This document shows, in pieces, positions 1 to 64,000 of a stretch of DNA of 64,000 bases. The notes under the pieces were generated by a model. That model was given only the letters and a program-made list of their open reading frames with translations. It did no database searches and had not been told where the DNA came from. This stretch comes from Porticoccus hydrocarbonoclasticus MCTG13d (GTDB lineage Bacteria > Pseudomonadota > Gammaproteobacteria > Pseudomonadales > Porticoccaceae): the NCBI RefSeq assembly GCF_000744735.1, contig NZ_JQMM01000001.1:1488001-1552000 (forward strand), given 5' to 3'. Each line of letters opens with the position of its first letter. Positions within the stretch are counted from its first letter, which is position 1. The translations under genes and the position numbers were made by a program.

Positions 1-78
1 GTGACCGCATTGCACCGGGCCGATCAGGCAATGTATAAGGCAAAAAATGACACCGAGGATAAAGTCTTTGTTGTTTAA
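1..78 (+). CDS. GGDEF-domain protein, C-terminal end (partial)
   Basis: The first 25 codons read VTALHRADQAMYKAKNDTED and then KVFVV before a TAA. The stretch HRADQAMYKAKN is the conserved C-terminal signature of GGDEF (diguanylate cyclase) domains, which make cyclic di-GMP. Only the last helix is inside the window, so catalytic residues, partner domains and the start cannot be judged. Two other c-di-GMP genes lie further along (an EAL protein at 20.5 kb and a GGDEF protein at 40 kb), and yajQ, whose family includes reported c-di-GMP binders, is next downstream. Confidence 0.75.
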   Translation: MTALHRADQAMYKAKNDTEDKVFVV

Positions 79-98
79 TGCAAATTCACGATGCCGTT

Positions 99-144
99 CA
101 GCATAAACGATAAAAATAAATAGCTGGCCAGTTTTTTTATGCTG
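99..144 (+). terminator. Possible intrinsic terminator after the GGDEF gene
   Basis: CAGCATAAA (99-107) is the exact reverse complement of TTTATGCTG (136-144). Between them an A-rich stretch can pair with a seven-T run (132-138) around the small palindrome CTGGCCAG. The T-run lies inside the hairpin rather than after it, so this is not a textbook terminator. Confidence 0.3.
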
Positions 145-562
145 CGACAAAGTAACGAATAAACACTTCGGGCTTAATTTTCTCTGTCATCAGGCGTGTC
201 CCTTGGCCGTGTGTCACTTCTGGCGTTGGTGGCACTTTGGTCAGAGCGCCACCCTGGTTGGCACAACCGACCACAATACTTTGGCCTATCTGCCCATTTA
301 TCTCGGACACATGCTGATATTTGTTCTCGGCATGCCCACCTGCGAAAATTGGTCAAGGCCGGGGGCAGGCAGAAGACGACTTCTCTGGTGGATTTTATCG
401 GTGCCTGCTACGGTAAACGGTAGCTTTTGATTGCATTGATGACGTCACTATTGGGTTATCGACCGAACGTATATGTTGCCATACAGGAAAGCCATGCGAC
501 TTTTCTCCAGCGGTGAGTGCCGCTAGACTGGCTACTCAAAATATCAGCCAACAGGATTTATT
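145..562. other. Intergenic stretch without a recognised gene
   Basis: About 420 bases precede yajQ. Overlapping open frames of 60-75 codons exist on both strands (for example 203-430 on +), but none has a recognisable family motif, a Shine-Dalgarno sequence or the codon pattern of the neighbours. The 203-430 frame would encode a Trp/Leu-rich, membrane-like peptide and might be a decayed gene remnant. An 8-bp palindrome TGACGTCA occurs near 440. The yajQ promoter must lie here, but I cannot place it with confidence. Confidence 0.4.
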
Positions 563-1048
563 ATGCCCTCCTTCGATATTGTCTCAGAAGTGGATCAGGT
601 AGATATTCGCCACGCTACTGAAAATACGCAACGTGAGTTGGCCACTCGCTTTGATTTTCGTGGGGTTGAGGCCAGTGTCACGATAAAGGATGAGGTGGTG
701 ACACTGACCGCCGAATCAGATTTCCAGTGTCGACAGCTGCTGGACATGCTGAGCAAAAATCTGGTCAAACGCAATGTAGACCCCTATGTCATCGATGTGG
801 ACGAGGAGGCGGTTCACAGCGGCAAAACGTTCTCGTTGCAGGTGCGATTCAAACAAGGCATAGACCAACCGATGGCGAAGAAGATTATTAAGTTGGTGAA
901 AGAGGCCAAAGTAAAGGCACAGACGGCGATTCAGGGCGACAAATTGCGTGTTACCGGTAAAAAACGCGATGATTTGCAGGAAACCATTGCCTTGGTCAAA
1001 GGGGCTGATCTTGGCCAGCCATTCCAGTTCGAGAATTTCAGAGATTGA
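563..1048 (+). CDS. yajQ: YajQ family nucleotide-binding protein
   Basis: This 161-residue cytosolic protein matches the YajQ/UPF0234 family in length and sequence: it begins [11 protein letters not shown], continues with [13 protein letters not shown], and ends [11 protein letters not shown]. The family folds as two ferredoxin-like domains; members bind nucleotides or RNA, and some relatives are reported c-di-GMP effectors. No signal peptide or membrane segment is present. It appears monocistronic: a good terminator (1427-1451) follows on the same strand and the next gene is on the other strand. The family assignment is firm; the ligand in this organism is not shown by the sequence. Confidence 0.95.
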
Positions 1049-1426
1049 GTCTGGGTGTAAACTGGCCTAGTGGGCTGGAAAGAAGACAAAATGACGATGG
1101 GCAGATGTTATATATGGGCGATGAACGCAGCGAAATGTTCATCGACCGCAACATTCTCGTCATGCCGAATTTCTAAATTGCCAACCTGCCCCAGTTTGGG
1201 TGGTTGTGTCAGTTGGTTTGGCTGTGGCTTTGTAGACACCGGTGGTCTTGCTGCAGATAACAGATAATTAATTTTCACTTCAATCTCGCATAACTTGCTG
1301 CAATGAAACCTGATCAATATCAGTGAAAGAAAGTGCCGAAGTATACCAAGGAGCTGGTAGAAAGCCTGCGTTATCCCAAGGGCGCCGGGCAGGCACAGGA
1401 TCACTAGATATTATTTCCCCCTTTGG
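1049..1426. other. Intergenic stretch with two short coding-looking fragments
   Basis: No standard gene is visible. Two short frames on + look codon-biased: 1105-1176, beginning MLYMGDERSEMF, and 1327-1407, reading KKVPKYTKELVESLRYPKG and ending in TAG just before the terminator at 1427. The second is open only after an in-frame TGA at 1324-1326, although a GTG at 1333 could start it. They may be a degraded small gene, a small protein, or chance. No tRNA-like fold was seen. Confidence 0.3.
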
Positions 1427-1451
1427 GGCCGCTCTATGAGCGGCCTTTTTT
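1427..1451 (+). terminator. Rho-independent terminator
   Basis: An 8-bp perfect stem GGCCGCTC / GAGCGGCC with a TAT loop is followed by TTTTTTAT. It would end + strand transcripts coming from yajQ or the short frames after it. Confidence 0.85.
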
Positions 1452-1463
1452 ATCTTATCGTCG

Positions 1464-1492
1464 AAAAAAACCCACCGGGTTGTCCCGGTGGG
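1464..1492 (-). terminator. Rho-independent terminator for the MscS-like gene
   Basis: A 9-bp perfect stem CCCACCGGG (1471-1479) / CCCGGTGGG (1484-1492) with a 4-base loop is followed on the minus strand by seven T residues (the A-run 1464-1470 on +). It lies about 25 bases beyond the stop of the minus-strand gene at 1516. Confidence 0.88.
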
Positions 1493-1515
1493 TAATTGCA
1501 GAACTGGTCAGACCG

Positions 1516-2964
1516 TTATTTCTTGACGCGATCCAGCAGTGACTGAACTTCTCTGCCAGCGATCTCCTTACTGCCCAAGCCAATCGCAATGGCTGCGCCG
1601 ACAGCAACCGCACCAAGCATCAGGCCAAAGGCAATATTGATGATGTCCTGCGCAAGGCCGATCTGACGCAGCGCCATGGCAATGGTCAGAAACATGATGG
1701 CAAGGCTGGCAAGGTTGCCTGCTGCAGAGGGCATTCCCGCCTCGATAATCAACAGCCGTACTTTTCTGGCAATGAAAATACCGATAGCCAGAATCAGTGC
1801 ACCCAACAGTACCTGAACGGCGAAACTGATCATGACGGTCACAATCTGGCTGAGGGGTTCAAAGCTCAGTAACTCAGTGGCACCCAGAATCGCGAACAGG
1901 ATAATACCCAGCAGCACCAGGCTGCCTGCATACTGACTCGGGGTACGCTCCAGTCCCATCTTGAAGCCGAGCTTTTCAATTAATTGATTGAACCCGGCTG
2001 CTGTCAGTAGATCCGTCACCAGACTGGCAATCAGCTTGCCCACATAGTAAGAGATGGCGAGCACCAGCAAGGCCGCAAGGATGCCAGGCACGGCAGCAAA
2101 AATCATATCAATCATGTTTTGCGCGGGCGTGGAAATAGCTGCGATCTTCAGGGCTTCCAGCGATTGCACAATCACCAGCAGCAAAATGAAAGTGTAAATC
2201 AGTGTGCCAACCAGTGTGGAACATTTCTGCTGAATACCGGACTTCTCGCTTAGTCGGTCGATGCCAGAGGCGGCCAGCAGGCTACTGACAATCTGTCTTA
2301 CCAGCTTGGCTACGAAATAACCAATGGCGAAGATCAGCAGTGCCGAGAGGATATTGGGCAGGTAGCTGAACAGCTTGTCGAACATGCTTTGCAGAGGGGC
2401 GACCAGACTTTCCATCTGCAAGGCGCTCAGCACCATTGGCAGGAAGAGCAGAAATACCAGCCAGTAACCGGCGGTAGCCAGAGATTGACTCACGGTTACC
2501 TTGTCTTCCTCATCGTGCTCAAGCTTGTTGAGGCGCTCGTCCAGTTTGCCCAGTGTGGCGCCTTTCTCAATGGCTTTTTTCACGAGCGCTGCCAGGACCC
2601 AGGCGAGCAGCAGCAGACCGAGTGCTGCAGCAAATTTTGGTAGGTAGGTAAAAATCTCGGTCAGTAACACATTTAATGGCTGTGTCACTGATTGAAGATC
2701 GAGCTTTTCAAAGAAGGAGATAAAGCCAAAGATCATGATGATCCAGAAGGCCGTCGTGGAGATGACCTTTTCCACGGGGAAGTCATCATTTAGCCCGACC
2801 GTGCGGGTGAACCGGTTATCCAGATCGGTTTTCAGCAGTAGCCGATGTGACAAGCTTTTGACAATCCGTGCTGCGATATAAAAGACGAGCAGGTATAAAA
2901 CGGCCACCAGGAAGAGCAAAACAGGGCCTTCGTACTGGTTCCAGAAGCTGGTAATTTCACTCAT
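1516..2964 (-). CDS. MscS-like protein with repeated conserved TM helices
   Basis: This 482-residue integral membrane protein is built from repeats of the conserved TM helix of MscS-type channels (PF05552-like). At least four copies follow the pattern LPxxxxALLIFAIGYFVAKLV, most followed by a soluble linker such as ASGIDRLSEKSGI. The C-terminus (AIAIGLGSKEIAGREVQSLL) resembles the pore-lining TM3 of MscS, but the beta domain that normally follows is missing; the chain stops at DRVKK. The start is placed at the ATG after AGAAGGA (about 8 bases spacing), giving MSEITSFWNQ; an in-frame ATG 63 bases upstream lacks an SD. A role as a mechanosensitive or small-solute channel is inferred from the family. 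The gene stands alone with its own terminator. Confidence 0.8.
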   Translation of the reverse strand: MSEITSFWNQYEGPVLLFLVAVLYLLVFYIAARIVKSLSHRLLLKTDLDNRFTRTVGLNDDFPVEKVISTTAFWIIMIFGFISFFEKLDLQSVTQPLNVLLTEIFTYLPKFAAALGLLLLAWVLAALVKKAIEKGATLGKLDERLNKLEHDEEDKVTVSQSLATAGYWLVFLLFLPMVLSALQMESLVAPLQSMFDKLFSYLPNILSALLIFAIGYFVAKLVRQIVSSLLAASGIDRLSEKSGIQQKCSTLVGTLIYTFILLLVIVQSLEALKIAAISTPAQNMIDMIFAAVPGILAALLVLAISYYVGKLIASLVTDLLTAAGFNQLIEKLGFKMGLERTPSQYAGSLVLLGIILFAILGATELLSFEPLSQIVTVMISFAVQVLLGALILAIGIFIARKVRLLIIEAGMPSAAGNLASLAIMFLTIAMALRQIGLAQDIINIAFGLMLGAVAVGAAIAIGLGSKEIAGREVQSLLDRVKK

Positions 2965-3131
2965 AGCGGGATCCTTCTGTTTTTCTATTGAAAGACAAGC
3001 ATAGGTGTCTTGGCCGTGAATGTCCAAAAACGGGCCTTTGGCGAGGTCAGGGATTTTTTGAATAGGACGGCAGGTATTTTTGAATGGAGCGAGGTCGGGA
3101 CAACTGTATAAATTAAATAATCTGATTGTTT

Positions 3132-3560
3132 CTAATCGATGACTTTGCCGCGCAGGGCCTTCGTCTTACCGCGCTGGGTTTTGTTATCCACTCGCCGGGT
3201 TTTGGAGGCTTTTGTCGCACGGGTGGGTATGCGTGTTTTCTTGACTGCAGTGGCAGATAGAATAACGGCTTTGAGGCGTTCCAGTGCATCCAGCCGGTTT
3301 TTTTCCTGGGTACGGAATTGCTGCGCCTTGATCACAATCACACCCTCTTTATTAATCCGGCGGTCCTTCGTGACCAGCAGCTGTTGCTTGCAGTCATCGG
3401 GCAGGGACGATGCGTTGATGTCAAAGCGCAGGTGTATCGCCGATGAGACCTTGTTGACGTTCTGTCCCCCGGCTCCCTGGGAGCGAATGGCTGTCAGTTC
3501 AATTTCTTCGTCGGGAATAGCAATTTTTTTCGTGATGTCCAGCAACGTCCAATACTCCAA
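3132..3560 (-). CDS. arfB: ArfB, alternative ribosome-rescue factor (peptidyl-tRNA hydrolase)
   Basis: This 142-residue protein has the release-factor GGQ motif in SQGAGGQNVNKVSSAIHLRF near residues 27-46, and a long basic C-terminal tail (TRIPTRATKASKTRRVDNKT) that in ArfB enters the empty mRNA channel of stalled ribosomes. Length and layout match E. coli ArfB/YaeJ (140 residues). It hydrolyses peptidyl-tRNA on non-stop ribosomes without needing a stop codon. The start is not certain: the ATG at 3560 gives an N-terminus slightly longer than usual, and an in-frame TTG a few codons later is possible. It is not part of an obvious operon. Confidence 0.93.
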   Translation of the reverse strand: MEYWTLLDITKKIAIPDEEIELTAIRSQGAGGQNVNKVSSAIHLRFDINASSLPDDCKQQLLVTKDRRINKEGVIVIKAQQFRTQEKNRLDALERLKAVILSATAVKKTRIPTRATKASKTRRVDNKTQRGKTKALRGKVID

Positions 3561-3721
3561 TGTTTGCTTCAGGTTGAATTATAGGGAGGCAAGAGTCGTC
3601 AGCAAGTATGCAGGCGAGATGAGTTATCGGCGATTACAAGTCTCATGACAGCCAATAGATCAACGTTGTCCCGTCTAGCCGTCTCCTTGATAAATGTTTG
3701 GCAGCAAGCCATAGTATTCCC

Positions 3722-4096
3722 ATGTCTGTTACCAAAACACACTGGGTTCTCTGGATCATCACCGCCTTTCTTTTGTCGGTGCTGGTGAATACCGCCCACG
3801 CCAGTTTGAACAGTCGTCATGACATATCTCAAAGGGCGGAGTTATCCCATAGTGCAGCGATGCCCTGCGAGTCCGAATCCGCCCATCCTGCAGGGGTGCA
3901 GCACGCAAATGGAAATAACCACAGCTGTATGTCCGATATATGCCATTGCGTGACCCAGGGTTGCCATTTGACGCCGATAGGCATTAATCCTCAGCTTGCC
4001 TGGGTGTTCCTGCCTCATCATCCCGCTCAGACACCGCTTCGGCAGAACCTGCTGAATGCCGGTCCCCACCGACTTGATCGTCCTCCCCGAAGCTGA
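3722..4096 (+). CDS. CopL-like small secreted metal-binding protein
   Basis: This protein of about 124 residues has an N-terminal hydrophobic segment (VLWIITAFLLSVLVNTAHAS), likely a signal peptide cleaved after AHA. The mature part is rich in His, Cys and Met, including HANGNNHSCMSDICHCVTQ. This pattern and its place directly before copA-copB resemble the short CopL-type or DUF2946-like proteins that precede copper-resistance operons; the match is by composition and context. The ATG at 3722 is preferred because it puts the signal peptide at the N-terminus; an in-frame TTG at 3698 would add eight residues. It probably binds or senses periplasmic copper and is co-transcribed with copA (64-base gap). 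Confidence 0.55.
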   Translation: MSVTKTHWVLWIITAFLLSVLVNTAHASLNSRHDISQRAELSHSAAMPCESESAHPAGVQHANGNNHSCMSDICHCVTQGCHLTPIGINPQLAWVFLPHHPAQTPLRQNLLNAGPHRLDRPPRS

Positions 4097-4159
4097 TTGT
4101 CCGTTGTTATCAACACCTCGCCGAGGTGCTGCAGGATAATTCATCTGAGGATTGAACAA

Positions 4160-5884
4160 ATGTCATTATTTTCAAGGCTGTTGACGGCTTTCTGGATATC
4201 CATGATCGCCATAAATGCCGTCGCCAATATCACTGAGTATCACCTGGATATTGACCGCCAGACAGTCAATATCACAGGCAAGCCGTTACAGCGTATTACT
4301 GTTAACGGCAGTATCCCCGGGCCTGTGCTGGAATTCACTGAAGGTGATACAGCCGTGATTCATGTTACCAATAAAATGAAGGTGCCGAGCTCAGTCCACT
4401 GGCACGGATTGCTGTTGCCACCGGCAATGGATGGTGTGCCGGGCTTCAGCGGTTATCCCGGTATTGCACCGGGGGAAACTTTTACCTATCGATTTGAGCT
4501 TCGGCAAAACGGTACCTACTGGTATCACGCCCACAGTGGCACCCAGGAACAGGACGGCCACTACGGTGCACTGATTGTGCATCCCGAAAATCGCAGTCTG
4601 ATTCAGGCGGATCGGGATTACGTGGTGGTGTTGTCTGATTTCAGTGAAGAAGCCAGTTCGCAAATCATGGCGAATTTGAAAAAAGATCCCCACTATTACA
4701 ACTACTCCCAACGCACCCTCGGTGATTTTCTGGATGATGTGCGCAACCGCGGTCTGGCCGAGGCCTGGCAATGGGCTACCGAGTGGGGTGAGATGCGGAT
4801 GTCGCCTACCGATATCGCGGATGTCAGTGGCTACACCTTTCTCATCAATGGCCGGACACCGGCGCAAAACTGGACCGGTTTATTCAACCCCGGCGAAACT
4901 GTCCGACTGCGTTTTATCAATGCTTCTGCCATGAGCATGTATGACGTTCGTATCCCCGGCCTGACAATGGATGTGGTGCAGGCGGATGGCCAATATGTTG
5001 AGCCTGTCACCGTAGATGAATTCCGCTTTGCTGTGGCAGAGACCTATGACGTGCTTGTCAGACCGACCACCGACACCGCCTTTACTATTGCCGCAGAAGC
5101 CATTGATCGCACCGGTTTTGCCATGGGCACTCTGGCGCCCCGTAGCGGGATGCGAGGCCCCGAACCGGAATCCCGGTCGCGTGCATTGCTGACCATGGGT
5201 GACATGGGTATGGGGCACAGTGAGGTTCAAGGCGCAGACGTTACCGGCAAGACCGCCATGACAGGCCATGCTGGCCACGGTATGGCGCAGCAGGACAATA
5301 CCGTTTCGGCGAGCAGTGGCTGGGCCGATGCCGGTACGCCGCCCGGCCACAAGGCCCTGAGTTACGCCGATCTGCGGTCTTTGCGGCAGCAGACGGATAC
5401 CCGTCCACCAGAGCGGGAAATTGTGGTTAGCTTGGGCGGTTCCATGACGCGCTTTATCTGGACCATCAATGGCCATAAGTTTGGTGACGAGGGCTTTAAA
5501 CCACTGCAATTGCGTTATGGCGAGCGCGTCAAGCTGAGGTTTGAAAACACCTCCATGATGGCGCACCCGATGCACCTGCACGGCATGTTTGTCCAGCTGG
5601 ATAACGGTCAGCCCGCCGAGCGATTGCCCAATAAACATACCGTGAATGTGCCACCGGGAAAATCCTATTCTGTATTGCTGACAGCAGATGAGCCGGGCGA
5701 ATGGGCATTCCATTGTCACCTTCTGTTCCATATGGCGGCTGGCATGATGACCAAACTGGTAGTGGCGGAATACGATGTTGAGGTTGGGGAGAAAGCCACT
5801 GCAATATCCGATCCAGGCCCCGGGTCACCCTCATCCATGGACCACGAAGTTCAACAGCGTGGAGGGGAGCATCATGGGCATTAG
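4160..5884 (+). CDS. copA: Multicopper oxidase, CopA copper-resistance family
   Basis: This 574-residue periplasmic oxidase belongs to the CopA/PcoA type. After a signal peptide (SLFSRLLTAFWISMIAINAV) it has all four cupredoxin copper-ligand motifs: HWHG (residues 80-83), WYHAHSG (121-127), HPMHLHGMF (about 470) and HCHLLFHMAAGMM (about 518). A Met/His-rich insert (MGDMGMGHSEV ... MTGHAGHGM) sits in the middle, as is usual in CopA, where it holds extra Cu(I). It probably oxidises and binds periplasmic copper. The ATG at 4160 has GAGG 9 bases upstream. Its stop overlaps the start of copB by 11 bases. The name here means the oxidase, not the copper ATPase encoded on the opposite strand. Confidence 0.93.
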   Translation: MSLFSRLLTAFWISMIAINAVANITEYHLDIDRQTVNITGKPLQRITVNGSIPGPVLEFTEGDTAVIHVTNKMKVPSSVHWHGLLLPPAMDGVPGFSGYPGIAPGETFTYRFELRQNGTYWYHAHSGTQEQDGHYGALIVHPENRSLIQADRDYVVVLSDFSEEASSQIMANLKKDPHYYNYSQRTLGDFLDDVRNRGLAEAWQWATEWGEMRMSPTDIADVSGYTFLINGRTPAQNWTGLFNPGETVRLRFINASAMSMYDVRIPGLTMDVVQADGQYVEPVTVDEFRFAVAETYDVLVRPTTDTAFTIAAEAIDRTGFAMGTLAPRSGMRGPEPESRSRALLTMGDMGMGHSEVQGADVTGKTAMTGHAGHGMAQQDNTVSASSGWADAGTPPGHKALSYADLRSLRQQTDTRPPEREIVVSLGGSMTRFIWTINGHKFGDEGFKPLQLRYGERVKLRFENTSMMAHPMHLHGMFVQLDNGQPAERLPNKHTVNVPPGKSYSVLLTADEPGEWAFHCHLLFHMAAGMMTKLVVAEYDVEVGEKATAISDPGPGSPSSMDHEVQQRGGEHHGH

Positions 5885-6584
5885 TCAACGGTATTGTTCT
5901 GCGTTGGGGTTTTTTCTGCTGATATCCGTTGGTGCGTGGGCCGAGAATCCTCACCATCCCAGTCCCGTATTCCATGCTTTTTGGTTCGAGGCACAGCACG
6001 GCGGTGGAAGTGAAGGTGGTATTACCGATATTGAGCTGGATGGCTGGATCGGTGGCGATACGCACAAACTTTGGTTGAAAACGGATATCAAACAGCACAA
6101 GGGCGCTCTGCAGGAGAGTGAGTTCTGGGCGATGTACAGCCGAAATGTCAGCGAATTCTGGGATTTTCAGACCGGGATTCGCCTTGATACCCAGCCCGAC
6201 TCCACGGGGTATTACACCCTGGGGGTCAGTGGCCTGGCACCTTACTTTCTGAAAACCCAGGCCCACCTGTTTGTCAGCGACTACGGCCATATCACGGCCC
6301 GGTTGAAACAGAGCACCCATCTGCTGGTAACCCAACGGGTTGGGATTGAACCGTACTACCGGTTGGAAATGGCGGCCCAGCGGGTGGCGCGACAGGCGCT
6401 GGGCCGGGGCCTGACCAATGGACGACTGGGTGTGCGTTTCAATTATGAAATTACCCGGGAACTGTCGCCCTATGTAGACATTCGCTATGACTGGAAATTT
6501 GGCGGCACATCGTCTATCGCCAACAACAACGATGAGCGTCGTGATCATTTTACCCTGTCATTGGGCGTGGCCCTGATGTTCTAG
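5874..6584 (+). CDS. copB: Copper-resistance outer-membrane protein CopB
   Basis: This 236-residue protein starts with a signal peptide (RYCSALGFFLLISVGAWAE) and continues as the CopB/PcoB beta-barrel domain (PF05275-like): ELDGWIGGDTHKLWLKTD, then SEFWDFQTGIRLD and SPYVDIRYDWKFG, ending in the aromatic terminal strand LSLGVALMF typical of outer-membrane barrels. The N-terminal Met/His-rich repeats of some CopB proteins are missing; only a short HHPSP segment remains. The start ATG at 5874 lies inside the end of copA and is preceded by GGAGGGG. It is thought to work with CopA in periplasmic and outer-membrane copper handling. The gene ends 18 bases from the stop of the convergent copper ATPase gene. 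Confidence 0.9.
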   Translation: MGISQRYCSALGFFLLISVGAWAENPHHPSPVFHAFWFEAQHGGGSEGGITDIELDGWIGGDTHKLWLKTDIKQHKGALQESEFWAMYSRNVSEFWDFQTGIRLDTQPDSTGYYTLGVSGLAPYFLKTQAHLFVSDYGHITARLKQSTHLLVTQRVGIEPYYRLEMAAQRVARQALGRGLTNGRLGVRFNYEITRELSPYVDIRYDWKFGGTSSIANNNDERRDHFTLSLGVALMF

Positions 6585-6602
6585 CCTGTGGATCATGCCC
6601 TG

Positions 6603-8915
6603 TCAGCTGAGCTTGACGGCTCTCAGGCGCAGGGCATTGCCAATCACGCTGACCGATGACAGGGACATCGCCGCTGCAGCAATGATCGGTGATAACAGTA
6701 ATCCGGTGAACGGGTAGAGGATGCCCGCGGCAATCGGCACGCCGGCGGCGTTATAGGCAAAGGCAAAAAACAGGTTCTGGCGGATGTTGCGCATGGTGGC
6801 GCGAGACAGTCTGCAGGCATCGACAATACCCATCAGATCACCTCTCAGCAGTGTTACCCCAGCGCTTTCGATGGCGACATCGGTGCCGGTGCCCATCGCG
6901 ATTCCCACATCAGCGCTGGCCAGAGCCGGTGCGTCGTTCACGCCATCACCGACCATGACTACAATGCGCTTCTGGTCCTGCAGACGGCGTACAGCGAGGC
7001 TTTTATCCTCGGGTAGAACCTCGGCCTCTACCTCATCGATATTCAATTGGCGGGCGATGGCCTCCGCTGATGTACGGCTGTCACCCGTCAGCATGACCAC
7101 GCGAAGGCCGTCATGTTGTAAGGCACGAATGGCGGCTGCAGTGGTTTCCTTGATGGGATCTGCTATCGCAAACAAGCCTGCATATTGACCATTGACGGCG
7201 ATGAAAATGACGGTTGCGCCGTCATGGCGAAGTGCCTCGGCACTGTCGGCGCAGGCTGACAGATCGATAGCTTCGCCTTCCATCAAAAGACGATTGCCCA
7301 GGATAACCTGTGTGCCCTCAATACTGCCGGTGACACCCTTGCCATTGAGGGCCTGAAAATCCTCGGGTTCGGACAGGGTCAATTCCAGCTCACCGGCTTT
7401 TGCCAGCATGGCCTCTGCCAGGGGGTGTTCGCTTGATCGCTCCAGGCTGGCACCAAGTCGCAGTAAGGTATCTTGATCAAAGCCCGAAGCAGGATGGATG
7501 CCGGTTACCTGAGGTCTGCCTTCCGTCAGCGTGCCGGTTTTGTCGATCACCACGGTATCCACTTTTTCCAGTCGCTCCAGTGCTTCGGCATTGCGAATCA
7601 GGACGCCCGCCTGTGCTCCGCGCCCGACGCCCACCATGATTGACATCGGTGTGGCCAGCCCCAATGCGCAGGGGCAGGCAATAATCAGTACGCTGACGGC
7701 TGCAATCAGGGCAAATGCCATCGGTGGGGTGGGGCCCCAGATCGACCAGACAATGAATGCGATGATGGCAATGAGTATCACGACCGGCACAAAAATTCCG
7801 GCGACCTTGTCCGCCAGACCCTGAATGGGCGCGCGCGTTCGCTGGGCGCTGGCTACCATCTGGACGATCTGCGACAGCATGGTGTCCCGGCCAACTTTAT
7901 CGGCACGCATGATGAACGAACCCTGGCCATTGATACTGCCGCCGATAACCGTGTCGCCCGACTGTTTTTTGACGGCCAGTGGTTCGCCGGTCACCATCGA
8001 TTCGTCGATATTGGAGCGGCCCTCAAGCACCTCACCATCCAGCGGCACTTTGTCGCCGGGGCGAACCCTGAGACGGTCGCCCACCTTGACCTGGTCGAGC
8101 GGGATAGTCGCTTCATCGCCCTGGCTATCCAGCCGCCGTGCCGTGGTCGGCGCCAGATTTAAGAGTGCCCGAATGGCCCCGGAGGTTTTTTCCCGGGCGC
8201 GCAATTCGAGTACCTGGCCCAGCAACACCAGCACGATAATCACCGCGGCGGCTTCAAAATAGACGGCGACCGAACCGTCCTGTTGGCGGAATGCCGGAGG
8301 AAAAAGATCCGGTGCCAGTGTGGCAAACAGGCTGTATAGCCAGGCGGCCCCGGTGCCGATGGCAATCAGGGTAAACATGTTCAGGTTGCGACGTAAAATG
8401 GAATTCCAGCCACGCTGGAAGAATGGCCATCCCGCCCACAGCACCACAGGAGTAGCGAGTAGCAATTGCACCCAGTTGGAAACCTGCGGTGATATCAGAC
8501 TGTCGGTGTGAAGGAAGTGGCTGCTCATTTCGAGGATAAAGACCGGTAGCGCCAACATCAGCCCAAGCCAGAAGCGCCGGTTCATATCGAGTAGTTCTGC
8601 CGAGGGTTCGCTGTCGGCAGTGATTTCTTCCGGCTCTAGCGCCATCCCGCAGATCGGGCAATCGCCGGGTCCCTGCTGTTGAATCTCAGGGTGCATTGGG
8701 CAGGTAAAGAGTGCCCCCGGCAGGGTCTTTTGTTCTGCGGGCAGGCCGTCCAGATAGTGTGCGGGGTCGTTTTCAAACTTTTCCCGGCAGTGTGCGCCGC
8801 AGAAATACCAGGTTTCGCCGGCATGCTGGGAAAAATGCCTGGTCTCCCGTGGATTGACGGTCATGCCGCAGACGGGATCCTTAGCTTCAGTGCTTTCGGT
8901 TATATCAGAGATCAC
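6603..8915 (-). CDS. Cu+-exporting P1B-type ATPase with YHS and heavy-metal N-terminal domains
   Basis: This 770-residue inner-membrane ATPase exports Cu(I). In place of the usual CxxC ferredoxin-like HMA domain it carries a YHS domain ([10 protein letters not shown] ... [13 protein letters not shown], residues 13-47) and a CPMHPE...CPICGM metal-binding segment (72-91). Core motifs are complete: TGE (309-311), CPC transport motif (414-416), phosphorylated DKTGT (458-462) and [10 protein letters not shown] near residue 650. The GTG start at 8915 follows AGGGAGA and overlaps the stop of the upstream gene by 11 bases, so the two are translationally coupled. Such YHS-type ATPases are common in aquatic proteobacteria and may serve copper export or cuproprotein loading; which applies here cannot be told. 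Confidence 0.93.
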
Positions 8916-9363
8916 TCATTCTCCCTGTCTGGGTAGCCAGCCGCATCACTTCGTGTTCCTCCATTTCGAGTAACGATTCCAGCAGGCCTCTGGCTTCGGG
9001 AATTTCCGCTTTACTGGATAGCGTCCGGTAAAGGTCAATCATCTGCTCGTGCAAACTGAAAACCTCCTGACAGATATCATCAAAACCCAGCTTGCCAAAA
9101 GGGATTTCGCAGGGCTGGGAGATCTTGATCGGTTGGTGTGAGAGATAGTCGTATACATAGGTCTGCATCGCTTTCTGGTCTGCCTGCAGTTCAAACTGGG
9201 CGACCATTCGCTCCATCTCTGCCTCGTGATTCGACAGATAGGCAAGCAATAATTTGGCACGTTCTTCCTGATTCTCGCCGATACCCTTATCGAGACAATG
9301 TGCCAGATGCGCATGCAGCTGGCGGGTCCAGTCGATCAGTTCGGCAAAGGTTTTGATGTCCAT
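8905..9363 (-). CDS. Helical ferritin/rubrerythrin-like protein coupled to the copper ATPase
   Basis: This 152-residue soluble protein has no signal peptide. It is predicted all-helical from its pattern and has spaced Glu/His motifs: [25 protein letters not shown] and [15 protein letters not shown]-x-x-H pairs on successive helices recall four-helix diiron proteins (ferritin, rubrerythrin, hemerythrin-like), but I cannot assign a named family. The ATG follows CGGGAGTAAGG closely. It is the first gene of a two-gene operon with the Cu+ ATPase, whose start codon lies inside its last codons. A role in metal binding or redox protection linked to copper export is inference from context. Confidence 0.6.
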
Positions 9364-9521
9364 CCTTACTCCCGTTATTTTATTGTTCAGTCTTGATGAT
9401 TGATTTAAGTGTTCAATAAATACTTTTATACAGCGCTAAACGATTCACCGCCAACACAACTTTTACTCTACGCTGTCGGACTGGTATTTTGTGGTGATGT
9501 CTTGCCAAGTGAAACAGGTTG

Positions 9522-11927
9522 TCACGACGTTGTCTCTGCTCCTGTCCATCGCCAGTTGAGCACCTCTGGCATATCCTGCCCGTATTCATTGATATAGGCC
9601 TTGTGCGAGATCAATTTCTCATGGAGCTGCCGCTTCAAATCGACGCCCTGTTGACCAGTCTGGGGCAGGTAGTCGATGGCGGCCATGGCCAGATGAAAGC
9701 GATCCAACCTGTTTCGAACCGTCATATCAAATGGTGTGGTGGTGGAACCCTCTTCCTGGAACCCGTGTACATGCAGGTTCTGGTGATTATGGCGCCGATA
9801 GGTGAGCCGGTGAATCAGCAGCGGATAGCCGTGGTAGGCAAAAATAACCGGTTTGTCTGCCGTAAACAGGGCATCGAAGTTGGTATCGCACAAGCCGTGA
9901 GGATGTTTGCTGTCGGGCAGTAGGCGCATCAGATCCACCACATTGACGACCCGGATTTTCACCGCCGGCAATGCTTCGCGCAGGATAGCTACGGCTGCCA
10001 TGGTTTCCAGGGTAGGCACATCACCGCAGCAGGCCATCACCACATCCGGTTCTTCTTCCCCCTCATTGCCGGCCCAGGACCAGATGCCGATACCGGCGGA
10101 GCAGTGTTTGACCGCCTGATCCATGGTCAGCCACTGGGGTGCAGACTGCTTGCCGGCTACGATGACATTCACGTAGTTGCGGCTGCGCAGGCAGTGATCG
10201 GTAACCGACAGCAGGGTATTGGCATCCGGCGGCAGATAAACGCGGATGATTTTGGCCTGTTTGTTGGCAACCACGTCAATGAACCCCGGATCCTGATGGC
10301 TGAAGCCATTGTGGTCCTGACGCCAGACATGGGATGACAGCAGGTAATTCAGGGACGCTATCGGTGGTCGCCAGGCAATATCGCCGGCCACATCCAGCCA
10401 TTTGGCATGCTGGTTGAACATGGAATCTACAATGTGAATGAAGGCCTCATAGCAGGAAAAAAAGCCGTGTCGACCCGTCAGCAGGTAGCCTTCCAGCCAA
10501 CCTTCACACTGGTGCTCACTGAGCATTTCCATCACTCGACCATCGGCTGCTACATGCTCGTCACCGGGTAGGATTTCGGCAGTGGAGCATCGGTTGGTCA
10601 CCTCGAATACCGCATTCCAGCGGTTTGAATTCGTTTCATCCGGGCTGAATACCCGAAAGTTTTGCGGGTTGTGGGTGATGACATCGCGGATAAACTGTCC
10701 CTGCACCCGAGTGGATTCACAGTCCGCTCCACCGGGTATTTGCACCGCAACGGCATAGTCTCTGAAATCCGGCAGGTTCAGATCCTTTAGCAGCAGCCCA
10801 CCATTGCTGTGTGGGTTGGCACCCATACGGCGTTCACCCTTGGGTGCCAGCGCCGCCAGTTCATTAATGAGTTTGCCCTGTTGGTCGAACAGTTCCTCGG
10901 GGCGGTAACTCCGCAACCAGGATTCCAGTATTTCCAGGTGCCCGGGGTGACGCATATCCCCCATCGGCACTTGGTGGGCGCGGAAAGTGCCCTCGGCAGG
11001 TTTGTCATCGACAGTTTTTGGACCCGTCCATCCTTTTGGGGAACGGAGAATAATCATTGGCCAACGGGGTCGCACTTTAAAGCCGTTATTCCGGGCTTCT
11101 GTCTGAATCTGATTGATCTCGATGATGGCGCTATCGAGTGTTGCCGCCATCTGTTGATGCATCGCCTCCGGGGAGTCGCCTTCCACAAAGTAGGGTTTGT
11201 AACCGTAGCCGGTAAACAATGCTTCCAGTTCATTGTGGGGAATCCTGGCCAGTACGGTAGGTCCGGCAATCTTATAACCGTTCAGGTGCAGGATAGGTAG
11301 AACCGCGCCGTCGTGCACGGGATTGAGAAACTTGTTGGAGTGCCAGCTGGTGGCCAGGGGGCCGGTTTCTGCTTCGCCATCGCCCACTACACAGGCCACG
11401 ATCAGGTCCGGATTGTCAAACGCAGCGCCGAATGCGTGGGAGAGCGCATAGCCCAGCTCGCCGCCCTCATGGATTGAGCCGGGGGTTTCCGGCGCCACAT
11501 GACTGGGAATGCCGCCGGGGAATGAAAACTGTTTGAACAGACGTTTCATCCCGATTTCATCCGGGGAAACTTCCGGGTACGTCTCACTGTAAGTGCCCTC
11601 CAGCCAGGTATTGGCCACAATGCCCGGTCCGCCGTGGCCGGGGCCTGTGATGTAGAGGATGTTGAGATCCAGCGCTTTGATGACCCGGTTGAGATGCACG
11701 TAAATAAAATTCAGTCCGGGCGTGGTGCCCCAGTGGCCGAGTAGCCGGGGCTTGATATGTGCCTGTTTCAGCGGTTCTCTGAGCAACGGATTATCCAGCA
11801 GGTAGATCTGTCCCACTGACAGATAATTGGCAGCACGCCAGTAGGCATCGATTTTTTGCAGCTGTTCCGCTGTCAGTGGCTGGTGATTCTGCACCATGCC
11901 GCTGTCCGCTGAATGTCGGTGTTGCAT
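9522..11927 (-). CDS. xfp: Phosphoketolase (D-xylulose-5-P / D-fructose-6-P)
   Basis: This 801-residue cytosolic ThDP enzyme splits xylulose-5-phosphate (and often fructose-6-phosphate) with phosphate into acetyl-phosphate plus glyceraldehyde-3-phosphate (or erythrose-4-phosphate). Family signatures are clear: [56 protein letters not shown] and the ThDP/Mg motif [20 protein letters not shown], followed by pyrimidine and C-terminal XFP domains. Length matches the family. The ATG at 11927 has AAGGGAA 8 bases upstream. It lies 167 bases downstream of ackA on the same strand, so acetyl-phosphate made here can be turned into acetate and ATP; acs on the other strand can recapture acetate. Confidence 0.96.
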
Positions 11928-12094
11928 AGAATATTCCCTTGCCCGATAACAGAGTGTTCACCAGTGTTCATCATAGTCAAAAAAGCCGGATGTCAGCCAC
12001 TGTTGACTTTGGGGTATGAACGACTCTGACCGACTTTCACTCGACCGATTGCAATGACGGATTGTCCGGTTGCAAATAGCTTAGCCGTGGATAA

Positions 12095-13288
12095 TCAGGG
12101 CGCGAGTTGCAGGAGGCGGTGAACAGATCTGGCGATAATCAGCGCTTCATCGGTGGCAATCACGCGCACAGTGACCGCGCTGGTTTCGGTTGAGATCACT
12201 GCAGCATCGTCGGCATTGGCCTGGGGGTCCAGAGTAATGCCGAGATAGCCGAGTCCCTCACAGATGCGTGCGCGGATAGTCGGCGCGTTCTCGCCGATAC
12301 CACCGCTGAAGACTAGTGTGTCGAGCCCCTCCAGGGCAGCGGTATAGCCGCCGAGCCATTTTTTGGTCTGGTAACAGAACAGAGCCAGCGCCTCCCTGGC
12401 TCGATTGTCGGTGTCCTCCATGGCCAACAGTTCCCGCACATCAGCGCTGGTTTCGGAAATTCCCAACAGGCCAGATTCACGACTGGCCAGCTGTTGGAAT
12501 TCTGTCGCAGTAATATTTTCCCGTTGTTCCAGATAGCTGGCCACGCCGGGTTCCAAGTCTCCTGTACGGTTGCTCATGGGCAACCCGGAGGTCGGCGTGA
12601 ATCCCATGCTGGTATCAATGCTTTTGCCATTGCGGACAGCGGCGAGGCTGGCGCCATTGCCGAGGTGGGCAAGAATCACAAGGCCTGCTGTTGCCGCTGG
12701 GTCGCCGAGGCTGACCAGTTCTTCCATCAGGTAGTTATAGGACAGGCCGTGAAAACCATAGCGTCGCACGCCCAACGCCTCGAAGCGGCGGGGAATGGGC
12801 AGCAGTTGTGCCACCCGAGGCATGCTGGTGTGGAACGCTGTATCGAAGCAGGCCACCTGTGGCAGGGAGGGAAAACGTTCCTGCAAAGCCTCGATTAACG
12901 CCAGCTCGCGGGGCAGATGCTCTGGTGCGAAGGAACTGATGCCTGCCAGTTCGGCCAGCAGTGCCGGGGTAATTCGCTCCGGCTCGGTATGTGCCAGACC
13001 GTGGACCAGTCGATGACCGATCGCCCGAGTCGATGAAACGATTCCCGATGATTCCAGCCAGTCGACAAAAAACGCAGCCATTGCCGCGGGATCAGCCGGC
13101 ATATCGATGGCGCTGTCGACGGTCTCGCCCGAATTGGTCTCGACGATCAGTCGGGTTCCGGGGATACCGATTCGTTCAACCTGGCCATGCAGTATCTGTT
13201 GCAACGGCTCCCCAACCCGGTATTGGGCAAAGCGGATACTGGAAGAGCCCGCATTAATGATCAGCATGGTCGGCTTGCTTGCATCCAA
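12095..13288 (-). CDS. ackA: Acetate kinase
   Basis: This 397-residue enzyme interconverts acetyl-phosphate + ADP and acetate + ATP. Motifs: LIINAGSSSIRF at the N-terminus (the usual GSSSxK lysine is arginine here), GHRLVHG, FDTAFHTSMP, RRYGFHGLSYNYL, LAHLGNGASLAAV, and FSGGIGENAP near the C-terminus. The SNRTGDLEPG segment replaces the more common TRTGDxDP. I place the start at TTG 13288 because AGGGAG sits 8 bases upstream; the ATG at 13267 would give a start right at MLIINAGSSS and is an alternative. It is paired with phosphoketolase downstream, a link seen in many bacteria. An inverted repeat spans its likely promoter. Confidence 0.95.
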   Translation of the reverse strand: MDASKPTMLIINAGSSSIRFAQYRVGEPLQQILHGQVERIGIPGTRLIVETNSGETVDSAIDMPADPAAMAAFFVDWLESSGIVSSTRAIGHRLVHGLAHTEPERITPALLAELAGISSFAPEHLPRELALIEALQERFPSLPQVACFDTAFHTSMPRVAQLLPIPRRFEALGVRRYGFHGLSYNYLMEELVSLGDPAATAGLVILAHLGNGASLAAVRNGKSIDTSMGFTPTSGLPMSNRTGDLEPGVASYLEQRENITATEFQQLASRESGLLGISETSADVRELLAMEDTDNRAREALALFCYQTKKWLGGYTAALEGLDTLVFSGGIGENAPTIRARICEGLGYLGITLDPQANADDAAVISTETSAVTVRVIATDEALIIARSVHRLLQLAP

Positions 13289-13334
13289 AAAGCTATCTCC
13301 CTGTGTTGAGTCTGAGTGTTGTGTCGTCGCCCCG

Positions 13335-13384
13335 ATTAACCGGCCTGGCATATGGATGTGTCAAGCCGAGTCAGTCCGGTTAAT
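13335..13384 (-). promoter_or_regulatory. Likely ackA promoter within a 9-bp inverted repeat
   Basis: On the minus strand TTGACA (13359-13364) is followed 17-18 bases later by GGTTAA/GTTAAT, a plausible -35/-10 pair. ATTAACCGG (13335-13343) and CCGGTTAAT (13376-13384) form a perfect 9-bp inverted repeat; one arm covers the -10 and the other lies upstream of the -35. Arm centres are 41 bases apart, about four helical turns, which suits a regulator binding both arms. No regulator gene is nearby. Confidence 0.4.
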
Positions 13385-13638
13385 GCTTTTACCCAACAAC
13401 AAAAACCTATCTCTGCTATTTCAGAAAGTCACGAATTTTCCGTTCCAGGACTTTTGTGGCAGGGAGCGGTACGGGTTCTTCGAGCGCCGCTGCCCCTTCT
13501 CCTTCTGATTTCTCCTTCCACTTTCGCCTAATTGTTACAGATACACTCTCGGGGCTATCTTTCAAATAGAATAGGGACTTTCAGCTAGAGTAACGGCTTT
13601 CGGCTAGAGTAACGGGTAATTGTGTTGAGACAGGTTTT
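13385..13638. other. Divergent intergenic region between ackA and the DUF294 gene
   Basis: The region from 13289 to 13638 holds the ackA control region described separately, a C/T-rich stretch near 13480-13525, and a tandem 19-bp repeat just before the DUF294 gene. No gene or structured RNA is visible. Confidence 0.5.
13578..13615 (+). repeat. Tandem 19-bp direct repeat upstream of the DUF294 gene
   Basis: CTTTCAGCTAGAGTAACGG (13578-13596) is followed immediately by CTTTCGGCTAGAGTAACGG (13597-13615), with one difference. It ends 23 bases before the ATG. It may be a slippage duplication or a double regulator site. Confidence 0.85.
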
Positions 13639-15495
13639 ATGACCGTCAGTGTAGAAGTGGCCGCAATCAGAGAATTTCTTGCCGGGTGCCCACCCTTTGA
13701 TGAGCTTCCCGCGGAGACGCTCGGGCGCGCCGCCAGTAAAGTACAGATTGCCTATTACCGTGCCGGCGATCCCAGCGCGGTCCTCGACTACTCCAGCCCG
13801 CGTCTGTATGTGGTTCGCACGGGTGCGTTTGAGGTGCGCGACAGCGAGGGGCAGTTGCTCGATCGGGTGGAGCCCGGTGGTTACTTTGGTTATCCGTCGT
13901 TGCTGACCGGCGACGCCATTACCAACCAGTTGACAGTGATTGAGGACGGACTGGTTTACCAACTCGACGGGGACCTGTTCCAGGCGTTGCGCTCTGCCAG
14001 TCGACCCTTCGATCGTTTCTTCAATCGCGCGCATGCCAACCGTTTGCGCCATGCCGTGCGGTTTCGCGAACAGAGTTATCAGCTTACCCGTCGGGTTGGC
14101 GACATTTTCTCCCGCGAGCCGGTGGTCGCATCTGCCGATCAGACCGTTGCCGAGGTGGCGAAATTGATGACGACTGAACGGGTATCGTCTGTGATGATCG
14201 TGGACGACAGGGGTCGGTTGTGTGGTCTGGTCACCGATCGCGATTTGCGTATTCGTGTGGTTGCCGAAGGTCGCAGTGCGGACACCCCCCTGGCCGAAAT
14301 CATGACCACGAATCTGGTCAGTGTTTCGGCGGAGAGCCTGGTCTTTGAAGCCACACTATTGATGACAGAGCACAACATTCACCACTTGCCAGTACTTCTC
14401 GACGGCAGTCCCGCGGGGATGGTGACCACCACCGATTTAATCAAGGCGCAAAAAACGGATCCCGTTCTCTTGATTGGTGAAATCGGCCATCAGGAGACGG
14501 TGGCCGGTTTACAGCAGGTGTCGCGGGATATTCCGGAATTGTTGGGCAGTCTGATCCGGGCCGGTGCCAGCGCCGACCAGGTTGGCCGTCTGCTGACCAC
14601 CGTGACCGATGCCTTGACCCGGCAACTGATCCATCAGGCAATGGGCAAGCTGGGTGCTGCACCGACGGCCTTTACCTGGTTGGCCTTCGGCTCACAGGGC
14701 CGGCAGGATCAGGCCGCGATTTCCGATCAGGACAACGGCCTGCTACTCAGTGACGGAGCGACCGGGGAGGACGACAGCTACTTTAAAGCACTGGCGACTT
14801 ATGTGAACGACGGTCTGGATCTCTGCGGTTACAAATACTGTCCCGGGGAGGTGATGGCCATTACCGATCGCTGGCGGCAACCCCTGGCGGGTTGGAAAAA
14901 ACAGTTTCTCGGCTGGATTAATCAGCCGTCCACAAAGGCGCTGATGCATGCCAGTATTTTCTTTGACATGCGCTGTGTTTTTGGTGACAAGGCCCTGTTT
15001 GCGGACCTCCAACAGACGGTGTGTAACACCGCGAGGGGAAACGAAATTTTTCTGGCCAGCCTCACTGCCAACGCACTGAAACTGACCCCTCCGATGGGTT
15101 TTTTCAAACATTTTGTGCTGGAGCACAGCGGTGAGCACAAACACGCGTTTGACATGAAGTTGCGAGGCATCATGCCGATCAATGATATCGCCAGAATTCA
15201 TGCGCTCGCTGCGGGCTCCACTGAAATACAGACACTGGCCCGTTTGCGTGAAGCGGCCGCCAACCGGCAGATCACCCTGAAAGATGCCCGCAACCTGATC
15301 GATGCCCACGAGTTTATTTCCCGATTGCGACTGGAACATCAGGGGGCGATGTTGAAGGCGGGCAGCAAGCCGGACAATTATCTCGATCCGAAAACACTAT
15401 CGTCCCTGTCCCGTCACCAGTTGCGGGATGCGTTCGCAGTTGTTACCAGTGCCCAGGCCGCGCTGCGAGTCAAGTTTACCCGCGGATTGATGTAA
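13639..15495 (+). CDS. cNMP-binding / CBS-pair / DUF294 nucleotidyltransferase-like protein
   Basis: This 618-residue cytosolic signalling protein has four domains in order: a cyclic-nucleotide-binding-like domain (about 15-120), a CBS pair (about 155-275, with VTDRDLRIRVV and HHLPVLLDG), a DUF294 nucleotidyltransferase-like domain with FGSQGRQDQAAISDQDNGLL (GS-x-GR at 351-355, DxD about 363-365), and the DUF294 C-terminal domain. This GlnD-like architecture is often found beside acetate and acyl-CoA genes. Substrate and ligand are unknown; nucleotide-controlled uridylylation-type activity is an inference. The next gene, an exonuclease, overlaps its stop (TAATG), so the pair is co-translated. 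acs follows 136 bases after the pair. Confidence 0.88.
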   Translation: MTVSVEVAAIREFLAGCPPFDELPAETLGRAASKVQIAYYRAGDPSAVLDYSSPRLYVVRTGAFEVRDSEGQLLDRVEPGGYFGYPSLLTGDAITNQLTVIEDGLVYQLDGDLFQALRSASRPFDRFFNRAHANRLRHAVRFREQSYQLTRRVGDIFSREPVVASADQTVAEVAKLMTTERVSSVMIVDDRGRLCGLVTDRDLRIRVVAEGRSADTPLAEIMTTNLVSVSAESLVFEATLLMTEHNIHHLPVLLDGSPAGMVTTTDLIKAQKTDPVLLIGEIGHQETVAGLQQVSRDIPELLGSLIRAGASADQVGRLLTTVTDALTRQLIHQAMGKLGAAPTAFTWLAFGSQGRQDQAAISDQDNGLLLSDGATGEDDSYFKALATYVNDGLDLCGYKYCPGEVMAITDRWRQPLAGWKKQFLGWINQPSTKALMHASIFFDMRCVFGDKALFADLQQTVCNTARGNEIFLASLTANALKLTPPMGFFKHFVLEHSGEHKHAFDMKLRGIMPINDIARIHALAAGSTEIQTLARLREAAANRQITLKDARNLIDAHEFISRLRLEHQGAMLKAGSKPDNYLDPKTLSSLSRHQLRDAFAVVTSAQAALRVKFTRGLM

Positions 15496-16178
15496 TGTTG
15501 GCCGGTTTGACTTACCAACTGAAGCAAAAGCGCCATCTGGCCCGGTGTCAGCATGGCCGGATGCGGGAGTACCTGCGAGCTGCTGCCCCGTCCAGAAAAG
15601 CGGATTTCAGAAAGGGCTGTTATCTGGCCGTGGATCTTGAAATGACCGGGATGGAGGTCGACTCAGATCATATCCTGAGCATCGGTTTCGTACCCATAGA
15701 CAATATGAGGGTCATGCTGGCCGGTGCCCGGCACATTCTGGTACGCAGTCCCCTCGGCGTTGGTCAGAGTGCTGTGATCCACGGTATTCACGACAGGGAT
15801 ATGGTCGGTGCCAGCTCCCTGTCCGATGCCATGGATTGTCTGCTGGAAGCTTTGCAGGGCAGGGTACTGTTGCTTCACTACGCGGCACTCGATCTGGCTT
15901 TTTTACGGGAGGCCAGCCAGCGCCTTTACGGCGTGCCACTGCTGGCGATGGTGGTGGATACCCTGGTGCTCGAAAATCAGCGACTGCAACGTAACAGTAC
16001 AGGTCAGCATGGGCAAGGTCTGCGGTTGTCGGATTGTCGCCGCCGCTACAACCTGCCCGATTATCATGCCCATAATGCGCTGGTGGACGCCGTCGCAACA
16101 GCGGAGCTGTTTCTTGCGCAAGTCGCCCACCGGTTCGGACCTGAGCATGCACCGCTGGCCCGGATAGTCTCCGGTTAA
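15495..16178 (+). CDS. DEDDh 3'-5' exonuclease (DnaQ/epsilon-like)
   Basis: This 227-residue protein has the DEDDh exonuclease core of the DNA polymerase III epsilon family: AVDLEMTGMEVDSDHILSIG (ExoI, with D and E), LLHYAALDLAFLREA (ExoII) and YHAHNALVDAVATAELFL (ExoIII, with the H-x4-D pair). The first 35-40 residues are a basic extension. It is too short and differs in setting from replicative DnaQ. The start ATG overlaps the stop of the DUF294 gene by one base. This CBS/DUF294 plus DnaQ-like exonuclease pair recurs in many proteobacteria near acs or acetate permease; its substrate (DNA, RNA or a nucleotide adduct) is not established by anything seen here. Confidence 0.9.
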   Translation: MLAGLTYQLKQKRHLARCQHGRMREYLRAAAPSRKADFRKGCYLAVDLEMTGMEVDSDHILSIGFVPIDNMRVMLAGARHILVRSPLGVGQSAVIHGIHDRDMVGASSLSDAMDCLLEALQGRVLLLHYAALDLAFLREASQRLYGVPLLAMVVDTLVLENQRLQRNSTGQHGQGLRLSDCRRRYNLPDYHAHNALVDAVATAELFLAQVAHRFGPEHAPLARIVSG

Positions 16179-16314
16179 GATATATCCCGGCTTGTCGGAT
16201 GGGGCTTTGCCCTGGAAAAATCCCTGTGACCTGTTATGCAAAGGTCGAATAGATGCTAGGCTTCATCTCCTTTAATCTGGGCCCCATAGAACTGATAACG
16301 AGAGGGAGGATTTC

Positions 16315-18252
16315 ATGTCCGCAACCAATGTTCGTCCCGTCCCCGACGACTTCGCCACCCAGGCGCATATCGATGCTGAAACCTACGAGCGCATGTATCG
16401 CCATTCTATTGAGCATCCGGATGAATTCTGGGCCAGGGAAGCCGAACTGTTTCTCGATTGGGAAACACGCTGGAATGAGGTATGTGATTACGATTTCAAT
16501 ACCGGTGAAGCCAGCTGGTTTTCCGGTGGCAAACTGAATGTGACGGTCAACTGTATCGATCGTCATCTGGCGGAGCGCGGCGATAAGGTTGCACTGATCT
16601 GGGAGGGAGATCACCCGCTGGAAAGCACCGATATCACCTATAACGAGCTCAGTGAACAGGTCAATAAGCTGGCCAATGTGCTGAAATCCCGGGGTGTAAA
16701 AAAGGGTGATCGAGTCTGTATTTACATGCCGATGATCCCCGAGGCGGCCTATGCGATGCTGGCCTGTGCGCGCATCGGCGCGGTTCACTCCGTGGTGTTC
16801 GGTGGATTTTCTCCCGATGCCCTGAAAGACCGGATTCTCGACTCAGATTGTCAGGTGCTGATCACAGCGGATGAAGGTTTGCGCGGCGGCAAGAAAATTC
16901 CATTGAAAGCCAATGCCGATCAGGCTTTGCGGGGTTGTCCCAATGTACATACCTGCCTGGTGGTGGAGCGAACCCGCTCTCTGGTGGAGTGGGATGATAA
17001 TCGCGATATCTGGTACCACGAAGAAATGATGGAGGCGAATGAGTACTGTGCACCAGAACTGATGGATGCAGAGGATCCACTTTTCATCCTCTACACTTCC
17101 GGCTCCACCGGGATGCCAAAGGGCGTGATGCACACCACCGCCGGTTATTTATTGCAGTGTGCCATGACCCACAAGTATGTCTTTGATCACAAGGATGATG
17201 ACATCTACTGGTGTACTGCCGATGTGGGTTGGATCACTGGACACAGTTATATTGTCTACGGTCCACTCTGCAATGGCGGGACTTCGCTGTTATTTGAAGG
17301 CGTTCCCACTTACCCCAATGCTTCCCGTTTCTGGCAGGTGGTCGAGAAACATGGGGTCACCATCTTTTACACTGCACCCACGGCCATTCGTGCGCTGATG
17401 GGGGCCGGTGATGATTATGTCAAAAAAGCCGACCTCAGTTCCCTGCGATTGCTGGGTACGGTAGGCGAGCCGATCAATCCTGAGGCCTGGGAGTGGTATT
17501 ACCGGGTTGTTGGTGACGGTCGTTGCCCAATTGTCGATACTTGGTGGCAGACAGAAACCGGTGCCCATATGCTGACCCCTCTGCCGGGTGCCACGCTGAT
17601 GAAGCCCGGTTGTGCGACCGTACCATTTTTTGGCGTACAGCCCGTACTGCTGGATGCCGAAGGGCATGAAATTGAAGGTCCCGGTGAAGGTGTTCTGGCT
17701 ATCAAAGCATCCTGGCCTGCCCAGATTCGTGGTGTATACGGAGATATGGAACGTTTCCGGGAAACCTATTTTGCCCCCTACAAAGGTTATTACTTTACCG
17801 GTGATGGCGGTCGTCGGGATGCCGATGGCCACTATTGGATTACCGGCCGGGTGGACGATGTGCTGAATGTTTCCGGGCACCGCATGGGGACTGCGGAGGT
17901 GGAAAGTGCTCTGGTGTTGCATGCCAATGTGGCCGAGGCTGCGGTGGTCGGTTACCCGCACGATATCAAGGGACAGGGTATTTATGCCTATGTCACGCTG
18001 ATGAGCGGTGCAGAGCCATCGGATGACTTGCGCAAGGAGCTGGTGGCGCTTTGTGTGAAGGAAATTGGTGCAATCGCCAAGCCGGATGTGATTCATTGGG
18101 CTCCGGGGCTGCCGAAGACCCGGTCGGGAAAAATCATGCGCCGTATTTTGCGCAAAATTGCCGCCAATGAACTGGAGAACCTGGGAGATACTTCAACCCT
18201 GGCAGATCCCGCTGTGGTGGATCAGTTGATTGAGAATCGGGCTAATACCTGA
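16315..18252 (+). CDS. acs: Acetyl-CoA synthetase (AMP-forming)
   Basis: This 645-residue ANL-family ligase converts acetate + ATP + CoA into acetyl-CoA through acetyl-AMP. The phosphate-binding loop [16 protein letters not shown] covers residues 260-275; [10 protein letters not shown] is the A5 motif, and [20 protein letters not shown] leads into the hinge. The C-terminal [11 protein letters not shown] contains Lys606, the residue whose acetylation controls Acs in other bacteria. The ATG follows GAGAGGGAGG. Upstream at 16228-16246 is a short inverted repeat GACCT/AGGTC. A strong terminator follows. With ackA and xfp it forms an acetate assimilation/overflow set. Confidence 0.97.
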
Positions 18253-18259
18253 TACCTCG

Positions 18260-18290
18260 GTAAAACAGCCCGCCCGGCGGGCTGTTTTAC
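18260..18290 (+). terminator. Rho-independent terminator after acs
   Basis: GTAAAACAGCCCGCC (18260-18274) is the exact reverse complement of GGCGGGCTGTTTTAC (18276-18290), a very stable hairpin with a T-run on its 3' side and an A-run on its 5' side. It probably works in both directions. Confidence 0.88.
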
Positions 18291-18417
18291 CATCCTGTAT
18301 TTGTATTGATTCTGTCGAATAGGTCCTGCCGATATCAGTCTGAATCAATTGCCACCAGCAGATGGTTGCCGTGATACATTTCCCTTGTCATTATTCCGTT
18401 AGCAACAGGGTAGAGAA

Positions 18418-18960
18418 ATGAAAATCCGTCTGGTTGATTATCAGGATGGGCTCGATGCCCGTTATGGCAATTCGCCCTCACCATTTGGCTCGCTTTGGCT
18501 GGTCTGGACAGAGTCCGGGATTGAGCAGCTGGTGTTTCAGGACCGCGGTGAAACCGATCCTTTTCGGGTTTTTCCCCGGTTGGATAAATCCCGGTGTTTC
18601 AATCGTGATGATGCGGGTGTAGCAGCTTTCGTACAAACGCTGTTTCGTCGGCCTGCCCGGGAGAACCCGCAGGAAGACAGCTTGACACTGAGTGCGAAGG
18701 GTACGGTATTTCAGCGACAGGTCTGGCAGGTATTATTGTCGATCCCCTTTGCCAGTGTGATCACCTATCAGCAGGTGGCCAGTGCCATTGACCAGCCCAA
18801 AGCGGTGCGCGCCGTGGCCAGCGCGATTGGTGCCAACCCGGTGGCCTGGCTGGTTCCCTGCCATCGGGTGATCCGCAGTAACGGCGAGCTGGGGGGGTAT
18901 CGCTGGGGGTTGCCCCGGAAACAGCAGATGCTGGATTGGGAGCAGTCTGTATCGGCATGA
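18418..18960 (+). CDS. ogt: Methylated-DNA-protein cysteine methyltransferase
   Basis: This 180-residue repair protein moves the alkyl group from O6-alkylguanine to its own cysteine. The active-site motif VPCHRVIRSNGELGGYRWG places the acceptor at Cys148; SIPFASVITYQQVASAI is the helix-turn-helix that scans DNA. The N-terminal domain (1-90) is of the divergent ribonuclease-H-like Ogt type without the AdaA zinc domain. It is a stand-alone Ogt rather than an Ada regulator. The ATG has GGGTAGAG upstream. The gene is monocistronic between two strong terminators and converges with ppa. Confidence 0.93.
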   Translation: MKIRLVDYQDGLDARYGNSPSPFGSLWLVWTESGIEQLVFQDRGETDPFRVFPRLDKSRCFNRDDAGVAAFVQTLFRRPARENPQEDSLTLSAKGTVFQRQVWQVLLSIPFASVITYQQVASAIDQPKAVRAVASAIGANPVAWLVPCHRVIRSNGELGGYRWGLPRKQQMLDWEQSVSA

Positions 18961-18963
18961 CAT

Positions 18964-18994
18964 AAAAAACCCGGCGTTAAATGCCGGGTTTTTT
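18964..18994. terminator. Bidirectional terminator between ogt and ppa
   Basis: AAAAAACCCGGC (18964-18975) and GCCGGGTTTTTT (18983-18994) form a 12-base inverted repeat with a 7-base loop. T-runs follow the GC stem on both strands, serving ogt (+) and ppa (-). Confidence 0.92.
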
Positions 18995-19017
18995 ATTGGT
19001 GAGTGCCGGCCCGTGTT

Positions 19018-19554
19018 TCAGCCTTCCTCTTGCAGATAGCGATCGCGCGAAGCGGTAATTTCCCTGCGGGCGGCTTCGGCATTGTCCCAGCCTTCAACTT
19101 TCACCCACTTGCCGGCTTCGAGTGTCTTGTAATTTTCAAAGTAGTGTTTGATCTGTTTGATCAGTAGCTCCGGCAGGTCGGCAATTTCCTGCACGTGGTC
19201 ATACAGCTTGGTGAGCTTGGTATGGGGTACCGCCAGTAGTTTGGCATCCACACCGGACTCATCGGTCATGTTCAACACGCCGATGACCCGGCTGCGGATC
19301 ACTGAGCCGGGCATGACAGGGTAGGGTGTTACCACCAGTACATCCAGGGGATCGCCGTCTTCTGACAGAGTCTGTGGGATATAGCCGTAATTGGCGGGAT
19401 AAAACATGGGTGTGGCGACAAAGCGGTCAACAAAAATTGCATCGCTGTCCTTGTCGATTTCATATTTGATGGGGTCGTGGTTGGCGGGGATTTCAATGAC
19501 CACGTTGATATCGTGCGGCAGGTCGTTGCCAGCGGGAATCTTGTTGTAGCTCAT
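19018..19554 (-). CDS. ppa: Inorganic pyrophosphatase
   Basis: This 178-residue family I soluble pyrophosphatase hydrolyses pyrophosphate from biosynthesis, including that made by Acs. It begins [20 protein letters not shown], has [15 protein letters not shown], and carries the signature [15 protein letters not shown] with the catalytic aspartates. Length matches the bacterial hexameric enzyme. It has its own terminator and no operon partner. Confidence 0.97.
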
Positions 19555-19731
19555 GTCTCGTCTTCTTCTCTCTTGAGGTTAGGGAAGCGGAAATGCACAG
19601 GTCCACCCGGCGGGTTTCCAGAGTGGCGGAATTATACTGGCCAGCATGGGCTATTGCCAGTGACACCTTGGTCTATACGCTCGGTTCGAAGGCCGCGTTT
19701 TCAGGTGTTGGCCGAGAATATCCAGTTCAGG

Positions 19732-20400
19732 TTACGACGACGATTGTCGGGCAACGATGGGCTCTATGATCAGCTCGACACGGCGATTTTCAGCGCGGCC
19801 CGAGGGAATACTGTTATCGGCGATTGGACGGTTCTGACCAAAGTACTGAATCACCAATCTAGTGGGCGTGATGCCGCGTTGGGAAAGGTATTCGCCAATG
19901 GCTAGGGCACGCTGTTCCGAGAGTTCCTGATTATAGTCAGTCTCTCCCTGGTTGTCGGTGTGACCGGCCACAGTAATCATTGTGTTGTCATACTCTGCCA
20001 ATACCCCGGTAATGGCTGTCAGGGCCGATTGGGCCCCCTTATTGATGGCTGTGCTGTTGACATCAAAGATGGTTGCCCCGGGGATAATCATGGTGATTTT
20101 ACTGTTCTGTAGGCTGAGGTCGATACCCTGATTCCTGAGCTTCTGCTGGAGGTTGGCATACTGGACATCCATATAATAACCGACCTGTTCCGGGGGGAGT
20201 GGGTTGATTTTGTCACTGTCACTCAGTGTTGCCTTACGTTTTACCAGACTGCTTTTTGTGCTATCCGAAAGGCTGGTGATTCTGGCTGGCTCTGACTGCT
20301 CCGTCAGGGGCTCCCAAAGGCTACAGCCACCGCTTGCCAATGTAATTATCGCGACGAACAGGTAATTCAGTGATGTCTTGGGGCAACTTGGCACAGGCAT
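19732..20400 (-). CDS. OmpA-family outer-membrane lipoprotein
   Basis: The C-terminal half is an OmpA-like peptidoglycan-binding domain: ATIFDVNSTAINKGAQSAL, ITVAGHTDNQGETDYNQELS, then SEQRALAIGEYLSQRGI and GRAENRRVELIIEP. The N-terminus has a hydrophobic stretch (SLNYLFVAIITLASGGC) ending in a lipobox-like cysteine, so it is probably anchored by lipid to the outer membrane and bound to the cell wall. The middle (about 45-110) is unassigned. I use the ATG at 20400 because it puts the signal peptide at the N-terminus; an in-frame ATG at 20472 would add 24 residues, though GGAGGG lies very close to it. It is the second gene after the EAL protein on the same strand (114-base gap). Confidence 0.85.
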   Translation of the reverse strand: MPVPSCPKTSLNYLFVAIITLASGGCSLWEPLTEQSEPARITSLSDSTKSSLVKRKATLSDSDKINPLPPEQVGYYMDVQYANLQQKLRNQGIDLSLQNSKITMIIPGATIFDVNSTAINKGAQSALTAITGVLAEYDNTMITVAGHTDNQGETDYNQELSEQRALAIGEYLSQRGITPTRLVIQYFGQNRPIADNSIPSGRAENRRVELIIEPIVARQSSS

Positions 20401-20514
20401 TTTTTTCAAGCAGTCAATTCTCCGGTGGTTGATAGGGAAACGGCCCGGACAGGGTTGAGACGGGTTGGTCATTCCCTCCGGGGCGGAGTAGTTTATCTGT
20501 GCTTAGCTGATCGG

Positions 20515-22074
20515 TCAGCTGTATTTTTGATGGAAGTCAATAAACTGATGAGCCGTTAAAGGACGGCTGAACAGGTAACCCTGCCCCAGCCTGACGCCCT
20601 GACTCAAGAGCCAGTCCGCCTGATGATCACACTCGACGCCCTCGGCAATAATATCCAGGTTCAATGATTTTGCCATCTCGATTACATGGACAATCACACT
20701 GCTGGTAACAGCCTGGTTTTCAATGGCATCGACAAAAGACTTGTCGATTTTCAGGGCATCCAGCTCAAAACTTTCCAGATAGGAAAGGCTGGAGTAACCG
20801 GTGCCGAAATCATCAATAGCCACCAGATGACCCTGTCGGCGCAGGGTGCGGATTCGCTGCCGCGCCGAGTCACTGTCCACCAATGCCCGTTCGGTAATTT
20901 CCAGTTTGATGGCCGAAGTAGCCAGCCCGGCGGTTTTCAGCTCGGTTTCAAGGTGGACGAACAACCGGTCTGACTGGAAGTCCTGTGCGGACAGGTTGAG
21001 GTTGATACTGAGATCCGGGCATTGTTTTAGAAGATCGCCCAGCTCGCGCAGGATGCCTTGCAGCATGGCCCGAGCCAGGTCGGTGGCCAACCCGGCCTCC
21101 TCGGCGATCGGAATGAAAATGTCCGGGCCGACAACTTCACCATTGTCGCGGGTCCAGCGTGCCAGTGATTCAGCGCCGAGGCACCGTCCATTGGACATAT
21201 CCACGATGGGCTGATAGTTGACTCTCAGTTTATTTCTGGTGATTGCATCACGCAATTCGGCGGCCAGGCTGAGGTGCTGGCGGGAGTAGCGGACCACAGC
21301 GAATACCCAGAGGGGGATCAGTAGCAGGGCTGATATCCCGGCGGTGATCAGGGTGGGCAGATAGCGTTTCCAGAACTCGCTCATTGGCTGAATGGCGACA
21401 ATATCGATGGGAAGCAGGGTGCCCAGGGAAAACCGGGAAATCATCTGTCCCGTCGACTGATTGACAGTCATTCCCTGTTTGAGGCTTTCCAATGGTGGGA
21501 AAATGGCATTGGGTGGCGTCGTGATCATGGGTAGTCTTTCTACCCACAGGCCGGCCATCTGGCCCTCCAGAAGGTCCACGTTCAGTAACAACCGTGGGTC
21601 GATCACCACATCATGGTGACCAAATCGCATCAGAAACAGCTGTACGCCACCCACTTCTGTGGTCTCGCTGGGCCACCAGGCAATCACCCCCGAGTTGTAA
21701 ATACGGCTGGCTTTGGGTGGCGTGAAGGATATGCCCTGAATAAACCCGGCGCCACAGAGTCGTTCGGCTGCACGCCAGTAGCCGATTGCCCGGATATAGG
21801 GACGCGCTATGGCGACCTCCTGCATCATCGCTAGGTGGGTGGTGTTACAAGGATCAGTGGCCCGCTCATTGAGGGTTTCAAGAAGATTGCGGGCGTCAAT
21901 AATGGCCTGTTCTGTTTCCTCACCGAGTCGCTGTGACAATTGTTGCAGACGCTGTTCCTCCGTGCCAACGGATTCCCGCCAGATATACCAGCCGAGCAGC
22001 AGTGACAGGGCCAATGCCCCAAGCACTGTGATCGCCAGGATACCAAAAAAGATTTTGTCACGACGTGCCAGCAT
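20515..22074 (-). CDS. CSS-motif EAL-domain c-di-GMP phosphodiesterase
   Basis: This 519-residue membrane protein has TM1 (FFGILAITVLGALALSLLLG), a periplasmic domain with conserved cysteines (ATDPCNTTH and RLCGAGF) matching the redox-sensitive CSS-motif sensor, TM2 near 240-260, then a complete EAL domain. EAL signature residues are present: GAESLARW, NLSAQDF, LEITERAL, AIDDFGTGYSSLSYL, LKIDKSFV, IAEGVE and GQGYLFSRP, so it should be an active phosphodiesterase degrading c-di-GMP. In related E. coli enzymes a disulfide in the CSS domain lowers activity. It is divergent from hemN; the shared region holds an Anr/FNR box. Confidence 0.92.
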   Translation of the reverse strand: MLARRDKIFFGILAITVLGALALSLLLGWYIWRESVGTEEQRLQQLSQRLGEETEQAIIDARNLLETLNERATDPCNTTHLAMMQEVAIARPYIRAIGYWRAAERLCGAGFIQGISFTPPKASRIYNSGVIAWWPSETTEVGGVQLFLMRFGHHDVVIDPRLLLNVDLLEGQMAGLWVERLPMITTPPNAIFPPLESLKQGMTVNQSTGQMISRFSLGTLLPIDIVAIQPMSEFWKRYLPTLITAGISALLLIPLWVFAVVRYSRQHLSLAAELRDAITRNKLRVNYQPIVDMSNGRCLGAESLARWTRDNGEVVGPDIFIPIAEEAGLATDLARAMLQGILRELGDLLKQCPDLSINLNLSAQDFQSDRLFVHLETELKTAGLATSAIKLEITERALVDSDSARQRIRTLRRQGHLVAIDDFGTGYSSLSYLESFELDALKIDKSFVDAIENQAVTSSVIVHVIEMAKSLNLDIIAEGVECDHQADWLLSQGVRLGQGYLFSRPLTAHQFIDFHQKYS

Positions 22075-22209
22075 GGAGGAAACAGACTTATGGGGGGCCG
22101 TTACTTTAACAGAGAGTCACCCAAAACGGGTATGGGGTGACAGATGCCGGGCGACTTGGCCATCAGGGTGAGCCTCTTGATAGCGGGAACGGTAGCTTGA
22201 TTGCGTAGG

Positions 22210-22223
22210 TTGATCGACATCAA
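22210..22223 (+). promoter_or_regulatory. Anr/FNR box of the hemN promoter
   Basis: TTGATCGACATCAA is a perfect match to the FNR/Anr consensus TTGAT-N4-ATCAA. A -10-like TAGGAT lies at 22246-22251, which puts the predicted start near 22258 and the box centre at -41.5, the classic class II activator position. The hemN GTG is at 22283. Confidence 0.85.
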
Positions 22224-22282
22224 CAAGCAGTAGGCGAACCGCTGCTAGGATCCGTTTTTTCCTCAACAGGTTTTTTGTCACA

Positions 22283-23674
22283 GTGATTTCTGAAAATACG
22301 GCTATCTGGGATCGTCAGCTGATCGAGCGCTACGACCTGTCTGGCCCCCGTTACACGTCCTACCCTACGGCGCCACAATTCCATGAAGGCTTTGGCGAGG
22401 CGGCGCTGTGTCAAGCGATTGAGCGCAGCAATGCGGCGGGTCGTCCTCTGTCTCTGTATTTTCATCTGCCCTTCTGCAGCACGGTCTGTTACTACTGCGC
22501 CTGCAACAAAATCATCACGGCCAATCGCAAGCGAGCCATGCCGTATCTGGAAAGACTGATCACCGAGGTGGCTTGTCAGGGGGCACTGTTTGACCGTTCC
22601 CGGCCAGTCCATCAGCTGCACTGGGGTGGCGGTACACCCACTTACATCAGTGATGATGAAAAACGCCTGTTGATGGCCGCCACCCGCAAACATTTCAACC
22701 TGTTGGATGACGACAGTGGCGAGTATTCGATAGAGATTCACCCCGGGGATATGGATGTCAGCACGATCAGCTGTCTGCGGGATCTGGGATTTAACCGCCT
22801 CAGTATGGGGGTTCAGGATTTCGATCCCACCGTGCAGCAGGCGGTCAACCGTTTTAATTCTGTGGAGGAGGTGTGTGCGTTAGTGGAGGCGGGCCGCGCC
22901 GAAGGTTTCCATTCCATCAGCATGGACCTGATCTACGGTTTGCCCTATCAGACCTGGGATACTTTCGAGCGCACCCTGGACAGCATCATTGACCTCGGCC
23001 CGGACCGCCTATCGGTATTCAATTACGCCCATTTACCCCATCTGTTCAAGGTGCAGAGACAGATAGATGAAAGCGCGCTGCCCAGTGCGAAAGATAAGCT
23101 GTTGATGATGGAAAGCATCACCCAGATGCTGTTGAAAGCCGGTTATGTCTATATCGGTATGGATCACTTTGCCCTCCCAGACGATGAGCTGGCGGTGGCA
23201 CAGCGCAATGGTGTGTTACAGCGAAATTTCCAGGGTTACTCCACTCACGGCGGTTCTGATCTGGTGGCCTTTGGCGTGTCTGCCATCAGCGCCATAGACA
23301 ATGTATTTGCCCAGAATCACAAGCAGATCGAGGACTACCAGACTGCCATCGACAGCGGCCATCTGCCGGTGGCGCGGGGATTTGAGCTGAGCCGCGATGA
23401 CCTGTTGCGCCAGATGGTGATCAAGCAGTTGATCTGCCATTTTGAATTGAATTTTGCTGACATCGAACAACAATTTGACGTCGTGTTCACCGACTATTTT
23501 GCGGAAGAGTTGCTCCAGCTGCGGTCGATGATGGACGACGGCCTGGTGGTCCTCAGCCCGGAAGGCCTCCGGGTAACCCCGGTGGGGCGACTGTTGATTC
23601 GCCGCATCTGCATGACCTTCGACGCCTATATCAAAAAATCCGGGTCGGAAATTCGTTACTCCAAAATTATTTAA
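22283..23674 (+). CDS. hemN: Oxygen-independent coproporphyrinogen III oxidase
   Basis: This 463-residue radical SAM enzyme oxidatively decarboxylates coproporphyrinogen III to protoporphyrinogen IX without oxygen in heme synthesis. The [4Fe-4S] motif is FCSTVCYYCACNK (CxxxCxxC), preceded by the SAM-family YFHLPF and by GPRYTSYPTAPQF typical of true HemN rather than HemW. GGGTPTYIS and the C-terminal HemN domain complete it. The likely start is GTG 22283 (MISENTAIWDRQLI) with a weak SD. The Anr/FNR box upstream predicts induction when oxygen is low, in keeping with the function. Heme made this way would also supply the cytochrome operon at 27.7-32.6 kb. Confidence 0.96.
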   Translation: MISENTAIWDRQLIERYDLSGPRYTSYPTAPQFHEGFGEAALCQAIERSNAAGRPLSLYFHLPFCSTVCYYCACNKIITANRKRAMPYLERLITEVACQGALFDRSRPVHQLHWGGGTPTYISDDEKRLLMAATRKHFNLLDDDSGEYSIEIHPGDMDVSTISCLRDLGFNRLSMGVQDFDPTVQQAVNRFNSVEEVCALVEAGRAEGFHSISMDLIYGLPYQTWDTFERTLDSIIDLGPDRLSVFNYAHLPHLFKVQRQIDESALPSAKDKLLMMESITQMLLKAGYVYIGMDHFALPDDELAVAQRNGVLQRNFQGYSTHGGSDLVAFGVSAISAIDNVFAQNHKQIEDYQTAIDSGHLPVARGFELSRDDLLRQMVIKQLICHFELNFADIEQQFDVVFTDYFAEELLQLRSMMDDGLVVLSPEGLRVTPVGRLLIRRICMTFDAYIKKSGSEIRYSKII

Positions 23675-23741
23675 GTAAAGCCATTGAGTTGGTAATTGAT
23701 TCGCGTAAAATCGCAATTTCACCTGCACAGAGCAGATGAAT

Positions 23742-23822
23742 TTTCCTAAGGGGCGGCGCAAGCCTGAGACATCCTCGGATGAACCCTTTGAACCTGATCC
23801 GGATAGTACCGGCGTAGGGATA
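23742..23822 (+). ncRNA. TPP riboswitch (THI element)
   Basis: The conserved TPP aptamer is present: GGGGCGGCGCAAGC, CTGAGA (23764-23769), ACCCTTTGAACCTGATCCGG and the 3' part TACCGGCGTAGGGA. P1 closes by CCTA (about 23745-23748) with TAGG (about 23815-23818). Downstream, CTCCTCCC (23844-23851) could pair with the SD TGAGG (23879-23883), which suggests control of translation start of the TonB receptor gene. The aptamer call is secure; the switching mechanism is inferred. Confidence 0.95.
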
Positions 23823-23889
23823 GGACGCAAAAGTTACCGTTCACTCCTCCCATATCCGGGTCTCTTTAACAATGTTAATGAGGCTCATC

Positions 23890-26076
23890 ATGATAGACCT
23901 GTTTCGAAAAATGCCATTACTGGCATTTACCTGCCTGCTTTCCGGCGTTGTGCTTGCTACAGAACCCGAGGGTCCTGAGGGCATAGTAGCCGGGACCGAG
24001 ACCACCATAGAGACGTTATCCGCTGAAACCATTCAGGAAGTGGTGGTGACTGCCCAGTTTCGCGATGTATCCGTGCTGGATACCGGCAACAGTATCAGCA
24101 TCCTCGACAGTCAGCAGATTGAACGCCGTCAGGCGCGTCACCTGGATCAGCTCCTGAATCTGGTTCCGAATGTGAATTTTTCCAGCGGCGCATCGCGGGG
24201 CAAATTTATCCAGATCCGTGGTATCGGCGAGCGCAGTCAGTTTATCGAGCCGCTGAACCCCTCGGTGGGCTTGCTGATTGACGGGATCGATTTCAGTGGT
24301 ATCGGCGGTGCGGCAACAACCCTCGATTTGCGTCAGGTTGAAGTGTTGCGCGGTCCCCAAGGCACCCTCTACGGTGCCAACGCGCTGGCGGGGTTGATCA
24401 ACATGAAATCAAATAATCCCTCCGACGTATTTGAAGGCCACATTGAAACCTCTATTGCCGACTATGAAACCCGCACCACCAGCGCAGTATTGAGCGGACC
24501 GATTGCCGATAATCTGGGCTACCGTCTGGCCGTGCAGGGTCACCGCAGTGACGGCTATATCGATAATGAGTTTGTCAATCGCAAGGATACCAGCAACATC
24601 GACGAGCTCACCGCCCGGGGCAAGCTGCACTGGCGAGTCAGCGACCGGTTACAGCTGAACTTTACCGGTTTCTACGTGGATGCGGACAACGGTTACGATG
24701 CCTTTTCGCTGGATAACACCCGCAAGACGCTCTCCGATCAGCCGGGTCACGACCGCCAGGAGTCCACGGCATTTGCGGTAGAAAGTATCTGGCACGCCAC
24801 TGAGCAGTTTGATGTGGTCGGACTGATCAGTTATGCCGATAGCAATCTTGAGTACAGCTATGACGAGGACTGGAGTTTTGCGGCTATCTGTGAGGGCCTG
24901 CCTTGCGAGGGTTGGGAGTATTCCTCTTTTGATCGCTACCAGCGCAGCCGCTATAACGGCAGCATGGACCTCAAGCTGGTTTCCAGCGAAGCCGGGCGTC
25001 TTTTCAATGGCGCCAGCGACTGGGTGCTGGGCATTTATTACCGCAGGCAGAATGAGTCGCTGCTGCGCGAATACACCTATGCTGACGGTGACTTCACCAG
25101 TGATTTTGACACCCGCAACCGGGCTGTCTACGGCCAGCTGGACACCCGGCTCAGCGACCATTTAAAGCTGGTCAGCGGGGCGCGAATCGAGTTTCGTCGT
25201 GCCGATTATCTGGACAGCGAGGGGGTTCGCCACAATACCAGTGAAAGACTCTGGGGTGGCCGTCTGGCCCTGGAATACAGTCTGACGCCGGAAACCCTGC
25301 TTTATGGACTGGTTTCCCGGGGTTACAAGGCCGGTGGGGTCAATAGCAACCCTGAACTGGATTCCGGTGTGCGGGATTTTGATACCGAATATATGTGGAA
25401 TCTCGAAACCGGCATAAAGGGTGACTGGCTGGATCGCACCCTGCAGGTTCAGTTGGCATTGTTTTATCAGATGCGACGGGATATGCAGGTCAAGCAATCG
25501 CTGGTCAAGCCGATTACCGGTGATCTGTGCCCCTGCAGTTTTATTGACATGTTTGACAATGCGTCCAAAGGTCGCAATTACGGCCTTGAGCTGATGTTTG
25601 ACTGGTTGGCGAAGGAGGATGTTCAGGTTTACGGCAGTCTCGGCTTGCTCCGTGCTACTTATCAGGACTTTGAAAGCTTGAGTCATGTGGATGCCGATCC
25701 GGAAAACAATGTGGCGGTCGATCTCGATGGTCGGGAGCAGGCACATGCACCTTCCTACCAGTTTTCCCTGGGAGTCGAAGTGGCCTTAACCGGGCAGATG
25801 TCGGCAGCACTGGAAATGGAAGGCAAACAGCAGTTCTATTTGTCACCGCGGCACAACGCTAGGTCAAACCGCTACGAGCTGTTTAATGCCCGGCTTGAGT
25901 ACCGGTTGCAACAGTGGGATTTCATGCTGTGGGGACGCAATCTGACAGATCGGGATGTGATTGTTCGCGGTTTTGGTGGCTTCGGCAATGACCCCCGCAA
26001 TTTTTATCAGACTGAACCCTATTATCAGTATGGTGAGCCGCGCATTGTTGGCGCCACCGCCAAATACCGCTTTTAA
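23890..26076 (+). CDS. TonB-dependent outer-membrane receptor for thiamine
   Basis: This 728-residue protein has a signal peptide (FRKMPLLAFTCLLSGVVLA), a TonB box region (ETIQEVVVTAQ), a plug domain (about 65-175, with VEVLRGPQGTLYGANALAG) and a 22-strand-type barrel ending in ATAKYRF with a terminal Phe. It imports a large or scarce ligand across the outer membrane using TonB energy. The TPP riboswitch directly upstream and the three downstream thiamine genes indicate thiamine or a thiamine derivative as ligand. The ATG at 23890 has GAGG 6-7 bases upstream; earlier in-frame codons lack one. The gap to the next gene is 27 bases. Confidence 0.92.
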   Translation: MIDLFRKMPLLAFTCLLSGVVLATEPEGPEGIVAGTETTIETLSAETIQEVVVTAQFRDVSVLDTGNSISILDSQQIERRQARHLDQLLNLVPNVNFSSGASRGKFIQIRGIGERSQFIEPLNPSVGLLIDGIDFSGIGGAATTLDLRQVEVLRGPQGTLYGANALAGLINMKSNNPSDVFEGHIETSIADYETRTTSAVLSGPIADNLGYRLAVQGHRSDGYIDNEFVNRKDTSNIDELTARGKLHWRVSDRLQLNFTGFYVDADNGYDAFSLDNTRKTLSDQPGHDRQESTAFAVESIWHATEQFDVVGLISYADSNLEYSYDEDWSFAAICEGLPCEGWEYSSFDRYQRSRYNGSMDLKLVSSEAGRLFNGASDWVLGIYYRRQNESLLREYTYADGDFTSDFDTRNRAVYGQLDTRLSDHLKLVSGARIEFRRADYLDSEGVRHNTSERLWGGRLALEYSLTPETLLYGLVSRGYKAGGVNSNPELDSGVRDFDTEYMWNLETGIKGDWLDRTLQVQLALFYQMRRDMQVKQSLVKPITGDLCPCSFIDMFDNASKGRNYGLELMFDWLAKEDVQVYGSLGLLRATYQDFESLSHVDADPENNVAVDLDGREQAHAPSYQFSLGVEVALTGQMSAALEMEGKQQFYLSPRHNARSNRYELFNARLEYRLQQWDFMLWGRNLTDRDVIVRGFGGFGNDPRNFYQTEPYYQYGEPRIVGATAKYRF

Positions 26077-26103
26077 GGGCATTACCCCAGGGAGATTTAT
26101 CGT

Positions 26104-26352
26104 ATGCAGGTGACCATTGATGTCAGTATGTATCCTAACCGGGAGGACTTCATTCCACCGATCAAGGGGTTTATTGAGAAGATTAACTGCTATCCGGGGC
26201 TTGAGGTGCAGACCTTCCCCACCAGTACGGTGGTACAGGGTGAATACCAGGCGGCCATGCAGGCGGTTCAGGACACCATCGCCGCCTGCCGTGAGGAATT
26301 CGATATGGCGGTATATGTGCTTAAGGTGATTCCCGGATACGAGGCATTCTGA
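26104..26352 (+). CDS. Small thiamine-binding YkoF/MTH1187-like protein
   Basis: This 82-residue protein has no signal peptide. The pattern is MQVTIDVSMYPNREDFIPPI, then INCYPGLEVQTFPTSTVVQG and FDMAVYVLKVIPGYEAF, which fits the ferredoxin-like thiamine-binding fold of the YkoF/MTH1187 (UPF0045/DUF77-like) group. Full YkoF binds thiamine in two such domains; here there is one, so it may act as a dimer or tetramer. It sits between the receptor and the PnuT permease genes and its stop abuts the permease ATG (TGAATG). A cytosolic thiamine-buffering or sensing role is inferred. Confidence 0.8.
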   Translation: MQVTIDVSMYPNREDFIPPIKGFIEKINCYPGLEVQTFPTSTVVQGEYQAAMQAVQDTIAACREEFDMAVYVLKVIPGYEAF

Positions 26353-26967
26353 ATGTCGAACTGGTTAGGCCTGGAAGCACTGGCGGTGGTTTTTTCATTG
26401 GCCTATCTCGTGCTGGCTATGCGAGAGAACAGCCTGTGCTGGTTCTGTGCCTTTTTTGGCACGGCTATTTATATCTGGGTGTTTGGCGGTGTCAGTCTTT
26501 ACATGGGCTCGTTGCTGCACGTCTATTATCTGGTGATGGCGGTTTATGGGTGGTATCAGTGGCGTCGCGGTGGTGTCGAGCACCGCGGCGTCAGGATATC
26601 CCGCTGGGGGCTAACGCAACACTTGTATGCGTTGTTCGCTGTTGTACTGGCTTCTGCCGTGTCTGGCCACCTGCTGTCCCAACACACCGATGCCCACTTG
26701 CCTTATCTGGACTCCTTCACTACCTGGGGCGGGGTGCTGACTACGGTGATGGTGGCCCGCAAAATTCTGGAAAACTGGCTCTACTGGATTGTCGTCGACG
26801 GGGCATCAATTTACCTTTATCTGGATCGTGAACTTTACCTCACGGCCGGCCTGTTTGCTGTTTATCTGGTGCTGGTCGTGCTCGGTTTTATCCGCTGGAG
26901 AAAACATTACCTTGAACAGCCAATCACTGAGCGACGGCAAGAGTTTGCTGCACCAGACGTTATCTGA
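26353..26967 (+). CDS. pnuT: PnuC-family thiamine permease PnuT
   Basis: This 204-residue inner-membrane protein has 6-7 hydrophobic segments. PnuC-family marks are WLGLEALAVVFSLAYLVLA at the N-terminus, a WFCAFFGTAIYIWVF segment, the VYGWYQWRRGG loop (compare the WxxW motif of PnuC transporters) and the late NWLYWIVVDGASIYLYLDR segment. PnuC proteins carry nicotinamide riboside; the PnuT branch carries thiamine. The riboswitch and the neighbouring thiamine genes point to PnuT. It moves thiamine by facilitated diffusion with trapping by phosphorylation, which fits the kinase gene overlapping its 3' end. Confidence 0.9.
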   Translation: MSNWLGLEALAVVFSLAYLVLAMRENSLCWFCAFFGTAIYIWVFGGVSLYMGSLLHVYYLVMAVYGWYQWRRGGVEHRGVRISRWGLTQHLYALFAVVLASAVSGHLLSQHTDAHLPYLDSFTTWGGVLTTVMVARKILENWLYWIVVDGASIYLYLDRELYLTAGLFAVYLVLVVLGFIRWRKHYLEQPITERRQEFAAPDVI

Positions 26968-27679
26968 ATGGCGGCGCTGGGAAATCCGCCTGCCAGGTAA
27001 ACCGTCTCTGGTTAAACCCATGTCCGGCGGTATGACCAATTTGTCTTATCTGGTGGAAAGTGGCTCCAGGAGAGCCGTAGTGAGAGTCAATACACCACAC
27101 AGCAAGGCGCTGGGGATTGACCGCCAAAGGGAAGAGGCTCTGCTTCGCCTGTTGCAGCCCACTGGGTGTGTCCCCAAGCTGCTTTATGTGACCGCCGAGG
27201 TACTGGTGACGGAGTTTGTCGACGGACGATTATGGGATGCCGGGACGGTTGATAGCCATCATCGGGTAAACCGGCAACTGGTGCCCCTGCTCGAAAAAAT
27301 CCGGGCTTTTCCCAAGCCGGCTACAGCCAGCCGTTTCAGCTACCTGAATCACTGTCAACACTACCTCGCCCAGCTGGTCGTTCGCCCCGTGGCGGCAGAT
27401 GCTATCGAAGAGCATGCTGCAGCCATTGATGCCGGCTCCTGGCAACCGGTCATCTGTCACCATGACCTGATACCTGAAAATATCATCGATACGGGTCGTG
27501 GCCCGGTGATACTGGATTGGGAATATGCCGCCTGGGGGCACCCTGGCATGGATTTGATACGGCTCGGTGTTGCTGAAAGCCACCACAGCGCCGTGGGTCG
27601 TCTCAAACTGCGGGATCTCCAGCGCGGCATGGATGCTCTCTGGTTGGCGCTGACGGATCAGTTGGCGGGTGTCGTTTAA
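26912..27679 (+). CDS. Thiamine kinase-like aminoglycoside/choline kinase family protein
   Basis: This enzyme of about 255 residues has the APH/choline-kinase fold: the nucleotide loop region PMSGGMTNLSYLVESGS, VTEFVDGRLW, the catalytic loop VICHHDLIPENIIDTGRG (HxD-x4-N) and the metal-binding ILDWEYAAWGHPGMDLIRLG. This resembles ThiK/YcfN and choline kinases. Its place at the end of a TPP-riboswitch operon supports thiamine as substrate, giving thiamine phosphate and trapping imported vitamin. The start is uncertain: TTG 26912, inside the last 56 bases of pnuT, has GGAG 11 bases upstream; the first in-frame ATG (27017) would cut the nucleotide loop. Confidence 0.85.
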   Translation: MNSQSLSDGKSLLHQTLSEWRRWEIRLPGKPSLVKPMSGGMTNLSYLVESGSRRAVVRVNTPHSKALGIDRQREEALLRLLQPTGCVPKLLYVTAEVLVTEFVDGRLWDAGTVDSHHRVNRQLVPLLEKIRAFPKPATASRFSYLNHCQHYLAQLVVRPVAADAIEEHAAAIDAGSWQPVICHHDLIPENIIDTGRGPVILDWEYAAWGHPGMDLIRLGVAESHHSAVGRLKLRDLQRGMDALWLALTDQLAGVV

Positions 27680-27731
27680 ACCCGGCGATTATTGAGCATT
27701 CGGCCACCATACCGCCTGATCCGTCCGGGAC

Positions 27732-28151
27732 TCAGGCAGAGGCCTCCTCGTGAGCCGCCGCAATCATGGTAGATGCGAGGATGCCGTAAGCGACTATCCA
27801 TGCTTCTTTTACCTCATCGGTAAAGCTGTCGCCAAGGCCGGTCTGCAGGGTTTCGATCAGCGCACTGCCGACGGTATCGTAATGGGCATCTTTAACCCCG
27901 TAGGCGAGATGACGCTTGCCCATGGCTTCCACTACGGGCACCAGTTCGTCGAGTCGATCCAGCATGCGCACCGCAGCGCCGATCATTTCCATCAGCTTTT
28001 TACCCTGCTCCCCCATATTCCCCTTGAACAGGGGTTTCAGGGTCGGATCAGCGGCAAACAGGTTGTTATAAAACAGCGAGGCTGCGGTATCGGCAATCGG
28101 TTCCACCTTGGCCCAGGAGGTTTTGCAGGCATGTATTTGCTCGGGTGTCAT
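27732..28151 (-). CDS. Single-domain bacterial globin (Vitreoscilla hemoglobin-like)
   Basis: This 139-residue myoglobin-fold protein has the proximal histidine in MGKRHLAYGVKDAHYDTVG, a CD-loop phenylalanine in PTLKPLFKGNMGEQ and the typical C-terminal helix AWIVAYGILASTMIAAA. It has no reductase domain, so it is not a flavohemoglobin, and it lacks the truncated-globin glycine pattern. Related proteins bind oxygen or convert nitric oxide to nitrate with help from a reductase. It is the last gene of the five-gene heme operon, 11 bases after the cytochrome gene, with GAGGATAT before its ATG. Cytosolic location differs from its periplasmic neighbours. Confidence 0.92.
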   Translation of the reverse strand: MTPEQIHACKTSWAKVEPIADTAASLFYNNLFAADPTLKPLFKGNMGEQGKKLMEMIGAAVRMLDRLDELVPVVEAMGKRHLAYGVKDAHYDTVGSALIETLQTGLGDSFTDEVKEAWIVAYGILASTMIAAAHEEASA

Positions 28152-28162
28152 GGATATATCCT

Positions 28163-28531
28163 CTATTGTGGTTGGGCGGTCAGCTGCGAAAGCATATAGC
28201 TGACCGCCTGTGCCATTTGTTCATCGGTTAATGTTGAACCACCGCGGGCGGGCATCAGCCCGTAACCGTTGGTGGCATGTTGGACAAGGATTTCCTCCCC
28301 CTGGCTGATCCTGGGTGCCCACATCCTGTTATTGCCGATGATGGGTGCACCATTGATGCCCGATGCGTGGCAGACGCGACAGTTCGCTTTCACCAGTGGT
28401 TCGCCGGGGTGGGCGGAAGAAGGCGTCTGCCCGGCAGGTGTTCCATCGTCGACGGATGAGCCCGGCTTGTCGGAGCAGGCCGACAAGCCGAGACAAATAA
28501 CAGCGGCGATCACGCATTTTTTGTTCAACAT
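28163..28531 (-). CDS. Cytochrome c5-like lipoprotein
   Basis: This 122-residue exported protein has a hydrophobic N-terminus ending in a lipobox, ICLGLSAC, so it is probably lipid-anchored. One heme c site, NCRVCHASGINGAPIIGN, and a later Met ligand in YGLMPARGGSTLTDEQ define a class I, c5/c555-like monoheme cytochrome; the MPARGG segment is typical of c5. It probably carries electrons between the membrane-bound cytochromes of the operon and a partner. It lies 30 bases after the DUF3365 gene and 11 bases before the globin gene. Confidence 0.92.
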   Translation of the reverse strand: MLNKKCVIAAVICLGLSACSDKPGSSVDDGTPAGQTPSSAHPGEPLVKANCRVCHASGINGAPIIGNNRMWAPRISQGEEILVQHATNGYGLMPARGGSTLTDEQMAQAVSYMLSQLTAQPQ

Positions 28532-28561
28532 AGGGCCACCAGGGTCAGAAATTCGGATCAG

Positions 28562-29146
28562 TTAAAGAGGAACACGGATGACCACACCACCCATCACGTC
28601 ACCGATATCGAAGTCGGTTCTGGGGGAGTCCTTGTGATCGTTATGGCAGGTTGTGCAGGCGGGGGAGACGGCGACATCGGGATATACCGCCGTAAAGTAG
28701 GTCACGTCACCCAGCTTTTCCTCGCCGTAGAAGTTTTCACCGGGATTGTCCACAGTGTATTGCAGGCCCTCTTCTTCAAGGGGGGTTTTGGGTGCATTCT
28801 GCTTGTTGATAGGCCACAGGGATTGTAGCGAGTAAGTGAATTCATCGGTCACTTCCGCGACGGCCTCCGAGCCTGCCCGGAACATCTGGGCCGGCAGTAA
28901 GGCCCCGTTTTCTATTTCCTTCCAGTGTTCATCCGGCTTGATGGCGCCCGCGCCATTGGGTCCCAGGCGCTGAATGATCAATTTGGTGTAGTTGGCCCGG
29001 TCGGCATTCATGACCGCAAAGAGTGAGTCAGTATAGAGTTTTGGTGGTATGCCCGCTTTTGCTGGTGGGGCTTCATTGCAGGCAGTAATGACAAGGCTTC
29101 CGGTGAGCAGTGTCGTTATCAGGGCTATTTTTTTGATGTGTTTCAT
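28562..29146 (-). CDS. Tll0287-like (DUF3365) periplasmic heme protein
   Basis: This 194-residue exported protein has a signal/lipobox region (ALITTLLTGSLVITAC) suggesting a lipoprotein. It has the Tll0287/DUF3365 pattern: ADRANYTKLIIQRL, ALLPAQMFRAGSE and YFTAVYPDVAVSPACTTCHN, with a CTTCH heme c site, followed by IGDVMGGVVIRVPL. The fold is PAS-like and in known members a heme c is buried in it, proposed as a redox or gas sensor; some act as the input of signalling proteins. Here it stands alone, without output domain, inside an electron-transfer operon. GAGGAATT precedes the ATG. Confidence 0.88.
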   Translation of the reverse strand: MKHIKKIALITTLLTGSLVITACNEAPPAKAGIPPKLYTDSLFAVMNADRANYTKLIIQRLGPNGAGAIKPDEHWKEIENGALLPAQMFRAGSEAVAEVTDEFTYSLQSLWPINKQNAPKTPLEEEGLQYTVDNPGENFYGEEKLGDVTYFTAVYPDVAVSPACTTCHNDHKDSPRTDFDIGDVMGGVVIRVPL

Positions 29147-29215
29147 GGTGAATTCCTCGTGGTTTCAGAGTAATGACGTGGGGGTAGGTTGTGGTGGTTA
29201 CAGCGGTGAATTGCA

Positions 29216-30529
29216 TCAGTCAGCCACCCGTTTGAGTGACCAGTCGATGGACGGAATGTGGTTGGCTGGTTTGCCGTTGAAGTTGTTCCTGATCAGTGCC
29301 GGGTCAGCCAGGGCGTCAATGGAAAAACCGAGACTGTGGCACTGCATGCAAACCGGCCGGATCATCTTTTCATTGGGACGCAGGTTGTGGTTCTGGTTGT
29401 GATTGACCTGTACCACCGTTTCCCGATCGATGATGTTCTCCGCTCTCGGCATATGACAGGTGGCACAGCTGACGGCCTGCTCCACCGGAATGGCACCGGC
29501 GATGGCCTGGGTTAACAACTGGCCGTGGGGCGAGCTGTCAAATCCCCTCGAGTGGTCATCGTTGTGGCAGGTCAGGCAGGCTTCGCTGGCGGCAAACAGA
29601 GTGTCTGTCCGGTGTGCACTGTGGCAACTGTTGCAACCCTGCTGCAGAGACAATGCCGTCTCCTTGAAGGGCATTTTGGAATCGGCAGGGCGGATAGCGG
29701 GCAGGGACTGGGCCAGTCGCATACCGTGTTTGCCCGATTTATAGCTTTCGGCTTCGTGAATATGGCAGGTCTGGCATTGCGCAATGCCGGGGTTTTCGAG
29801 CCATTCACCGGAGCTGACATCACTGTGACAGCCACCGCAGTCCACGCCGGCATCGGCATGGCTGCTGCCAGACCATTCCTGGTGGATATCCGGGTGGGCC
29901 GCTTTTTGCTCGGGGAATGTCGGCTGTTGTTCGGGTACGCGTTTGCTGGCGAGAATCGCGGCGCCATTGGGGTTGGTGAGGCGAGCTATTTCTTTCAGCC
30001 ATGGACCCGCGTGGTTGTGAACGAGAAAGTCTTCAAAGAGTGCCCGGTTGTCGTGATAGTTGTGGCAGCCTGCGCTGGCACAACTATCAAAGGCCAGATC
30101 CCGATGACTCTCCCGGTCGTCGCCGACGTCGGTGTGACAGTGAAAACAATAATCCTCTGGCAGGGTTACTCCCACCGGGGCTGTAATTTCTTTGCGGTGC
30201 TCGGTGTGACAACTGACACAGTAGCGGGCATCCACCACACTGAGCCGGTCTGCATTGCGCGGGTCGGTAAACTTCTTTTTCGGGTGCGTATCGTTGGCCT
30301 CTGTCAGTTCCGCACCATGGCAGCCGACACAGGCTTCCTGGATCAGTTCTGGACCACCAAAGGCCTCTGTATGACAACTGCTGCAGGCCAGCTCGATCTG
30401 AAAGTGCCCATGGCTGGTCTCGCCGATCAGTAGTGCCTGTTTATTGTCGGCTTTGAACAGGATATAGCCGTAGTAGCCGGCTATCGACAGCGTGACAAGC
30501 ATCCATGTGGCCCAGATGATTTTTTTCAA
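29216..30529 (-). CDS. Membrane-anchored multiheme cytochrome c (about 11 hemes)
   Basis: This 437-residue protein has one N-terminal TM helix (IIWATWMLVTLSIAGYYGYI) and a periplasmic part with eleven heme c motifs: CSSCH, CVGCH, CVSCH, CFHCH, CASAGCH (a CxxxCH variant), CGGCH, CQTCH, CNSCH, CLTCH, CATCHMP and CMQCH. The C-terminal CATCHMP followed by a His-rich stretch and a last CxxCH recalls the end of NrfA/HAO-type cytochromes, but no CxxCK active-site heme is seen. The start is TTG 30529, since no ATG or GTG fits and the gene follows the FAD-protein gene by 16 bases. It is probably an electron conduit or reductase receiving electrons from that protein; the terminal acceptor is unknown. 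Confidence 0.88.
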   Translation of the reverse strand: MKKIIWATWMLVTLSIAGYYGYILFKADNKQALLIGETSHGHFQIELACSSCHTEAFGGPELIQEACVGCHGAELTEANDTHPKKKFTDPRNADRLSVVDARYCVSCHTEHRKEITAPVGVTLPEDYCFHCHTDVGDDRESHRDLAFDSCASAGCHNYHDNRALFEDFLVHNHAGPWLKEIARLTNPNGAAILASKRVPEQQPTFPEQKAAHPDIHQEWSGSSHADAGVDCGGCHSDVSSGEWLENPGIAQCQTCHIHEAESYKSGKHGMRLAQSLPAIRPADSKMPFKETALSLQQGCNSCHSAHRTDTLFAASEACLTCHNDDHSRGFDSSPHGQLLTQAIAGAIPVEQAVSCATCHMPRAENIIDRETVVQVNHNQNHNLRPNEKMIRPVCMQCHSLGFSIDALADPALIRNNFNGKPANHIPSIDWSLKRVAD

Positions 30530-30545
30530 TGCATCGGCCCCCGCA

Positions 30546-32576
30546 TCAGTAGTAATACACGGTGAGGATATGTAAAGCCAAAAGGACGGGCAGGGGCCAC
30601 GACACAATGATGTGCACCCATTGCATAGACTTTCTTGCGTCTTGCGCGGCCCCTGTCCGCAGTTTGTGGCCAAGGCCAATGGCACCACTGGTAAAGGCGC
30701 CCATCAGGAGTACTGCAAGAAAGTTAACGATCAGCAATTGATTGAGGTTGGATCCCAGGTGAAAACCGCTGTGCAGCACCAGTGTGATACAGCACAAGAC
30801 CCCCAGCGAGACATGGACCAGCCGCCATCCTGAGAACTTGCCCATCCAGCGCCAGGACAGGCGTTTGCGCAGTGACATCAGCGAACCGATAGCGGTCAGC
30901 GCCAACAGCGTAAAGCCCGTGACCTGTTTCCAGAATTTGTCATTCCAGATGCCCTCGAACCAGCCCTGTTGTTGAACGCTGTCGGCTACTTTTGCTTCCG
31001 GCCAGAAGGCGAGCAGTACCACCAGTGCGATGGCCAGTAGTGCCCCTGCGGTGAGCGTGGCGGCCCCGGATTCCCTTTCCATGCCGGCAACGCCCAAAAG
31101 CTGTTGCAGCAGGGGTTTGCAGGCACCGCAGACGGTGCCGGCCCGGGTGCGGTCCTGGAGTTCCGGCAGTGTGCTGCAATTATTGGCGATGGCACTGGAT
31201 AGTGCGCCGTAACTGATATTGTTGCACTGGCAAATGATCGTGCCGCTGGGCCAGTTGCCAATATCGTCACCGCCCTTGCCCCATAAGGTGCCGGTCAGAT
31301 AAAACCGCAGCAGGTGCCAGAACCGGATTTTGCGTGCATTCTGATAGGCCTCCTGGACGCGTCGGGACTCTGGCCAGTTGCCAATAGCCACCGCACCGAT
31401 GATCTTGCCCCGGAGCAGCACCAGCTTCCGGTAGGCACCGCTCGGCTTGTCAAAATATTGAAGTTCTTTCTGGAAGGGTCTGCTGGGTAACTCACTGATT
31501 TCTCCGAGACTGCAGACACTGGTGCCGACCACTTTGAGGTGGCTGATAGCCATGGAGCCCAGATAGCACGGCAGGTTTTCCTGTGGTTCATTGGCAATGA
31601 TTTCCGCGGTCACCGCCGCCTGTTCGTAACCGGGGTTGACCAGCCCATAGGTGACGCCCAGGTGTTCGCAGCATTCACCGATAGCAAAAATATCGGGATC
31701 CGATGTCCTCATCTGGTCATTGACCAGAATGCCAGTGCCCACCGGGATACGGGCTTTTCGAGCCAGTTCCAGGTTCGGCGTGATACCGGTACAGAACAAT
31801 ACGGTATCGCAGTGAATCGTCTCGCCGTCCCGGGTGATGACCCCGGTGACATGCTCAAAACCCTCCACAGAGCGCACACCTGAATGGGTGATGACATCGA
31901 TACCCAGTGCGCGGACTTCGACTTCGAGAAGCGCTGCTGCCTGCTCATCCAGCTGCCGGTTCATCAGTCGCGAACTCTGCTGAACCACGGTGACGCTGGT
32001 ATTGAATTTGAGCAACCCCTTGGCGGCCTCCAGTCCCAACAGACCGCCGCCCACCACGACAATATGACGAGAGCGAAGGATTCGCGCATAGAGACTTTCG
32101 GTGTCCTTGAGACTGCGAAAACTGAACACGCCCTGGCGCTCGATACCTGGAATGTTCGGAATATGAGCGCGGGCACCGGTGGCCAGCACCAACTTGTGAT
32201 AGTGGAAGCGGGTGCCGCTGGCATCGGTAACAGTTTTCCGTTCGCGGTCAATTTCCACGATGGCGGCGCTGGTAAACTGAAAGTTGGGGTGATTGCCGAG
32301 AGCGGGCAACGGCAGATCGATATCATCCCGGTTAATCTCGCCGGCCAACAGGGCCGAGAGCTGAATGCGGTTGTAGGGCTTACAGGCTTCGTCACCGAAC
32401 AGGTGAACAGCCAGTTGGGGTTTTCTGGCGAGAAGATCGTGGGTAAAGCGCATGCCGACGGGACCTGCGCCTATGACAATAATGCCGGCGTCATTGCGGG
32501 CAACCTGTGCCAGCTCAAGGGTGCTGGTATCAGGGGGTTCACAATAACCAATAGTGCTTGATGTTGTGGCGACCAT
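30546..32576 (-). CDS. NirB-like FAD/[2Fe-2S] NAD(P)H oxidoreductase fused to a membrane cytochrome-b-like domain
   Basis: This 676-residue protein has three parts. Residues 30-420 are a two-dinucleotide-fold FAD/NAD(P)H oxidoreductase like the N-terminus of nitrite reductase NirB (GIIVIGAGPVGMRFTHDLL, KPYNRIQLSALLAGE, HIVVVGGGLLGLEAAKGLL). Residues 445-490 are a BFD-like [2Fe-2S] domain with Cys449, 451, 483 and 486. Residues 505-676 hold about five TM helices with His588, 602, 606, 655 and 669 placed to bind b-type hemes. There is no siroheme domain, so it is not a complete nitrite reductase. ATG 32576 has AGG upstream. I infer transmembrane electron flow to the downstream multiheme cytochrome. 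Confidence 0.85.
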   Translation of the reverse strand: MVATTSSTIGYCEPPDTSTLELAQVARNDAGIIVIGAGPVGMRFTHDLLARKPQLAVHLFGDEACKPYNRIQLSALLAGEINRDDIDLPLPALGNHPNFQFTSAAIVEIDRERKTVTDASGTRFHYHKLVLATGARAHIPNIPGIERQGVFSFRSLKDTESLYARILRSRHIVVVGGGLLGLEAAKGLLKFNTSVTVVQQSSRLMNRQLDEQAAALLEVEVRALGIDVITHSGVRSVEGFEHVTGVITRDGETIHCDTVLFCTGITPNLELARKARIPVGTGILVNDQMRTSDPDIFAIGECCEHLGVTYGLVNPGYEQAAVTAEIIANEPQENLPCYLGSMAISHLKVVGTSVCSLGEISELPSRPFQKELQYFDKPSGAYRKLVLLRGKIIGAVAIGNWPESRRVQEAYQNARKIRFWHLLRFYLTGTLWGKGGDDIGNWPSGTIICQCNNISYGALSSAIANNCSTLPELQDRTRAGTVCGACKPLLQQLLGVAGMERESGAATLTAGALLAIALVVLLAFWPEAKVADSVQQQGWFEGIWNDKFWKQVTGFTLLALTAIGSLMSLRKRLSWRWMGKFSGWRLVHVSLGVLCCITLVLHSGFHLGSNLNQLLIVNFLAVLLMGAFTSGAIGLGHKLRTGAAQDARKSMQWVHIIVSWPLPVLLALHILTVYYY

Positions 32577-32591
32577 TCGTTGCCTGTTCAA

Positions 32592-32640
32592 TAAAAAAAG
32601 CCTGTCGGACCACTGTTAAAACAAGTGACTCGGCAGGCTT
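32592..32640 (-). terminator. Terminator-like hairpin in the leader of the heme operon
   Basis: On the minus strand AAGCCTG (32640-32634) pairs with CAGGCTT (32604-32598), with an inner CACT/AGTG stem, and seven T residues follow. It ends only about 16 bases before the ATG of the FAD protein gene. It may end tatC read-through or act as an attenuator. The SD region contains another CAGGC, so the 5' arm could pair with it instead. Confidence 0.5.
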
Positions 32641-32709
32641 CATTACCTGGAACTTGGTGTGTTGCCACTACCCGGCGAGAAAGAGATTCTGGGGCGGCTA
32701 TTTATGTCA

Positions 32710-32727
32710 ATGCATAATAGATGCCAA
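32710..32727 (-). promoter_or_regulatory. Possible sigma-54 promoter or NsrR-type site for the heme operon
   Basis: The minus strand reads TTGGCATCTATTATGCAT: GG and GC are exactly ten bases apart, as in sigma-54 -24/-12 elements (consensus TTGGCACG-N4-TTGCAT, three mismatches). The same stretch and AATGCAT at 32743-32749 contain ATGCAT words that recall NsrR half-sites. Either reading is tentative. The rest of 32577-32873 shows no gene. Confidence 0.25.
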
Positions 32728-32873
32728 TCTGAAAAATACGTTTAATGCATTGAAAAACAGGGTTTTTTATTTTTATTGTCAGAGGCCGAAAGATGGGCCT
32801 GGTCAGAAAGCGTGCACTGTTTTTGCCACAGAGGTGCCGTTATTGGTGCATTCGCCATAGATGATAAAGCGGG

Positions 32874-33626
32874 TCAGGCCTGATTGTCGTCGGCGGTAGT
32901 CGTGCGGGGTTTGATACACCGGCCAAACAGGATGCCCACTTCAAACAATAGCCACATGGGTACGGCAAGCAGGGTCTGGGACAGAACATCCGGGGGAGTG
33001 AGCAGCATGCCGAACACAAAACAGATAACAAACACATAGGGACGTTTGTTAGCCAGTTGGTCCGGTTCGATAATGCCCATCCAGGTCAGAATTACCACGC
33101 CGATCGGGATTTGAAAACTGATGCCAAACGCAAAAAACAATTTCAGGACGAAATCCAGATAGCTGCGAATATCCGTCATGACGGCCACGCCTTCCGGGCC
33201 GACACTGGTGAAGAACATGAAAACCAGGGGGAATACCACGTAGTAAGCGAAAGCCATTCCGCCGTAGAACAGCAGAACGCTGGAAAAAAACAGGGGTAGC
33301 ACAATTTTCTTTTCGCGCTGGTAAAGTCCGGGGGCTACAAAGGCCCATACCTGATAGAGAATAAAAGGCATGGCGGCAAAGAGTGACAACACCAGCGTCA
33401 ACTTAAAGGGTGTGAGAAACGGTGACGCGACATCGGTGGCAATCATCGATGAGGTGTCGGGCAGGTGCAGCCTGAGGGGTTCCGAAATGTACAGGTAGAG
33501 GTCGTTACTGAAGGAAAACAGCCCCAGAAAGATCAGCAGCACCACAATCACAGAACGCAGCAGGCGGTTGCGCAATTCAATGATATGGGCGATGAAGGGT
33601 TGGCTCAGCAGTTTTTCTTCACTCAT
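32874..33626 (-). CDS. tatC: Sec-independent translocase subunit TatC
   Basis: This 250-residue inner-membrane protein with six TM helices is the twin-arginine receptor core. Typical TatC signatures: [18 protein letters not shown] at the N-terminus, [16 protein letters not shown] with the conserved FxxPGLxxxE pattern, and the late [20 protein letters not shown] with P-PD. It recognises RR signal peptides and, with TatA and TatB, exports folded proteins; cofactor-bearing proteins such as CopA-type oxidases are usual Tat clients in other bacteria. The ATG overlaps the tatB stop by four bases (ATGA). It is the last gene of the ubiE-to-tatC run. Confidence 0.97.
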
Positions 33627-33949
33627 GGTTTGGTTTCGTCGGGCGTGTCAGCTGGCTCAGCTGACCGTTCATCCGTGGCGGGTTTGGTGTCCTGTGGGTC
33701 GGGCAGGTCCTCAAACTCCGCTTTGGCGTTTTTCAGATCGCGCATCAGTTTCTCGTTGTGCAACTGTCGGCGAATGTCATCCATGCCGACTTCGTTTTCG
33801 AGTTCCTGGCGGACGGAGGAAAAGGTCTGGCGGATCCTGCCAATCCAGAGGCCCATGGTGCGCAGGGTCTGGGGCAGGCGTTCCGGTCCCATGACAACCA
33901 GCGCCACAACGGCGATGACTAATAATTCGGCAAAGCCAATATCAAACAT
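33623..33949 (-). CDS. tatB: Sec-independent translocase subunit TatB
   Basis: This 108-residue protein has one N-terminal TM helix with the TatB signature [20 protein letters not shown], then [20 protein letters not shown], an amphipathic helix, and an acidic, Pro-rich tail ([19 protein letters not shown]). The conserved Glu in FAELL and the GPERLP hinge separate TatB from TatA. It forms the receptor complex with TatC. It sits between tatA (30-base gap) and tatC (4-base overlap). Confidence 0.96.
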
Positions 33950-33979
33950 ACGGCAATATCTGCAAGATCGCTGTCACGC

Positions 33980-34222
33980 CTACTGCTCTGTGGTTTTCTT
34001 TTCGCCGGTCGACGCGGCATTGTCATCGGTATTCATCTGGGTATTGGCCGATTTACTGTCGTCGAGGTGTTCCGGTTCCTTGTCCGAATCGCCGGACATG
34101 GATTCCTTGAAGCCTTTGACGGCGCCGCCGATGTCAGTGCCGATACCACGAAGTTTTTTGGTGCCAAAAATCAGCGCCACGATAATCAGAATAATTAACA
34201 GTTCCTGCCAGCCAAAGCCCAT
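33980..34222 (-). CDS. tatA: Sec-independent translocase subunit TatA
   Basis: This 80-residue pore-forming subunit has a short TM helix [19 protein letters not shown], the hinge and start of the amphipathic helix [20 protein letters not shown], then an acidic tail. [10 protein letters not shown] and the Gly-Phe N-terminus are diagnostic of TatA. The start at 34222 is preferred over an in-frame ATG six codons earlier because AGAGAGAGA lies just before it and TatA proteins begin MGF or MGS. It is 18 bases after hisE. Confidence 0.95.
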
Positions 34223-34240
34223 AAATCTCTCTCTTGTCAA

Positions 34241-34585
34241 TCAGGTTGAATTGCGTTGCGCTTTCTCTTCGAGGCCCGATAGATTGAAGCGTCGTTCCAG
34301 TTCCCTGAGAACCGGTTCAGGGCCTTCGCCGAGATGGGACAGCATCACCAGTGAGTGAAACCAGAGATCTGCGGTTTCGTAAATCACTTTGCTGTTGTCA
34401 TTGGTGGCGGCTGCGTCCTTGGCGGCCAGAATCGTTTCAGTACACTCTTCCCCCACCTTTTCCAGGATTTTGTTCAAACCCCCGTGATGCAGGCTGGCCA
34501 CATAAGACTCCTGATGCGAGTAGCCTTTGCGATCTTCCAGTACCTGGCTTAATCGGGTCAATATATCATCACGGCAACTGTTCAT
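34241..34585 (-). CDS. hisE: Phosphoribosyl-ATP pyrophosphohydrolase
   Basis: This 114-residue enzyme of histidine synthesis hydrolyses phosphoribosyl-ATP to phosphoribosyl-AMP. The all-helical MazG-like fold shows [18 protein letters not shown] (the metal-binding ExxE pattern) and [18 protein letters not shown]. The ATG at 34585 overlaps the stop of hisI (ATGA) and has GGAG upstream, so the two are coupled. hisI and hisE are separate genes here, as in Pseudomonas, rather than fused as in E. coli. Confidence 0.95.
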
Positions 34586-34974
34586 GAATAAATGTCTCCG
34601 GGATCTTTGAGAACAGGGTCCACAGTGTGCCACTGTCCGGCTGTCAGGACACGATAAAAACAGGATTCACGCCCGGTGTGGCAGGCGATGCCGCCTAGTT
34701 GTTCGACCTGTAAGACAATAACGTCGCCGTCGCAGTCCAGGCGAATTTCCCGGACTCGCTGAATATGACCGGATTCCTCACCCTTGCGCCACAGTTTGTG
34801 GCGGGAGCGTGACCAGTACACGGCGCGACCTTCAGAGGCGGTGAGTTTCAATGCCTCCCGGTTCATCCAGGCCACCATCAGGATGCGCCCCGACTCGGCG
34901 TCCTGTGCAACAGCAGGTAGCAGGCCATCTTCATTCCAGGTGATTTGATCGAGAAAGTCAGTCATGGCGGTCAT
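34582..34974 (-). CDS. hisI: Phosphoribosyl-AMP cyclohydrolase
   Basis: This 130-residue zinc enzyme opens the adenine ring of phosphoribosyl-AMP in histidine synthesis. Conserved segments: [40 protein letters not shown] and [16 protein letters not shown], then [15 protein letters not shown] with the zinc-binding cysteines. An in-frame ATG four codons in is an alternative start. It follows ubiB by 48 bases and overlaps hisE. Confidence 0.96.
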
Positions 34975-35022
34975 TATGACAGTTGTGGTTGGATCGGCAA
35001 TACGGATTTTTCAGGACGACCG

Positions 35023-36633
35023 TCAGCGCACTATCAACAACAGTAGCCCAAGTCCCGCCAGAACCAGACTGCCGACGGGCATTTGCTGGATGGTATCCGT
35101 CCATTCGGGAAAGGCACTGCCCAGACCAATACCGATCAGTGCTGCGCCGAGCAGGGTTCGCCGGCGCTGTCCCGGCCTGACCGGGACACTGGCGGGAATT
35201 TCTTTCAGGCCGACTTCTTTCGCCTGCAGGCGTTCAAGTGTCTGAAAAACCAGCTGGGGTAACTGGGGAAACTGTTCCAGCCATTCCGGGCCGTGACGTT
35301 TGAGCTGTTCCATCAGTGCGTTTGGCTTGAAGCGTTCTTTCAGCCAGCGCTCCAGAAAAGGATGAGCCGTGGCCCACAGATCCAGGTCCGGATACAGCTG
35401 ACGACCGAGGCCCTCAATATTAAGCAGGGTTTTCTGCAGCAAAACCAGCGATGGCTGTACTTCCATGTCGAAACGCCGGGCAGTGCGAAACAGGTTGACC
35501 AATAGCAGTCCAAAGGAGATTTCACGCAGAGGGCGCTCGAAAATGGGCTCGCAGACAGTGCGTATGGCAGCGGCAAATTCACCCACATTGGTGCCCTCCG
35601 GAACCCAGCCTGACAGGACATGGAGTTCTGCCACCTGTTGGTAGTCGCGGCGGAAGATAGCCAGTAGATTGCGAGCCAGATAATACTGATCGGCCTCGGT
35701 CAGAGTGCCCATAATGGCGCAGTCCACCGCCAGGTATTTTGGTTGCTGTGGGTCCTCCGGATCGACAAATATATTGCCGGGATGCATGTCGGCATGAAAA
35801 AAGTTGTGCTCGAACACCTGGCTGAAAAAGATTTCCACTCCACGTTCGGCAAGTACTTTGAAGTTGGTCTCGTGCTGTTGCAGGGTCGTGATATCCGTGA
35901 CCGGTATCGCGTAGATGCGTTCCATCACCAGGACTTTTTCATTGGTGTGTGACCAGAATACCTCGGGTACGTAGAGCAGTGGAGAGCGATCAAAATTGCG
36001 CCGCAACATGGAGGCATTGGCGCCTTCCCGTTGCAGGTTGAGTTCATCGAGAATGGTGTTTTGATAGTCGCTGACTACTTCGGTCAAGCGCATTCTCCGG
36101 CCATCGACGGTATTGCTTTCGAGCCAACGGGCCATGGTGAACAGCAGCCTGATATCCTGGCCAATGGTTTTTTCGATGCCGGGCCGAATGGCCTTGACGA
36201 CCACTTCACGCCCGTTGTGTAGCGTCGCTGCATGGACCTGTGCCACGGAGGCAGAGGCCAGGGGCTCCCGGTCAAAATGCAGAAACAGGTTGTCGACACT
36301 GTTCTCCAGCGCTTGCTCGACGATGGCGACGAAATGGGCTTTGTCGAAAGGGGGAACATTGTCCTGCAGTTTGTCCAATTGTTGGCAGATATCCGGCGGG
36401 ATCAGATCCGGGCGGGTAGACAGCAATTGACCAAACTTGATGAAAATAGGCCCGAGATCTTCCATGGCCTGTCGCAGCCGTTCGCCACGCGGTTGTTTTG
36501 GTGCAGGCAACAGCCGGTTGAACCTCAGTAGTAGTCGGACGCCCCAGGGTAGTCTTTCTGCATCGAGAAAGGTGTCCAGTCGGTAACGAGTGGTGGTGCG
36601 CAGGATCGTGCTGAGCCGACGGATTCTTGACAT
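35023..36633 (-). CDS. ubiB: Ubiquinone biosynthesis accessory kinase-like ATPase UbiB
   Basis: This 536-residue atypical kinase is needed for ubiquinone synthesis and acts at the inner membrane. Signatures: the KxGQ motif in GPIFIKFGQLLSTRPDLIP (near residue 70), the Ala-rich loop and lysine (LASASVAQVHAATLHNG ... VVVKAIRP), and the catalytic HADMHPGNIFVDPED. Two hydrophobic helices close the C-terminus (TLLGAALIGIGLGSAF and SLVLAGLGLLLLIV). It starts two bases after the stop of ubiJ, in the order ubiE-ubiJ-ubiB that is standard in gammaproteobacteria. Confidence 0.97.
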   Translation of the reverse strand: MSRIRRLSTILRTTTRYRLDTFLDAERLPWGVRLLLRFNRLLPAPKQPRGERLRQAMEDLGPIFIKFGQLLSTRPDLIPPDICQQLDKLQDNVPPFDKAHFVAIVEQALENSVDNLFLHFDREPLASASVAQVHAATLHNGREVVVKAIRPGIEKTIGQDIRLLFTMARWLESNTVDGRRMRLTEVVSDYQNTILDELNLQREGANASMLRRNFDRSPLLYVPEVFWSHTNEKVLVMERIYAIPVTDITTLQQHETNFKVLAERGVEIFFSQVFEHNFFHADMHPGNIFVDPEDPQQPKYLAVDCAIMGTLTEADQYYLARNLLAIFRRDYQQVAELHVLSGWVPEGTNVGEFAAAIRTVCEPIFERPLREISFGLLLVNLFRTARRFDMEVQPSLVLLQKTLLNIEGLGRQLYPDLDLWATAHPFLERWLKERFKPNALMEQLKRHGPEWLEQFPQLPQLVFQTLERLQAKEVGLKEIPASVPVRPGQRRRTLLGAALIGIGLGSAFPEWTDTIQQMPVGSLVLAGLGLLLLIVR

Positions 36634-36635
36634 GG

Positions 36636-37298
36636 CTAGTCGCTGTTCCGGGGTTGGGGGTCTAGCTTGAGGCTGATTTTGTGGATGCGGGCAGCCAGTC
36701 GGTCCACATCCGTACTCAGTTGCCGAACCTGGGTCCTGAAATGCGTCACTTCGTTGGCACTGGGGGTCAGTCGTATTTCCTCCTGGGCGAACTCAGCGGC
36801 GGCGCTGGCGGCGCGTTCGGCTGTCCGTGTCTGCCATGTTGCCGCACTGCGGAGGGACTCTCCCACCAGGTGCGCGGGTACATCACCAATCAGTTTCGCC
36901 AGTGCGGCCTCCCAGTCCACATCCAGGTGTTTGAGAATCCTGCGTATCTGCCGCAGCAGATCATGGTCGCCCTCTACTTCGACACCCGTGCCGTAAAAGG
37001 AGACTTTGTCCTCACCGTTTGCCGCCAGTGCAGCGAGTGACAGGGCGGTTCCCCGCAGGCTGGTATTTGCCGTTCCCTCATAATGGGAAAGCAGGCTGAC
37101 ACCGTCTGCTCCGAAGATGACGTAGAAATTCAGTGGCGGGAGGGTGCAGTTGATTTCAAGAACTTGACCGTTCATTTCGCCGAGGGCTTTCCGGGTGGCG
37201 GAATCGTACTTCAGGCCACTGTTGATAGCCGTTTCCACGGCCATTAGTGCAGAGCTGTGCAGTGCCTGCAGTGGGTTGTGTTTCAGGAAATCAAACAT
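36636..37298 (-). CDS. ubiJ: Ubiquinone biosynthesis accessory factor UbiJ
   Basis: This 220-residue cytosolic protein has an SCP2-type lipid-binding domain in the first 120 residues (EINCTLPPLNFYVIFGADGV, TSLRGTALSLAALAANGEDK, VEVEGDHDLLRQIRRIL). A C-terminal coiled-coil-like helix follows, with THFRTQVRQLSTDVDRLAAR. UbiJ holds ubiquinone intermediates in the soluble Ubi complex. Its ATG overlaps the ubiE stop (TGATG), and ubiB follows two bases after its stop. Confidence 0.94.
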   Translation of the reverse strand: MFDFLKHNPLQALHSSALMAVETAINSGLKYDSATRKALGEMNGQVLEINCTLPPLNFYVIFGADGVSLLSHYEGTANTSLRGTALSLAALAANGEDKVSFYGTGVEVEGDHDLLRQIRRILKHLDVDWEAALAKLIGDVPAHLVGESLRSAATWQTRTAERAASAAAEFAQEEIRLTPSANEVTHFRTQVRQLSTDVDRLAARIHKISLKLDPQPRNSD

Positions 37299-38047
37299 CA
37301 GGGTTTGAAACCCCGATGAAGGGCAACGATGCCGCCGGTCATGTTGTGATAGTCGATATTGACGAAGCCTGCATCCGCCATCATCTGTTTCAGGGTTTCC
37401 TGGTCCGGGTGCATGCGAATGGACTCTGCCAGATACTGATAGCTATCCGCGTCGTGGGCGACTAACTGACCAATTCTCGGCAACAGGTTGAAAGAGTAAA
37501 AGTCGTAGACTTTGCCCAACAGGCCGCTGGTGGGGGTCGAGAACTCCAGCACCAGCAGTCTGCCGCCGGGTTTCAGTACCCGAAGCATGGATTGCAGGGC
37601 CAGGTCCTTGTCGGTGACATTGCGCAGGCCGAAGGCAATGGTGATGCAGTCAAAGGTATTGTCGGGGAATGGCAGATACTGTGCATCGGCCTGTGCATAG
37701 CGGACGTTGCCCGCTGCACCGCGATCAGTGAGCTTGTCACGGCCCACCTTGAGCATGGAATCGTTGATGTCTGCCAGTACTACTTCACCGGTGGGGCCAA
37801 CCAGTCGTGAAAATTTAACGGTCAGGTCGCCAGTGCCACCGGCGATATCCAGTACCCGCTGGCCACTACGCACCCCGGACAGCTCAATGGTATAGCGTTT
37901 CCAGAGCCGATGGATGCCCCCGGACATCAGGTCGTTCATCAGGTCGTATTTGCCGGCCACGGAGTGAAACACATCCGCCACATGACCAGCTTTTTCCTGC
38001 ACGGGAACGGTTTTGAAACCGAAATGGGTGGTTTTGTTGTCAGTCAT
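37298..38047 (-). CDS. ubiE: Ubiquinone/menaquinone C-methyltransferase UbiE
   Basis: This 249-residue class I SAM methyltransferase methylates the quinone ring in ubiquinone (and, where present, menaquinone) synthesis. Motifs: [40 protein letters not shown] (SAM motif I), [20 protein letters not shown] and [20 protein letters not shown], then [19 protein letters not shown]. All match the UbiE/MenG/COQ5 family. It is the first gene of the run ubiE-ubiJ-ubiB-hisI-hisE-tatA-tatB-tatC. No menaquinone genes are visible in the window. Confidence 0.97.
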
Positions 38048-38166
38048 CGCCCAACGCCGGATTGAGAAAGGTCGACATTGTACACTGACACCGCTGGGGT
38101 GTCCCTTGGCGAGACGTCAATCAGCAGGTTTTCTGATCACAATCAACTTCTCTGAAGCCATGGCAG

Positions 38167-39876
38167 TCAGGGGATGTAGCGCTCCCGCCTGGCGGGTTTG
38201 AGGCGAGCCAGATCGACGACAATAAGCCCATCTACACAGTTGGCAAAGGCCGGATCGATATTGAAACCGGCAAATTGGACGCCGCCCAGCTCACAGACCT
38301 CGGTGTACTGTTTGAACAGGGTGGGAACACTGAGATTCATATGGGCCAGTTCGCTTTTCAGCTGGGTGAATTCTTCCCGCTGATCCAGACCGGGAAATTT
38401 CTCGGCCAGTTCGGCCAGGTGATCCTGGTTGATGCGATAGGGCAGTATCGGCTCCGCCAGGTTTTGCAGGCTGGGATAGTGGCGGCTGTAGAAATACACC
38501 AACATTTCCATGGCCCATTCTGGATAGCTGTTACTCAGCGTCACCGGTCCAAACAGATAGCGGTAGTGCGGGTTTTTACCCAGAAAAGCACCGATTCCGT
38601 ACCACAGATAATCCAGGCTGCGACGGCCCCAGTATTTGGGTTGCACAAAGCTGCGCCCCAGTTCCAGCCCCTGCGAGAGGTAGGGTTTCATGGCAGGGGC
38701 ATAATCAAACAGCTCTGCGGAATAGAGATACCCCCGTCCCATATTGTCCAGGCAAACCGACGCATCACAGAACCGGTAGGCCCCGGCGATTTCCAGTTCT
38801 TCCTCATCCCACAGCAGCAGATGAAAATAGTGGTGATCATACCCATCGATGTCGCGGCGGCTGCCGGTACCTTCCCCCACAGCCCGGAACGCAATTTCCC
38901 GCAACCGGCCCACTTCCCGCATGATTAATGAATCGGGCTGGTAACGGTACAGGTAGATCTGTTTGCCATCCCCGGTACTGCCCAGCCATTCGCACTGTTT
39001 GACCGCCTCCCGCAGCAGTGCCCGGTTTTCCGGATGGGCAATGGCGCTGACTGTATTGAAAATTCCTTTTTTGTCCTGGCCGATGCGGTACAGGTGGCGC
39101 TTGAACAGCTTACTTTTTTCCCGCAATGGCACATTGATGCGCTGGTAGCAGTCATAGCTGACCGGTTCGCCGATGCGAACGTCCACGCAATTCCTGGCCT
39201 GTTTGAACATCTCTCTCACCAGCAGCAGGGTGGAGAGCGGTTTGGCGACCAGTGACACACTGTAGAACAGTGCCGAATTGCGACCGTCCACGAATACCGG
39301 CAGAACCGGCGCCTTGTTGTTGATGGCCATGCGCAGGAAACCGTTGCGCCAGTCGCCATCGCGGATGCCCTGGGGGCCAAAGCGGGATACCTCCCCGGCG
39401 GGAAAGATAATGATCGCCCCTTCCTTGTCCAGATGTTCACGGATGGCAGCCAGATTCTGGCGCGTGGTATTGCCACCCATATTGTCCACGGGCAGTAGCA
39501 GATTATGCAGCGGCTTGATGGTAAACAGCAGTTCGTTGGCCACAACCTTGACATCCGGGCGGGTTTCTCTCACCAGTTTCAGTAGTGCCAGCCCATCCAG
39601 TGAACCAATGGGGTGGTTGGCTATGATGACGACCCGACCGTGGGTGGGAATACGGTGCCGTTCGTGGTCGCGCACGGTGTAGCGGAAATCGAAATAATCC
39701 AGCACCTGTTCGACAAAGTCGAAGCCGTGAAGATGGGGATAATCCTGCTCGAACTGCTGGAAACTCTGTTCCCGGAACAGCATCCTCAGTACCCGGATAA
39801 CGGGGCGCACCAGTTTGGGGTGGCGCTGGTAAAAGCCGGGGTATCGGTCCTGGATGAAAAGTTCGATGTTGAGCAT
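38167..39876 (-). CDS. Bifunctional acyltransferase, OlsF-like (PlsC-type + OlsB/GNAT-type)
   Basis: This 569-residue protein has two acyltransferase halves. Residues 50-270 are a PlsC/LPLAT-like domain with ANHPIGSLDGLALLK (His88, Asp94; the spacing is one residue longer than HX4D), NMGGNTTRQNL and IIFPAGEVSRFGPQGI. Residues 290-560 are a hemolysin-like, OlsB-type GNAT domain with GSRRDIDGYDHHYFHLLLWD, the LELGRSFVQPKYWGRRSLDY motif and LFGPVTLSNSYPEWAMEML. OlsF joins OlsA and OlsB activities in one chain to make ornithine lipid, but in OlsF the order should be checked against a reference. It could instead make another N-acyl amino-acid lipid. It stands alone. Confidence 0.75.
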   Translation of the reverse strand: MLNIELFIQDRYPGFYQRHPKLVRPVIRVLRMLFREQSFQQFEQDYPHLHGFDFVEQVLDYFDFRYTVRDHERHRIPTHGRVVIIANHPIGSLDGLALLKLVRETRPDVKVVANELLFTIKPLHNLLLPVDNMGGNTTRQNLAAIREHLDKEGAIIIFPAGEVSRFGPQGIRDGDWRNGFLRMAINNKAPVLPVFVDGRNSALFYSVSLVAKPLSTLLLVREMFKQARNCVDVRIGEPVSYDCYQRINVPLREKSKLFKRHLYRIGQDKKGIFNTVSAIAHPENRALLREAVKQCEWLGSTGDGKQIYLYRYQPDSLIMREVGRLREIAFRAVGEGTGSRRDIDGYDHHYFHLLLWDEEELEIAGAYRFCDASVCLDNMGRGYLYSAELFDYAPAMKPYLSQGLELGRSFVQPKYWGRRSLDYLWYGIGAFLGKNPHYRYLFGPVTLSNSYPEWAMEMLVYFYSRHYPSLQNLAEPILPYRINQDHLAELAEKFPGLDQREEFTQLKSELAHMNLSVPTLFKQYTEVCELGGVQFAGFNIDPAFANCVDGLIVVDLARLKPARRERYIP

Positions 39877-39969
39877 GCGCTGGTTTCTCCTTTTCGAACC
39901 AGCTTAGTGCGGCAATATGACAGATTATGGATAGACAGGTGACAGACGTGTGACAGCGCTCGCCGGGGC

Positions 39970-40761
39970 TCAGGCCGCCGCTTCGGTGACGGCTTCTTCG
40001 TGAAATATGGCGCAACCCTTGCCCGCTTTTTTTGCCAGGTACATGGCGCTGTCGGCGTCATTGATGAGATGTTCTGTCTGTGAGGTCGCTGCGGCCGTGT
40101 CCAGAAACCGTATCCCGATACTGGTAGAGACCTTGAGTTCCTTGCGGTCAAAGGGTAAGGGCGCACTGATGGTGGTAATCAGCCGCTTTGCAATCAGCTC
40201 CACTTTGTTCTGGGCGGCACTGTGCTCCTGGCCCAGGTCGCTGAGAATAACGATGAACTCATCGCCTCCCAGCCGCCCGACAATATCTTCAGTGCGGGTC
40301 ATCGACTTGAGCCGTTTGGCAATCTCTACCAGGATTGCATCGCCAGCCTCATGGCCGAATCTGTCATTGACCGGTTTGAAGCCGTCCAGATCCAGTACCA
40401 GCAGGGCGCCAAAAACGTTATGCCGCAAACAGCCGGCGAGGGTTTTCTCCAGGTGCTGGTAAATAAGTCTACGGTTGGCCAGCTGGGTGAGCGGGTCGAG
40501 ACAGGCCATATACTCTATCTGGTGCAAGGTGTCGTTATGTGCCTTGACAAAAGGTTTGACCACCCAGAAGTAGATAATGGGGGTGGATAAAACCACCAGC
40601 GAAAAGGCATTCAGGGTGGCCTCCTGAAAGGCGGAGATTGCGGGGGGAAAGGTGTGCAGGAAGGCCATTACCAGAAACTCGGCACCTGAGACGATGCCGA
40701 CAATTCGAACAGTGACCTGTGCGTTACTGGGCAGGTCAATGGTTTTACCCTGTCGGATCAT
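39970..40761 (-). CDS. Membrane-bound GGDEF diguanylate cyclase
   Basis: This 263-residue protein makes cyclic di-GMP. Two TM helices (about 18-38 and 48-68) are joined by a short periplasmic loop; a brief linker (IEYMACLDPLTQLANRRLIY) leads into a complete GGDEF domain with GRLGGDEFIVIL (residues 163-172). An intact inhibitory I-site RTED lies at 156-159, five residues before GGDEF, so product feedback is expected. There is no sensor domain of size, so the signal is probably membrane-related. It is not linked to an operon partner. Confidence 0.93.
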   Translation of the reverse strand: MIRQGKTIDLPSNAQVTVRIVGIVSGAEFLVMAFLHTFPPAISAFQEATLNAFSLVVLSTPIIYFWVVKPFVKAHNDTLHQIEYMACLDPLTQLANRRLIYQHLEKTLAGCLRHNVFGALLVLDLDGFKPVNDRFGHEAGDAILVEIAKRLKSMTRTEDIVGRLGGDEFIVILSDLGQEHSAAQNKVELIAKRLITTISAPLPFDRKELKVSTSIGIRFLDTAAATSQTEHLINDADSAMYLAKKAGKGCAIFHEEAVTEAAA

Positions 40762-40867
40762 TGGTTTTTTTTCTGGCTCTTGTTCACGTAGACCAACTTA
40801 TCACACTTGATCCGTCAATTCATGGGTAGTCCTTTTATGGGCAATCCGTGTCGCCTTTTTGTCTAAG

Positions 40868-43564
40868 TTACCTGGATCCTGTCCTCGACAGCTTTAGCCG
40901 AAGTTGTTTTTCAATTTCCAGAATGACAAATACGGCGAGACCGATGGCGACAATCAGCAAGCCGTCCGTAACTGATACTGGCTCGGTATTGAAAATCGCT
41001 TGCAGGGCTGAGACATAAGTAATCGAAAACTGAGCCAGCGTAACCAAAAAAACCGCGATCCATATTACCTTTGTGCCGCGCACAGCCCGCCAGGTCAATG
41101 ATGTGCCGTAGATGTTGCGAACGAAGAAGAGGCTGAATATCTCCATGACAACCAATGTGTTCATTGCCATAGTCTGAGCCATGACGATGTTATAACCACG
41201 CTCTATGGCATAAGTGTAAATACCAAATACACCGCATACGAACAGGCTGCAAAGCAGCAGAATCTGCCATACCCAGGTGCCCCCCAGTAGCGGTGCGCCC
41301 TGGGGCCGAGGGGGACGACGCATGGTGTTTTGTTCTGTCGGTTCAAAAGCCAGGGCGATACCCAGCGTGACAGCCGTGATCAGATTTACCCAGAGAATCT
41401 GAATGGCTGTGATGGGCAACGCCATTCCCAATAACAGTGCTATCACAATAGGCATCGCCTCGCCGACGTTGGTGGGCAGAGTCCAGCTGATGACCTTTTT
41501 TATGTTGTCGTAGACGGTCCTGCCTTCCCGGACAGCGGCCACGATGGAAGCGAAATTGTCATCTGCCAGCACCAGCTCGGCAGCCTCTTTTGCAGCTTCA
41601 CTGCCTTTCTGCCCCATGGCAATGCCGACATTGGCCCGTTTCAGGGCAGGGGCATCATTGACCCCGTCACCGGTCATGGCAACAACCTTGCCCTGTGCCT
41701 GCAGTGCCATCACCAGTCGCAATTTGTGCTCCGGGCTGGTGCGGGCAAAAATATCGGTATCGACCACAGCAGACGCCAGATCAGCATCAGTCATTTGGTC
41801 CAGGTCCACGCCAGTCAATACTTTGTCCGGATTTTCCAGTCCGATCTGGCGGGCGATGGCGGCGGCTGTGCCCGCGTGATCGCCGGTGATCATCTTCACC
41901 TGAATCCCGGCCTGATGACACTCGGCTACTGCAGTGATGGCTCCTGCGCGGGGCGGGTCCATCAGGCCCACCAGACCCAGCAGGGTCAGTCCGTCCGTCA
42001 CATCCGTCATTTCCAGTGATAGGTGTTGTGGTCGGACTTCCCTGGTGGCAAGGGCCAGCACCCGCAAGCCCCTTGCAGCCAGATCTGTGCTGCTTCGATG
42101 CCATCGATCCTGGTCAATTGGCACGGTATCTCCCGACTGGGTGGACTCATGACTGCACATGGCCAGTATTTGCTCGGGAGCACCTTTGACAAAAATAGCC
42201 GCCTTTCCTTCATGATTATGGTTGAGGGTCGCCATAAAGCGATGCTTGGCGTCAAACGGAATAGTATCTGTCCTTGCCCAAAGACCCTGCTCAGCATGTC
42301 TGTCAATTCCAGTTCTTCCTGAAAAAGCCAGTAATGCTGCCTCCATGGGGTCTCCCTCTATGTCCCAGTTTTTCTCCTTCTCATGCAGGGCGCTGTCATT
42401 GCAAAGTGCGGCTGTCCTTCCCATTGCTGTGAGTACCGGATGATCTTCCTGGTTGATGGCGGTCTCATCAATATGCACCGTTCCAGAAGGCGTATAACCT
42501 TCACCGTCCACTGTCAGCAATCGGTGCTGGATAACCACGGTGGTAATATTCATCTCGTTGCGAGTCAACGTGCCGGTTTTATCTGTACAGATAACCGATA
42601 CGGAGCCTATCGTTTCTATTGCTGGCAGACGACGCACAATGGCATTTCTCCTAGCCATGGTTTGAACACCGATAGCCAGGGTGATTGTCAGTACTGCCGG
42701 TAGGCCTTCAGGGATGGCGGCTACAGTCAGGCCAACGACTGCCATGAAGAGTGTGTCAAAGGCCTGTTGCTGAATGACGATGCCGAAGGCCAGTATAAGG
42801 CTGGCAACGGTAAGTATCATTGCGGTTAGCCACTTTGAGAAAATCGCCATCTGGGCCACGAGTGGAGTCGTCAGTGTTTCCACCGTAGAGAGCAGGCCGC
42901 TGATAAGACCTATCTCAGTGGCCCCGGCGATGGCTGTAACTACCCCTGTGCCCTGGCCACTGGTAACCAATGTTCCACCGAATGCCATGCAACTGCGGTC
43001 ACCCAGAGGTACTTCCTGCTGGATGGCGGCAGTCTGTTTCTCCACAGGTAGTGATTCGCCGGTAAGAATGGCCTCCTGGATTTGCAAACCATGGGCCTTG
43101 ATAAGTCGTAAGTCCGCTGGCACCTTGTCGCCGGGCTCCAGTAATACGATATCTCCAGGCACCAGCTGCTCGGCAGGAATAGTGTGTCGCCCGCCATCCC
43201 GCAATACCGAGGCATTCGGGGACAACATCCGGTTGATGGCATCCATGGCCTTTTCGGCCTTTCCCTCCTGAATAAAACCAATCAGGGCATTGACGATTAC
43301 GACCGCGAGGATGACAGCTGTGTCGATCAGGTGACCCAGTAATAACGTAATCACTGCTGAGCCGAGCAGCACATAAATCAACACATTGTGAAAATGCACA
43401 AGAAATCGCATGATCGGCCCGCGCCGTTCGGCTTTTGGCAGACTGTTGGGGCCAAAGCGGGCTGCCCTGATTTCGGCTTCACTTGTGCTTAAGCCCTGGG
43501 GAGCGGAATCGAGTTCAGATAATGTGTTTTCGTAGCTGCGTAAGTACCAGGTTTTGGTTTCCAT
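40868..43564 (-). CDS. P-type II cation-transporting ATPase (Ca2+/Na+-type)
   Basis: This 898-residue inner-membrane pump has an N-terminal cation-ATPase domain (WYLRSYENTLSELDSAPQG, RAARFGPNSLPKAERRG), TM1-2, ILTGESLPVEKQ in the actuator domain, the M4 PEGLP motif (VAAIPEGLPAVLTITLA), phosphorylation site ICTDKTGTLTRNEM, hinge [20 protein letters not shown] and a six-helix C-terminal transport domain. PEGLP and the overall length place it among type II pumps (SERCA/PMR1/PacL-like), exporting Ca2+, Mn2+ or Na+; the ion cannot be fixed from motifs. It is divergent from the CoA-transferase gene. No regulator is seen nearby. Confidence 0.92.
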   Translation of the reverse strand: METKTWYLRSYENTLSELDSAPQGLSTSEAEIRAARFGPNSLPKAERRGPIMRFLVHFHNVLIYVLLGSAVITLLLGHLIDTAVILAVVIVNALIGFIQEGKAEKAMDAINRMLSPNASVLRDGGRHTIPAEQLVPGDIVLLEPGDKVPADLRLIKAHGLQIQEAILTGESLPVEKQTAAIQQEVPLGDRSCMAFGGTLVTSGQGTGVVTAIAGATEIGLISGLLSTVETLTTPLVAQMAIFSKWLTAMILTVASLILAFGIVIQQQAFDTLFMAVVGLTVAAIPEGLPAVLTITLAIGVQTMARRNAIVRRLPAIETIGSVSVICTDKTGTLTRNEMNITTVVIQHRLLTVDGEGYTPSGTVHIDETAINQEDHPVLTAMGRTAALCNDSALHEKEKNWDIEGDPMEAALLAFSGRTGIDRHAEQGLWARTDTIPFDAKHRFMATLNHNHEGKAAIFVKGAPEQILAMCSHESTQSGDTVPIDQDRWHRSSTDLAARGLRVLALATREVRPQHLSLEMTDVTDGLTLLGLVGLMDPPRAGAITAVAECHQAGIQVKMITGDHAGTAAAIARQIGLENPDKVLTGVDLDQMTDADLASAVVDTDIFARTSPEHKLRLVMALQAQGKVVAMTGDGVNDAPALKRANVGIAMGQKGSEAAKEAAELVLADDNFASIVAAVREGRTVYDNIKKVISWTLPTNVGEAMPIVIALLLGMALPITAIQILWVNLITAVTLGIALAFEPTEQNTMRRPPRPQGAPLLGGTWVWQILLLCSLFVCGVFGIYTYAIERGYNIVMAQTMAMNTLVVMEIFSLFFVRNIYGTSLTWRAVRGTKVIWIAVFLVTLAQFSITYVSALQAIFNTEPVSVTDGLLIVAIGLAVFVILEIEKQLRLKLSRTGSR

Positions 43565-43766
43565 AACTATCTGGGTTCACTGAGTCTCCCGTTTTGGGGC
43601 GTGTTATCGCCCCGATGCTGGGGATTTAATTTGGGTGGTATGGGCAAAGCACAGTTCGGTGTCTCAGAATAAAAAATCGTCAGCCTGTCATTAATAAATC
43701 AACTGTCTCCAGTAAGATGGCGATCATGTACTCTGATCAACAGTATACCTTGGAGGAATTATAACA

Positions 43767-45032
43767 ATGGCCGTTATTTGCAAAACAGTTGAAGAGGCAT
43801 TGGCACCGATAAAATCCGGCGACAGGGTCTGGTGTCACTCCATGGCGGCAACGCCCTACAGGCTACTGGAAGCGCTGGCCGTACATGTTTTGAGCCTTGA
43901 AAACGTCACACTGCTCCAGCTTCACCTGGAGCATGCAGAAGCGGTCTGCCAGCCCCAACTTGTAGGGCATTTGCGAAATCGCTGTTATTTCGTCAGTCAC
44001 GGTACCCGGGAACTGGTGAATACCGGCAAGGCGGATTATGTGCCTATCTTCCTCTCCGAAATCCCCAAATTGTTGCGCAGTGGTCGTCAGCCTATTGATG
44101 TCGCCCTGATTCAGGTGTCGCCCCCGGACCGTCACGGCAATTGCTCGCTTGGTGTCTCCGTAGAGGCCACCCTGGCAGCCTGTAACGTGGCAAAAACCGT
44201 GATTGCCCAGATTAACCCGCAGATGCCCCGCACTCACGGAGATGCAGCTATTTCACTGAAATCCATTGACTTTGTTGTGGAGATCGACAGCGAGATTCCT
44301 GCTTCTTCCCCTGCTGTGCCAAAGGACGAACACCTGCAGATTGGTGGCCATGTGGCAGAGTTGATTCGCGATGGTGACTGCCTGCAAATGGGCATTGGCG
44401 CCATACCGGATGCGGTGCTGGCGCATCTCGGTAACCATCGACATCTGGGTATCCATACTGAAATGTTTTCCAGCGGTGTACTGCCGCTGGTGGCATCCGG
44501 TGTCATCGACAACAGCAACAAGGTGATTCAGCCGGGTAAAATTGTCACCAGCTTTGTACTGGGTTCCGATGCCCTCTACGATTTTGTCGCTGACAACACC
44601 GAGGTGCTTTTTCTCGATGTGGAATATGTCAACAACCCGGCAGTCATTCGAAAAAATGCTCAGGTGGTATCGATCAACAGTGCGATTCAGATCGACCTGT
44701 CCGGTCAGGTCTGTGCGGATTCCATTGGCGGAAAGGTTTATTCGGGTTTTGGCGGGCAGGTAGATTTTGTGACCGGCTCCCAACTTTCAGAGGGCGGTCG
44801 CTCTATCATTGCGATGCCGTCCACTGCTCTCTCTGGCAGTCAATCGCGCATTGTCAGCCACCTCTCGGGTGGCGCCGGTGTGGTGACGTCGCGGGCCCAG
44901 GTGGATTTCATTGTGACCGAGTATGGTGTTGCACACCTGCATGGTCGCAGCCTGCGGGAGCGGGCAGAGCGATTGATTGCCATTGCACATCCGGATTTCC
45001 GAGAGGATCTTGCAACCGCTGTCAATTTCTAG
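43767..45032 (+). CDS. Acetyl-CoA hydrolase/transferase family protein (class I CoA-transferase)
   Basis: This 421-residue protein belongs to the Cat1/AbfT group. Features: SGDRVWCHSMAATPYRLLEA at the N-terminus, VALIQVSPPDRHGNCSLGVS, the QMGIGAIPDAVLAHLGNHRH segment, IHTEMFSSGVLPLVASGVID containing the family's catalytic Glu context (TEMFS), and VTEYGVAHLHGRSLRERAER at the end. Members swap CoA between acetate and 4-hydroxybutyrate, succinate or similar acids, or hydrolyse acetyl-CoA; which acid is unknown. The SD TTGGAGGAAT is strong. The stop TAG shares bases with the stop of the convergent DUF3047 gene (CTAG, 45029-45032). It may work with ackA and acs on the acetate pool. Confidence 0.9.
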   Translation: MAVICKTVEEALAPIKSGDRVWCHSMAATPYRLLEALAVHVLSLENVTLLQLHLEHAEAVCQPQLVGHLRNRCYFVSHGTRELVNTGKADYVPIFLSEIPKLLRSGRQPIDVALIQVSPPDRHGNCSLGVSVEATLAACNVAKTVIAQINPQMPRTHGDAAISLKSIDFVVEIDSEIPASSPAVPKDEHLQIGGHVAELIRDGDCLQMGIGAIPDAVLAHLGNHRHLGIHTEMFSSGVLPLVASGVIDNSNKVIQPGKIVTSFVLGSDALYDFVADNTEVLFLDVEYVNNPAVIRKNAQVVSINSAIQIDLSGQVCADSIGGKVYSGFGGQVDFVTGSQLSEGGRSIIAMPSTALSGSQSRIVSHLSGGAGVVTSRAQVDFIVTEYGVAHLHGRSLRERAERLIAIAHPDFREDLATAVNF

Positions 45033-45697
45033 TCGTCGGTTTCGGTTACGGCTGAAAACCAGATATCGCCATACCATGCCCGGGCACTGAGACCGGTGTT
45101 GTCGGTATCAGTCATCAGGGCGACGGCCGCGATCTCTCCGGGTTCTTCACCGAACAGACGTCGATAATCGGCCAGTACATCCCGTTGTTCCGACACCCAC
45201 TGGCCCTGCAACCCGCCACTACCCTGGATGGCGATCATCCGGGCATTTGAGGTAAAGGCATTGGGCCACTCACTGCCTGCGGGCTGATTGCTGGACCAGA
45301 CATAATTGATCGCGCGGGTGCGCCAGAATCTCAGTCCACCGGAAAATACTACATAGAGCCGCGCCGGATAATCATCGCCGGACTTGTGGCGCTCGTTGTT
45401 GCCAGTCAGCAGGTTGTTGACTTTCCAGGACCAGTTCAGCAGCGGCGTCTGTTTCAGATCAATGGCTATTTCCCGGTAAAGGCCCGAGGCACTGGCACGA
45501 CTGTCAGCCATCAGCACCTGTCGACCGTCATCGGGAACCAGCGCATAATCGGTTTTTCCGGCAAATACCTTGGTGTTCCACCGATCGAGCTGGCCTGCGG
45601 AAAAGTTGCCGACATCGATTCGGTCAACCTCGGCGAACGCTAACCCCGAACAGGGTATCAGTGCAGTGATGAGGGAGATTTTCAGCCATACCGTCAT
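45029..45697 (-). CDS. DUF3047 exported protein of unknown function
   Basis: This protein of about 222 residues has a signal peptide (WLKISLITALIPCSGLAFAE). DUF3047 marks are LDRWNTKVFAGKTDYALV, LNWSWKVNNLLTGNNERHKS, GDDYPARLYVVFSGGLRFWR and TRAINYVWSSNQPAGSEWPN, then VALMTDTDNTGLSARAWYGD near the end. The domain resembles a beta-sandwich found alone in the periplasm of many proteobacteria; function unknown. I use the ATG at 45697 so that the signal peptide is N-terminal; in-frame ATGs at 45733 and 45775 would add residues. No enzyme motif is visible. Confidence 0.8.
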   Translation of the reverse strand: MTVWLKISLITALIPCSGLAFAEVDRIDVGNFSAGQLDRWNTKVFAGKTDYALVPDDGRQVLMADSRASASGLYREIAIDLKQTPLLNWSWKVNNLLTGNNERHKSGDDYPARLYVVFSGGLRFWRTRAINYVWSSNQPAGSEWPNAFTSNARMIAIQGSGGLQGQWVSEQRDVLADYRRLFGEEPGEIAAVALMTDTDNTGLSARAWYGDIWFSAVTETDD

Positions 45698-45893
45698 TGC
45701 TCGACAGGTTGTTGATGAAATAGCTGGGAGCATAGGAATATCCGAACAAGGAGGGTAGCCTGGCAGGCTGCCCAATAAGGCAACAGGTTAGTGTGGATTG
45801 CGGGGCTGGACAACTCGTCAGGCGCATCGAAATCTGTAGGGCGGGAGCAAAGGGTTTTATGATTGCTTCGTCAAAACAGGTAGTATCGTATTT

Positions 45894-46238
45894 ATGCAGC
45901 AATTACCGGGTGAACTCACGACCATGGAGCACCGCAGGCTTAAATACCTGGGGTTGGCATTACTGCTGGCATTGTCACTGGGCATTGCGCTCGCCCTGTA
46001 CCTTGCTTCTGCAGTAGGTGCCGCGACTGCTCTGGTGGTCGGTTACGTTGTCTGGAGATTATTTATTCTGTTGATTGATCGGCAGCTGGCGTTGACCTGC
46101 ACTATTTGTCGGCGGCGTGGATTGGCCGAAATACCGGGGTTGCCCTGCCAGCTGCCGGAATACCAATGCAGTGCATGCGGGGCACGTTTCAAGCAGGGCC
46201 GTCCCATACCGACGGTGCAACCCGATAAAACCGGCTGA
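45894..46238 (+). CDS. Small membrane protein with a C-terminal zinc ribbon
   Basis: This 114-residue protein is of no family known to me. Two adjacent hydrophobic segments (LGLALLLALSLGIALALYLA and AATALVVGYVVWRLFILLI) form a TM hairpin, followed by a zinc-ribbon pattern CTICRRRG ... YQCSACGARFKQG with two CxxC knuckles 24 residues apart. The tail is on the cytosolic side if the positive residues (HRRLK, RRR) stay inside. An alternative ATG lies at 45924. It stands between a divergent DUF3047 gene and a convergent DUF971 gene. A regulatory or protein-binding role is only a guess. Confidence 0.6.
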   Translation: MQQLPGELTTMEHRRLKYLGLALLLALSLGIALALYLASAVGAATALVVGYVVWRLFILLIDRQLALTCTICRRRGLAEIPGLPCQLPEYQCSACGARFKQGRPIPTVQPDKTG

Positions 46239-46284
46239 ACGGTGGCTTACAATGCCAGTTTACAGCGTGGCGGGGATGAAACAC

Positions 46285-46683
46285 CTAATGCCGGGTAGGG
46301 CCGATCAACCTGACGACCTGACGGTCCGGTTCGCGAAACTCTCCGGCTGCCTCCAGCGCTGAGAGATAATCCTGCCAGTAACGTTCGTAGTTGATGGCAA
46401 GGTCGCGCAGATAGTCCCAGGTGAAGATGCCACTGTCGTGACCATCACTGAAGGTCACCTGTAGTGCATAGTTTCCCGAAGGGGCCACATGGGTGATACG
46501 GACACCATGTTTTCCCGACTGCAGTATTCCCTGTCCCTTGCCGTGTCCGCGAACTTCCGCGCTGGGGGAGTGGACCCGCAAATACTCTCCGGTCAGGGTA
46601 AACCGACTGCCATCGGCATATTCCAGCAGCAGACTGCCTTCCTCAAGATTCAGTTTGATTTTTTCTGGTGTCATCGCGGCCAC
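46285..46683 (-). CDS. DUF971 domain protein
   Basis: This 132-residue protein consists of the domain also found at the N-terminus of gamma-butyrobetaine hydroxylases: IKLNLEEGSLLLEYADGSRF, EYLRVHSPSAEVRGHG, VRITHVAPSGNYALQVTFSD and GHDSGIFTWDYLRDLAINYE. Zinc-binding residues of the hydroxylase form are not all visible. Stand-alone DUF971 genes lie directly after hslU in many gammaproteobacteria, as here (35 bases). Function unknown; a link to proteostasis or iron-sulfur handling is context only. Confidence 0.85.
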   Translation of the reverse strand: MAAMTPEKIKLNLEEGSLLLEYADGSRFTLTGEYLRVHSPSAEVRGHGKGQGILQSGKHGVRITHVAPSGNYALQVTFSDGHDSGIFTWDYLRDLAINYERYWQDYLSALEAAGEFREPDRQVVRLIGPTRH

Positions 46684-46718
46684 ACTGCCGGTTTTATGCG
46701 GCGCCTGTTATTTGGCAT

Positions 46719-48044
46719 CTAGAGAATGAATCGGGACAAATCTTCATCCCGGGAAATTTCATTCAGGTATTTATCGACATAGGCACTGTCAATATCGATG
46801 GGCTCGCTTTTTTCACCGAGGTCAGAGGCTTCGAACGACATTTCCTCCAGCAGACGTTCCATGATGGTATGCAGGCGTCGGGCACCGATGTTCTCCGTCC
46901 GCTCATTGACATCAAAGGCAATTTCCGCAATCCGCTTAACGCCATCGGCGGTAAAGCGGATGCGGAGCTGTTCGGTCGCCAACAGCTCCCGGTACTGCTC
47001 GGTGAGAGACGCGCTGGGCTCGGTTAGAATTCGTTCAAAGTCACCACTGGTGAGGGATTCAAGTTCTACTCTGATGGGCAACCTGCCCTGCAGCTCCGGA
47101 ATCAGATCCGAGGGTTTGGAGAAATGGAAGGCGCCGGATGCGATAAACAGGATGTGGTCGGTTTTGATCATGCCGTATTTCGTAGAGACGGTGCAGCCCT
47201 CAATCAATGGCAGTAAATCCCGTTGTACACCTTCCCGTGAAATGTCGGTACCGGAGGTTTCGCCGCGCTTGGCCACTTTGTCAATTTCATCGATGAAAAC
47301 AATGCCGTTCTGTTCCGCAACAGTTACCGCGCGAACTTTCAGTTCGTCATCATTGACCAGTTTTGCCGCTTCGTCCTCCGTGAGTTTTTTCATGGCCTGT
47401 GCCACGGTCATTTTTTGCCGACTGGTTTTGTTTTTCCCCAGGTTGGAAAACATGCTTTGCAGCTGGTTGGTCATTTCTTCCATGCCGGGTGGCGCCATGA
47501 TTTCAACGCCCACCGGTGACGCATTGACGTCGATTTCGATTTCCCGGTCATCCAGCTCACCCTGGCGGAGCTTTTTGCGGAATACCTGCCGGGTACCTGA
47601 CTCCGTTTCCGTCTGTTCCTTGTCCCGGGCAGGGGGCAATAGAACATCAAGGATGCGCTCTTCAGCAGCATCCATGGCGCGGTGCTGGACTTTCTGCATT
47701 TCCTGTTCACGCAGCTGCTTCACCGACGTCTCCACCAGATCGCGAATAATCGATTCCACATCCTTGCCCACATAGCCCACCTCAGTGAACTTGGTGGCTT
47801 CCACCTTGACGAAAGGCGCATCTGCCAGCCGGGCCAGTCGACGGGCAATTTCAGTTTTACCCACCCCGGTGGGGCCGATCATCAGAATGTTCTTCGGCGT
47901 TACTTCATTGCGCAACTCCTCTCTGAGTTGCATGCGACGCCAGCGGTTGCGCAGGGCAATGGCTACAGCGCGCTTGGCTGCATCCTGCCCAATGATATGG
48001 CTGTCGAGTTCATGGACGATTTCACGGGGGGTCATATTGGACAT
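46719..48044 (-). CDS. hslU: ATP-dependent protease ATPase subunit HslU
   Basis: This 441-residue AAA+ unfoldase partners the HslV peptidase. It has the HslU N-terminal region [20 protein letters not shown], Walker [18 protein letters not shown], the pore-loop GYVGKDVE, Walker [17 protein letters not shown], the I-domain (about 100-230) and sensor 2 [15 protein letters not shown], and ends in DLSRFIL, whose tail docks on HslV. Length matches E. coli HslU (443). It is downstream of hslV on the same strand (118-base gap). Confidence 0.98.
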
Positions 48045-48162
48045 GTCTTGGTCTCTTGTTTCCGGTTGCCGTCAAACCCTCGGGCTGTAGCGGCAAATAA
48101 TGGAGCCTAACCGGGCAGTGTGGCAGTGGTAACAGGGCTTCGCTCTGCCAGCACCCGGTTTA

Positions 48163-48702
48163 TCAGTAATCGAGTTGTTCAATCGTGCGGTTGTGATTGG
48201 TATAGATACAGATATCGCCTGCGATGGCGAGTCCCTTCTCGACGATATCTCTGGCATCCAGCTCGGTGTTGTCGAGCAGGGCGCGCGCCGCAGACTGGGC
48301 GAAAGGGCCACCTGAGCCGATGGCAATCAGGTCTTCTTCGGGCTGTATCACATCGCCGTTGCCGGTAATGATCAGCGAGGCTTCCTTGTCGGCTACCGCC
48401 AGCAATGCTTCCAGTTTCCGGAGGATGCGGTCCGAGCGCCAGTCTTTGGCCAATTCGACAGCGGCGCGGGTCAGGTTGCCACTGTGTTGTTCCAATTTGG
48501 CCTCGAATCGTTCAAAAAGCGTGAAGGCATCGGCTGTGCCGCCGGCAAACCCGGCAATAATCTGATCTTTGTAAAGGCGGCGCACCTTACGCGCGTTGCC
48601 TTTCATAACCGTATTGCCAAGGGTGACCTGGCCGTCTCCGCCGATGACAACGGTGCCATTGCGGCGTACGGAGAGAATGGTGGTACCGCGATATTGTTCC
48701 AA
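48163..48702 (-). CDS. hslV: ATP-dependent protease subunit HslV
   Basis: This 179-residue threonine peptidase forms the double hexamer capped by HslU. After a short propeptide (MEQYRG) comes the nucleophile segment [20 protein letters not shown]; also conserved are [40 protein letters not shown] and [20 protein letters not shown]. The start is set at TTG 48702 because AGGAG lies 7 bases before it; the in-frame ATG at 48726 lies upstream of that SD. Unlike E. coli, where only Met is removed, a six-residue leader must be cut off to expose Thr. Confidence 0.95.
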
Positions 48703-48791
48703 AAGATTCTCCTGTGGACTATCCATCCATCTGAAATAATTTTATACAGGGGACTAGGTGGGGCCAAAATGCAGAAATTCAACACTGACTG

Positions 48792-49139
48792 TTAGCCAGC
48801 GTCTCCCGTTGCCTTTTCTTCTTTGAGGTACAGTGCCCCGTTCTCAATCCGGCAGGGCACCATGTCCAGGTATTGCCCGGCACACGGCCCGGCAACGCAT
48901 CGACCACTGTCCACCTCAAATAAAGCGCCGTGCATACTGCACTGAATGTATTTCCGGTCATAGTCCAGAAAACGATCCGGCATCAGGTTCAAGGGAGCAC
49001 CTGTATGGGGGCAGTGGTTTTGATAAACAAATACTTCCTGTCCCCGCCTAACCACAAAACAGCTTTTACTGGCGATATTCAGTTCCCTGCTGCCCGGACT
49101 CGGTAGCTCTGCCACATGGCAGAGCGGTTTTGCGGACAT
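48792..49139 (-). CDS. Rieske [2Fe-2S] domain protein
   Basis: This 115-residue soluble protein is a single Rieske domain with QNHCPHTGAPLNLMPD (C-x-H) and YIQCSMHGALFEVDSG (C-x2-H), then RCVAGPCAGQYLDMVPC. It lacks signal peptide and TM helix, so it is not the bc1 subunit; stand-alone Rieske ferredoxins of this kind often serve oxygenases or unknown redox partners. The ATG overlaps the htpX stop (TGATG), so the two genes are translationally coupled. The partner enzyme is not in the window. Confidence 0.92.
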   Translation of the reverse strand: MSAKPLCHVAELPSPGSRELNIASKSCFVVRRGQEVFVYQNHCPHTGAPLNLMPDRFLDYDRKYIQCSMHGALFEVDSGRCVAGPCAGQYLDMVPCRIENGALYLKEEKATGDAG

Positions 49140-50032
49140 CAGCCACCCCGGCGCAGTGTTTCAATGCGCTCGCTGAGAGGGGGGTGTGTCATGAACAGGC
49201 GCGAAGCGTGTTCTTTCCAGCCACTGGAAATACCGAAAGCTGTAAGGGTATCCGGCATCTGGTTGGGTACATGAGCCTGGGTTTCTTCCTGAAGTCGCTG
49301 CAGGGCCGAAATCATTGCACCGCGGCTGGCCAGATGTGCACCGCTGGCGTCGGCGCGGAATTCCCGCCAGCGGGAAAACCACATCACAATCATTGAGGCA
49401 AAAATGCCCAGTACCACCTGTAATACCATGACGATCATGAAGTAACCCATGCCGTGACCACTGTTGTTTTTGAATACGGCCCTGTCGATAATCGAGCCGA
49501 GAATCCGGGCAAAAAACATCACAAAGGTATTCAGAACCCCTTGCACCAGTGACAGGGTTACCATGTCGCCATTGGCCACATGGCCAATTTCATGGGCCAG
49601 CACAGCGCGGACTTCCTCGCGATCAAAACGTTGCATCAGCCCGGCGCTGACCGCGACCAGGGCATCGTTCCTGTTCCAGCCCGTGGCGAAGGCATTTGAT
49701 TGCTGTGCGGGAAAAATGCCAACTTCCGGCATGCCGATACCCGCTTTTTTTGCCAGGTCGGCAACCGTTTCTTTCAGCCAGCGTTCCTCGGGGGTGCGCG
49801 GCTGGTCGATCAGTTGCACGCCGGTTGACCGCTTTGCCATCCACTTTGAGATAAGCAGCGAAATGAATGACCCGGCAAAACCGAATATACCGCACATGAT
49901 CAGCAGTCCGGTGAGGTTCCCCTGAACCCCCTGGGCGGCAAGGTATTGCTCCAGCCCAAGTACTTTGAAGATGATGCTGAACAGCACCAGAATGGCAATG
50001 TTGGTGCCCAGAAAAAGCCCGATTCTTAACAC
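49139..50032 (-). CDS. htpX: Membrane zinc metalloprotease HtpX
   Basis: This 297-residue M48 protease cuts misfolded inner-membrane proteins. It has two N-terminal TM helices ([20 protein letters not shown] and [20 protein letters not shown]), the active-site HEXXH motif [13 protein letters not shown], a further TM hairpin after it, and the downstream [14 protein letters not shown] with the third zinc ligand. GTG 50032 is chosen because GGAGAG lies 6 bases upstream and HtpX proteins begin at this point. Heat or envelope-stress control is usual for the family; no such promoter was identified. Confidence 0.95.
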
Positions 50033-50337
50033 GTGATCTCTCCTAGTGATGAAGTCTGCCAGTATGATGTCCGCAACTGGCACTCCTGTAAGATGCGACT
50101 GGTTTCGAAAAATTCAACTGCCTGATTGATGAATACTTCGGGCGGCCTGTTGAAACGCCTGTCATAAACTGTCAATGGTTGCCGCGTTAAAAAAGCAGTG
50201 GGTGACTATAGCAAAGATGGCTGGCCTGCTCTCCAGAAGATTGACAACTTTCGGGTCGGGACTGCAGTCACCCGGTAGCAATCCGATGTACTATGTGGGC
50301 AGGTTCCACTTCAGGTTCGCCAAAACGAGGTTCTGCC
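50033..50337. other. Divergent intergenic region between htpX and the LEA-type lipoprotein gene
   Basis: About 305 bases hold promoters for both sides. Open frames here (for example from 50175 on +) lack SD sequences and family motifs and continue out of frame into the next gene. No repeats or stable hairpin with a T-run were seen. Confidence 0.4.
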
Positions 50338-50799
50338 ATGGCAGTAATGAAACCGCTGGTAATAATGCTGATGGCACTGAACGTGCTGTCCGGATGCGCT
50401 CTATTGTCGTCGGGACAGCCACCACCGGAAGTTCAGCTCAGCAATGTGGAACCTGCCGGACGGGAAGGGCTCGAGCAACGTTTTATGATCAGTTTGCGAA
50501 TCCTCAACCACAGCGGTACTTCACTGAATATTTCCGGACTATCCTATAGCCTCAATTTGGAGGGACATAAGCTGATCAGCGGGGTGGCAGGGGGGCTTCA
50601 GCCGATTCCTCCCCACAGTCAGGTCGCTATCAAAGTCCCAGCCTCCACCAATCTGATCAGTGGTCTGAAAATCATTGGTGCCTTTATGGAAAAGAACAGG
50701 CAATCGGTGGATTTTGAACTGGAAACCCGGTTAAGCATGGGTTGGTGGCGCATGCCTGTCACTGTGGTCGAATCGGGTTCGCTCGACTTGAGCCAGTAA
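50338..50799 (+). CDS. LEA type 2 / WHy-domain lipoprotein
   Basis: This 153-residue exported protein has a signal peptide with a lipobox (LVIMLMALNVLSGCALL), so it is probably lipid-anchored. The rest fits the LEA14/WHy beta-sandwich: VQLSNVEPAGREGLEQRFMI, SLRILNHSGTSLNISGLSYS and LNLEGHKLISGVAGGLQPIP. Such proteins are linked to stress or desiccation tolerance in plants; bacterial versions are periplasmic and little studied. GAGG lies 8 bases before the ATG at 50338. The next gene starts 27 bases after its stop. Confidence 0.85.
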   Translation: MAVMKPLVIMLMALNVLSGCALLSSGQPPPEVQLSNVEPAGREGLEQRFMISLRILNHSGTSLNISGLSYSLNLEGHKLISGVAGGLQPIPPHSQVAIKVPASTNLISGLKIIGAFMEKNRQSVDFELETRLSMGWWRMPVTVVESGSLDLSQ

Positions 50800-50826
50800 T
50801 TCCGGATTACGTCGGACCAAGCAAAC

Positions 50827-51612
50827 GTGATACTCCAGCGAATAGGTGAATGGTTAGCAAGCAAGCTTGCCGAGCCCAGATACCACAGTACGATGCCAAC
50901 CCGTACCGACCTGCTGGCGGCGACACTTCGTCCCGGTGATGTATTGCTCGTGGAGGGGCTGAGTCGTTTCAGTATCGCCATCAAGTATCTCACCCAGTCT
51001 ACCTGGTCCCATTCCGCGCTCTACATCGGTTCCTGGCAGGGACAGACGGGAATGCTGGTGGAGGTGGACGTGCGCGAAGGGGTCAGGCTGGTTCCGTTGA
51101 GTCATTTTTTTGGACTTCAGGCGCGTATCTGTCGGCCGGTGAAACTGGACGAAAGCGAGATAACCGAGTTGATCGGCTATGCGACTGACAGGCTTGGCTA
51201 TCGTTACGACCTGAAAAATATTCTGGACCTGATGAGGTATCTGATTCCGACACCTCCCGTGCCGAATCGATGGCGACGGCGGATGCTGTCGCTGGGCAGT
51301 GGTGATCCCACCCGGGCTATCTGCTCGTCTTTGATTGCCCAGGCATTCCAGTCAATACGCTATCCGATTTTACCAACAGTAACGCTGGAAAAGGCCTTCG
51401 ATCCCGATATGCAGGAAATCTATCAGGAAACTCTACATATCAGGCACCACAGTCTTTTCGTGCCGAGGGATTTTGATCTGTCGCCCTATTTTGAAGTGGT
51501 CAAACCGACCCTGACAGCCGGTTTTGACCCTCACCTGGTGACCTGGAGTGAGCCGCCCGTAGAGCAGGAGGTGCAGTTGCAGCAAGCATCCCGGCATATA
51601 TCGGCGGATTAA
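50827..51612 (+). CDS. YiiX/YebB-like NlpC/P60-type cysteine hydrolase
   Basis: This 261-residue protein has the permuted NlpC/P60 (papain-like) layout of the YiiX/YaeF group: the His comes first, in TLRPGDVLLVEG ... STWSHSALYIGSWQG, and the Cys later, in DPTRAICSSLIAQAFQS. GYATDRLGYRYDLKNILDLM lies between. Members may cut amide or ester bonds of cell-wall peptides or lipids; the substrate is unknown. There is no clear signal peptide, so it may be cytosolic or surface-bound by an unknown route. The start is GTG 50827; an ATG at 50893 is possible. Probably co-transcribed with the lipoprotein gene before it. Confidence 0.82.
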   Translation: MILQRIGEWLASKLAEPRYHSTMPTRTDLLAATLRPGDVLLVEGLSRFSIAIKYLTQSTWSHSALYIGSWQGQTGMLVEVDVREGVRLVPLSHFFGLQARICRPVKLDESEITELIGYATDRLGYRYDLKNILDLMRYLIPTPPVPNRWRRRMLSLGSGDPTRAICSSLIAQAFQSIRYPILPTVTLEKAFDPDMQEIYQETLHIRHHSLFVPRDFDLSPYFEVVKPTLTAGFDPHLVTWSEPPVEQEVQLQQASRHISAD

Positions 51613-51623
51613 CAGGTAGCCAA

Positions 51624-52448
51624 TCAACTCGCATTATCTAACAGACGAACCTCTCTCTGTGGGAAAGGTATGCTGATGTTAGCGTCAGTGAGTGCCTGAA
51701 AAATCGCCCCGTTCACCCGGAACCGCGTTTCGTGAAAATGTTCTGTAGGCACCCAGAAACGCACCATGAAGTTAATCCCGCTATCACCAAAATTGTCGAT
51801 GCCGATCAAAGGTTCCCGGGCCTCCGAGGCGCCCTGTTCTGCCAATACTGATTGCAGTACCTTGACCACGGTCTCCGCGTCAGAGCCATAACTGACGCCC
51901 ACGGTGGTTTCTGCCAGTTTGTTGGCAGCTGAGTTGTGCAGAATCTCGCCGACAATATGCCGGTTGGGAATGGTGATGCGCACATTGTCCTCATCCTTCA
52001 GGACGGTATAAGCGAGATGAACCTCGTCCACCAGTCCGGTTTCCCCCTTTACTGTGATGGTGTCGCCCACGACGAAAGGGCGGGTAATGATAATATTCAG
52101 TCCCGCGCCATAGTTGGAAAGCAGCCCCTGAACGGCCAGGCCGGCCCCCAGTGAAACGGCACCGATGGCGGCCACGAATGGTGTCACACTGATACCGATT
52201 TTGCCGAGGGCAATAATGGCCACACCCACCAGAATGACAATTTTGACAAAGCTGGCGATAAAGCGGCTCAGGGTGATATCGAGGGACTTTTTCTCACACA
52301 ATCTGAGTGTTGCGGCCGACACTTTGGATGCCACAAACATGCCGATCAGAAAAACGATCAGTGCGCCAACCAACTGGAAGCTGTAGTTGACAAAAAATTG
52401 CACAATACTGTTGTAAATTGCCTCGACTTGCTGAATTTCTTCCTGCAT
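51624..52448 (-). CDS. mscS: Small-conductance mechanosensitive channel MscS
   Basis: This 274-residue protein has three TM helices, of which TM3 (AAIGAVSLGAGLAVQGLLSN) is Gly/Ala-rich and forms the pore, followed by YGAGLNIIITRPFVVGDTIT and the beta domain (LVDEVHLAYTVLKDEDNVRI, TIPNRHIVGEILHNSA) and a C-terminal alpha/beta domain ending VRLLDNAS. Layout and length match E. coli MscS (286). It opens under membrane tension to release solutes on osmotic downshift. GGAGTG precedes the ATG. It converges with the YiiX-like gene 11 bases away. Confidence 0.95.
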   Translation of the reverse strand: MQEEIQQVEAIYNSIVQFFVNYSFQLVGALIVFLIGMFVASKVSAATLRLCEKKSLDITLSRFIASFVKIVILVGVAIIALGKIGISVTPFVAAIGAVSLGAGLAVQGLLSNYGAGLNIIITRPFVVGDTITVKGETGLVDEVHLAYTVLKDEDNVRITIPNRHIVGEILHNSAANKLAETTVGVSYGSDAETVVKVLQSVLAEQGASEAREPLIGIDNFGDSGINFMVRFWVPTEHFHETRFRVNGAIFQALTDANISIPFPQREVRLLDNAS

Positions 52449-52550
52449 GGGTGGTCACTCCGGCTGTGTTTTGGGCGAAGCATAGCAAAATACTATTCGG
52501 CATATTAAGGTGTTATTTTTCCGACAGGCTGTATTTCCGGTAAAACCTAC

Positions 52551-53228
52551 ATGGCAAGTATTAACAATCGAATGCTAATGGGCTGTGATGAGCAGCTCCT
52601 GTGCAAACTGGATGGCAGTGTGTTGTTGCACGGTGACGTCATTAAGCCGTTTCGGGCGATGCGTGATGCGGCTGCGGGTGAGGGCCTACAGATTGCCGTG
52701 GTCAGTGGTCATCGCTCTTTCGCGCGGCAACTGGCCATCTGGAACAGCAAGGCACGGGGTTTGCGTCCGGTGCTGGATGATACCGGCTCCCCGGTTGACC
52801 TCGAATCGCTCAGTGATCGCGACAAGGTAATGGCGATCTTGCGCTGGTCCGCGCTGCCGGGGTGTTCACGGCATCACTGGGGAACCGATATGGATATCTG
52901 GGACGCAGCGGCTGTGCCCGGCGACTACAGATTGCAGCTTGTCCCGGAGGAGTATGCCGGGTCGGGGCCGTTTTGCAGATTGTCCGAATGGTTGCAGGAA
53001 CATGCCGCCGGTTTTGGTTTTATCAGGCCCTATGCCTTTGATCGTGGTGGCGTGGCCCCCGAGCCTTGGCACTTGAGTTATCTGCCGGTAGCACGGCTGT
53101 ATGAAGAGAAACTGGATAGAGTATTTCTGCGCGAAATTCTGGATAATGACCAGTTGGAGTTGCGTGAAGCTGTTCTGTCAAATCTCGATACAATCATGGC
53201 AAGGTTCATTTTTCCCGCAACGCAATGA
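52551..53228 (+). CDS. M15-family D-alanyl-D-alanine carboxypeptidase (VanY/LdcB-like)
   Basis: This 225-residue peptidase has the M15B zinc site: CSRHHWGTDMDIWD (SxHxxGxxxD) and GGVAPEPWHLSYLP with the third ligand, plus the IAVVSGHRSFARQLAIWNSK segment typical of VanY-type enzymes. It trims peptidoglycan stem peptides. There is no clear signal peptide (MASINNRMLMGCDEQLLCKL), which is unusual for a wall enzyme; a start further upstream was not found. cysE begins 25 bases later. Confidence 0.88.
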   Translation: MASINNRMLMGCDEQLLCKLDGSVLLHGDVIKPFRAMRDAAAGEGLQIAVVSGHRSFARQLAIWNSKARGLRPVLDDTGSPVDLESLSDRDKVMAILRWSALPGCSRHHWGTDMDIWDAAAVPGDYRLQLVPEEYAGSGPFCRLSEWLQEHAAGFGFIRPYAFDRGGVAPEPWHLSYLPVARLYEEKLDRVFLREILDNDQLELREAVLSNLDTIMARFIFPATQ

Positions 53229-53253
53229 CTTTAACGCAATTAAAGAGACACTG

Positions 53254-54066
53254 ATGGTCGATCTGTCACAAACAATCCCTGTCGATGATGCGCTCTGGCA
53301 ATCAATTCGCAACGAAGTTGTTGAACGGGCCAGACTGGAGCCGGTTCTGGCGAGCTTTTTCCATGCCGCCGTCCTGAGCCATAAATCGCTGGAGGATGCG
53401 CTCGCCTACAACCTGGCTGAACAACTCGGTAACAGTATTTTATCCCCGCTGGCCATTTATCAGGTGCTGCTGGACGCTATGCAGAGTGACCGTTCAATTT
53501 GCGAGCGGATGAGACGCGACCTGACGGCTCATATGGAACGTGATCCGGCCTGCGGCCAGTATTGTTTGCCTCTGCTTTACTTCAAGGGCTTTCATGCTTT
53601 GCAGGTGTACCGTGTGGCGAACTGGCTCTGGCGGCATGAGCGGCGCTCCCTGGCCCTGTTTCTGCAAAGCCGGGCTTCGGAAATATTTGCGGTGGATATT
53701 CACCCTGCAGCCGATATTGCCGGCGGCATCATGCTTGACCATGCCACGGGTCTGGTGATCGGTGAAACGGCGGTGATTGGTGAAAATGTTTCCCTGTTAC
53801 ATTCGGTGACCCTGGGCGGCACCGGCGCTCGGGCAGGTGATCGCCATCCAAAAATACGTTGCGGGGTGCTGATTGCTGCCGGTGCCAAAGTACTTGGCAA
53901 TATCGAAGTGGGTGAAGGCGCCAAGATCGGTGCCGGAAGCCTGGTTCTCGATTCAGTATTGCCGCATACCACAGTGGTGGGTGTTCCAGCCAGAGTGGTG
54001 GGGGTTCCCGGCGAGGCCGAGCCCTCCCGTACCATGGACCAACGTATCAACCTGGGTTGTGGCTGA
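53254..54066 (+). CDS. cysE: Serine O-acetyltransferase
   Basis: This 270-residue enzyme makes O-acetylserine from serine and acetyl-CoA, the first step of cysteine synthesis. It has the helical N-terminal SATase domain (DALWQSIRNEVVERARLEPV) and the left-handed beta-helix of hexapeptide repeats: FAVDIHPAADIAGGIMLDHA, TGLVIGETAVIGENVSLLHS, VTLGGTGARAGDRHPKIRCG and VLIAAGAKVLGNIEVGEGAK. The short C-terminal tail controls feedback by cysteine in other bacteria. ATG 53254 is chosen for its SD and family N-terminus. Its stop overlaps the dgkA start. Confidence 0.96.
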   Translation: MVDLSQTIPVDDALWQSIRNEVVERARLEPVLASFFHAAVLSHKSLEDALAYNLAEQLGNSILSPLAIYQVLLDAMQSDRSICERMRRDLTAHMERDPACGQYCLPLLYFKGFHALQVYRVANWLWRHERRSLALFLQSRASEIFAVDIHPAADIAGGIMLDHATGLVIGETAVIGENVSLLHSVTLGGTGARAGDRHPKIRCGVLIAAGAKVLGNIEVGEGAKIGAGSLVLDSVLPHTTVVGVPARVVGVPGEAEPSRTMDQRINLGCG

Positions 54067-54428
54067 TGGAACGCATTTATGGCTTGATAAAACGTCGTGC
54101 TTTCTACGCCGCCATTAATTCCTGGCGTGGTTTACAGGCCTGTTTTAAATACGAGGAAGCCTTCAGGATTGAAGTGGCGGTTACCTGCCTGCTCTTTCCT
54201 CTGGCATTTTTTATGGCTGAAAACCCGGTCGAGCTGGTTCTTCTGCTGGGTTCAGTGTTGTTGTTGCTGATCGTGGAGCTGCTCAATTCCGCTGTGGAGG
54301 CTGCCATTGACCGTATCGGCGAAGAGCGCCATGATTTATCTGGCAGGGCCAAGGATCTCGGTTCTGCGGCGGTTCTATTGACTATGTTGCTGGTATTGAT
54401 TACCTGGGTTGCTATCGCCGTTCAATGA
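54066..54428 (+). CDS. dgkA: Diacylglycerol kinase DgkA
   Basis: This 120-residue membrane kinase with three TM helices recycles diacylglycerol to phosphatidate. Signature: RAFYAAINSWRGLQACFKYE, EEAFRIEVAVTCLLFPLAFF and the catalytic IVELLNSAVEAAIDRIGEER with the ENTAIE-like glutamates, then DLSGRAKDLGSAAVLLTML. The ATG at 54066 shares a base with the cysE stop (TGATG), showing translational coupling. Linkage with cysE is not a common pairing and may be local. Confidence 0.96.
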   Translation: MERIYGLIKRRAFYAAINSWRGLQACFKYEEAFRIEVAVTCLLFPLAFFMAENPVELVLLLGSVLLLLIVELLNSAVEAAIDRIGEERHDLSGRAKDLGSAAVLLTMLLVLITWVAIAVQ

Positions 54429-54489
54429 GGCGTTGTTTGACTGAACATCAGGATTGAGTGCTACCTGAAACGGATAAGGGGAACGGGTG

Positions 54490-55062
54490 ATGAGCGATAG
54501 GCGTTTCGAAGTGATTTTTCGCGGAGACGTGGTCCCGGGACAATCCCTGATGGACGTGAAGCGACGCCTGGCCGAATTATTCGGCGCACCGGCTGCCAGG
54601 GTTGAACAAATGTTTTCCGGCAGACCGGTGGTCATCAAACGTGATCTCGATGAAGAGGCGGCAGCGCGTTACAGGGTTGCCCTGAAAGATGCCGGTGCGC
54701 TGGTAGAGCTTCGTCCCGTTGATTCTGACAGCCAGACAGGGAGTGATACCAGCCGCGCAGATCAAACAGTACCACCGGCTGCGAACCCGACTCGGGGTGC
54801 TGGCGGCCCATCGGGTCAGAAAACGGTAGCTCCACAATCCGGTCCGGAACATTCAAAGGCAGCAGAGACCATCGATGTAGCCCCGGTGGGAGCGGACGTT
54901 CTGCCTCCTGAATATCGCCGTGACTTTACGCCCAGAGAGGTGGATACGTCCTATATAACGGTGGATGAACCCGGTGCCGATGTTCTGAAAGCAGATGAGA
55001 AGTCCCCTCCCATCGAACGGGAAGTGGACACTTCCCATCTCTCGGTGAAAGATCCCGAATAG
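54490..55062 (+). CDS. Uncharacterised protein with a small N-terminal domain and acidic repeat tail
   Basis: This 190-residue soluble protein is not in a family I can name with certainty. Residues 5-75 form a compact alpha/beta-looking domain (RRFEVIFRGDVVPGQSLMDV, KRRLAELFGAPAARVEQMFS, then ARYRVALKDAGALVELRPVD) that resembles small nucleic-acid- or peptide-binding domains. The rest is Pro/Gly/Asp/Ser-rich, probably disordered, and ends in near repeats: REVDTSYITVDEPGADVL and REVDTSHLSVKDPE, plus VGADVLPPEYRRDF. The ATG at 54490 lies next to an alternative GTG at 54487, with AAGGGG upstream. smrA follows after 147 bases. Confidence 0.7.
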   Translation: MSDRRFEVIFRGDVVPGQSLMDVKRRLAELFGAPAARVEQMFSGRPVVIKRDLDEEAAARYRVALKDAGALVELRPVDSDSQTGSDTSRADQTVPPAANPTRGAGGPSGQKTVAPQSGPEHSKAAETIDVAPVGADVLPPEYRRDFTPREVDTSYITVDEPGADVLKADEKSPPIEREVDTSHLSVKDPE

Positions 55063-55209
55063 CCAGATCCCGCCGGGACTTTCCCGCCAGTCGGTATTGG
55101 AGGCGCTGATCGAAAGAAGTACGGCTGCACATGGCTTGTGCTGCTGAGGTAACCTGGCCCTTACCGGCGCTATAATGCACCCTTGTACGTGGCAGGAAAG
55201 GAATGCAGT

Positions 55210-55806
55210 GTGACTGATGACGATAACGGTATTTTTCGCCAGCAGATGAAGGATGTTGAACCGCTTAAAAAACCGGCGGAGCGCGTTCGTCTGAAGCAAC
55301 CCGTTGTGATGACCCCCGGCCTGGAATCCCGCCGGCGGGCTGCCGAGGCGATGATCGCCAGTGATGTCGATGGCCTGTCGTCAGAAGCGTATATTCCGCC
55401 AGTGAAACCGAGAGATGTGCTGTCGTTCAAGCGCAGTGGCGTTCAGCACGGCGTCTTCAAAAATCTGCGGATGGGCAACTATCTTGTCGATTCGCGGCTC
55501 GACCTGCACCGTCTGACGGTTGAACAGGCGCGACAGCAGGTCTACCTCTTTATTCAGGATTGTCTGAAACACGACATACGCTGTGCATTGATCACGCACG
55601 GGAGAGGGGAGAACCGGGAAAAACCCGCACTGCTCAAAAGCTGCATCAACCATTGGTTGCAACAGATGGATGAAGTGTTGGCTTTTCACAGTGCCCAGCC
55701 ACAGCACGGGGGCACGGGTGCCACCTATGTCATGTTGCGCAAAAGTGCCGAGAAACGCGTTGAAAATCTGGAGCGGCACCACAAGGGGATCAAGTCGCGA
55801 CTGTAG
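55210..55806 (+). CDS. smrA: Smr-domain protein SmrA
   Basis: This 198-residue protein has an N-terminal linker and a C-terminal Smr domain with RLDLHRLTVEQARQQVYLFI (the LDLHG-type motif) and ALITHGRGENREKPALLKSC (the THGxG motif), ending in HGGTGATYVMLRKS. Smr domains nick DNA or cut RNA at stalled ribosomes (SmrB). The order of domains and the name follow the E. coli SmrA/SmrB pair; A versus B is uncertain. GTG 55210 has AAGGA 8 bases upstream. It converges with the SPOR protein gene. Confidence 0.88.
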   Translation: MTDDDNGIFRQQMKDVEPLKKPAERVRLKQPVVMTPGLESRRRAAEAMIASDVDGLSSEAYIPPVKPRDVLSFKRSGVQHGVFKNLRMGNYLVDSRLDLHRLTVEQARQQVYLFIQDCLKHDIRCALITHGRGENREKPALLKSCINHWLQQMDEVLAFHSAQPQHGGTGATYVMLRKSAEKRVENLERHHKGIKSRL

Positions 55807-55856
55807 TTTGTCGTTCTCGTTCGGAGCGCCAGGTGCCCGATGGGTCCGGTTAAAGG

Positions 55857-56432
55857 CTATTGTTTGCGCTTTAACAGCAGTGAATCAATCCCGTTACCCG
55901 ACAGGCTGTCTCTGGCACTGGCCAATTCCGCACGGTTGGTGAATGGCCCAACCAGAACCCGGTGCCAGGTTTCTCCCGGGCGGGGCGTAACCATCTCGAT
56001 ACTGGCGCTAAGGTTCAGCAGCAACAGTCTGGCTCTCAGACTGTCGGCATCCCGATTGCTCTTGAACGACCCCACCTGAAGCAGAAACACCTCTTTTGCT
56101 GTGGGTGTTGCCGGTGTACTGGCGGACTGGTTTGGCGGTGCTTCTTCTGCCTGGGGTACTGAGGAATCCGGGACGATAACTTCGGTTTCCCGCAGCAGGG
56201 TGTAGAAATCAAAACGCGGTTTAACGCCTGACTCTTCCTCGACTGTCTTGACAGTGGGCTGAGCGGTAGGTGCCGGGGCCGGAGCCGGCCCCTGAAGAAG
56301 GAAGGTTGCCACAATACCCACCAATATGCCGGCCAACAGCCACAGCCATCCCGGAAAGGACTGCCGGGATGGCGTTTTTCTGCGAACATTACTGCTGCGA
56401 CGGCTTGTTTTTCTCGCGTAATCCCTGGTCAT
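55857..56432 (-). CDS. SPOR-domain cell-division/envelope protein (FtsN-like)
   Basis: This 191-residue bitopic protein has a basic cytosolic head (RKTSRRSSNVRRKTPSRQ), one TM helix (WLWLLAGILVGIVATFLL), a Pro/Ala-rich linker, a short FDFYTLLRETEVIVP segment, and a C-terminal SPOR domain (VFLLQVGSFKSNRDADSLRA ... TWHRVLVGPFTNRAELASAR) that binds glycan strands lacking stem peptides. The FDFYTLL motif and the gene's place beside priA are typical of the short FtsN-like proteins found between argS and hslV in Pseudomonas; here argS is not next to it. It probably helps septum formation. Confidence 0.92.
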   Translation of the reverse strand: MTRDYARKTSRRSSNVRRKTPSRQSFPGWLWLLAGILVGIVATFLLQGPAPAPAPTAQPTVKTVEEESGVKPRFDFYTLLRETEVIVPDSSVPQAEEAPPNQSASTPATPTAKEVFLLQVGSFKSNRDADSLRARLLLLNLSASIEMVTPRPGETWHRVLVGPFTNRAELASARDSLSGNGIDSLLLKRKQ

Positions 56433-56504
56433 TTGTTTATCTATACTCCGGTGAAGGGCGCCATTGTAGGGGTAACCTGCCGAGCCTTCCAGACTCCAAT
56501 CCCG

Positions 56505-58715
56505 TTAGCTCATATCCTGTGGGTCAATGTCCACGGACCAGCGGATTTTTCCCGCCATTGGCGACTGCTCCAGAATCGGGCAGAGGGTTGCCAGCAGGTG
56601 TTGGAGTGCGGGTCGCTCTGCAGCACAGATTGTCAATTGATGGCGAAAACGCCCACCTCTCCGCTCCATGGGGGCAGGAAGCGGGCCGAGGTAGCTGATG
56701 TTGCCTGCCGGTGGCAGTAGCATTTCTGCCTGGTGGCGGGCGAAACTGAGAAAATTCACCGCCAGCTGGCCATTTTCAGCTTCGGCGCGCAGCAACGCCA
56801 GGTAGCTGAACGGTGGCAGGTTGGCCAGTTTCCGTTCGGCCATCAACAGATCAGAAAAAGTGGCGTAGTCCTGTTGGGTCAGGGTGGTAATCAGTGGGTG
56901 ATCACAATGATGGCTTTGCAAAATGACCGTGCCGGGTTTGTCACCCCTGCCTGCCCGGCCAGCCACCTGGGTAATCAGTTGTCCCATCCTCTCCGGTGCC
57001 CGGAAATCAGGGCTGAACAGGCCGGCATCGGCATCCAGAATGGCCACCAGCGTGACGTTGGGAAAATGGTGCCCCTTTGCCAGAAGCTGGGTGCCGAGCA
57101 GGATGCAGGGCTCTCCCTGATGCACCCGATCGACCATGTTCTGCATGGCCTGCTTGCGTCGGGTGCTGTCTCTGTCCACCCGAATAACGGGAAAGTCCGG
57201 GAACAGTGCTTCGAGGGTTTCTTCGCTGCGCTCGGTGCCCTGACCGAGGCACTGTAAATGAATGCTGTGACAAACCGGGCAGCGGGGTGGTACCGGTTGC
57301 CTGAACTCGCAGTGATGACAAACCAGCCGTTGCACCTGACGATGCACCGTCAGGCGCGCTTCACAGTGCAGACAATTCGCTATCCAGCCACATTCATGGC
57401 AGGTCAGGGTCGGTGCAAACCCGCGGCGATTCAGGAAAACCAGCACCTGACTGCCATCGTCGAGGTGGGACTGAATGGCATCGATCAGCTCCCTGGAATA
57501 GCCCCCGGACAGCTTCGCCTTTCGAATGTCGACCGGCTGCCAGCGGGGTTGCCGGGCGACACCCGGGCGACAGGACAGGACCAACCGGGTGTAGCGTTGC
57601 TGTTCGCAGTTATACCGTGTTTCGAGGGACGGGGTGGCCGAGCCCAGAATCAGGGGAATGGACTCCATTCGCGCCCGCACCACGGCGAGGTCCCGCGCCG
57701 AGTAGCGAAACCCCTCCTGCTGCTTGAATGAGCCATCGTGTTCCTCATCCACAATCAGAATGCCCGGCGAAGCCAGTGGTGTGAAAATGGCGGAGCGCGT
57801 GCCCAGTACAATCGGCGCGGTACCGGTGCGTGCAGCATCCCATGCCAGTACGCGCTCCCGGTCAGTGAGGCCGGAATGAAGCACTGCCACCGGGCAGTTG
57901 AAACGGGTTTTAAATCGATCCAACGTCTGCGGCGTCAGGCTGATTTCCGGGATCAGTACCAGCGCCTGTCTTCCGTACCGAATGACTTTTTCGATAGCCT
58001 GTAAATAAATTTCGGTTTTGCCACTGCCGGTTTGACCGTCCAGTAAGTAGGCGTGAAAGCCGTGCAGCTCAATGCTATCCATCGCCTGTTGCTGTTCGGG
58101 ATAAAGGGGCAGGGGGGATTCCGAGAGCAGCCTGTCCGGATCGAACAGCGGGGTGTTCACCCGGAATTCCAGGGATTCGATCAGGCCCTTGCTTTCCAGT
58201 TGTCGAAGTGCGGCAATGCTGATGCCCTGTCGCTGAAAATCGTCTTTTGTGGCGGAGGGCTGCTGCTGCAGTAAATTCAGTGCCTGTTGTTGTCGGGGGG
58301 CACGCGCCAGGGCCGTATCTGGCAGTCCCTTGCCGGACAGTGTTAATTGCCAGCGGACTTCGCTTTGTCGGGGTACCGTATCACCCTTTCGGAGCGTTGC
58401 CGGCAGCGCTGTGCTGAGCGCATCGCCCGTCGGGTGCTGGTAGTAACCCGCTGCCCAGAGGCAGAGCTCCAACAGGGTTTCTGGCAGCAACGGTTCATCA
58501 TCCAGGAGCTCGGTAAGCGGTTTCAATCGTGTGGCGGGATGTTCGCTGGATGCCGCAATTTCGATCACGACCCCGATGACCTGACGGCGGCCAAAAGGCA
58601 CTTTGACACGACAACCGGGCCGGGGGGTCCGGGTATTGTTTTCCGATGGCAGGTAGTCGAACAGCCGTCGCAGGGGAGAGGGGACAGCAACACGGATAAT
58701 GATGGATTCTGTCAT
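56505..58715 (-). CDS. priA: Primosomal replication protein PriA (helicase)
   Basis: This 736-residue superfamily 2 helicase restarts stalled replication forks. Domains in order: 3'-end-binding N-terminus (IIRVAVPSPLRRLFDYLPSE), winged helix, Walker A LDGQTGSGKTEIYLQAIE, Walker B/DEEH LIVDEEHDGSFKQQEGFRYS, zinc-binding insertion with four CxxC-type pairs (CHECGWIANCLHCEARL, CHHCEFRQPVPPRCPVCH), and helicase motifs V-VI (LLGTQLLAKGHHFPNVTLVA, ITQVAGRAGRGDKPGTVILQ). Length and motifs are complete. It is divergent from rpmE, as in many gammaproteobacteria. Confidence 0.97.
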   Translation of the reverse strand: MTESIIIRVAVPSPLRRLFDYLPSENNTRTPRPGCRVKVPFGRRQVIGVVIEIAASSEHPATRLKPLTELLDDEPLLPETLLELCLWAAGYYQHPTGDALSTALPATLRKGDTVPRQSEVRWQLTLSGKGLPDTALARAPRQQQALNLLQQQPSATKDDFQRQGISIAALRQLESKGLIESLEFRVNTPLFDPDRLLSESPLPLYPEQQQAMDSIELHGFHAYLLDGQTGSGKTEIYLQAIEKVIRYGRQALVLIPEISLTPQTLDRFKTRFNCPVAVLHSGLTDRERVLAWDAARTGTAPIVLGTRSAIFTPLASPGILIVDEEHDGSFKQQEGFRYSARDLAVVRARMESIPLILGSATPSLETRYNCEQQRYTRLVLSCRPGVARQPRWQPVDIRKAKLSGGYSRELIDAIQSHLDDGSQVLVFLNRRGFAPTLTCHECGWIANCLHCEARLTVHRQVQRLVCHHCEFRQPVPPRCPVCHSIHLQCLGQGTERSEETLEALFPDFPVIRVDRDSTRRKQAMQNMVDRVHQGEPCILLGTQLLAKGHHFPNVTLVAILDADAGLFSPDFRAPERMGQLITQVAGRAGRGDKPGTVILQSHHCDHPLITTLTQQDYATFSDLLMAERKLANLPPFSYLALLRAEAENGQLAVNFLSFARHQAEMLLPPAGNISYLGPLPAPMERRGGRFRHQLTICAAERPALQHLLATLCPILEQSPMAGKIRWSVDIDPQDMS

Positions 58716-58738
58716 TGATGTGTTTTTTTGTTAAAACC

Positions 58739-58766
58739 TTGAATGGGCATCGTTTTCTGGTAGTAT
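58739..58766 (+). promoter_or_regulatory. Likely rpmE promoter
   Basis: TTGAAT (58739-58744) and TAGTAT (58761-58766) are separated by 16 bases, a sigma-70-like promoter. The transcript would have an approximately 210-base leader before the rpmE ATG. The leader contains a small hairpin TGTAC/GTACA (58868-58882). Confidence 0.5.
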
Positions 58767-58981
58767 TCGCGCTCCGTTTAAAGGCGGCATATGGTGCCCG
58801 ACAATTGAAAGGCATCCCGAGGGATTGAACGCGACCTGTTATCAGCAAACTGAGGCGAGGCACCCAGTGTACCAGAAGTACATCGGGGTTCGGGCGATCG
58901 GTTTGGCAGGCAGGGGCGAATCAATATTCGGGTTGCACAGGGATCGGGTTGGCGATATGCAAGAGACTGAGGCAATGAAAC

Positions 58982-59197
58982 ATGAGATCTGAAATCCATC
59001 CAAATTACGGCACACTGTCAGCAACCTGCAGTTGTGGTAATGCATTTGAAGTAGGCTCCACCATGAACGGCAGCATCCACGTGGATGTCTGTTCAGCCTG
59101 CCACCCGTTTTACACCGGCAAGCAGAAAGTTGCTGATACCGGTGGTCGTATCGACCGTTTCAACAAACGTTTCGCCGGTCGTTCCGCCAAAAAATAA
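58982..59197 (+). CDS. rpmE: 50S ribosomal protein L31 (bL31, zinc-binding form)
   Basis: This 71-residue protein has four cysteines of the zinc-ribbon (C+) form: [13 protein letters not shown] and [15 protein letters not shown], with a His. The C-terminal [18 protein letters not shown] is typical of bL31. It is part of the central protuberance and bridges the two ribosomal subunits. The C+ form needs zinc; a zinc-free paralog (YkgM type) is not in this window. GAGG lies 9 bases before the ATG. It is divergent from priA and is followed by the nuclease gene after 7 bases. Confidence 0.95.
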
Positions 59198-59204
59198 TCT
59201 GAAT

Positions 59205-59684
59205 ATGTCTGCCTTTCGAGGCAAACGATGCGCGCTCTGGATAATATGCCAGAGCGCGTTTTTCGTTGTCTGGCTGTTTATCGCCGGTGGGCCCGCCAGG
59301 GCTGATCTACGCTGCCAGCCTTTTGCCCCGCTGGAGAAGGTTGCCGTCACTCATGTCTATGACGGCGATACCGTCAAACTGGACGACGGCCGCAAAGTCC
59401 GATTGATCGGTATCAATGCCACAGAACCGGGCCGCGATGGGGAACCGGATCAGCCGTTCGCCGCCGAGGCCGGTGACAGATTGCGCAACCTGATCAAGGC
59501 TGCCTCGCAACTACATTTGTTAACGGACCGGCAAACCCATGATCGATTTGGCCGAATACTCGCCCATCTGTTCAATGAGCGGGGAGAGAGTCTCGAACAA
59601 ATTCTGCTGGAACAGGGACTGGCCTACCATGTTGCAGTGCCACCCAATCTGACTCTGGCCGACTGTTTTGCCAGCGCTGAGTAA
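59205..59684 (+). CDS. Thermonuclease-family secreted nuclease, interrupted by TAA (catalytic part)
   Basis: This 159-residue protein has a signal peptide (LWIICQSAFFVVWLFIAGGPARA) and a staphylococcal-nuclease-type OB fold with the active-site elements: HVYDGDTVKLDDGRKVRLIG, the RLIGINATEPG segment (Arg and Glu) and the third Arg in THDRFGRILAHLFNERGE. It should cut DNA or RNA outside the cytoplasm with Ca2+. It ends at a TAA after DCFASAE, where family members continue into a helix ending GLWG. That helix, EQQRGLWGKAG, is present in the same frame right after the stop, so the gene is broken by one nonsense codon. The catalytic part is complete and may still work. Confidence 0.85.
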   Translation: MSAFRGKRCALWIICQSAFFVVWLFIAGGPARADLRCQPFAPLEKVAVTHVYDGDTVKLDDGRKVRLIGINATEPGRDGEPDQPFAAEAGDRLRNLIKAASQLHLLTDRQTHDRFGRILAHLFNERGESLEQILLEQGLAYHVAVPPNLTLADCFASAE

Positions 59685-59996
59685 TTGGCTGTCGAACAAC
59701 AGCGGGGATTATGGGGCAAGGCCGGTATTCCTCCCGTCGTTGCCCGGGATGTGCAGGACGGGGGGTTCAAACGGTTGCAGGGTACCGTAACTGCCGTCCA
59801 AACCGGCAGGCACTGGCGGCTCGTCCTGGATGATGTGATCAAGGTAATGATTTATCCAGAACACCGCCATCGCTTTGAGGCAGAACAACTGAACAGCCTG
59901 CAGGGCCAGCGAGTGGAAATACAGGGGTGGGTCTACCGCAGTCGCGGGGAATGGCGGGTCAAACTGGAAACTGGCCACGGGCTAGTGGTGCTGTAG
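59685..59996 (+). pseudogene. C-terminal part of the interrupted thermonuclease gene (OB-like domain)
   Basis: The reading frame goes on from the TAA at 59682-59684 with LAVEQQRGLWGKAGIPPVVA, the expected last helix of the nuclease domain, then an 80-residue OB-like region (LQGTVTAVQTGRHWRLVLDD, LQGQRVEIQGWVYRSRGEWR) found behind thermonuclease domains in related bacteria. Its only start is a TTG touching the stop and it has no SD, so on its own it would be poorly translated. It could be made by stop-codon read-through or re-initiation; more likely it is decayed, or there is a sequencing error. Confidence 0.75.
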
Positions 59997-60150
59997 GCCA
60001 TATAGCATTACAGACCGTTTTCCGGGGCAATTACTCTTAAATCTGTCTGCGCCCCCTATGGTTAGGCCCTGGGGGTGACATAAAATTCGGTAACACCCGA
60101 TTCGACATGCTAGTCTGGTGTCCTCTGGTAGCTTTTTTTGAGGATGTGTC

Positions 60151-60909
60151 GTGAACAGAAATATCGTTTTGTTGAGTGCTGTGCTGGTGATTACACCGTT
60201 GTCTGTCAGTGCCGCCAGCTGGTGGGATACCGGCAAGGAGTTACTTGGTGGCAACACGGGAAACACGACAGAATCCGCTGCGCCGGTCAGTGGGCTGGCC
60301 GCGCTTTCCAGCGATGAAATTGCCGCAGGGTTGAAAGAGGCGTTGCGGGTGGGTGCCGGTAATGTGGTTTCACAGCTTGGGACTCAGGACGGATTTTACC
60401 TCGACGACGCGATCCATATTCCATTGCCCCCTCAACTTCAGCAGGCCAAAGGTGTTCTTGAGCAGGTGGGGATGGGCGCCAGTTTGCAGGAGCTTGAAAT
60501 GAAGCTGAACCGGGCTGCCGAGGCGGCGACTCCGCGGGCCAAAGCGATGTTTCTTGATGCCATCAGTGCCATGACGATTGACGATGCGAAGAAAATTTAC
60601 AGTGGCTCGGAAGATGCCGCCACCCGCTATTTCAGTGACAAAATGCGCGGCCCCCTCGCGGAGGAAATGCGCCCGGTGATTGAAGCCAGCCTCGCAGAGG
60701 TGGGCGCACTACAGACCTACGATGCGATTGTCAGCAAATACAAGACCCTGCCTTTTGTCCCCGATCTCAAAGCCGACTTGACGGACTACACGATAAACGG
60801 GGGGATGGACGGTATTTTCTATTATCTGGCGCGGGAAGAAGCGGCGATCCGTGAGAACCCGGTCAAGCAAACCACCTCGCTATTGAAAAAACTGTTTGGT
60901 CAGCCCTGA
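60151..60909 (+). CDS. DUF4197 exported protein
   Basis: This 252-residue periplasmic protein has a signal peptide (IVLLSAVLVITPLSVSAASW). The body matches DUF4197: LSSDEIAAGLKEALRVGAGN, VVSQLGTQDGFYLDDAIHIP, LPPQLQQAKGVLEQVGMGAS and NRAAEAATPRAKAMFLDAIS, ending with AREEAAIRENPVKQTTSLLK. The domain is helical, widespread in proteobacteria and Bacteroidetes, and has no known activity. GTG 60151 has GAGG 8 bases upstream. No operon partner is evident. Confidence 0.9.
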   Translation: MNRNIVLLSAVLVITPLSVSAASWWDTGKELLGGNTGNTTESAAPVSGLAALSSDEIAAGLKEALRVGAGNVVSQLGTQDGFYLDDAIHIPLPPQLQQAKGVLEQVGMGASLQELEMKLNRAAEAATPRAKAMFLDAISAMTIDDAKKIYSGSEDAATRYFSDKMRGPLAEEMRPVIEASLAEVGALQTYDAIVSKYKTLPFVPDLKADLTDYTINGGMDGIFYYLAREEAAIRENPVKQTTSLLKKLFGQP

Positions 60910-61291
60910 ACCCAGCCCGGCACTATGGCCGATAAAAATATACGTCTGATTTCGTGGCCATACACCCTTTTCATGTATCCAGATGGCCGTTCCCCAATGG
61001 GGGTAGCGGAGCGGTATCAATCAAAATTCCCTATCGGTTTCTTTGCAGAATACTATCTGCTAATGGTTTATCCTGATGCCACGAAAAGAGGCATGGAAGT
61101 TAAAATTCGCGTAGGATCGTAACCCTGCCCGGTCCTGTGGGGCGAGTCGTTAAATCATTAAACTCGGCATCACAGTCAGGTTTGCTGTGCAACTGACATG
61201 ATCCGCTGAAATGAGAATGAGCCCGAAGCCAGGGTTTCCATGTTTCGATCAGTGCACCAGACAATGGTGTTCAGACCTGGAGAGAAAGCGA
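60910..61291. other. Intergenic region before pntA
   Basis: About 380 bases. A 65-codon open frame at 60925-61122 has no SD, no family signature and codon use unlike its neighbours, so I do not call it a gene, although it cannot be ruled out. The pntA promoter should lie here; no clear -35/-10 pair, repeat or terminator hairpin was found. Confidence 0.4.
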
Positions 61292-62872
61292 ATGACAACA
61301 ATAGGTATCCCCAAAGAAATTTATCCCGACGAAAGGCGTGTTGCCGCCACTCCCGCCTCCGTTCAAAAGCTGATCAAGCTCGGCTATGAGGTATTGGTCC
61401 AGTCGGGAGCTGGCGAACCAGCGCACTATGATGATGAAGCCTATACCAATGCCGGCGCGGCAATTGCCGTTGACGCGCCTGCGCTCTGGAGTCAGGCAGA
61501 TTTTATTCTGAAAGTGCGTGCCCCTATGGAAAACGCCATGCTCAACAGGCATGAAGTTGACATGATGAAGCAGGGCGCTGGTCTGGCCAGCTACATCTGG
61601 CCGGCACAAACCCCTGAACTGCTGGAGAAGTTTGCGGCAAAAGGGGCCACGGTATTCGCCATCGACAGCCTGCCCCGGATCAGTCGGGCGCAGAAAATGG
61701 ATGCGTTGAGCGCCATGGCCAATGTCGCCGGTTATCGCGCCGTCATTGAGGCAGCCAACCACTTCGGCCGCTTTTTTACCGGCCAGGTGACGGCGGCCGG
61801 GAAGGTCCCCCCGGCCAAGGTTATGGTGATTGGTGCCGGCGTGGCAGGCCTTGCTGCGGTTGGTACCGCTAACAGCATGGGTGCCATCGTGCGTGCTTTC
61901 GATACCCGTCTCGAAGTGAAGGAACAGGTGGAGAGCATGGGCGCCGAATTCCTCGAACTGGATTTTGGCGATGAAGATGGCAGCGGTGGTGGCGGTTATG
62001 CCAAACAGATGAGCGACGAGTTCATCAAGGCCGAGATGGCGCTGTTTGCCGAGCAGGCAGAAGAGGTGGATATCATTATCACCACTGCGCTGATTCCCGG
62101 TCGTCCGGCACCGAAACTGATTACCGCCGAGATGGTGGCTGCAATGAAGCCCGGCAGTGTGATTGTCGATCTGGCCTCGGAGCGGGGCGGCAACTGTGAA
62201 CTCACCGAACCGGGCAGGGTTGCTGTGCATCACGACGTGTCCATTATCGGTTATACCGATCTGCCCAGCCGCATGGCAAAGGTGTCCAGTGATCTCTATG
62301 CCAGCAACCTGACACACTTGATGAGCGATCTGACGCCCGAGAAGGATGGCCAGCCCAGCGTTGACATGGAAGACACCGTCATTCGCGGACTCACGGTTGT
62401 TCACGATGGTGAAGTTACCTGGCCACCACCGAAAGTGGAGGTGGCGGTGAATACCGCGCCACCACCGAGTACCGAAGAGCCATCGCCGAAGGGTAAAAAG
62501 GCCAAAGGAGAGCCCTCCGTGATTGGCCGGTGGCTGGGCAAGGGGTTGCTGCTGCTGGTGACGGTACTGGCGTTGCTGGGTATTGGTACCTACGCACCTC
62601 CCAGTTTCCTTACCCATTTTACGGTGTTTGTCCTGGCCTGCTTTATCGGCTGGCAGGTGATATGGAATGTGACGGCGTCCCTCCACACCCCTCTGATGAG
62701 TGTGACCAATGCGATCAGTGGCATTATCGTGATCGGGGCGTTGCTGCATCTGGCGCAGTCTGAAAGCGGTGCAGTGGGCATCATGGCTTTTATAGCCGTG
62801 CTGATTGCAACCATCAATGTGGCTGGGGGCTTTCGGGTTACCCACCGCATGCTGAAAATGTTTCGCCGATAA
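61292..62872 (+). CDS. pntA: NAD(P)+ transhydrogenase subunit alpha PntA
   Basis: This 526-residue subunit of the proton-translocating transhydrogenase transfers hydride from NADH to NADP+ using the proton gradient. The first 390 residues are the NAD(H)-binding domain I ([40 protein letters not shown], and the Rossmann loop [20 protein letters not shown]). A Pro/Lys-rich linker leads to four TM helices at the C-terminus (e.g. [20 protein letters not shown] and [20 protein letters not shown]). This single-chain form matches E. coli PntA (510). ATG 61292 has GGAGAG 7 bases upstream. pntB follows after 12 bases. Confidence 0.97.
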
Positions 62873-62884
62873 GGAGGGCACACC

Positions 62885-64000
62885 ATGAGTCCAGGAATCG
62901 TCAGTGTGGCCTACGTAGTGGCCAGTATATTATTCATTCTCAGCCTCGGTGGTTTGAGTCATCAGGAGTCTGCTCGCCGTGGTAACTACTATGGTGTCGC
63001 CGGGATTCTGATTGCCGTTGGCGTTACCATAGCCAATGTCGGCACGGGCGATATGGTCGCAATTCTGGTTGCGATCGTGCTCGGCAGCATTATTGGTATT
63101 TTTCTCGCCAACCGGGTCGAAATGACCCAGATGCCGCAATTGGTAGCCCTGCTGCACAGCTTTGTCGGTCTGGCTGCCGTGCTGGTGGGCTTCTCCGGTT
63201 ACATCGAACCATTGATCGTGACCCACGGTGCGGAGCACACCATCAAGCTGGTCGAGATATTCCTCGGTATTTTCATCGGTGCGGTAACCTTTACCGGATC
63301 GCTGATCGCCTGCGGCAAGCTGGATGGCCGTGTATCCAGCAAAGCATTGACCCTGCCGGGTCGTCACCTGATGAATCTGGTGGCACTGGCCATTACCGTG
63401 GCACTGGGGATCATGTTTGTCGGTGCCGACAGTCACTGGGCCGGATTGCTGGCACTGATCATCATGACCATCATCGCCAGTGTGCTGGGTGTCCACCTGA
63501 TTATGGCTATCGGCGGTGCCGACATGCCGGTGGTAGTTTCCATGCTCAATAGCTACTCGGGTTGGGCTGCCGCCTCAATCGGTTTCATGCTGGGCAACGA
63601 CCTGTTGATTGTAACCGGCGCACTCGTGGGTAGCAGTGGTGCCATCCTCAGTTACATTATGTGTCGCGCCATGAATCGCTCCTTTATCAGTGTGATTCTC
63701 GGTGGCTTTGGCCAAACGACCAGTAGCAGCAGTGCGTTGACGGGTGATGAAAGTGTTCAGGAAACCTCCGTCGATGAGCTCGCAGAGGAATTGTTGTCTT
63801 CGGATTCGGTAATTATCGTGCCCGGCTACGGCATGGCAGTGGCCCAGGCGCAGAATGCGGTGGGCGAGATTACGAGGCTGTTGCGTGAGAAGGGCACTAC
63901 TGTGCGGTTTGGTATTCATCCGGTGGCGGGTCGATTGCCGGGACACATGAATGTGTTGCTGGCAGAGGCCCACGTTCCCTATGACATCGTGCTGGAAATG
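62885..64000 (+). CDS. pntB: NAD(P)+ transhydrogenase subunit beta PntB (partial, runs off the window)
   Basis: The first 372 codons are present. The N-terminal part has eight to nine TM helices ([60 protein letters not shown]); the NADP(H)-binding domain III begins near residue 300 with [20 protein letters not shown] and [20 protein letters not shown], and the sequence stops inside it at DIVLEM. It forms the membrane proton channel and the NADPH site with PntA. AAGGAGG precedes the ATG. Confidence 0.97.

Follow-up and report, generated by a model that had tools for sequence, protein, structure and literature searches.

The window, the whole 64 000-nucleotide stretch of DNA analysed here, contains between positions 27732 and 32576 five tightly spaced genes on the minus strand, designated A–E, which were located by reading its open reading frames. 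The five-gene operon is confirmed, with all five frames found as placed by an earlier note on this DNA. That note had described the products as a fusion of FAD, [2Fe-2S] and membrane-cytochrome modules, an anchored cytochrome c with approximately 11 haems, a Tll0287-type haem protein, a cytochrome c5-like lipoprotein and a single-domain globin, in agreement with the Pfam domains and four-histidine membrane domain of A, the 11 motifs counted in B and the Pfam types of C, D and E.

Gene A (30546–32576, minus strand; assigned by Pfam, NCBIfam and alignment) encodes a NirB-like NAD(P)H/FAD module followed by a Rubredoxin_C domain, a BFD [2Fe-2S] domain and a C-terminal membrane domain. The most likely start is the ATG at 32576, with a TTG at 32591 as a possible alternative. 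The Pfam matches are Pyr_redox_2 (4e-59), Rubredoxin_C and Fer2_BFD, and the C-terminal membrane part has no confident match in Pfam. A shares its front, made up of the NAD(P)H/FAD, Rubredoxin_C and BFD [2Fe-2S] domains, with NirB but carries the four-histidine membrane domain in place of the siroheme half, and its score against the NCBIfam NirB model (TIGR02374) of 376 bits falls below the cut-off of 578. In the Pfam scan the siroheme/4Fe-4S half (NIR_SIR) is absent from A, whereas it is present in the true NirB of locus L080 (see below). Four histidines of the membrane domain (H588, H602, H655 and H669) are invariant in the eight aligned sequences and would suit the binding of two b haems. 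Seven of the eight members match DUF4405 at E ≤ 1 (best 1.6e-4; 0.18 for the A of the window), and comparison of the membrane domain with solved structures gave no credible match (best E 0.18).

Gene B (29216–30529, minus strand, with a TTG start codon at 30529; assigned by Pfam, alignment, hhalign and an AF2 model) encodes a membrane-anchored 11-haem cytochrome c of the Pfam cytochrome c3/c7 type. Ten CXXCH motifs and one CX4CH motif (C150-C155-H156) make up the 11, and none of the 33 motif columns varies among the 63 aligned sequences. The protein consists of an N-terminal c3-like five-haem part and a C-terminal six-haem part that is homologous to the octahaem HAO-type cytochromes. The AF2 model has a mean pLDDT of 75.4, with good confidence for residues 1–30 and about 170–437 and poor confidence in between. 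Alignment of B to the octahaem family with hhalign gave an E value of 1.3e-19 across 280 columns; a second comparison gave 4.4e-17 across 188 columns and a score of 131, compared with at most 68 for 20 motif-preserving shuffles. Motifs 2, 3, 5, 6, 7 and 8 of the octahaem HAO and octahaem nitrite reductase proteins align in order with six of those of B. B differs from this family in having the N-terminal five-haem c3-like part and the membrane anchor and in lacking the catalytic haem 4, as no CXXCH of B aligns with the fourth octahaem motif.

The best PDB profile matches of B are octahaem nitrite reductase and NrfA, and these matches, with the HAO homology of the C-terminal half, would suit a periplasmic enzyme of the octahaem NiR/NrfA type that reduces nitrite or hydroxylamine to ammonia, is fed by NADH through A and is used in assimilation. 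We consider this role unlikely. The absence of catalytic haem 4 sets back B as a straightforward nitrite reductase and makes a conduit the more likely function. Furthermore, outside the haem motifs ten histidines are invariant and H306 is present in 61 of the 63 sequences, enough for two histidines on all 11 haems. The nitrite/hydroxylamine reductase activity of B implied by the earlier hint of NrfA/HAO-like traits is weakened by the lack of haem 4. HMMER alignments of B to NrfA were set aside because they were in permuted order; no CXXCK was present in the frames read and no PF02335 match was obtained with Pfam (E 0.1). Some NrfA proteins carry CXXCH rather than CXXCK, according to the available part of PMC8840924.

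Gene C (28562–29146, minus strand; Pfam and alignment) encodes a Tll0287-like (sCache_heme) monohaem protein with a lipobox. It matches PF11845 (Tll0287) with an E value of 1e-17 and 64.9 bits (cut-off 24.1) and has one CXXCH, both of which it shares with the stand-alone Tll0287/sCache_heme proteins covered in the available part of PMC12889525. In the same part of that source, Tll0287 and the Pseudomonas putida protein have an axial cysteine, and the Cys-ligated P. putida relative binds NO weakly. The C of the window differs in that its cysteines are limited to the lipobox and the CXXCH, which leaves no candidate in it for the axial ligand of the stand-alone redox type, and Met46 is invariant (72/72). 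The scanned stretch contains no cysteine in 59 of 71 relatives; the other 12 have one, which lies in the signal region in the five inspected. The invariant Met46 may serve as an axial ligand, and C would then be a carrier and not an NO-reactive haem. No credible match of C to a solved structure was obtained (best E 0.47 by profile and 0.82 by sequence). Gene D (28163–28531, minus strand; Pfam CBB3/class I cytochrome c models and alignment) encodes a small cytochrome c with a lipobox, in which Met93 is conserved (40/40). Gene E (27732–28151, minus strand; Pfam and alignment) encodes a single-domain globin without a reductase domain, in which H81, which we take to be the proximal histidine, is present in 21 of 22 sequences.

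Relatives of B were found in 406 stretches at E ≤ 1e-3 among 84,980 species genomes, and the best 80 of these 406, collected with B as the sole query, were studied; the locus counts that follow refer to these 80. A is present at 80/80 loci, 78 by tblastn and two (L068 and L069) as an open reading frame, which bears out the co-occurrence of the FAD fusion with the multihaem cytochrome that the earlier note had put forward for checking. A long frame had suggested a fusion of A and B in these two Marinobacter loci, but when the frames were read A proved to be a separate gene; tblastn missed it because of its sensitivity limit, not because of gene loss. C was found by tblastn at 79/80 loci, the sole exception being L092, which is cut short by a contig edge, and A, B and C are consecutive in this order at 76 (tblastn). 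D is present at 51/80 loci and was not found at 29/80; an E-type globin occurs at 36/80 and a truncated globin at 29/80, with a globin of some type at 64/80. The strict core is thus A-B-C, accompanied at most loci by a globin, E-type or truncated, and the five-gene set is a local version of it: the set proposed in the earlier note holds in the near-absolute A-B-C linkage and not in D or the E-type globin. The variation of D and E among lineages would be expected of a neighbourhood assembled by chance or under loose selection, with no joint function. The occurrence of A and C beside B in records titled as several classes and phyla already contradicts this explanation, which we regard as highly improbable; A-B-C very likely acts as one unit.

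The distribution of D also bears on a second reading, in which A-B-C-D would be a redox overflow valve: while metabolism shifts to nitrate, a small cytochrome c would receive electrons from NADH and hand them to terminal oxidases or peroxidases. In favour of this reading, the small cytochrome c encoded by D has a conserved methionine and is present at 51 of the best 80 loci, and C, with its Met46, may also be a carrier; but D was not found at 29 of these loci, whereas a globin recurs at 64, and we judge an overflow valve to be slightly less probable than the reductase role discussed above.

Two RNA features precede A on the minus strand. An ANTAR-type hexaloop hairpin, P2 (CAGGT-AATGAA-GCCTG, 32634–32649; pattern search), overlaps an intrinsic terminator consisting of a stem-loop and a T run just upstream of the A start (32594–32641; hairpin and T-run tests), such that the 3' arm of P2 forms the 5' base of the terminator. 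The leader thus has A at the first and G at the fourth hexaloop position and the overlap with an intrinsic terminator that characterize ANTAR P2 elements, as given in the available part of PMC3369931. The pattern AATGAAGCC-N15-40-GGCTTTTTT occurs at exactly three sites in the 2.47 Mb genome, with none for the reversed control: before this operon, before nrtA (L108) in a run comprising nrtABC, an FAD oxidoreductase, nirB and nasA, and before a porin gene that lies upstream of nasT (L113). The genome encodes one ANTAR protein, this NasT. Binding of leader RNA by NasT with nitrate is described in the available part of PMC3795266. In the Porticoccus genome, none of the three leaders was found to carry the upstream P1 hexaloop hairpin of the full ANTAR motif. 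The operon looks like a member of the nitrate-assimilation regulon, a membership that is new here; its control by NasT in Porticoccus is quite likely, with binding of NasT predicted from the leader motif.

Among relatives, P2 over a terminator is present in 13/67 leaders compared with 16/670 random windows, and a dual hexaloop (P1 and P2) with a T run in 8/67 leaders compared with 6/2010 windows and 0/2010 shuffles. Either motif occurs in 20/67 leaders, several of the motif-bearing ones being close relatives, and neither in 47/67. These stricter tests were used in place of an earlier lax terminator test, in which 49/53 leaders scored compared with 175/265 controls. An Rfam search of the region gave no match, folding of the whole leader was not significant (z = −1.57) and the leader terminator was not reported by a simple consensus terminator scan.

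A neighbour resembling NrtA, NrtB, NasT, NirB or NasA is present at 24 of the best 80 loci, and at the other 56 the flank collected, up to 10 kb, is free of nitrate genes. At L080 the genes nrtBC-nirBD-nasA-A-B-C-E form one run. Recurring neighbours of the B loci also include a porin and a TonB-type receptor. Co-occurrence was assessed in 244 genomes, 26 B-positive and 218 B-negative, by tests that ignore genome size and kinship. NirB exceeds its cut-off in 23/26 B-positive and 133/218 B-negative genomes (p = 0.005, kinship ignored), and a NasA-like protein is found at E ≤ 1e-100 in 24/26 and 122/218 (p = 2e-4, kinship ignored). At E ≤ 1e-200 the NasA counts become 15/26 and 95/218 (p = 0.21), a dependence on threshold which arises because nine of the 24 are weaker matches that may be other molybdoenzymes. 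One B-positive genome (G109) has both NirB and NasA below threshold. Two others (G049 and G053) have a weak NasA-like match and lack NirB, as a reductase role of B in assimilation would allow; the NirB already present in 23 of the 26 B-positive genomes argues against such a role. The co-occurrence of NasT with B is not significant (10/26 versus 60/218, p = 0.26), and other lineages must therefore control A-B-C otherwise; five of the ten genomes having both carry NasT no more than 10 kb from B. Cytochrome d1, of the cd1 nitrite reductase family, likewise shows no significant association (6/26 versus 25/218, p = 0.11). A link to nitrogen oxides, which the earlier note had only hinted at, gains support from the predicted ANTAR/NasT leader, the 24 neighbourhoods and the co-occurrence of NirB.

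An alternative destination for the electrons would be iron or extracellular acceptors. The combination of a multihaem cytochrome c with a b-type membrane domain that has weak matches to ferric-reductase/b561 types would fit such export, as would the haem number of B, which is near that of the DmsE/MtrA and MtrC decahaem cytochromes, and its score against MtrC domain II/IV (31.4 bits, barely over the Pfam cut-off of 30). The match to DmsE (TIGR03508) is weak, its 40 bits being far below the cut-off of 192, and B differs from DmsE/MtrA in its N-terminal membrane helix. The products of the five genes do not include an outer-membrane barrel, and in the 45 most frequent neighbour clusters CXXCH is limited to B, C and D, so that no second multihaem cytochrome recurs. 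As the leader and neighbours point instead to nitrate, export is improbable, and we rate it below the overflow valve.

We favour a relay, A-B-C, switched on by NasT and disposing of nitrite and NO from nitrate assimilation; the proposal as a whole falls a little short of an even chance. Its computed basis is the domain anatomy, the A-B-C linkage, the leader motif with its three genomic sites, the neighbours and the missing haem 4. Nitrate or nitrite would release NasT from NasS, and NasT would then grip the leader hexaloop, so that the overlapping terminator could not form and the operon would be transcribed. A would accept a hydride from cytosolic NAD(P)H and pass electrons through FAD and [2Fe-2S] to the two putative membrane b haems, and from these to the anchored 11-haem B in the periplasm. 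B, with its HAO-like half minus the catalytic haem, would store and conduct electrons to C and, where present, D. Flow from NADH to the periplasm is probable, both its direction and the periplasmic side being predictions. The likely purpose would be disposal of nitrite and NO, reactive nitrogen by-products that would reach the periplasm during nitrate assimilation, although NO or nitrite as the final acceptor is a tentative assignment; the cytosolic part of NO disposal would fall to a globin, either E or a truncated one that has its own Fer2/FAD reductase. The electron-flow model of the earlier note agrees with the domain anatomy and with the almost invariable linkage of A, B and C.

A globin and a flavoprotein in the nas operon of Bradyrhizobium, under NasS-NasT, protect against NO (available part of PMC4724949). 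That narK-bjgb-flp-nasC operon resembles the present one in its single-domain globin, its FAD oxidoreductase and its NasS-NasT control but differs, in the available part of the same source, by lacking a multihaem cytochrome, a membrane FAD fusion and a Tll0287 protein. In the open-licence papers searched, no account of this gene set or of its nitrate link was found.

The usual picture of nitrate assimilation consists of transport, NasA and NirBD, each of them on the cytosolic side. A bolder and more doubtful reading is that the operon represents an unrecognised membrane branch of bacterial nitrate assimilation, in which a NasT-switched NADH-to-periplasm relay would clear NO and nitrite on the outer side of the cytoplasmic membrane; a NirB front would have been re-fused to a b-type cytochrome and joined to an HAO-family cytochrome minus its catalytic haem, as a periplasmic counterpart of flavohaemoglobin. 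If this were true, nitrate assimilation would gain an electron branch, with cytosolic reductant driven outwards under a NasT signal (as predicted for the Porticoccus genome). The operon would also offer a simple way of studying how cells handle the nitrite and NO that leak from nitrate assimilation, and the NasT prediction makes its function directly testable. B is also a natural HAO-family cytochrome without the catalytic haem and is as such useful for the study of the origin of that family.

The stretch belongs to a single-contig genome of 2.47 Mb (G000:C1:1488001-1552000), and Porticoccus MAGs are its closest named relatives in a profile scan with the multihaem cytochrome B. ORFs read in the window place five minus-strand genes, A to E, where the earlier note had them. 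A (30546-32576) contains NAD(P)H/FAD, Rubredoxin_C and BFD domains assigned by Pfam, followed by a membrane domain; against the NirB family model it scores 376 bits, under the family cut-off. An alignment of eight sequences displays four invariant histidines in the membrane domain, arranged as two pairs, the members of each pair 14 residues apart. In 7/8 members this domain has a DUF4405 match at E<=1 (best 1.6e-4); cytochrome b561 is matched in 3/8 and ferric reductase in 2/8. In one further genome (G007, locus L023) A is split over two overlapping frames, which may be an assembly error or decay.

A leader element lies directly upstream of A on the minus strand: CAGGT-AATGAA-GCCTG, with a stem and then a run of T after it. 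It corresponds to the P2 element of ANTAR regulators, which the available text of PMC3369931 describes as a hexaloop whose first base is A and whose fourth is G, placed at the terminator's 5' base. The pattern AATGAAGCC-N15-40-GGCTTTTTT occurs at three sites genome-wide (the reversed control gave none): the A leader, the nrtA leader, which precedes nrtABC, an FAD oxidoreductase, nirB and nasA, and the leader of a porin upstream of nasT. This third copy (G000:C1:1787562-1787601; L113 3563-3602; minus strand) stands before an alginate-export-like porin, a candidate nitrate porin; downstream of the porin lie nasT and an NrtA-like gene taken as nasS. NirB, NasA and NasT were named by searches, and nrtABC, nasS and the porin by position and by likeness to Pfam-checked representatives. 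The genome encodes one ANTAR protein, and the P1 hairpin of the full ANTAR motif was not found in its three leaders. Paracoccus NasT binds the nas leader with nitrate present, according to the available text of PMC3795266.

A leader could be located in 67 of the 80 relative loci, and some of these leaders are near-identical, so that the following counts overstate independence: P2 over a terminator in 13/67 leaders versus 16/670 random windows from the same loci, both hexaloops (loop AA.G..) with a T run in 8/67 versus 6/2010 windows and 0/2010 shuffles, and either motif in 20/67. The P2 test required A first and G fourth and left the second position free, yet A is second in 13/13.

These loci (L028-L107) are the best 80 of 406 stretches with a relative at E<=1e-3 when the B profile was run against 84,980 species genomes; several classes of Pseudomonadota appear among their titles, along with two Nitrospirota/Nitrospiria MAGs and a single Poribacteria MAG. 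Among them, tblastn found A in 78, and it is also present as an ORF in L068 and L069, giving 80/80. C was found in 79/80, the one locus without it (L092) stopping at a contig edge. Of the five genes, A-B-C are consecutive by tblastn in 76/80 (the exceptions being L038, with a split B, L068, L069 and L092); D was found in 51/80 and the E-type globin in 36/80. A truncated globin was found in 29/80, a Fer2/FAD reductase in 26/80 and a globin of some kind in 64/80. A-B-C is thus the conserved unit, joined in most loci by one or the other type of globin.

B (29216-30529, minus strand) has a hydrophobic N-terminal helix, ten CXXCH motifs and one CX4CH. In an alignment of 63 sequences all 33 haem-motif columns are invariant, as are ten further histidines, with H306 present in 61/63. 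AF2 models B with confidence over its first 30 residues and again over about 170-437. B was compared with octahaem proteins from other genomes (L118-L127) found with PF13447, which we take to be the HAO family. The C-terminal half aligns with them over about 190-280 columns, the motifs at 231, 252, 299, 318, 355 and 394 pairing with octahaem motifs 2, 3, 5, 6, 7 and 8. In a control run this half scored 131, versus 68 or less in 20 haem-motif-preserving shuffles, and the N-terminal half scored at shuffle level. Octahaem motif 4 has no counterpart in B in these alignments, and the HAO active-site haem is number four by attachment order (available text of PMC8840924); B so retains the wiring of the octahaem family without its known catalytic centre. 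A rival reading is that B is an unusual nitrite reductase: PDB profile searches gave octahaem nitrite reductase and NrfA as top matches, and a catalytic haem may lie at another place in B. In L015 and L038 B is read in two frames, which may again be assembly error or decay.

Pfam assigns C (28562-29146) as a Tll0287-type protein, D (28163-28531) as a small cytochrome c and E (27732-28151) as a single-domain globin. A lipobox was seen by eye in both C and D. The membrane destination of a lipoprotein can be read from its lipobox and +2 residue, and these suggest that C and D are outer-membrane lipoproteins. In the available text of PMC12889525, a stand-alone P. putida relative of C has Cys/His ligation and shows weak NO binding, and a signalling relative without that cysteine binds NO tightly. 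The cysteine has no equivalent in C and Met46 is invariant (72/72 sequences), so C could be either a carrier with His/Met ligation or a labile site. For the globin there is a precedent in the Bradyrhizobium nitrate operon under NasS-NasT, where the available text of PMC4724949 describes a single-domain globin and a flavoprotein in NO protection. Many relatives (L036, L039-L045, L047-L051 and others) have a truncated globin in place of E, mostly with a Fer2/FAD/NAD reductase after it, suggesting that the globin modules are exchangeable.

The best-supported reading is a NasT-switched relay serving nitrate assimilation, in which electrons would pass from NAD(P)H through FAD, [2Fe-2S], two b haems and 11 c haems to C/D. 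Rival explanations are an overflow of redox equivalents to cytochrome c and the export of electrons. Because globins recur and the switch is a nitrate one, we tentatively favour periplasmic removal of NO or nitrite as the likeliest purpose. The protein families are already known. Searches of open-licence literature listings gave no published account of the gene set, and the available portions of PMC9230427, PMC10734462, PMC6443915 and PMC13322032 do not describe it; the new element is the predicted attachment of a membrane relay to the known NasT nitrate regulon.

By tblastn, an NrtA-, NrtB-, NasT-, NirB- or NasA-like gene flanks 24/80 loci (26/80 with the porin counted), and Pfam agrees with the neighbour names for one representative per gene. 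L080 has the order nrtB-nrtC-nirB-nirD-nasA-A-B-C-globin in a single run. Within the order B is patchy (26/244 genomes). In raw counts over these 244 genomes, kinship and genome size ignored, NirB over the cut-off accompanies B in 23/26 versus 133/218 others (p=0.005) and a NasA-like protein at E<=1e-100 in 24/26 versus 122/218 (p=2e-4). At E<=1e-200 the latter is not significant (15/26 versus 95/218, p=0.21), so the NasA link is not robust; the weaker matches may be other molybdoenzymes. Neither cytochrome d1 (6/26 versus 25/218, p=0.11) nor NasT (10/26 versus 60/218, p=0.26) is significantly linked to B in the 244 genomes. Of the ten genomes that have both NasT and B, five (G042, G083, G139, G168 and G184) place the two within 10 kb of each other by their coordinates, a count set beside a chance estimate. 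One genome (G109) has B, on contig C51 (L114), but no NirB or NasA above threshold.

On the plus strand of the window, 23872-27679 encodes a TonB-type receptor, an 82-aa protein, a PnuC-like transporter and a kinase-like ORF, all named from reading. Relatives of the receptor and the PnuC-like transporter adjoin A-B-C in Neiella (L040, L045 and L106), and relatives of the 82-aa protein do so in two of these loci, L045 and L106; Neiella being a distant genus, this hints at co-transfer.
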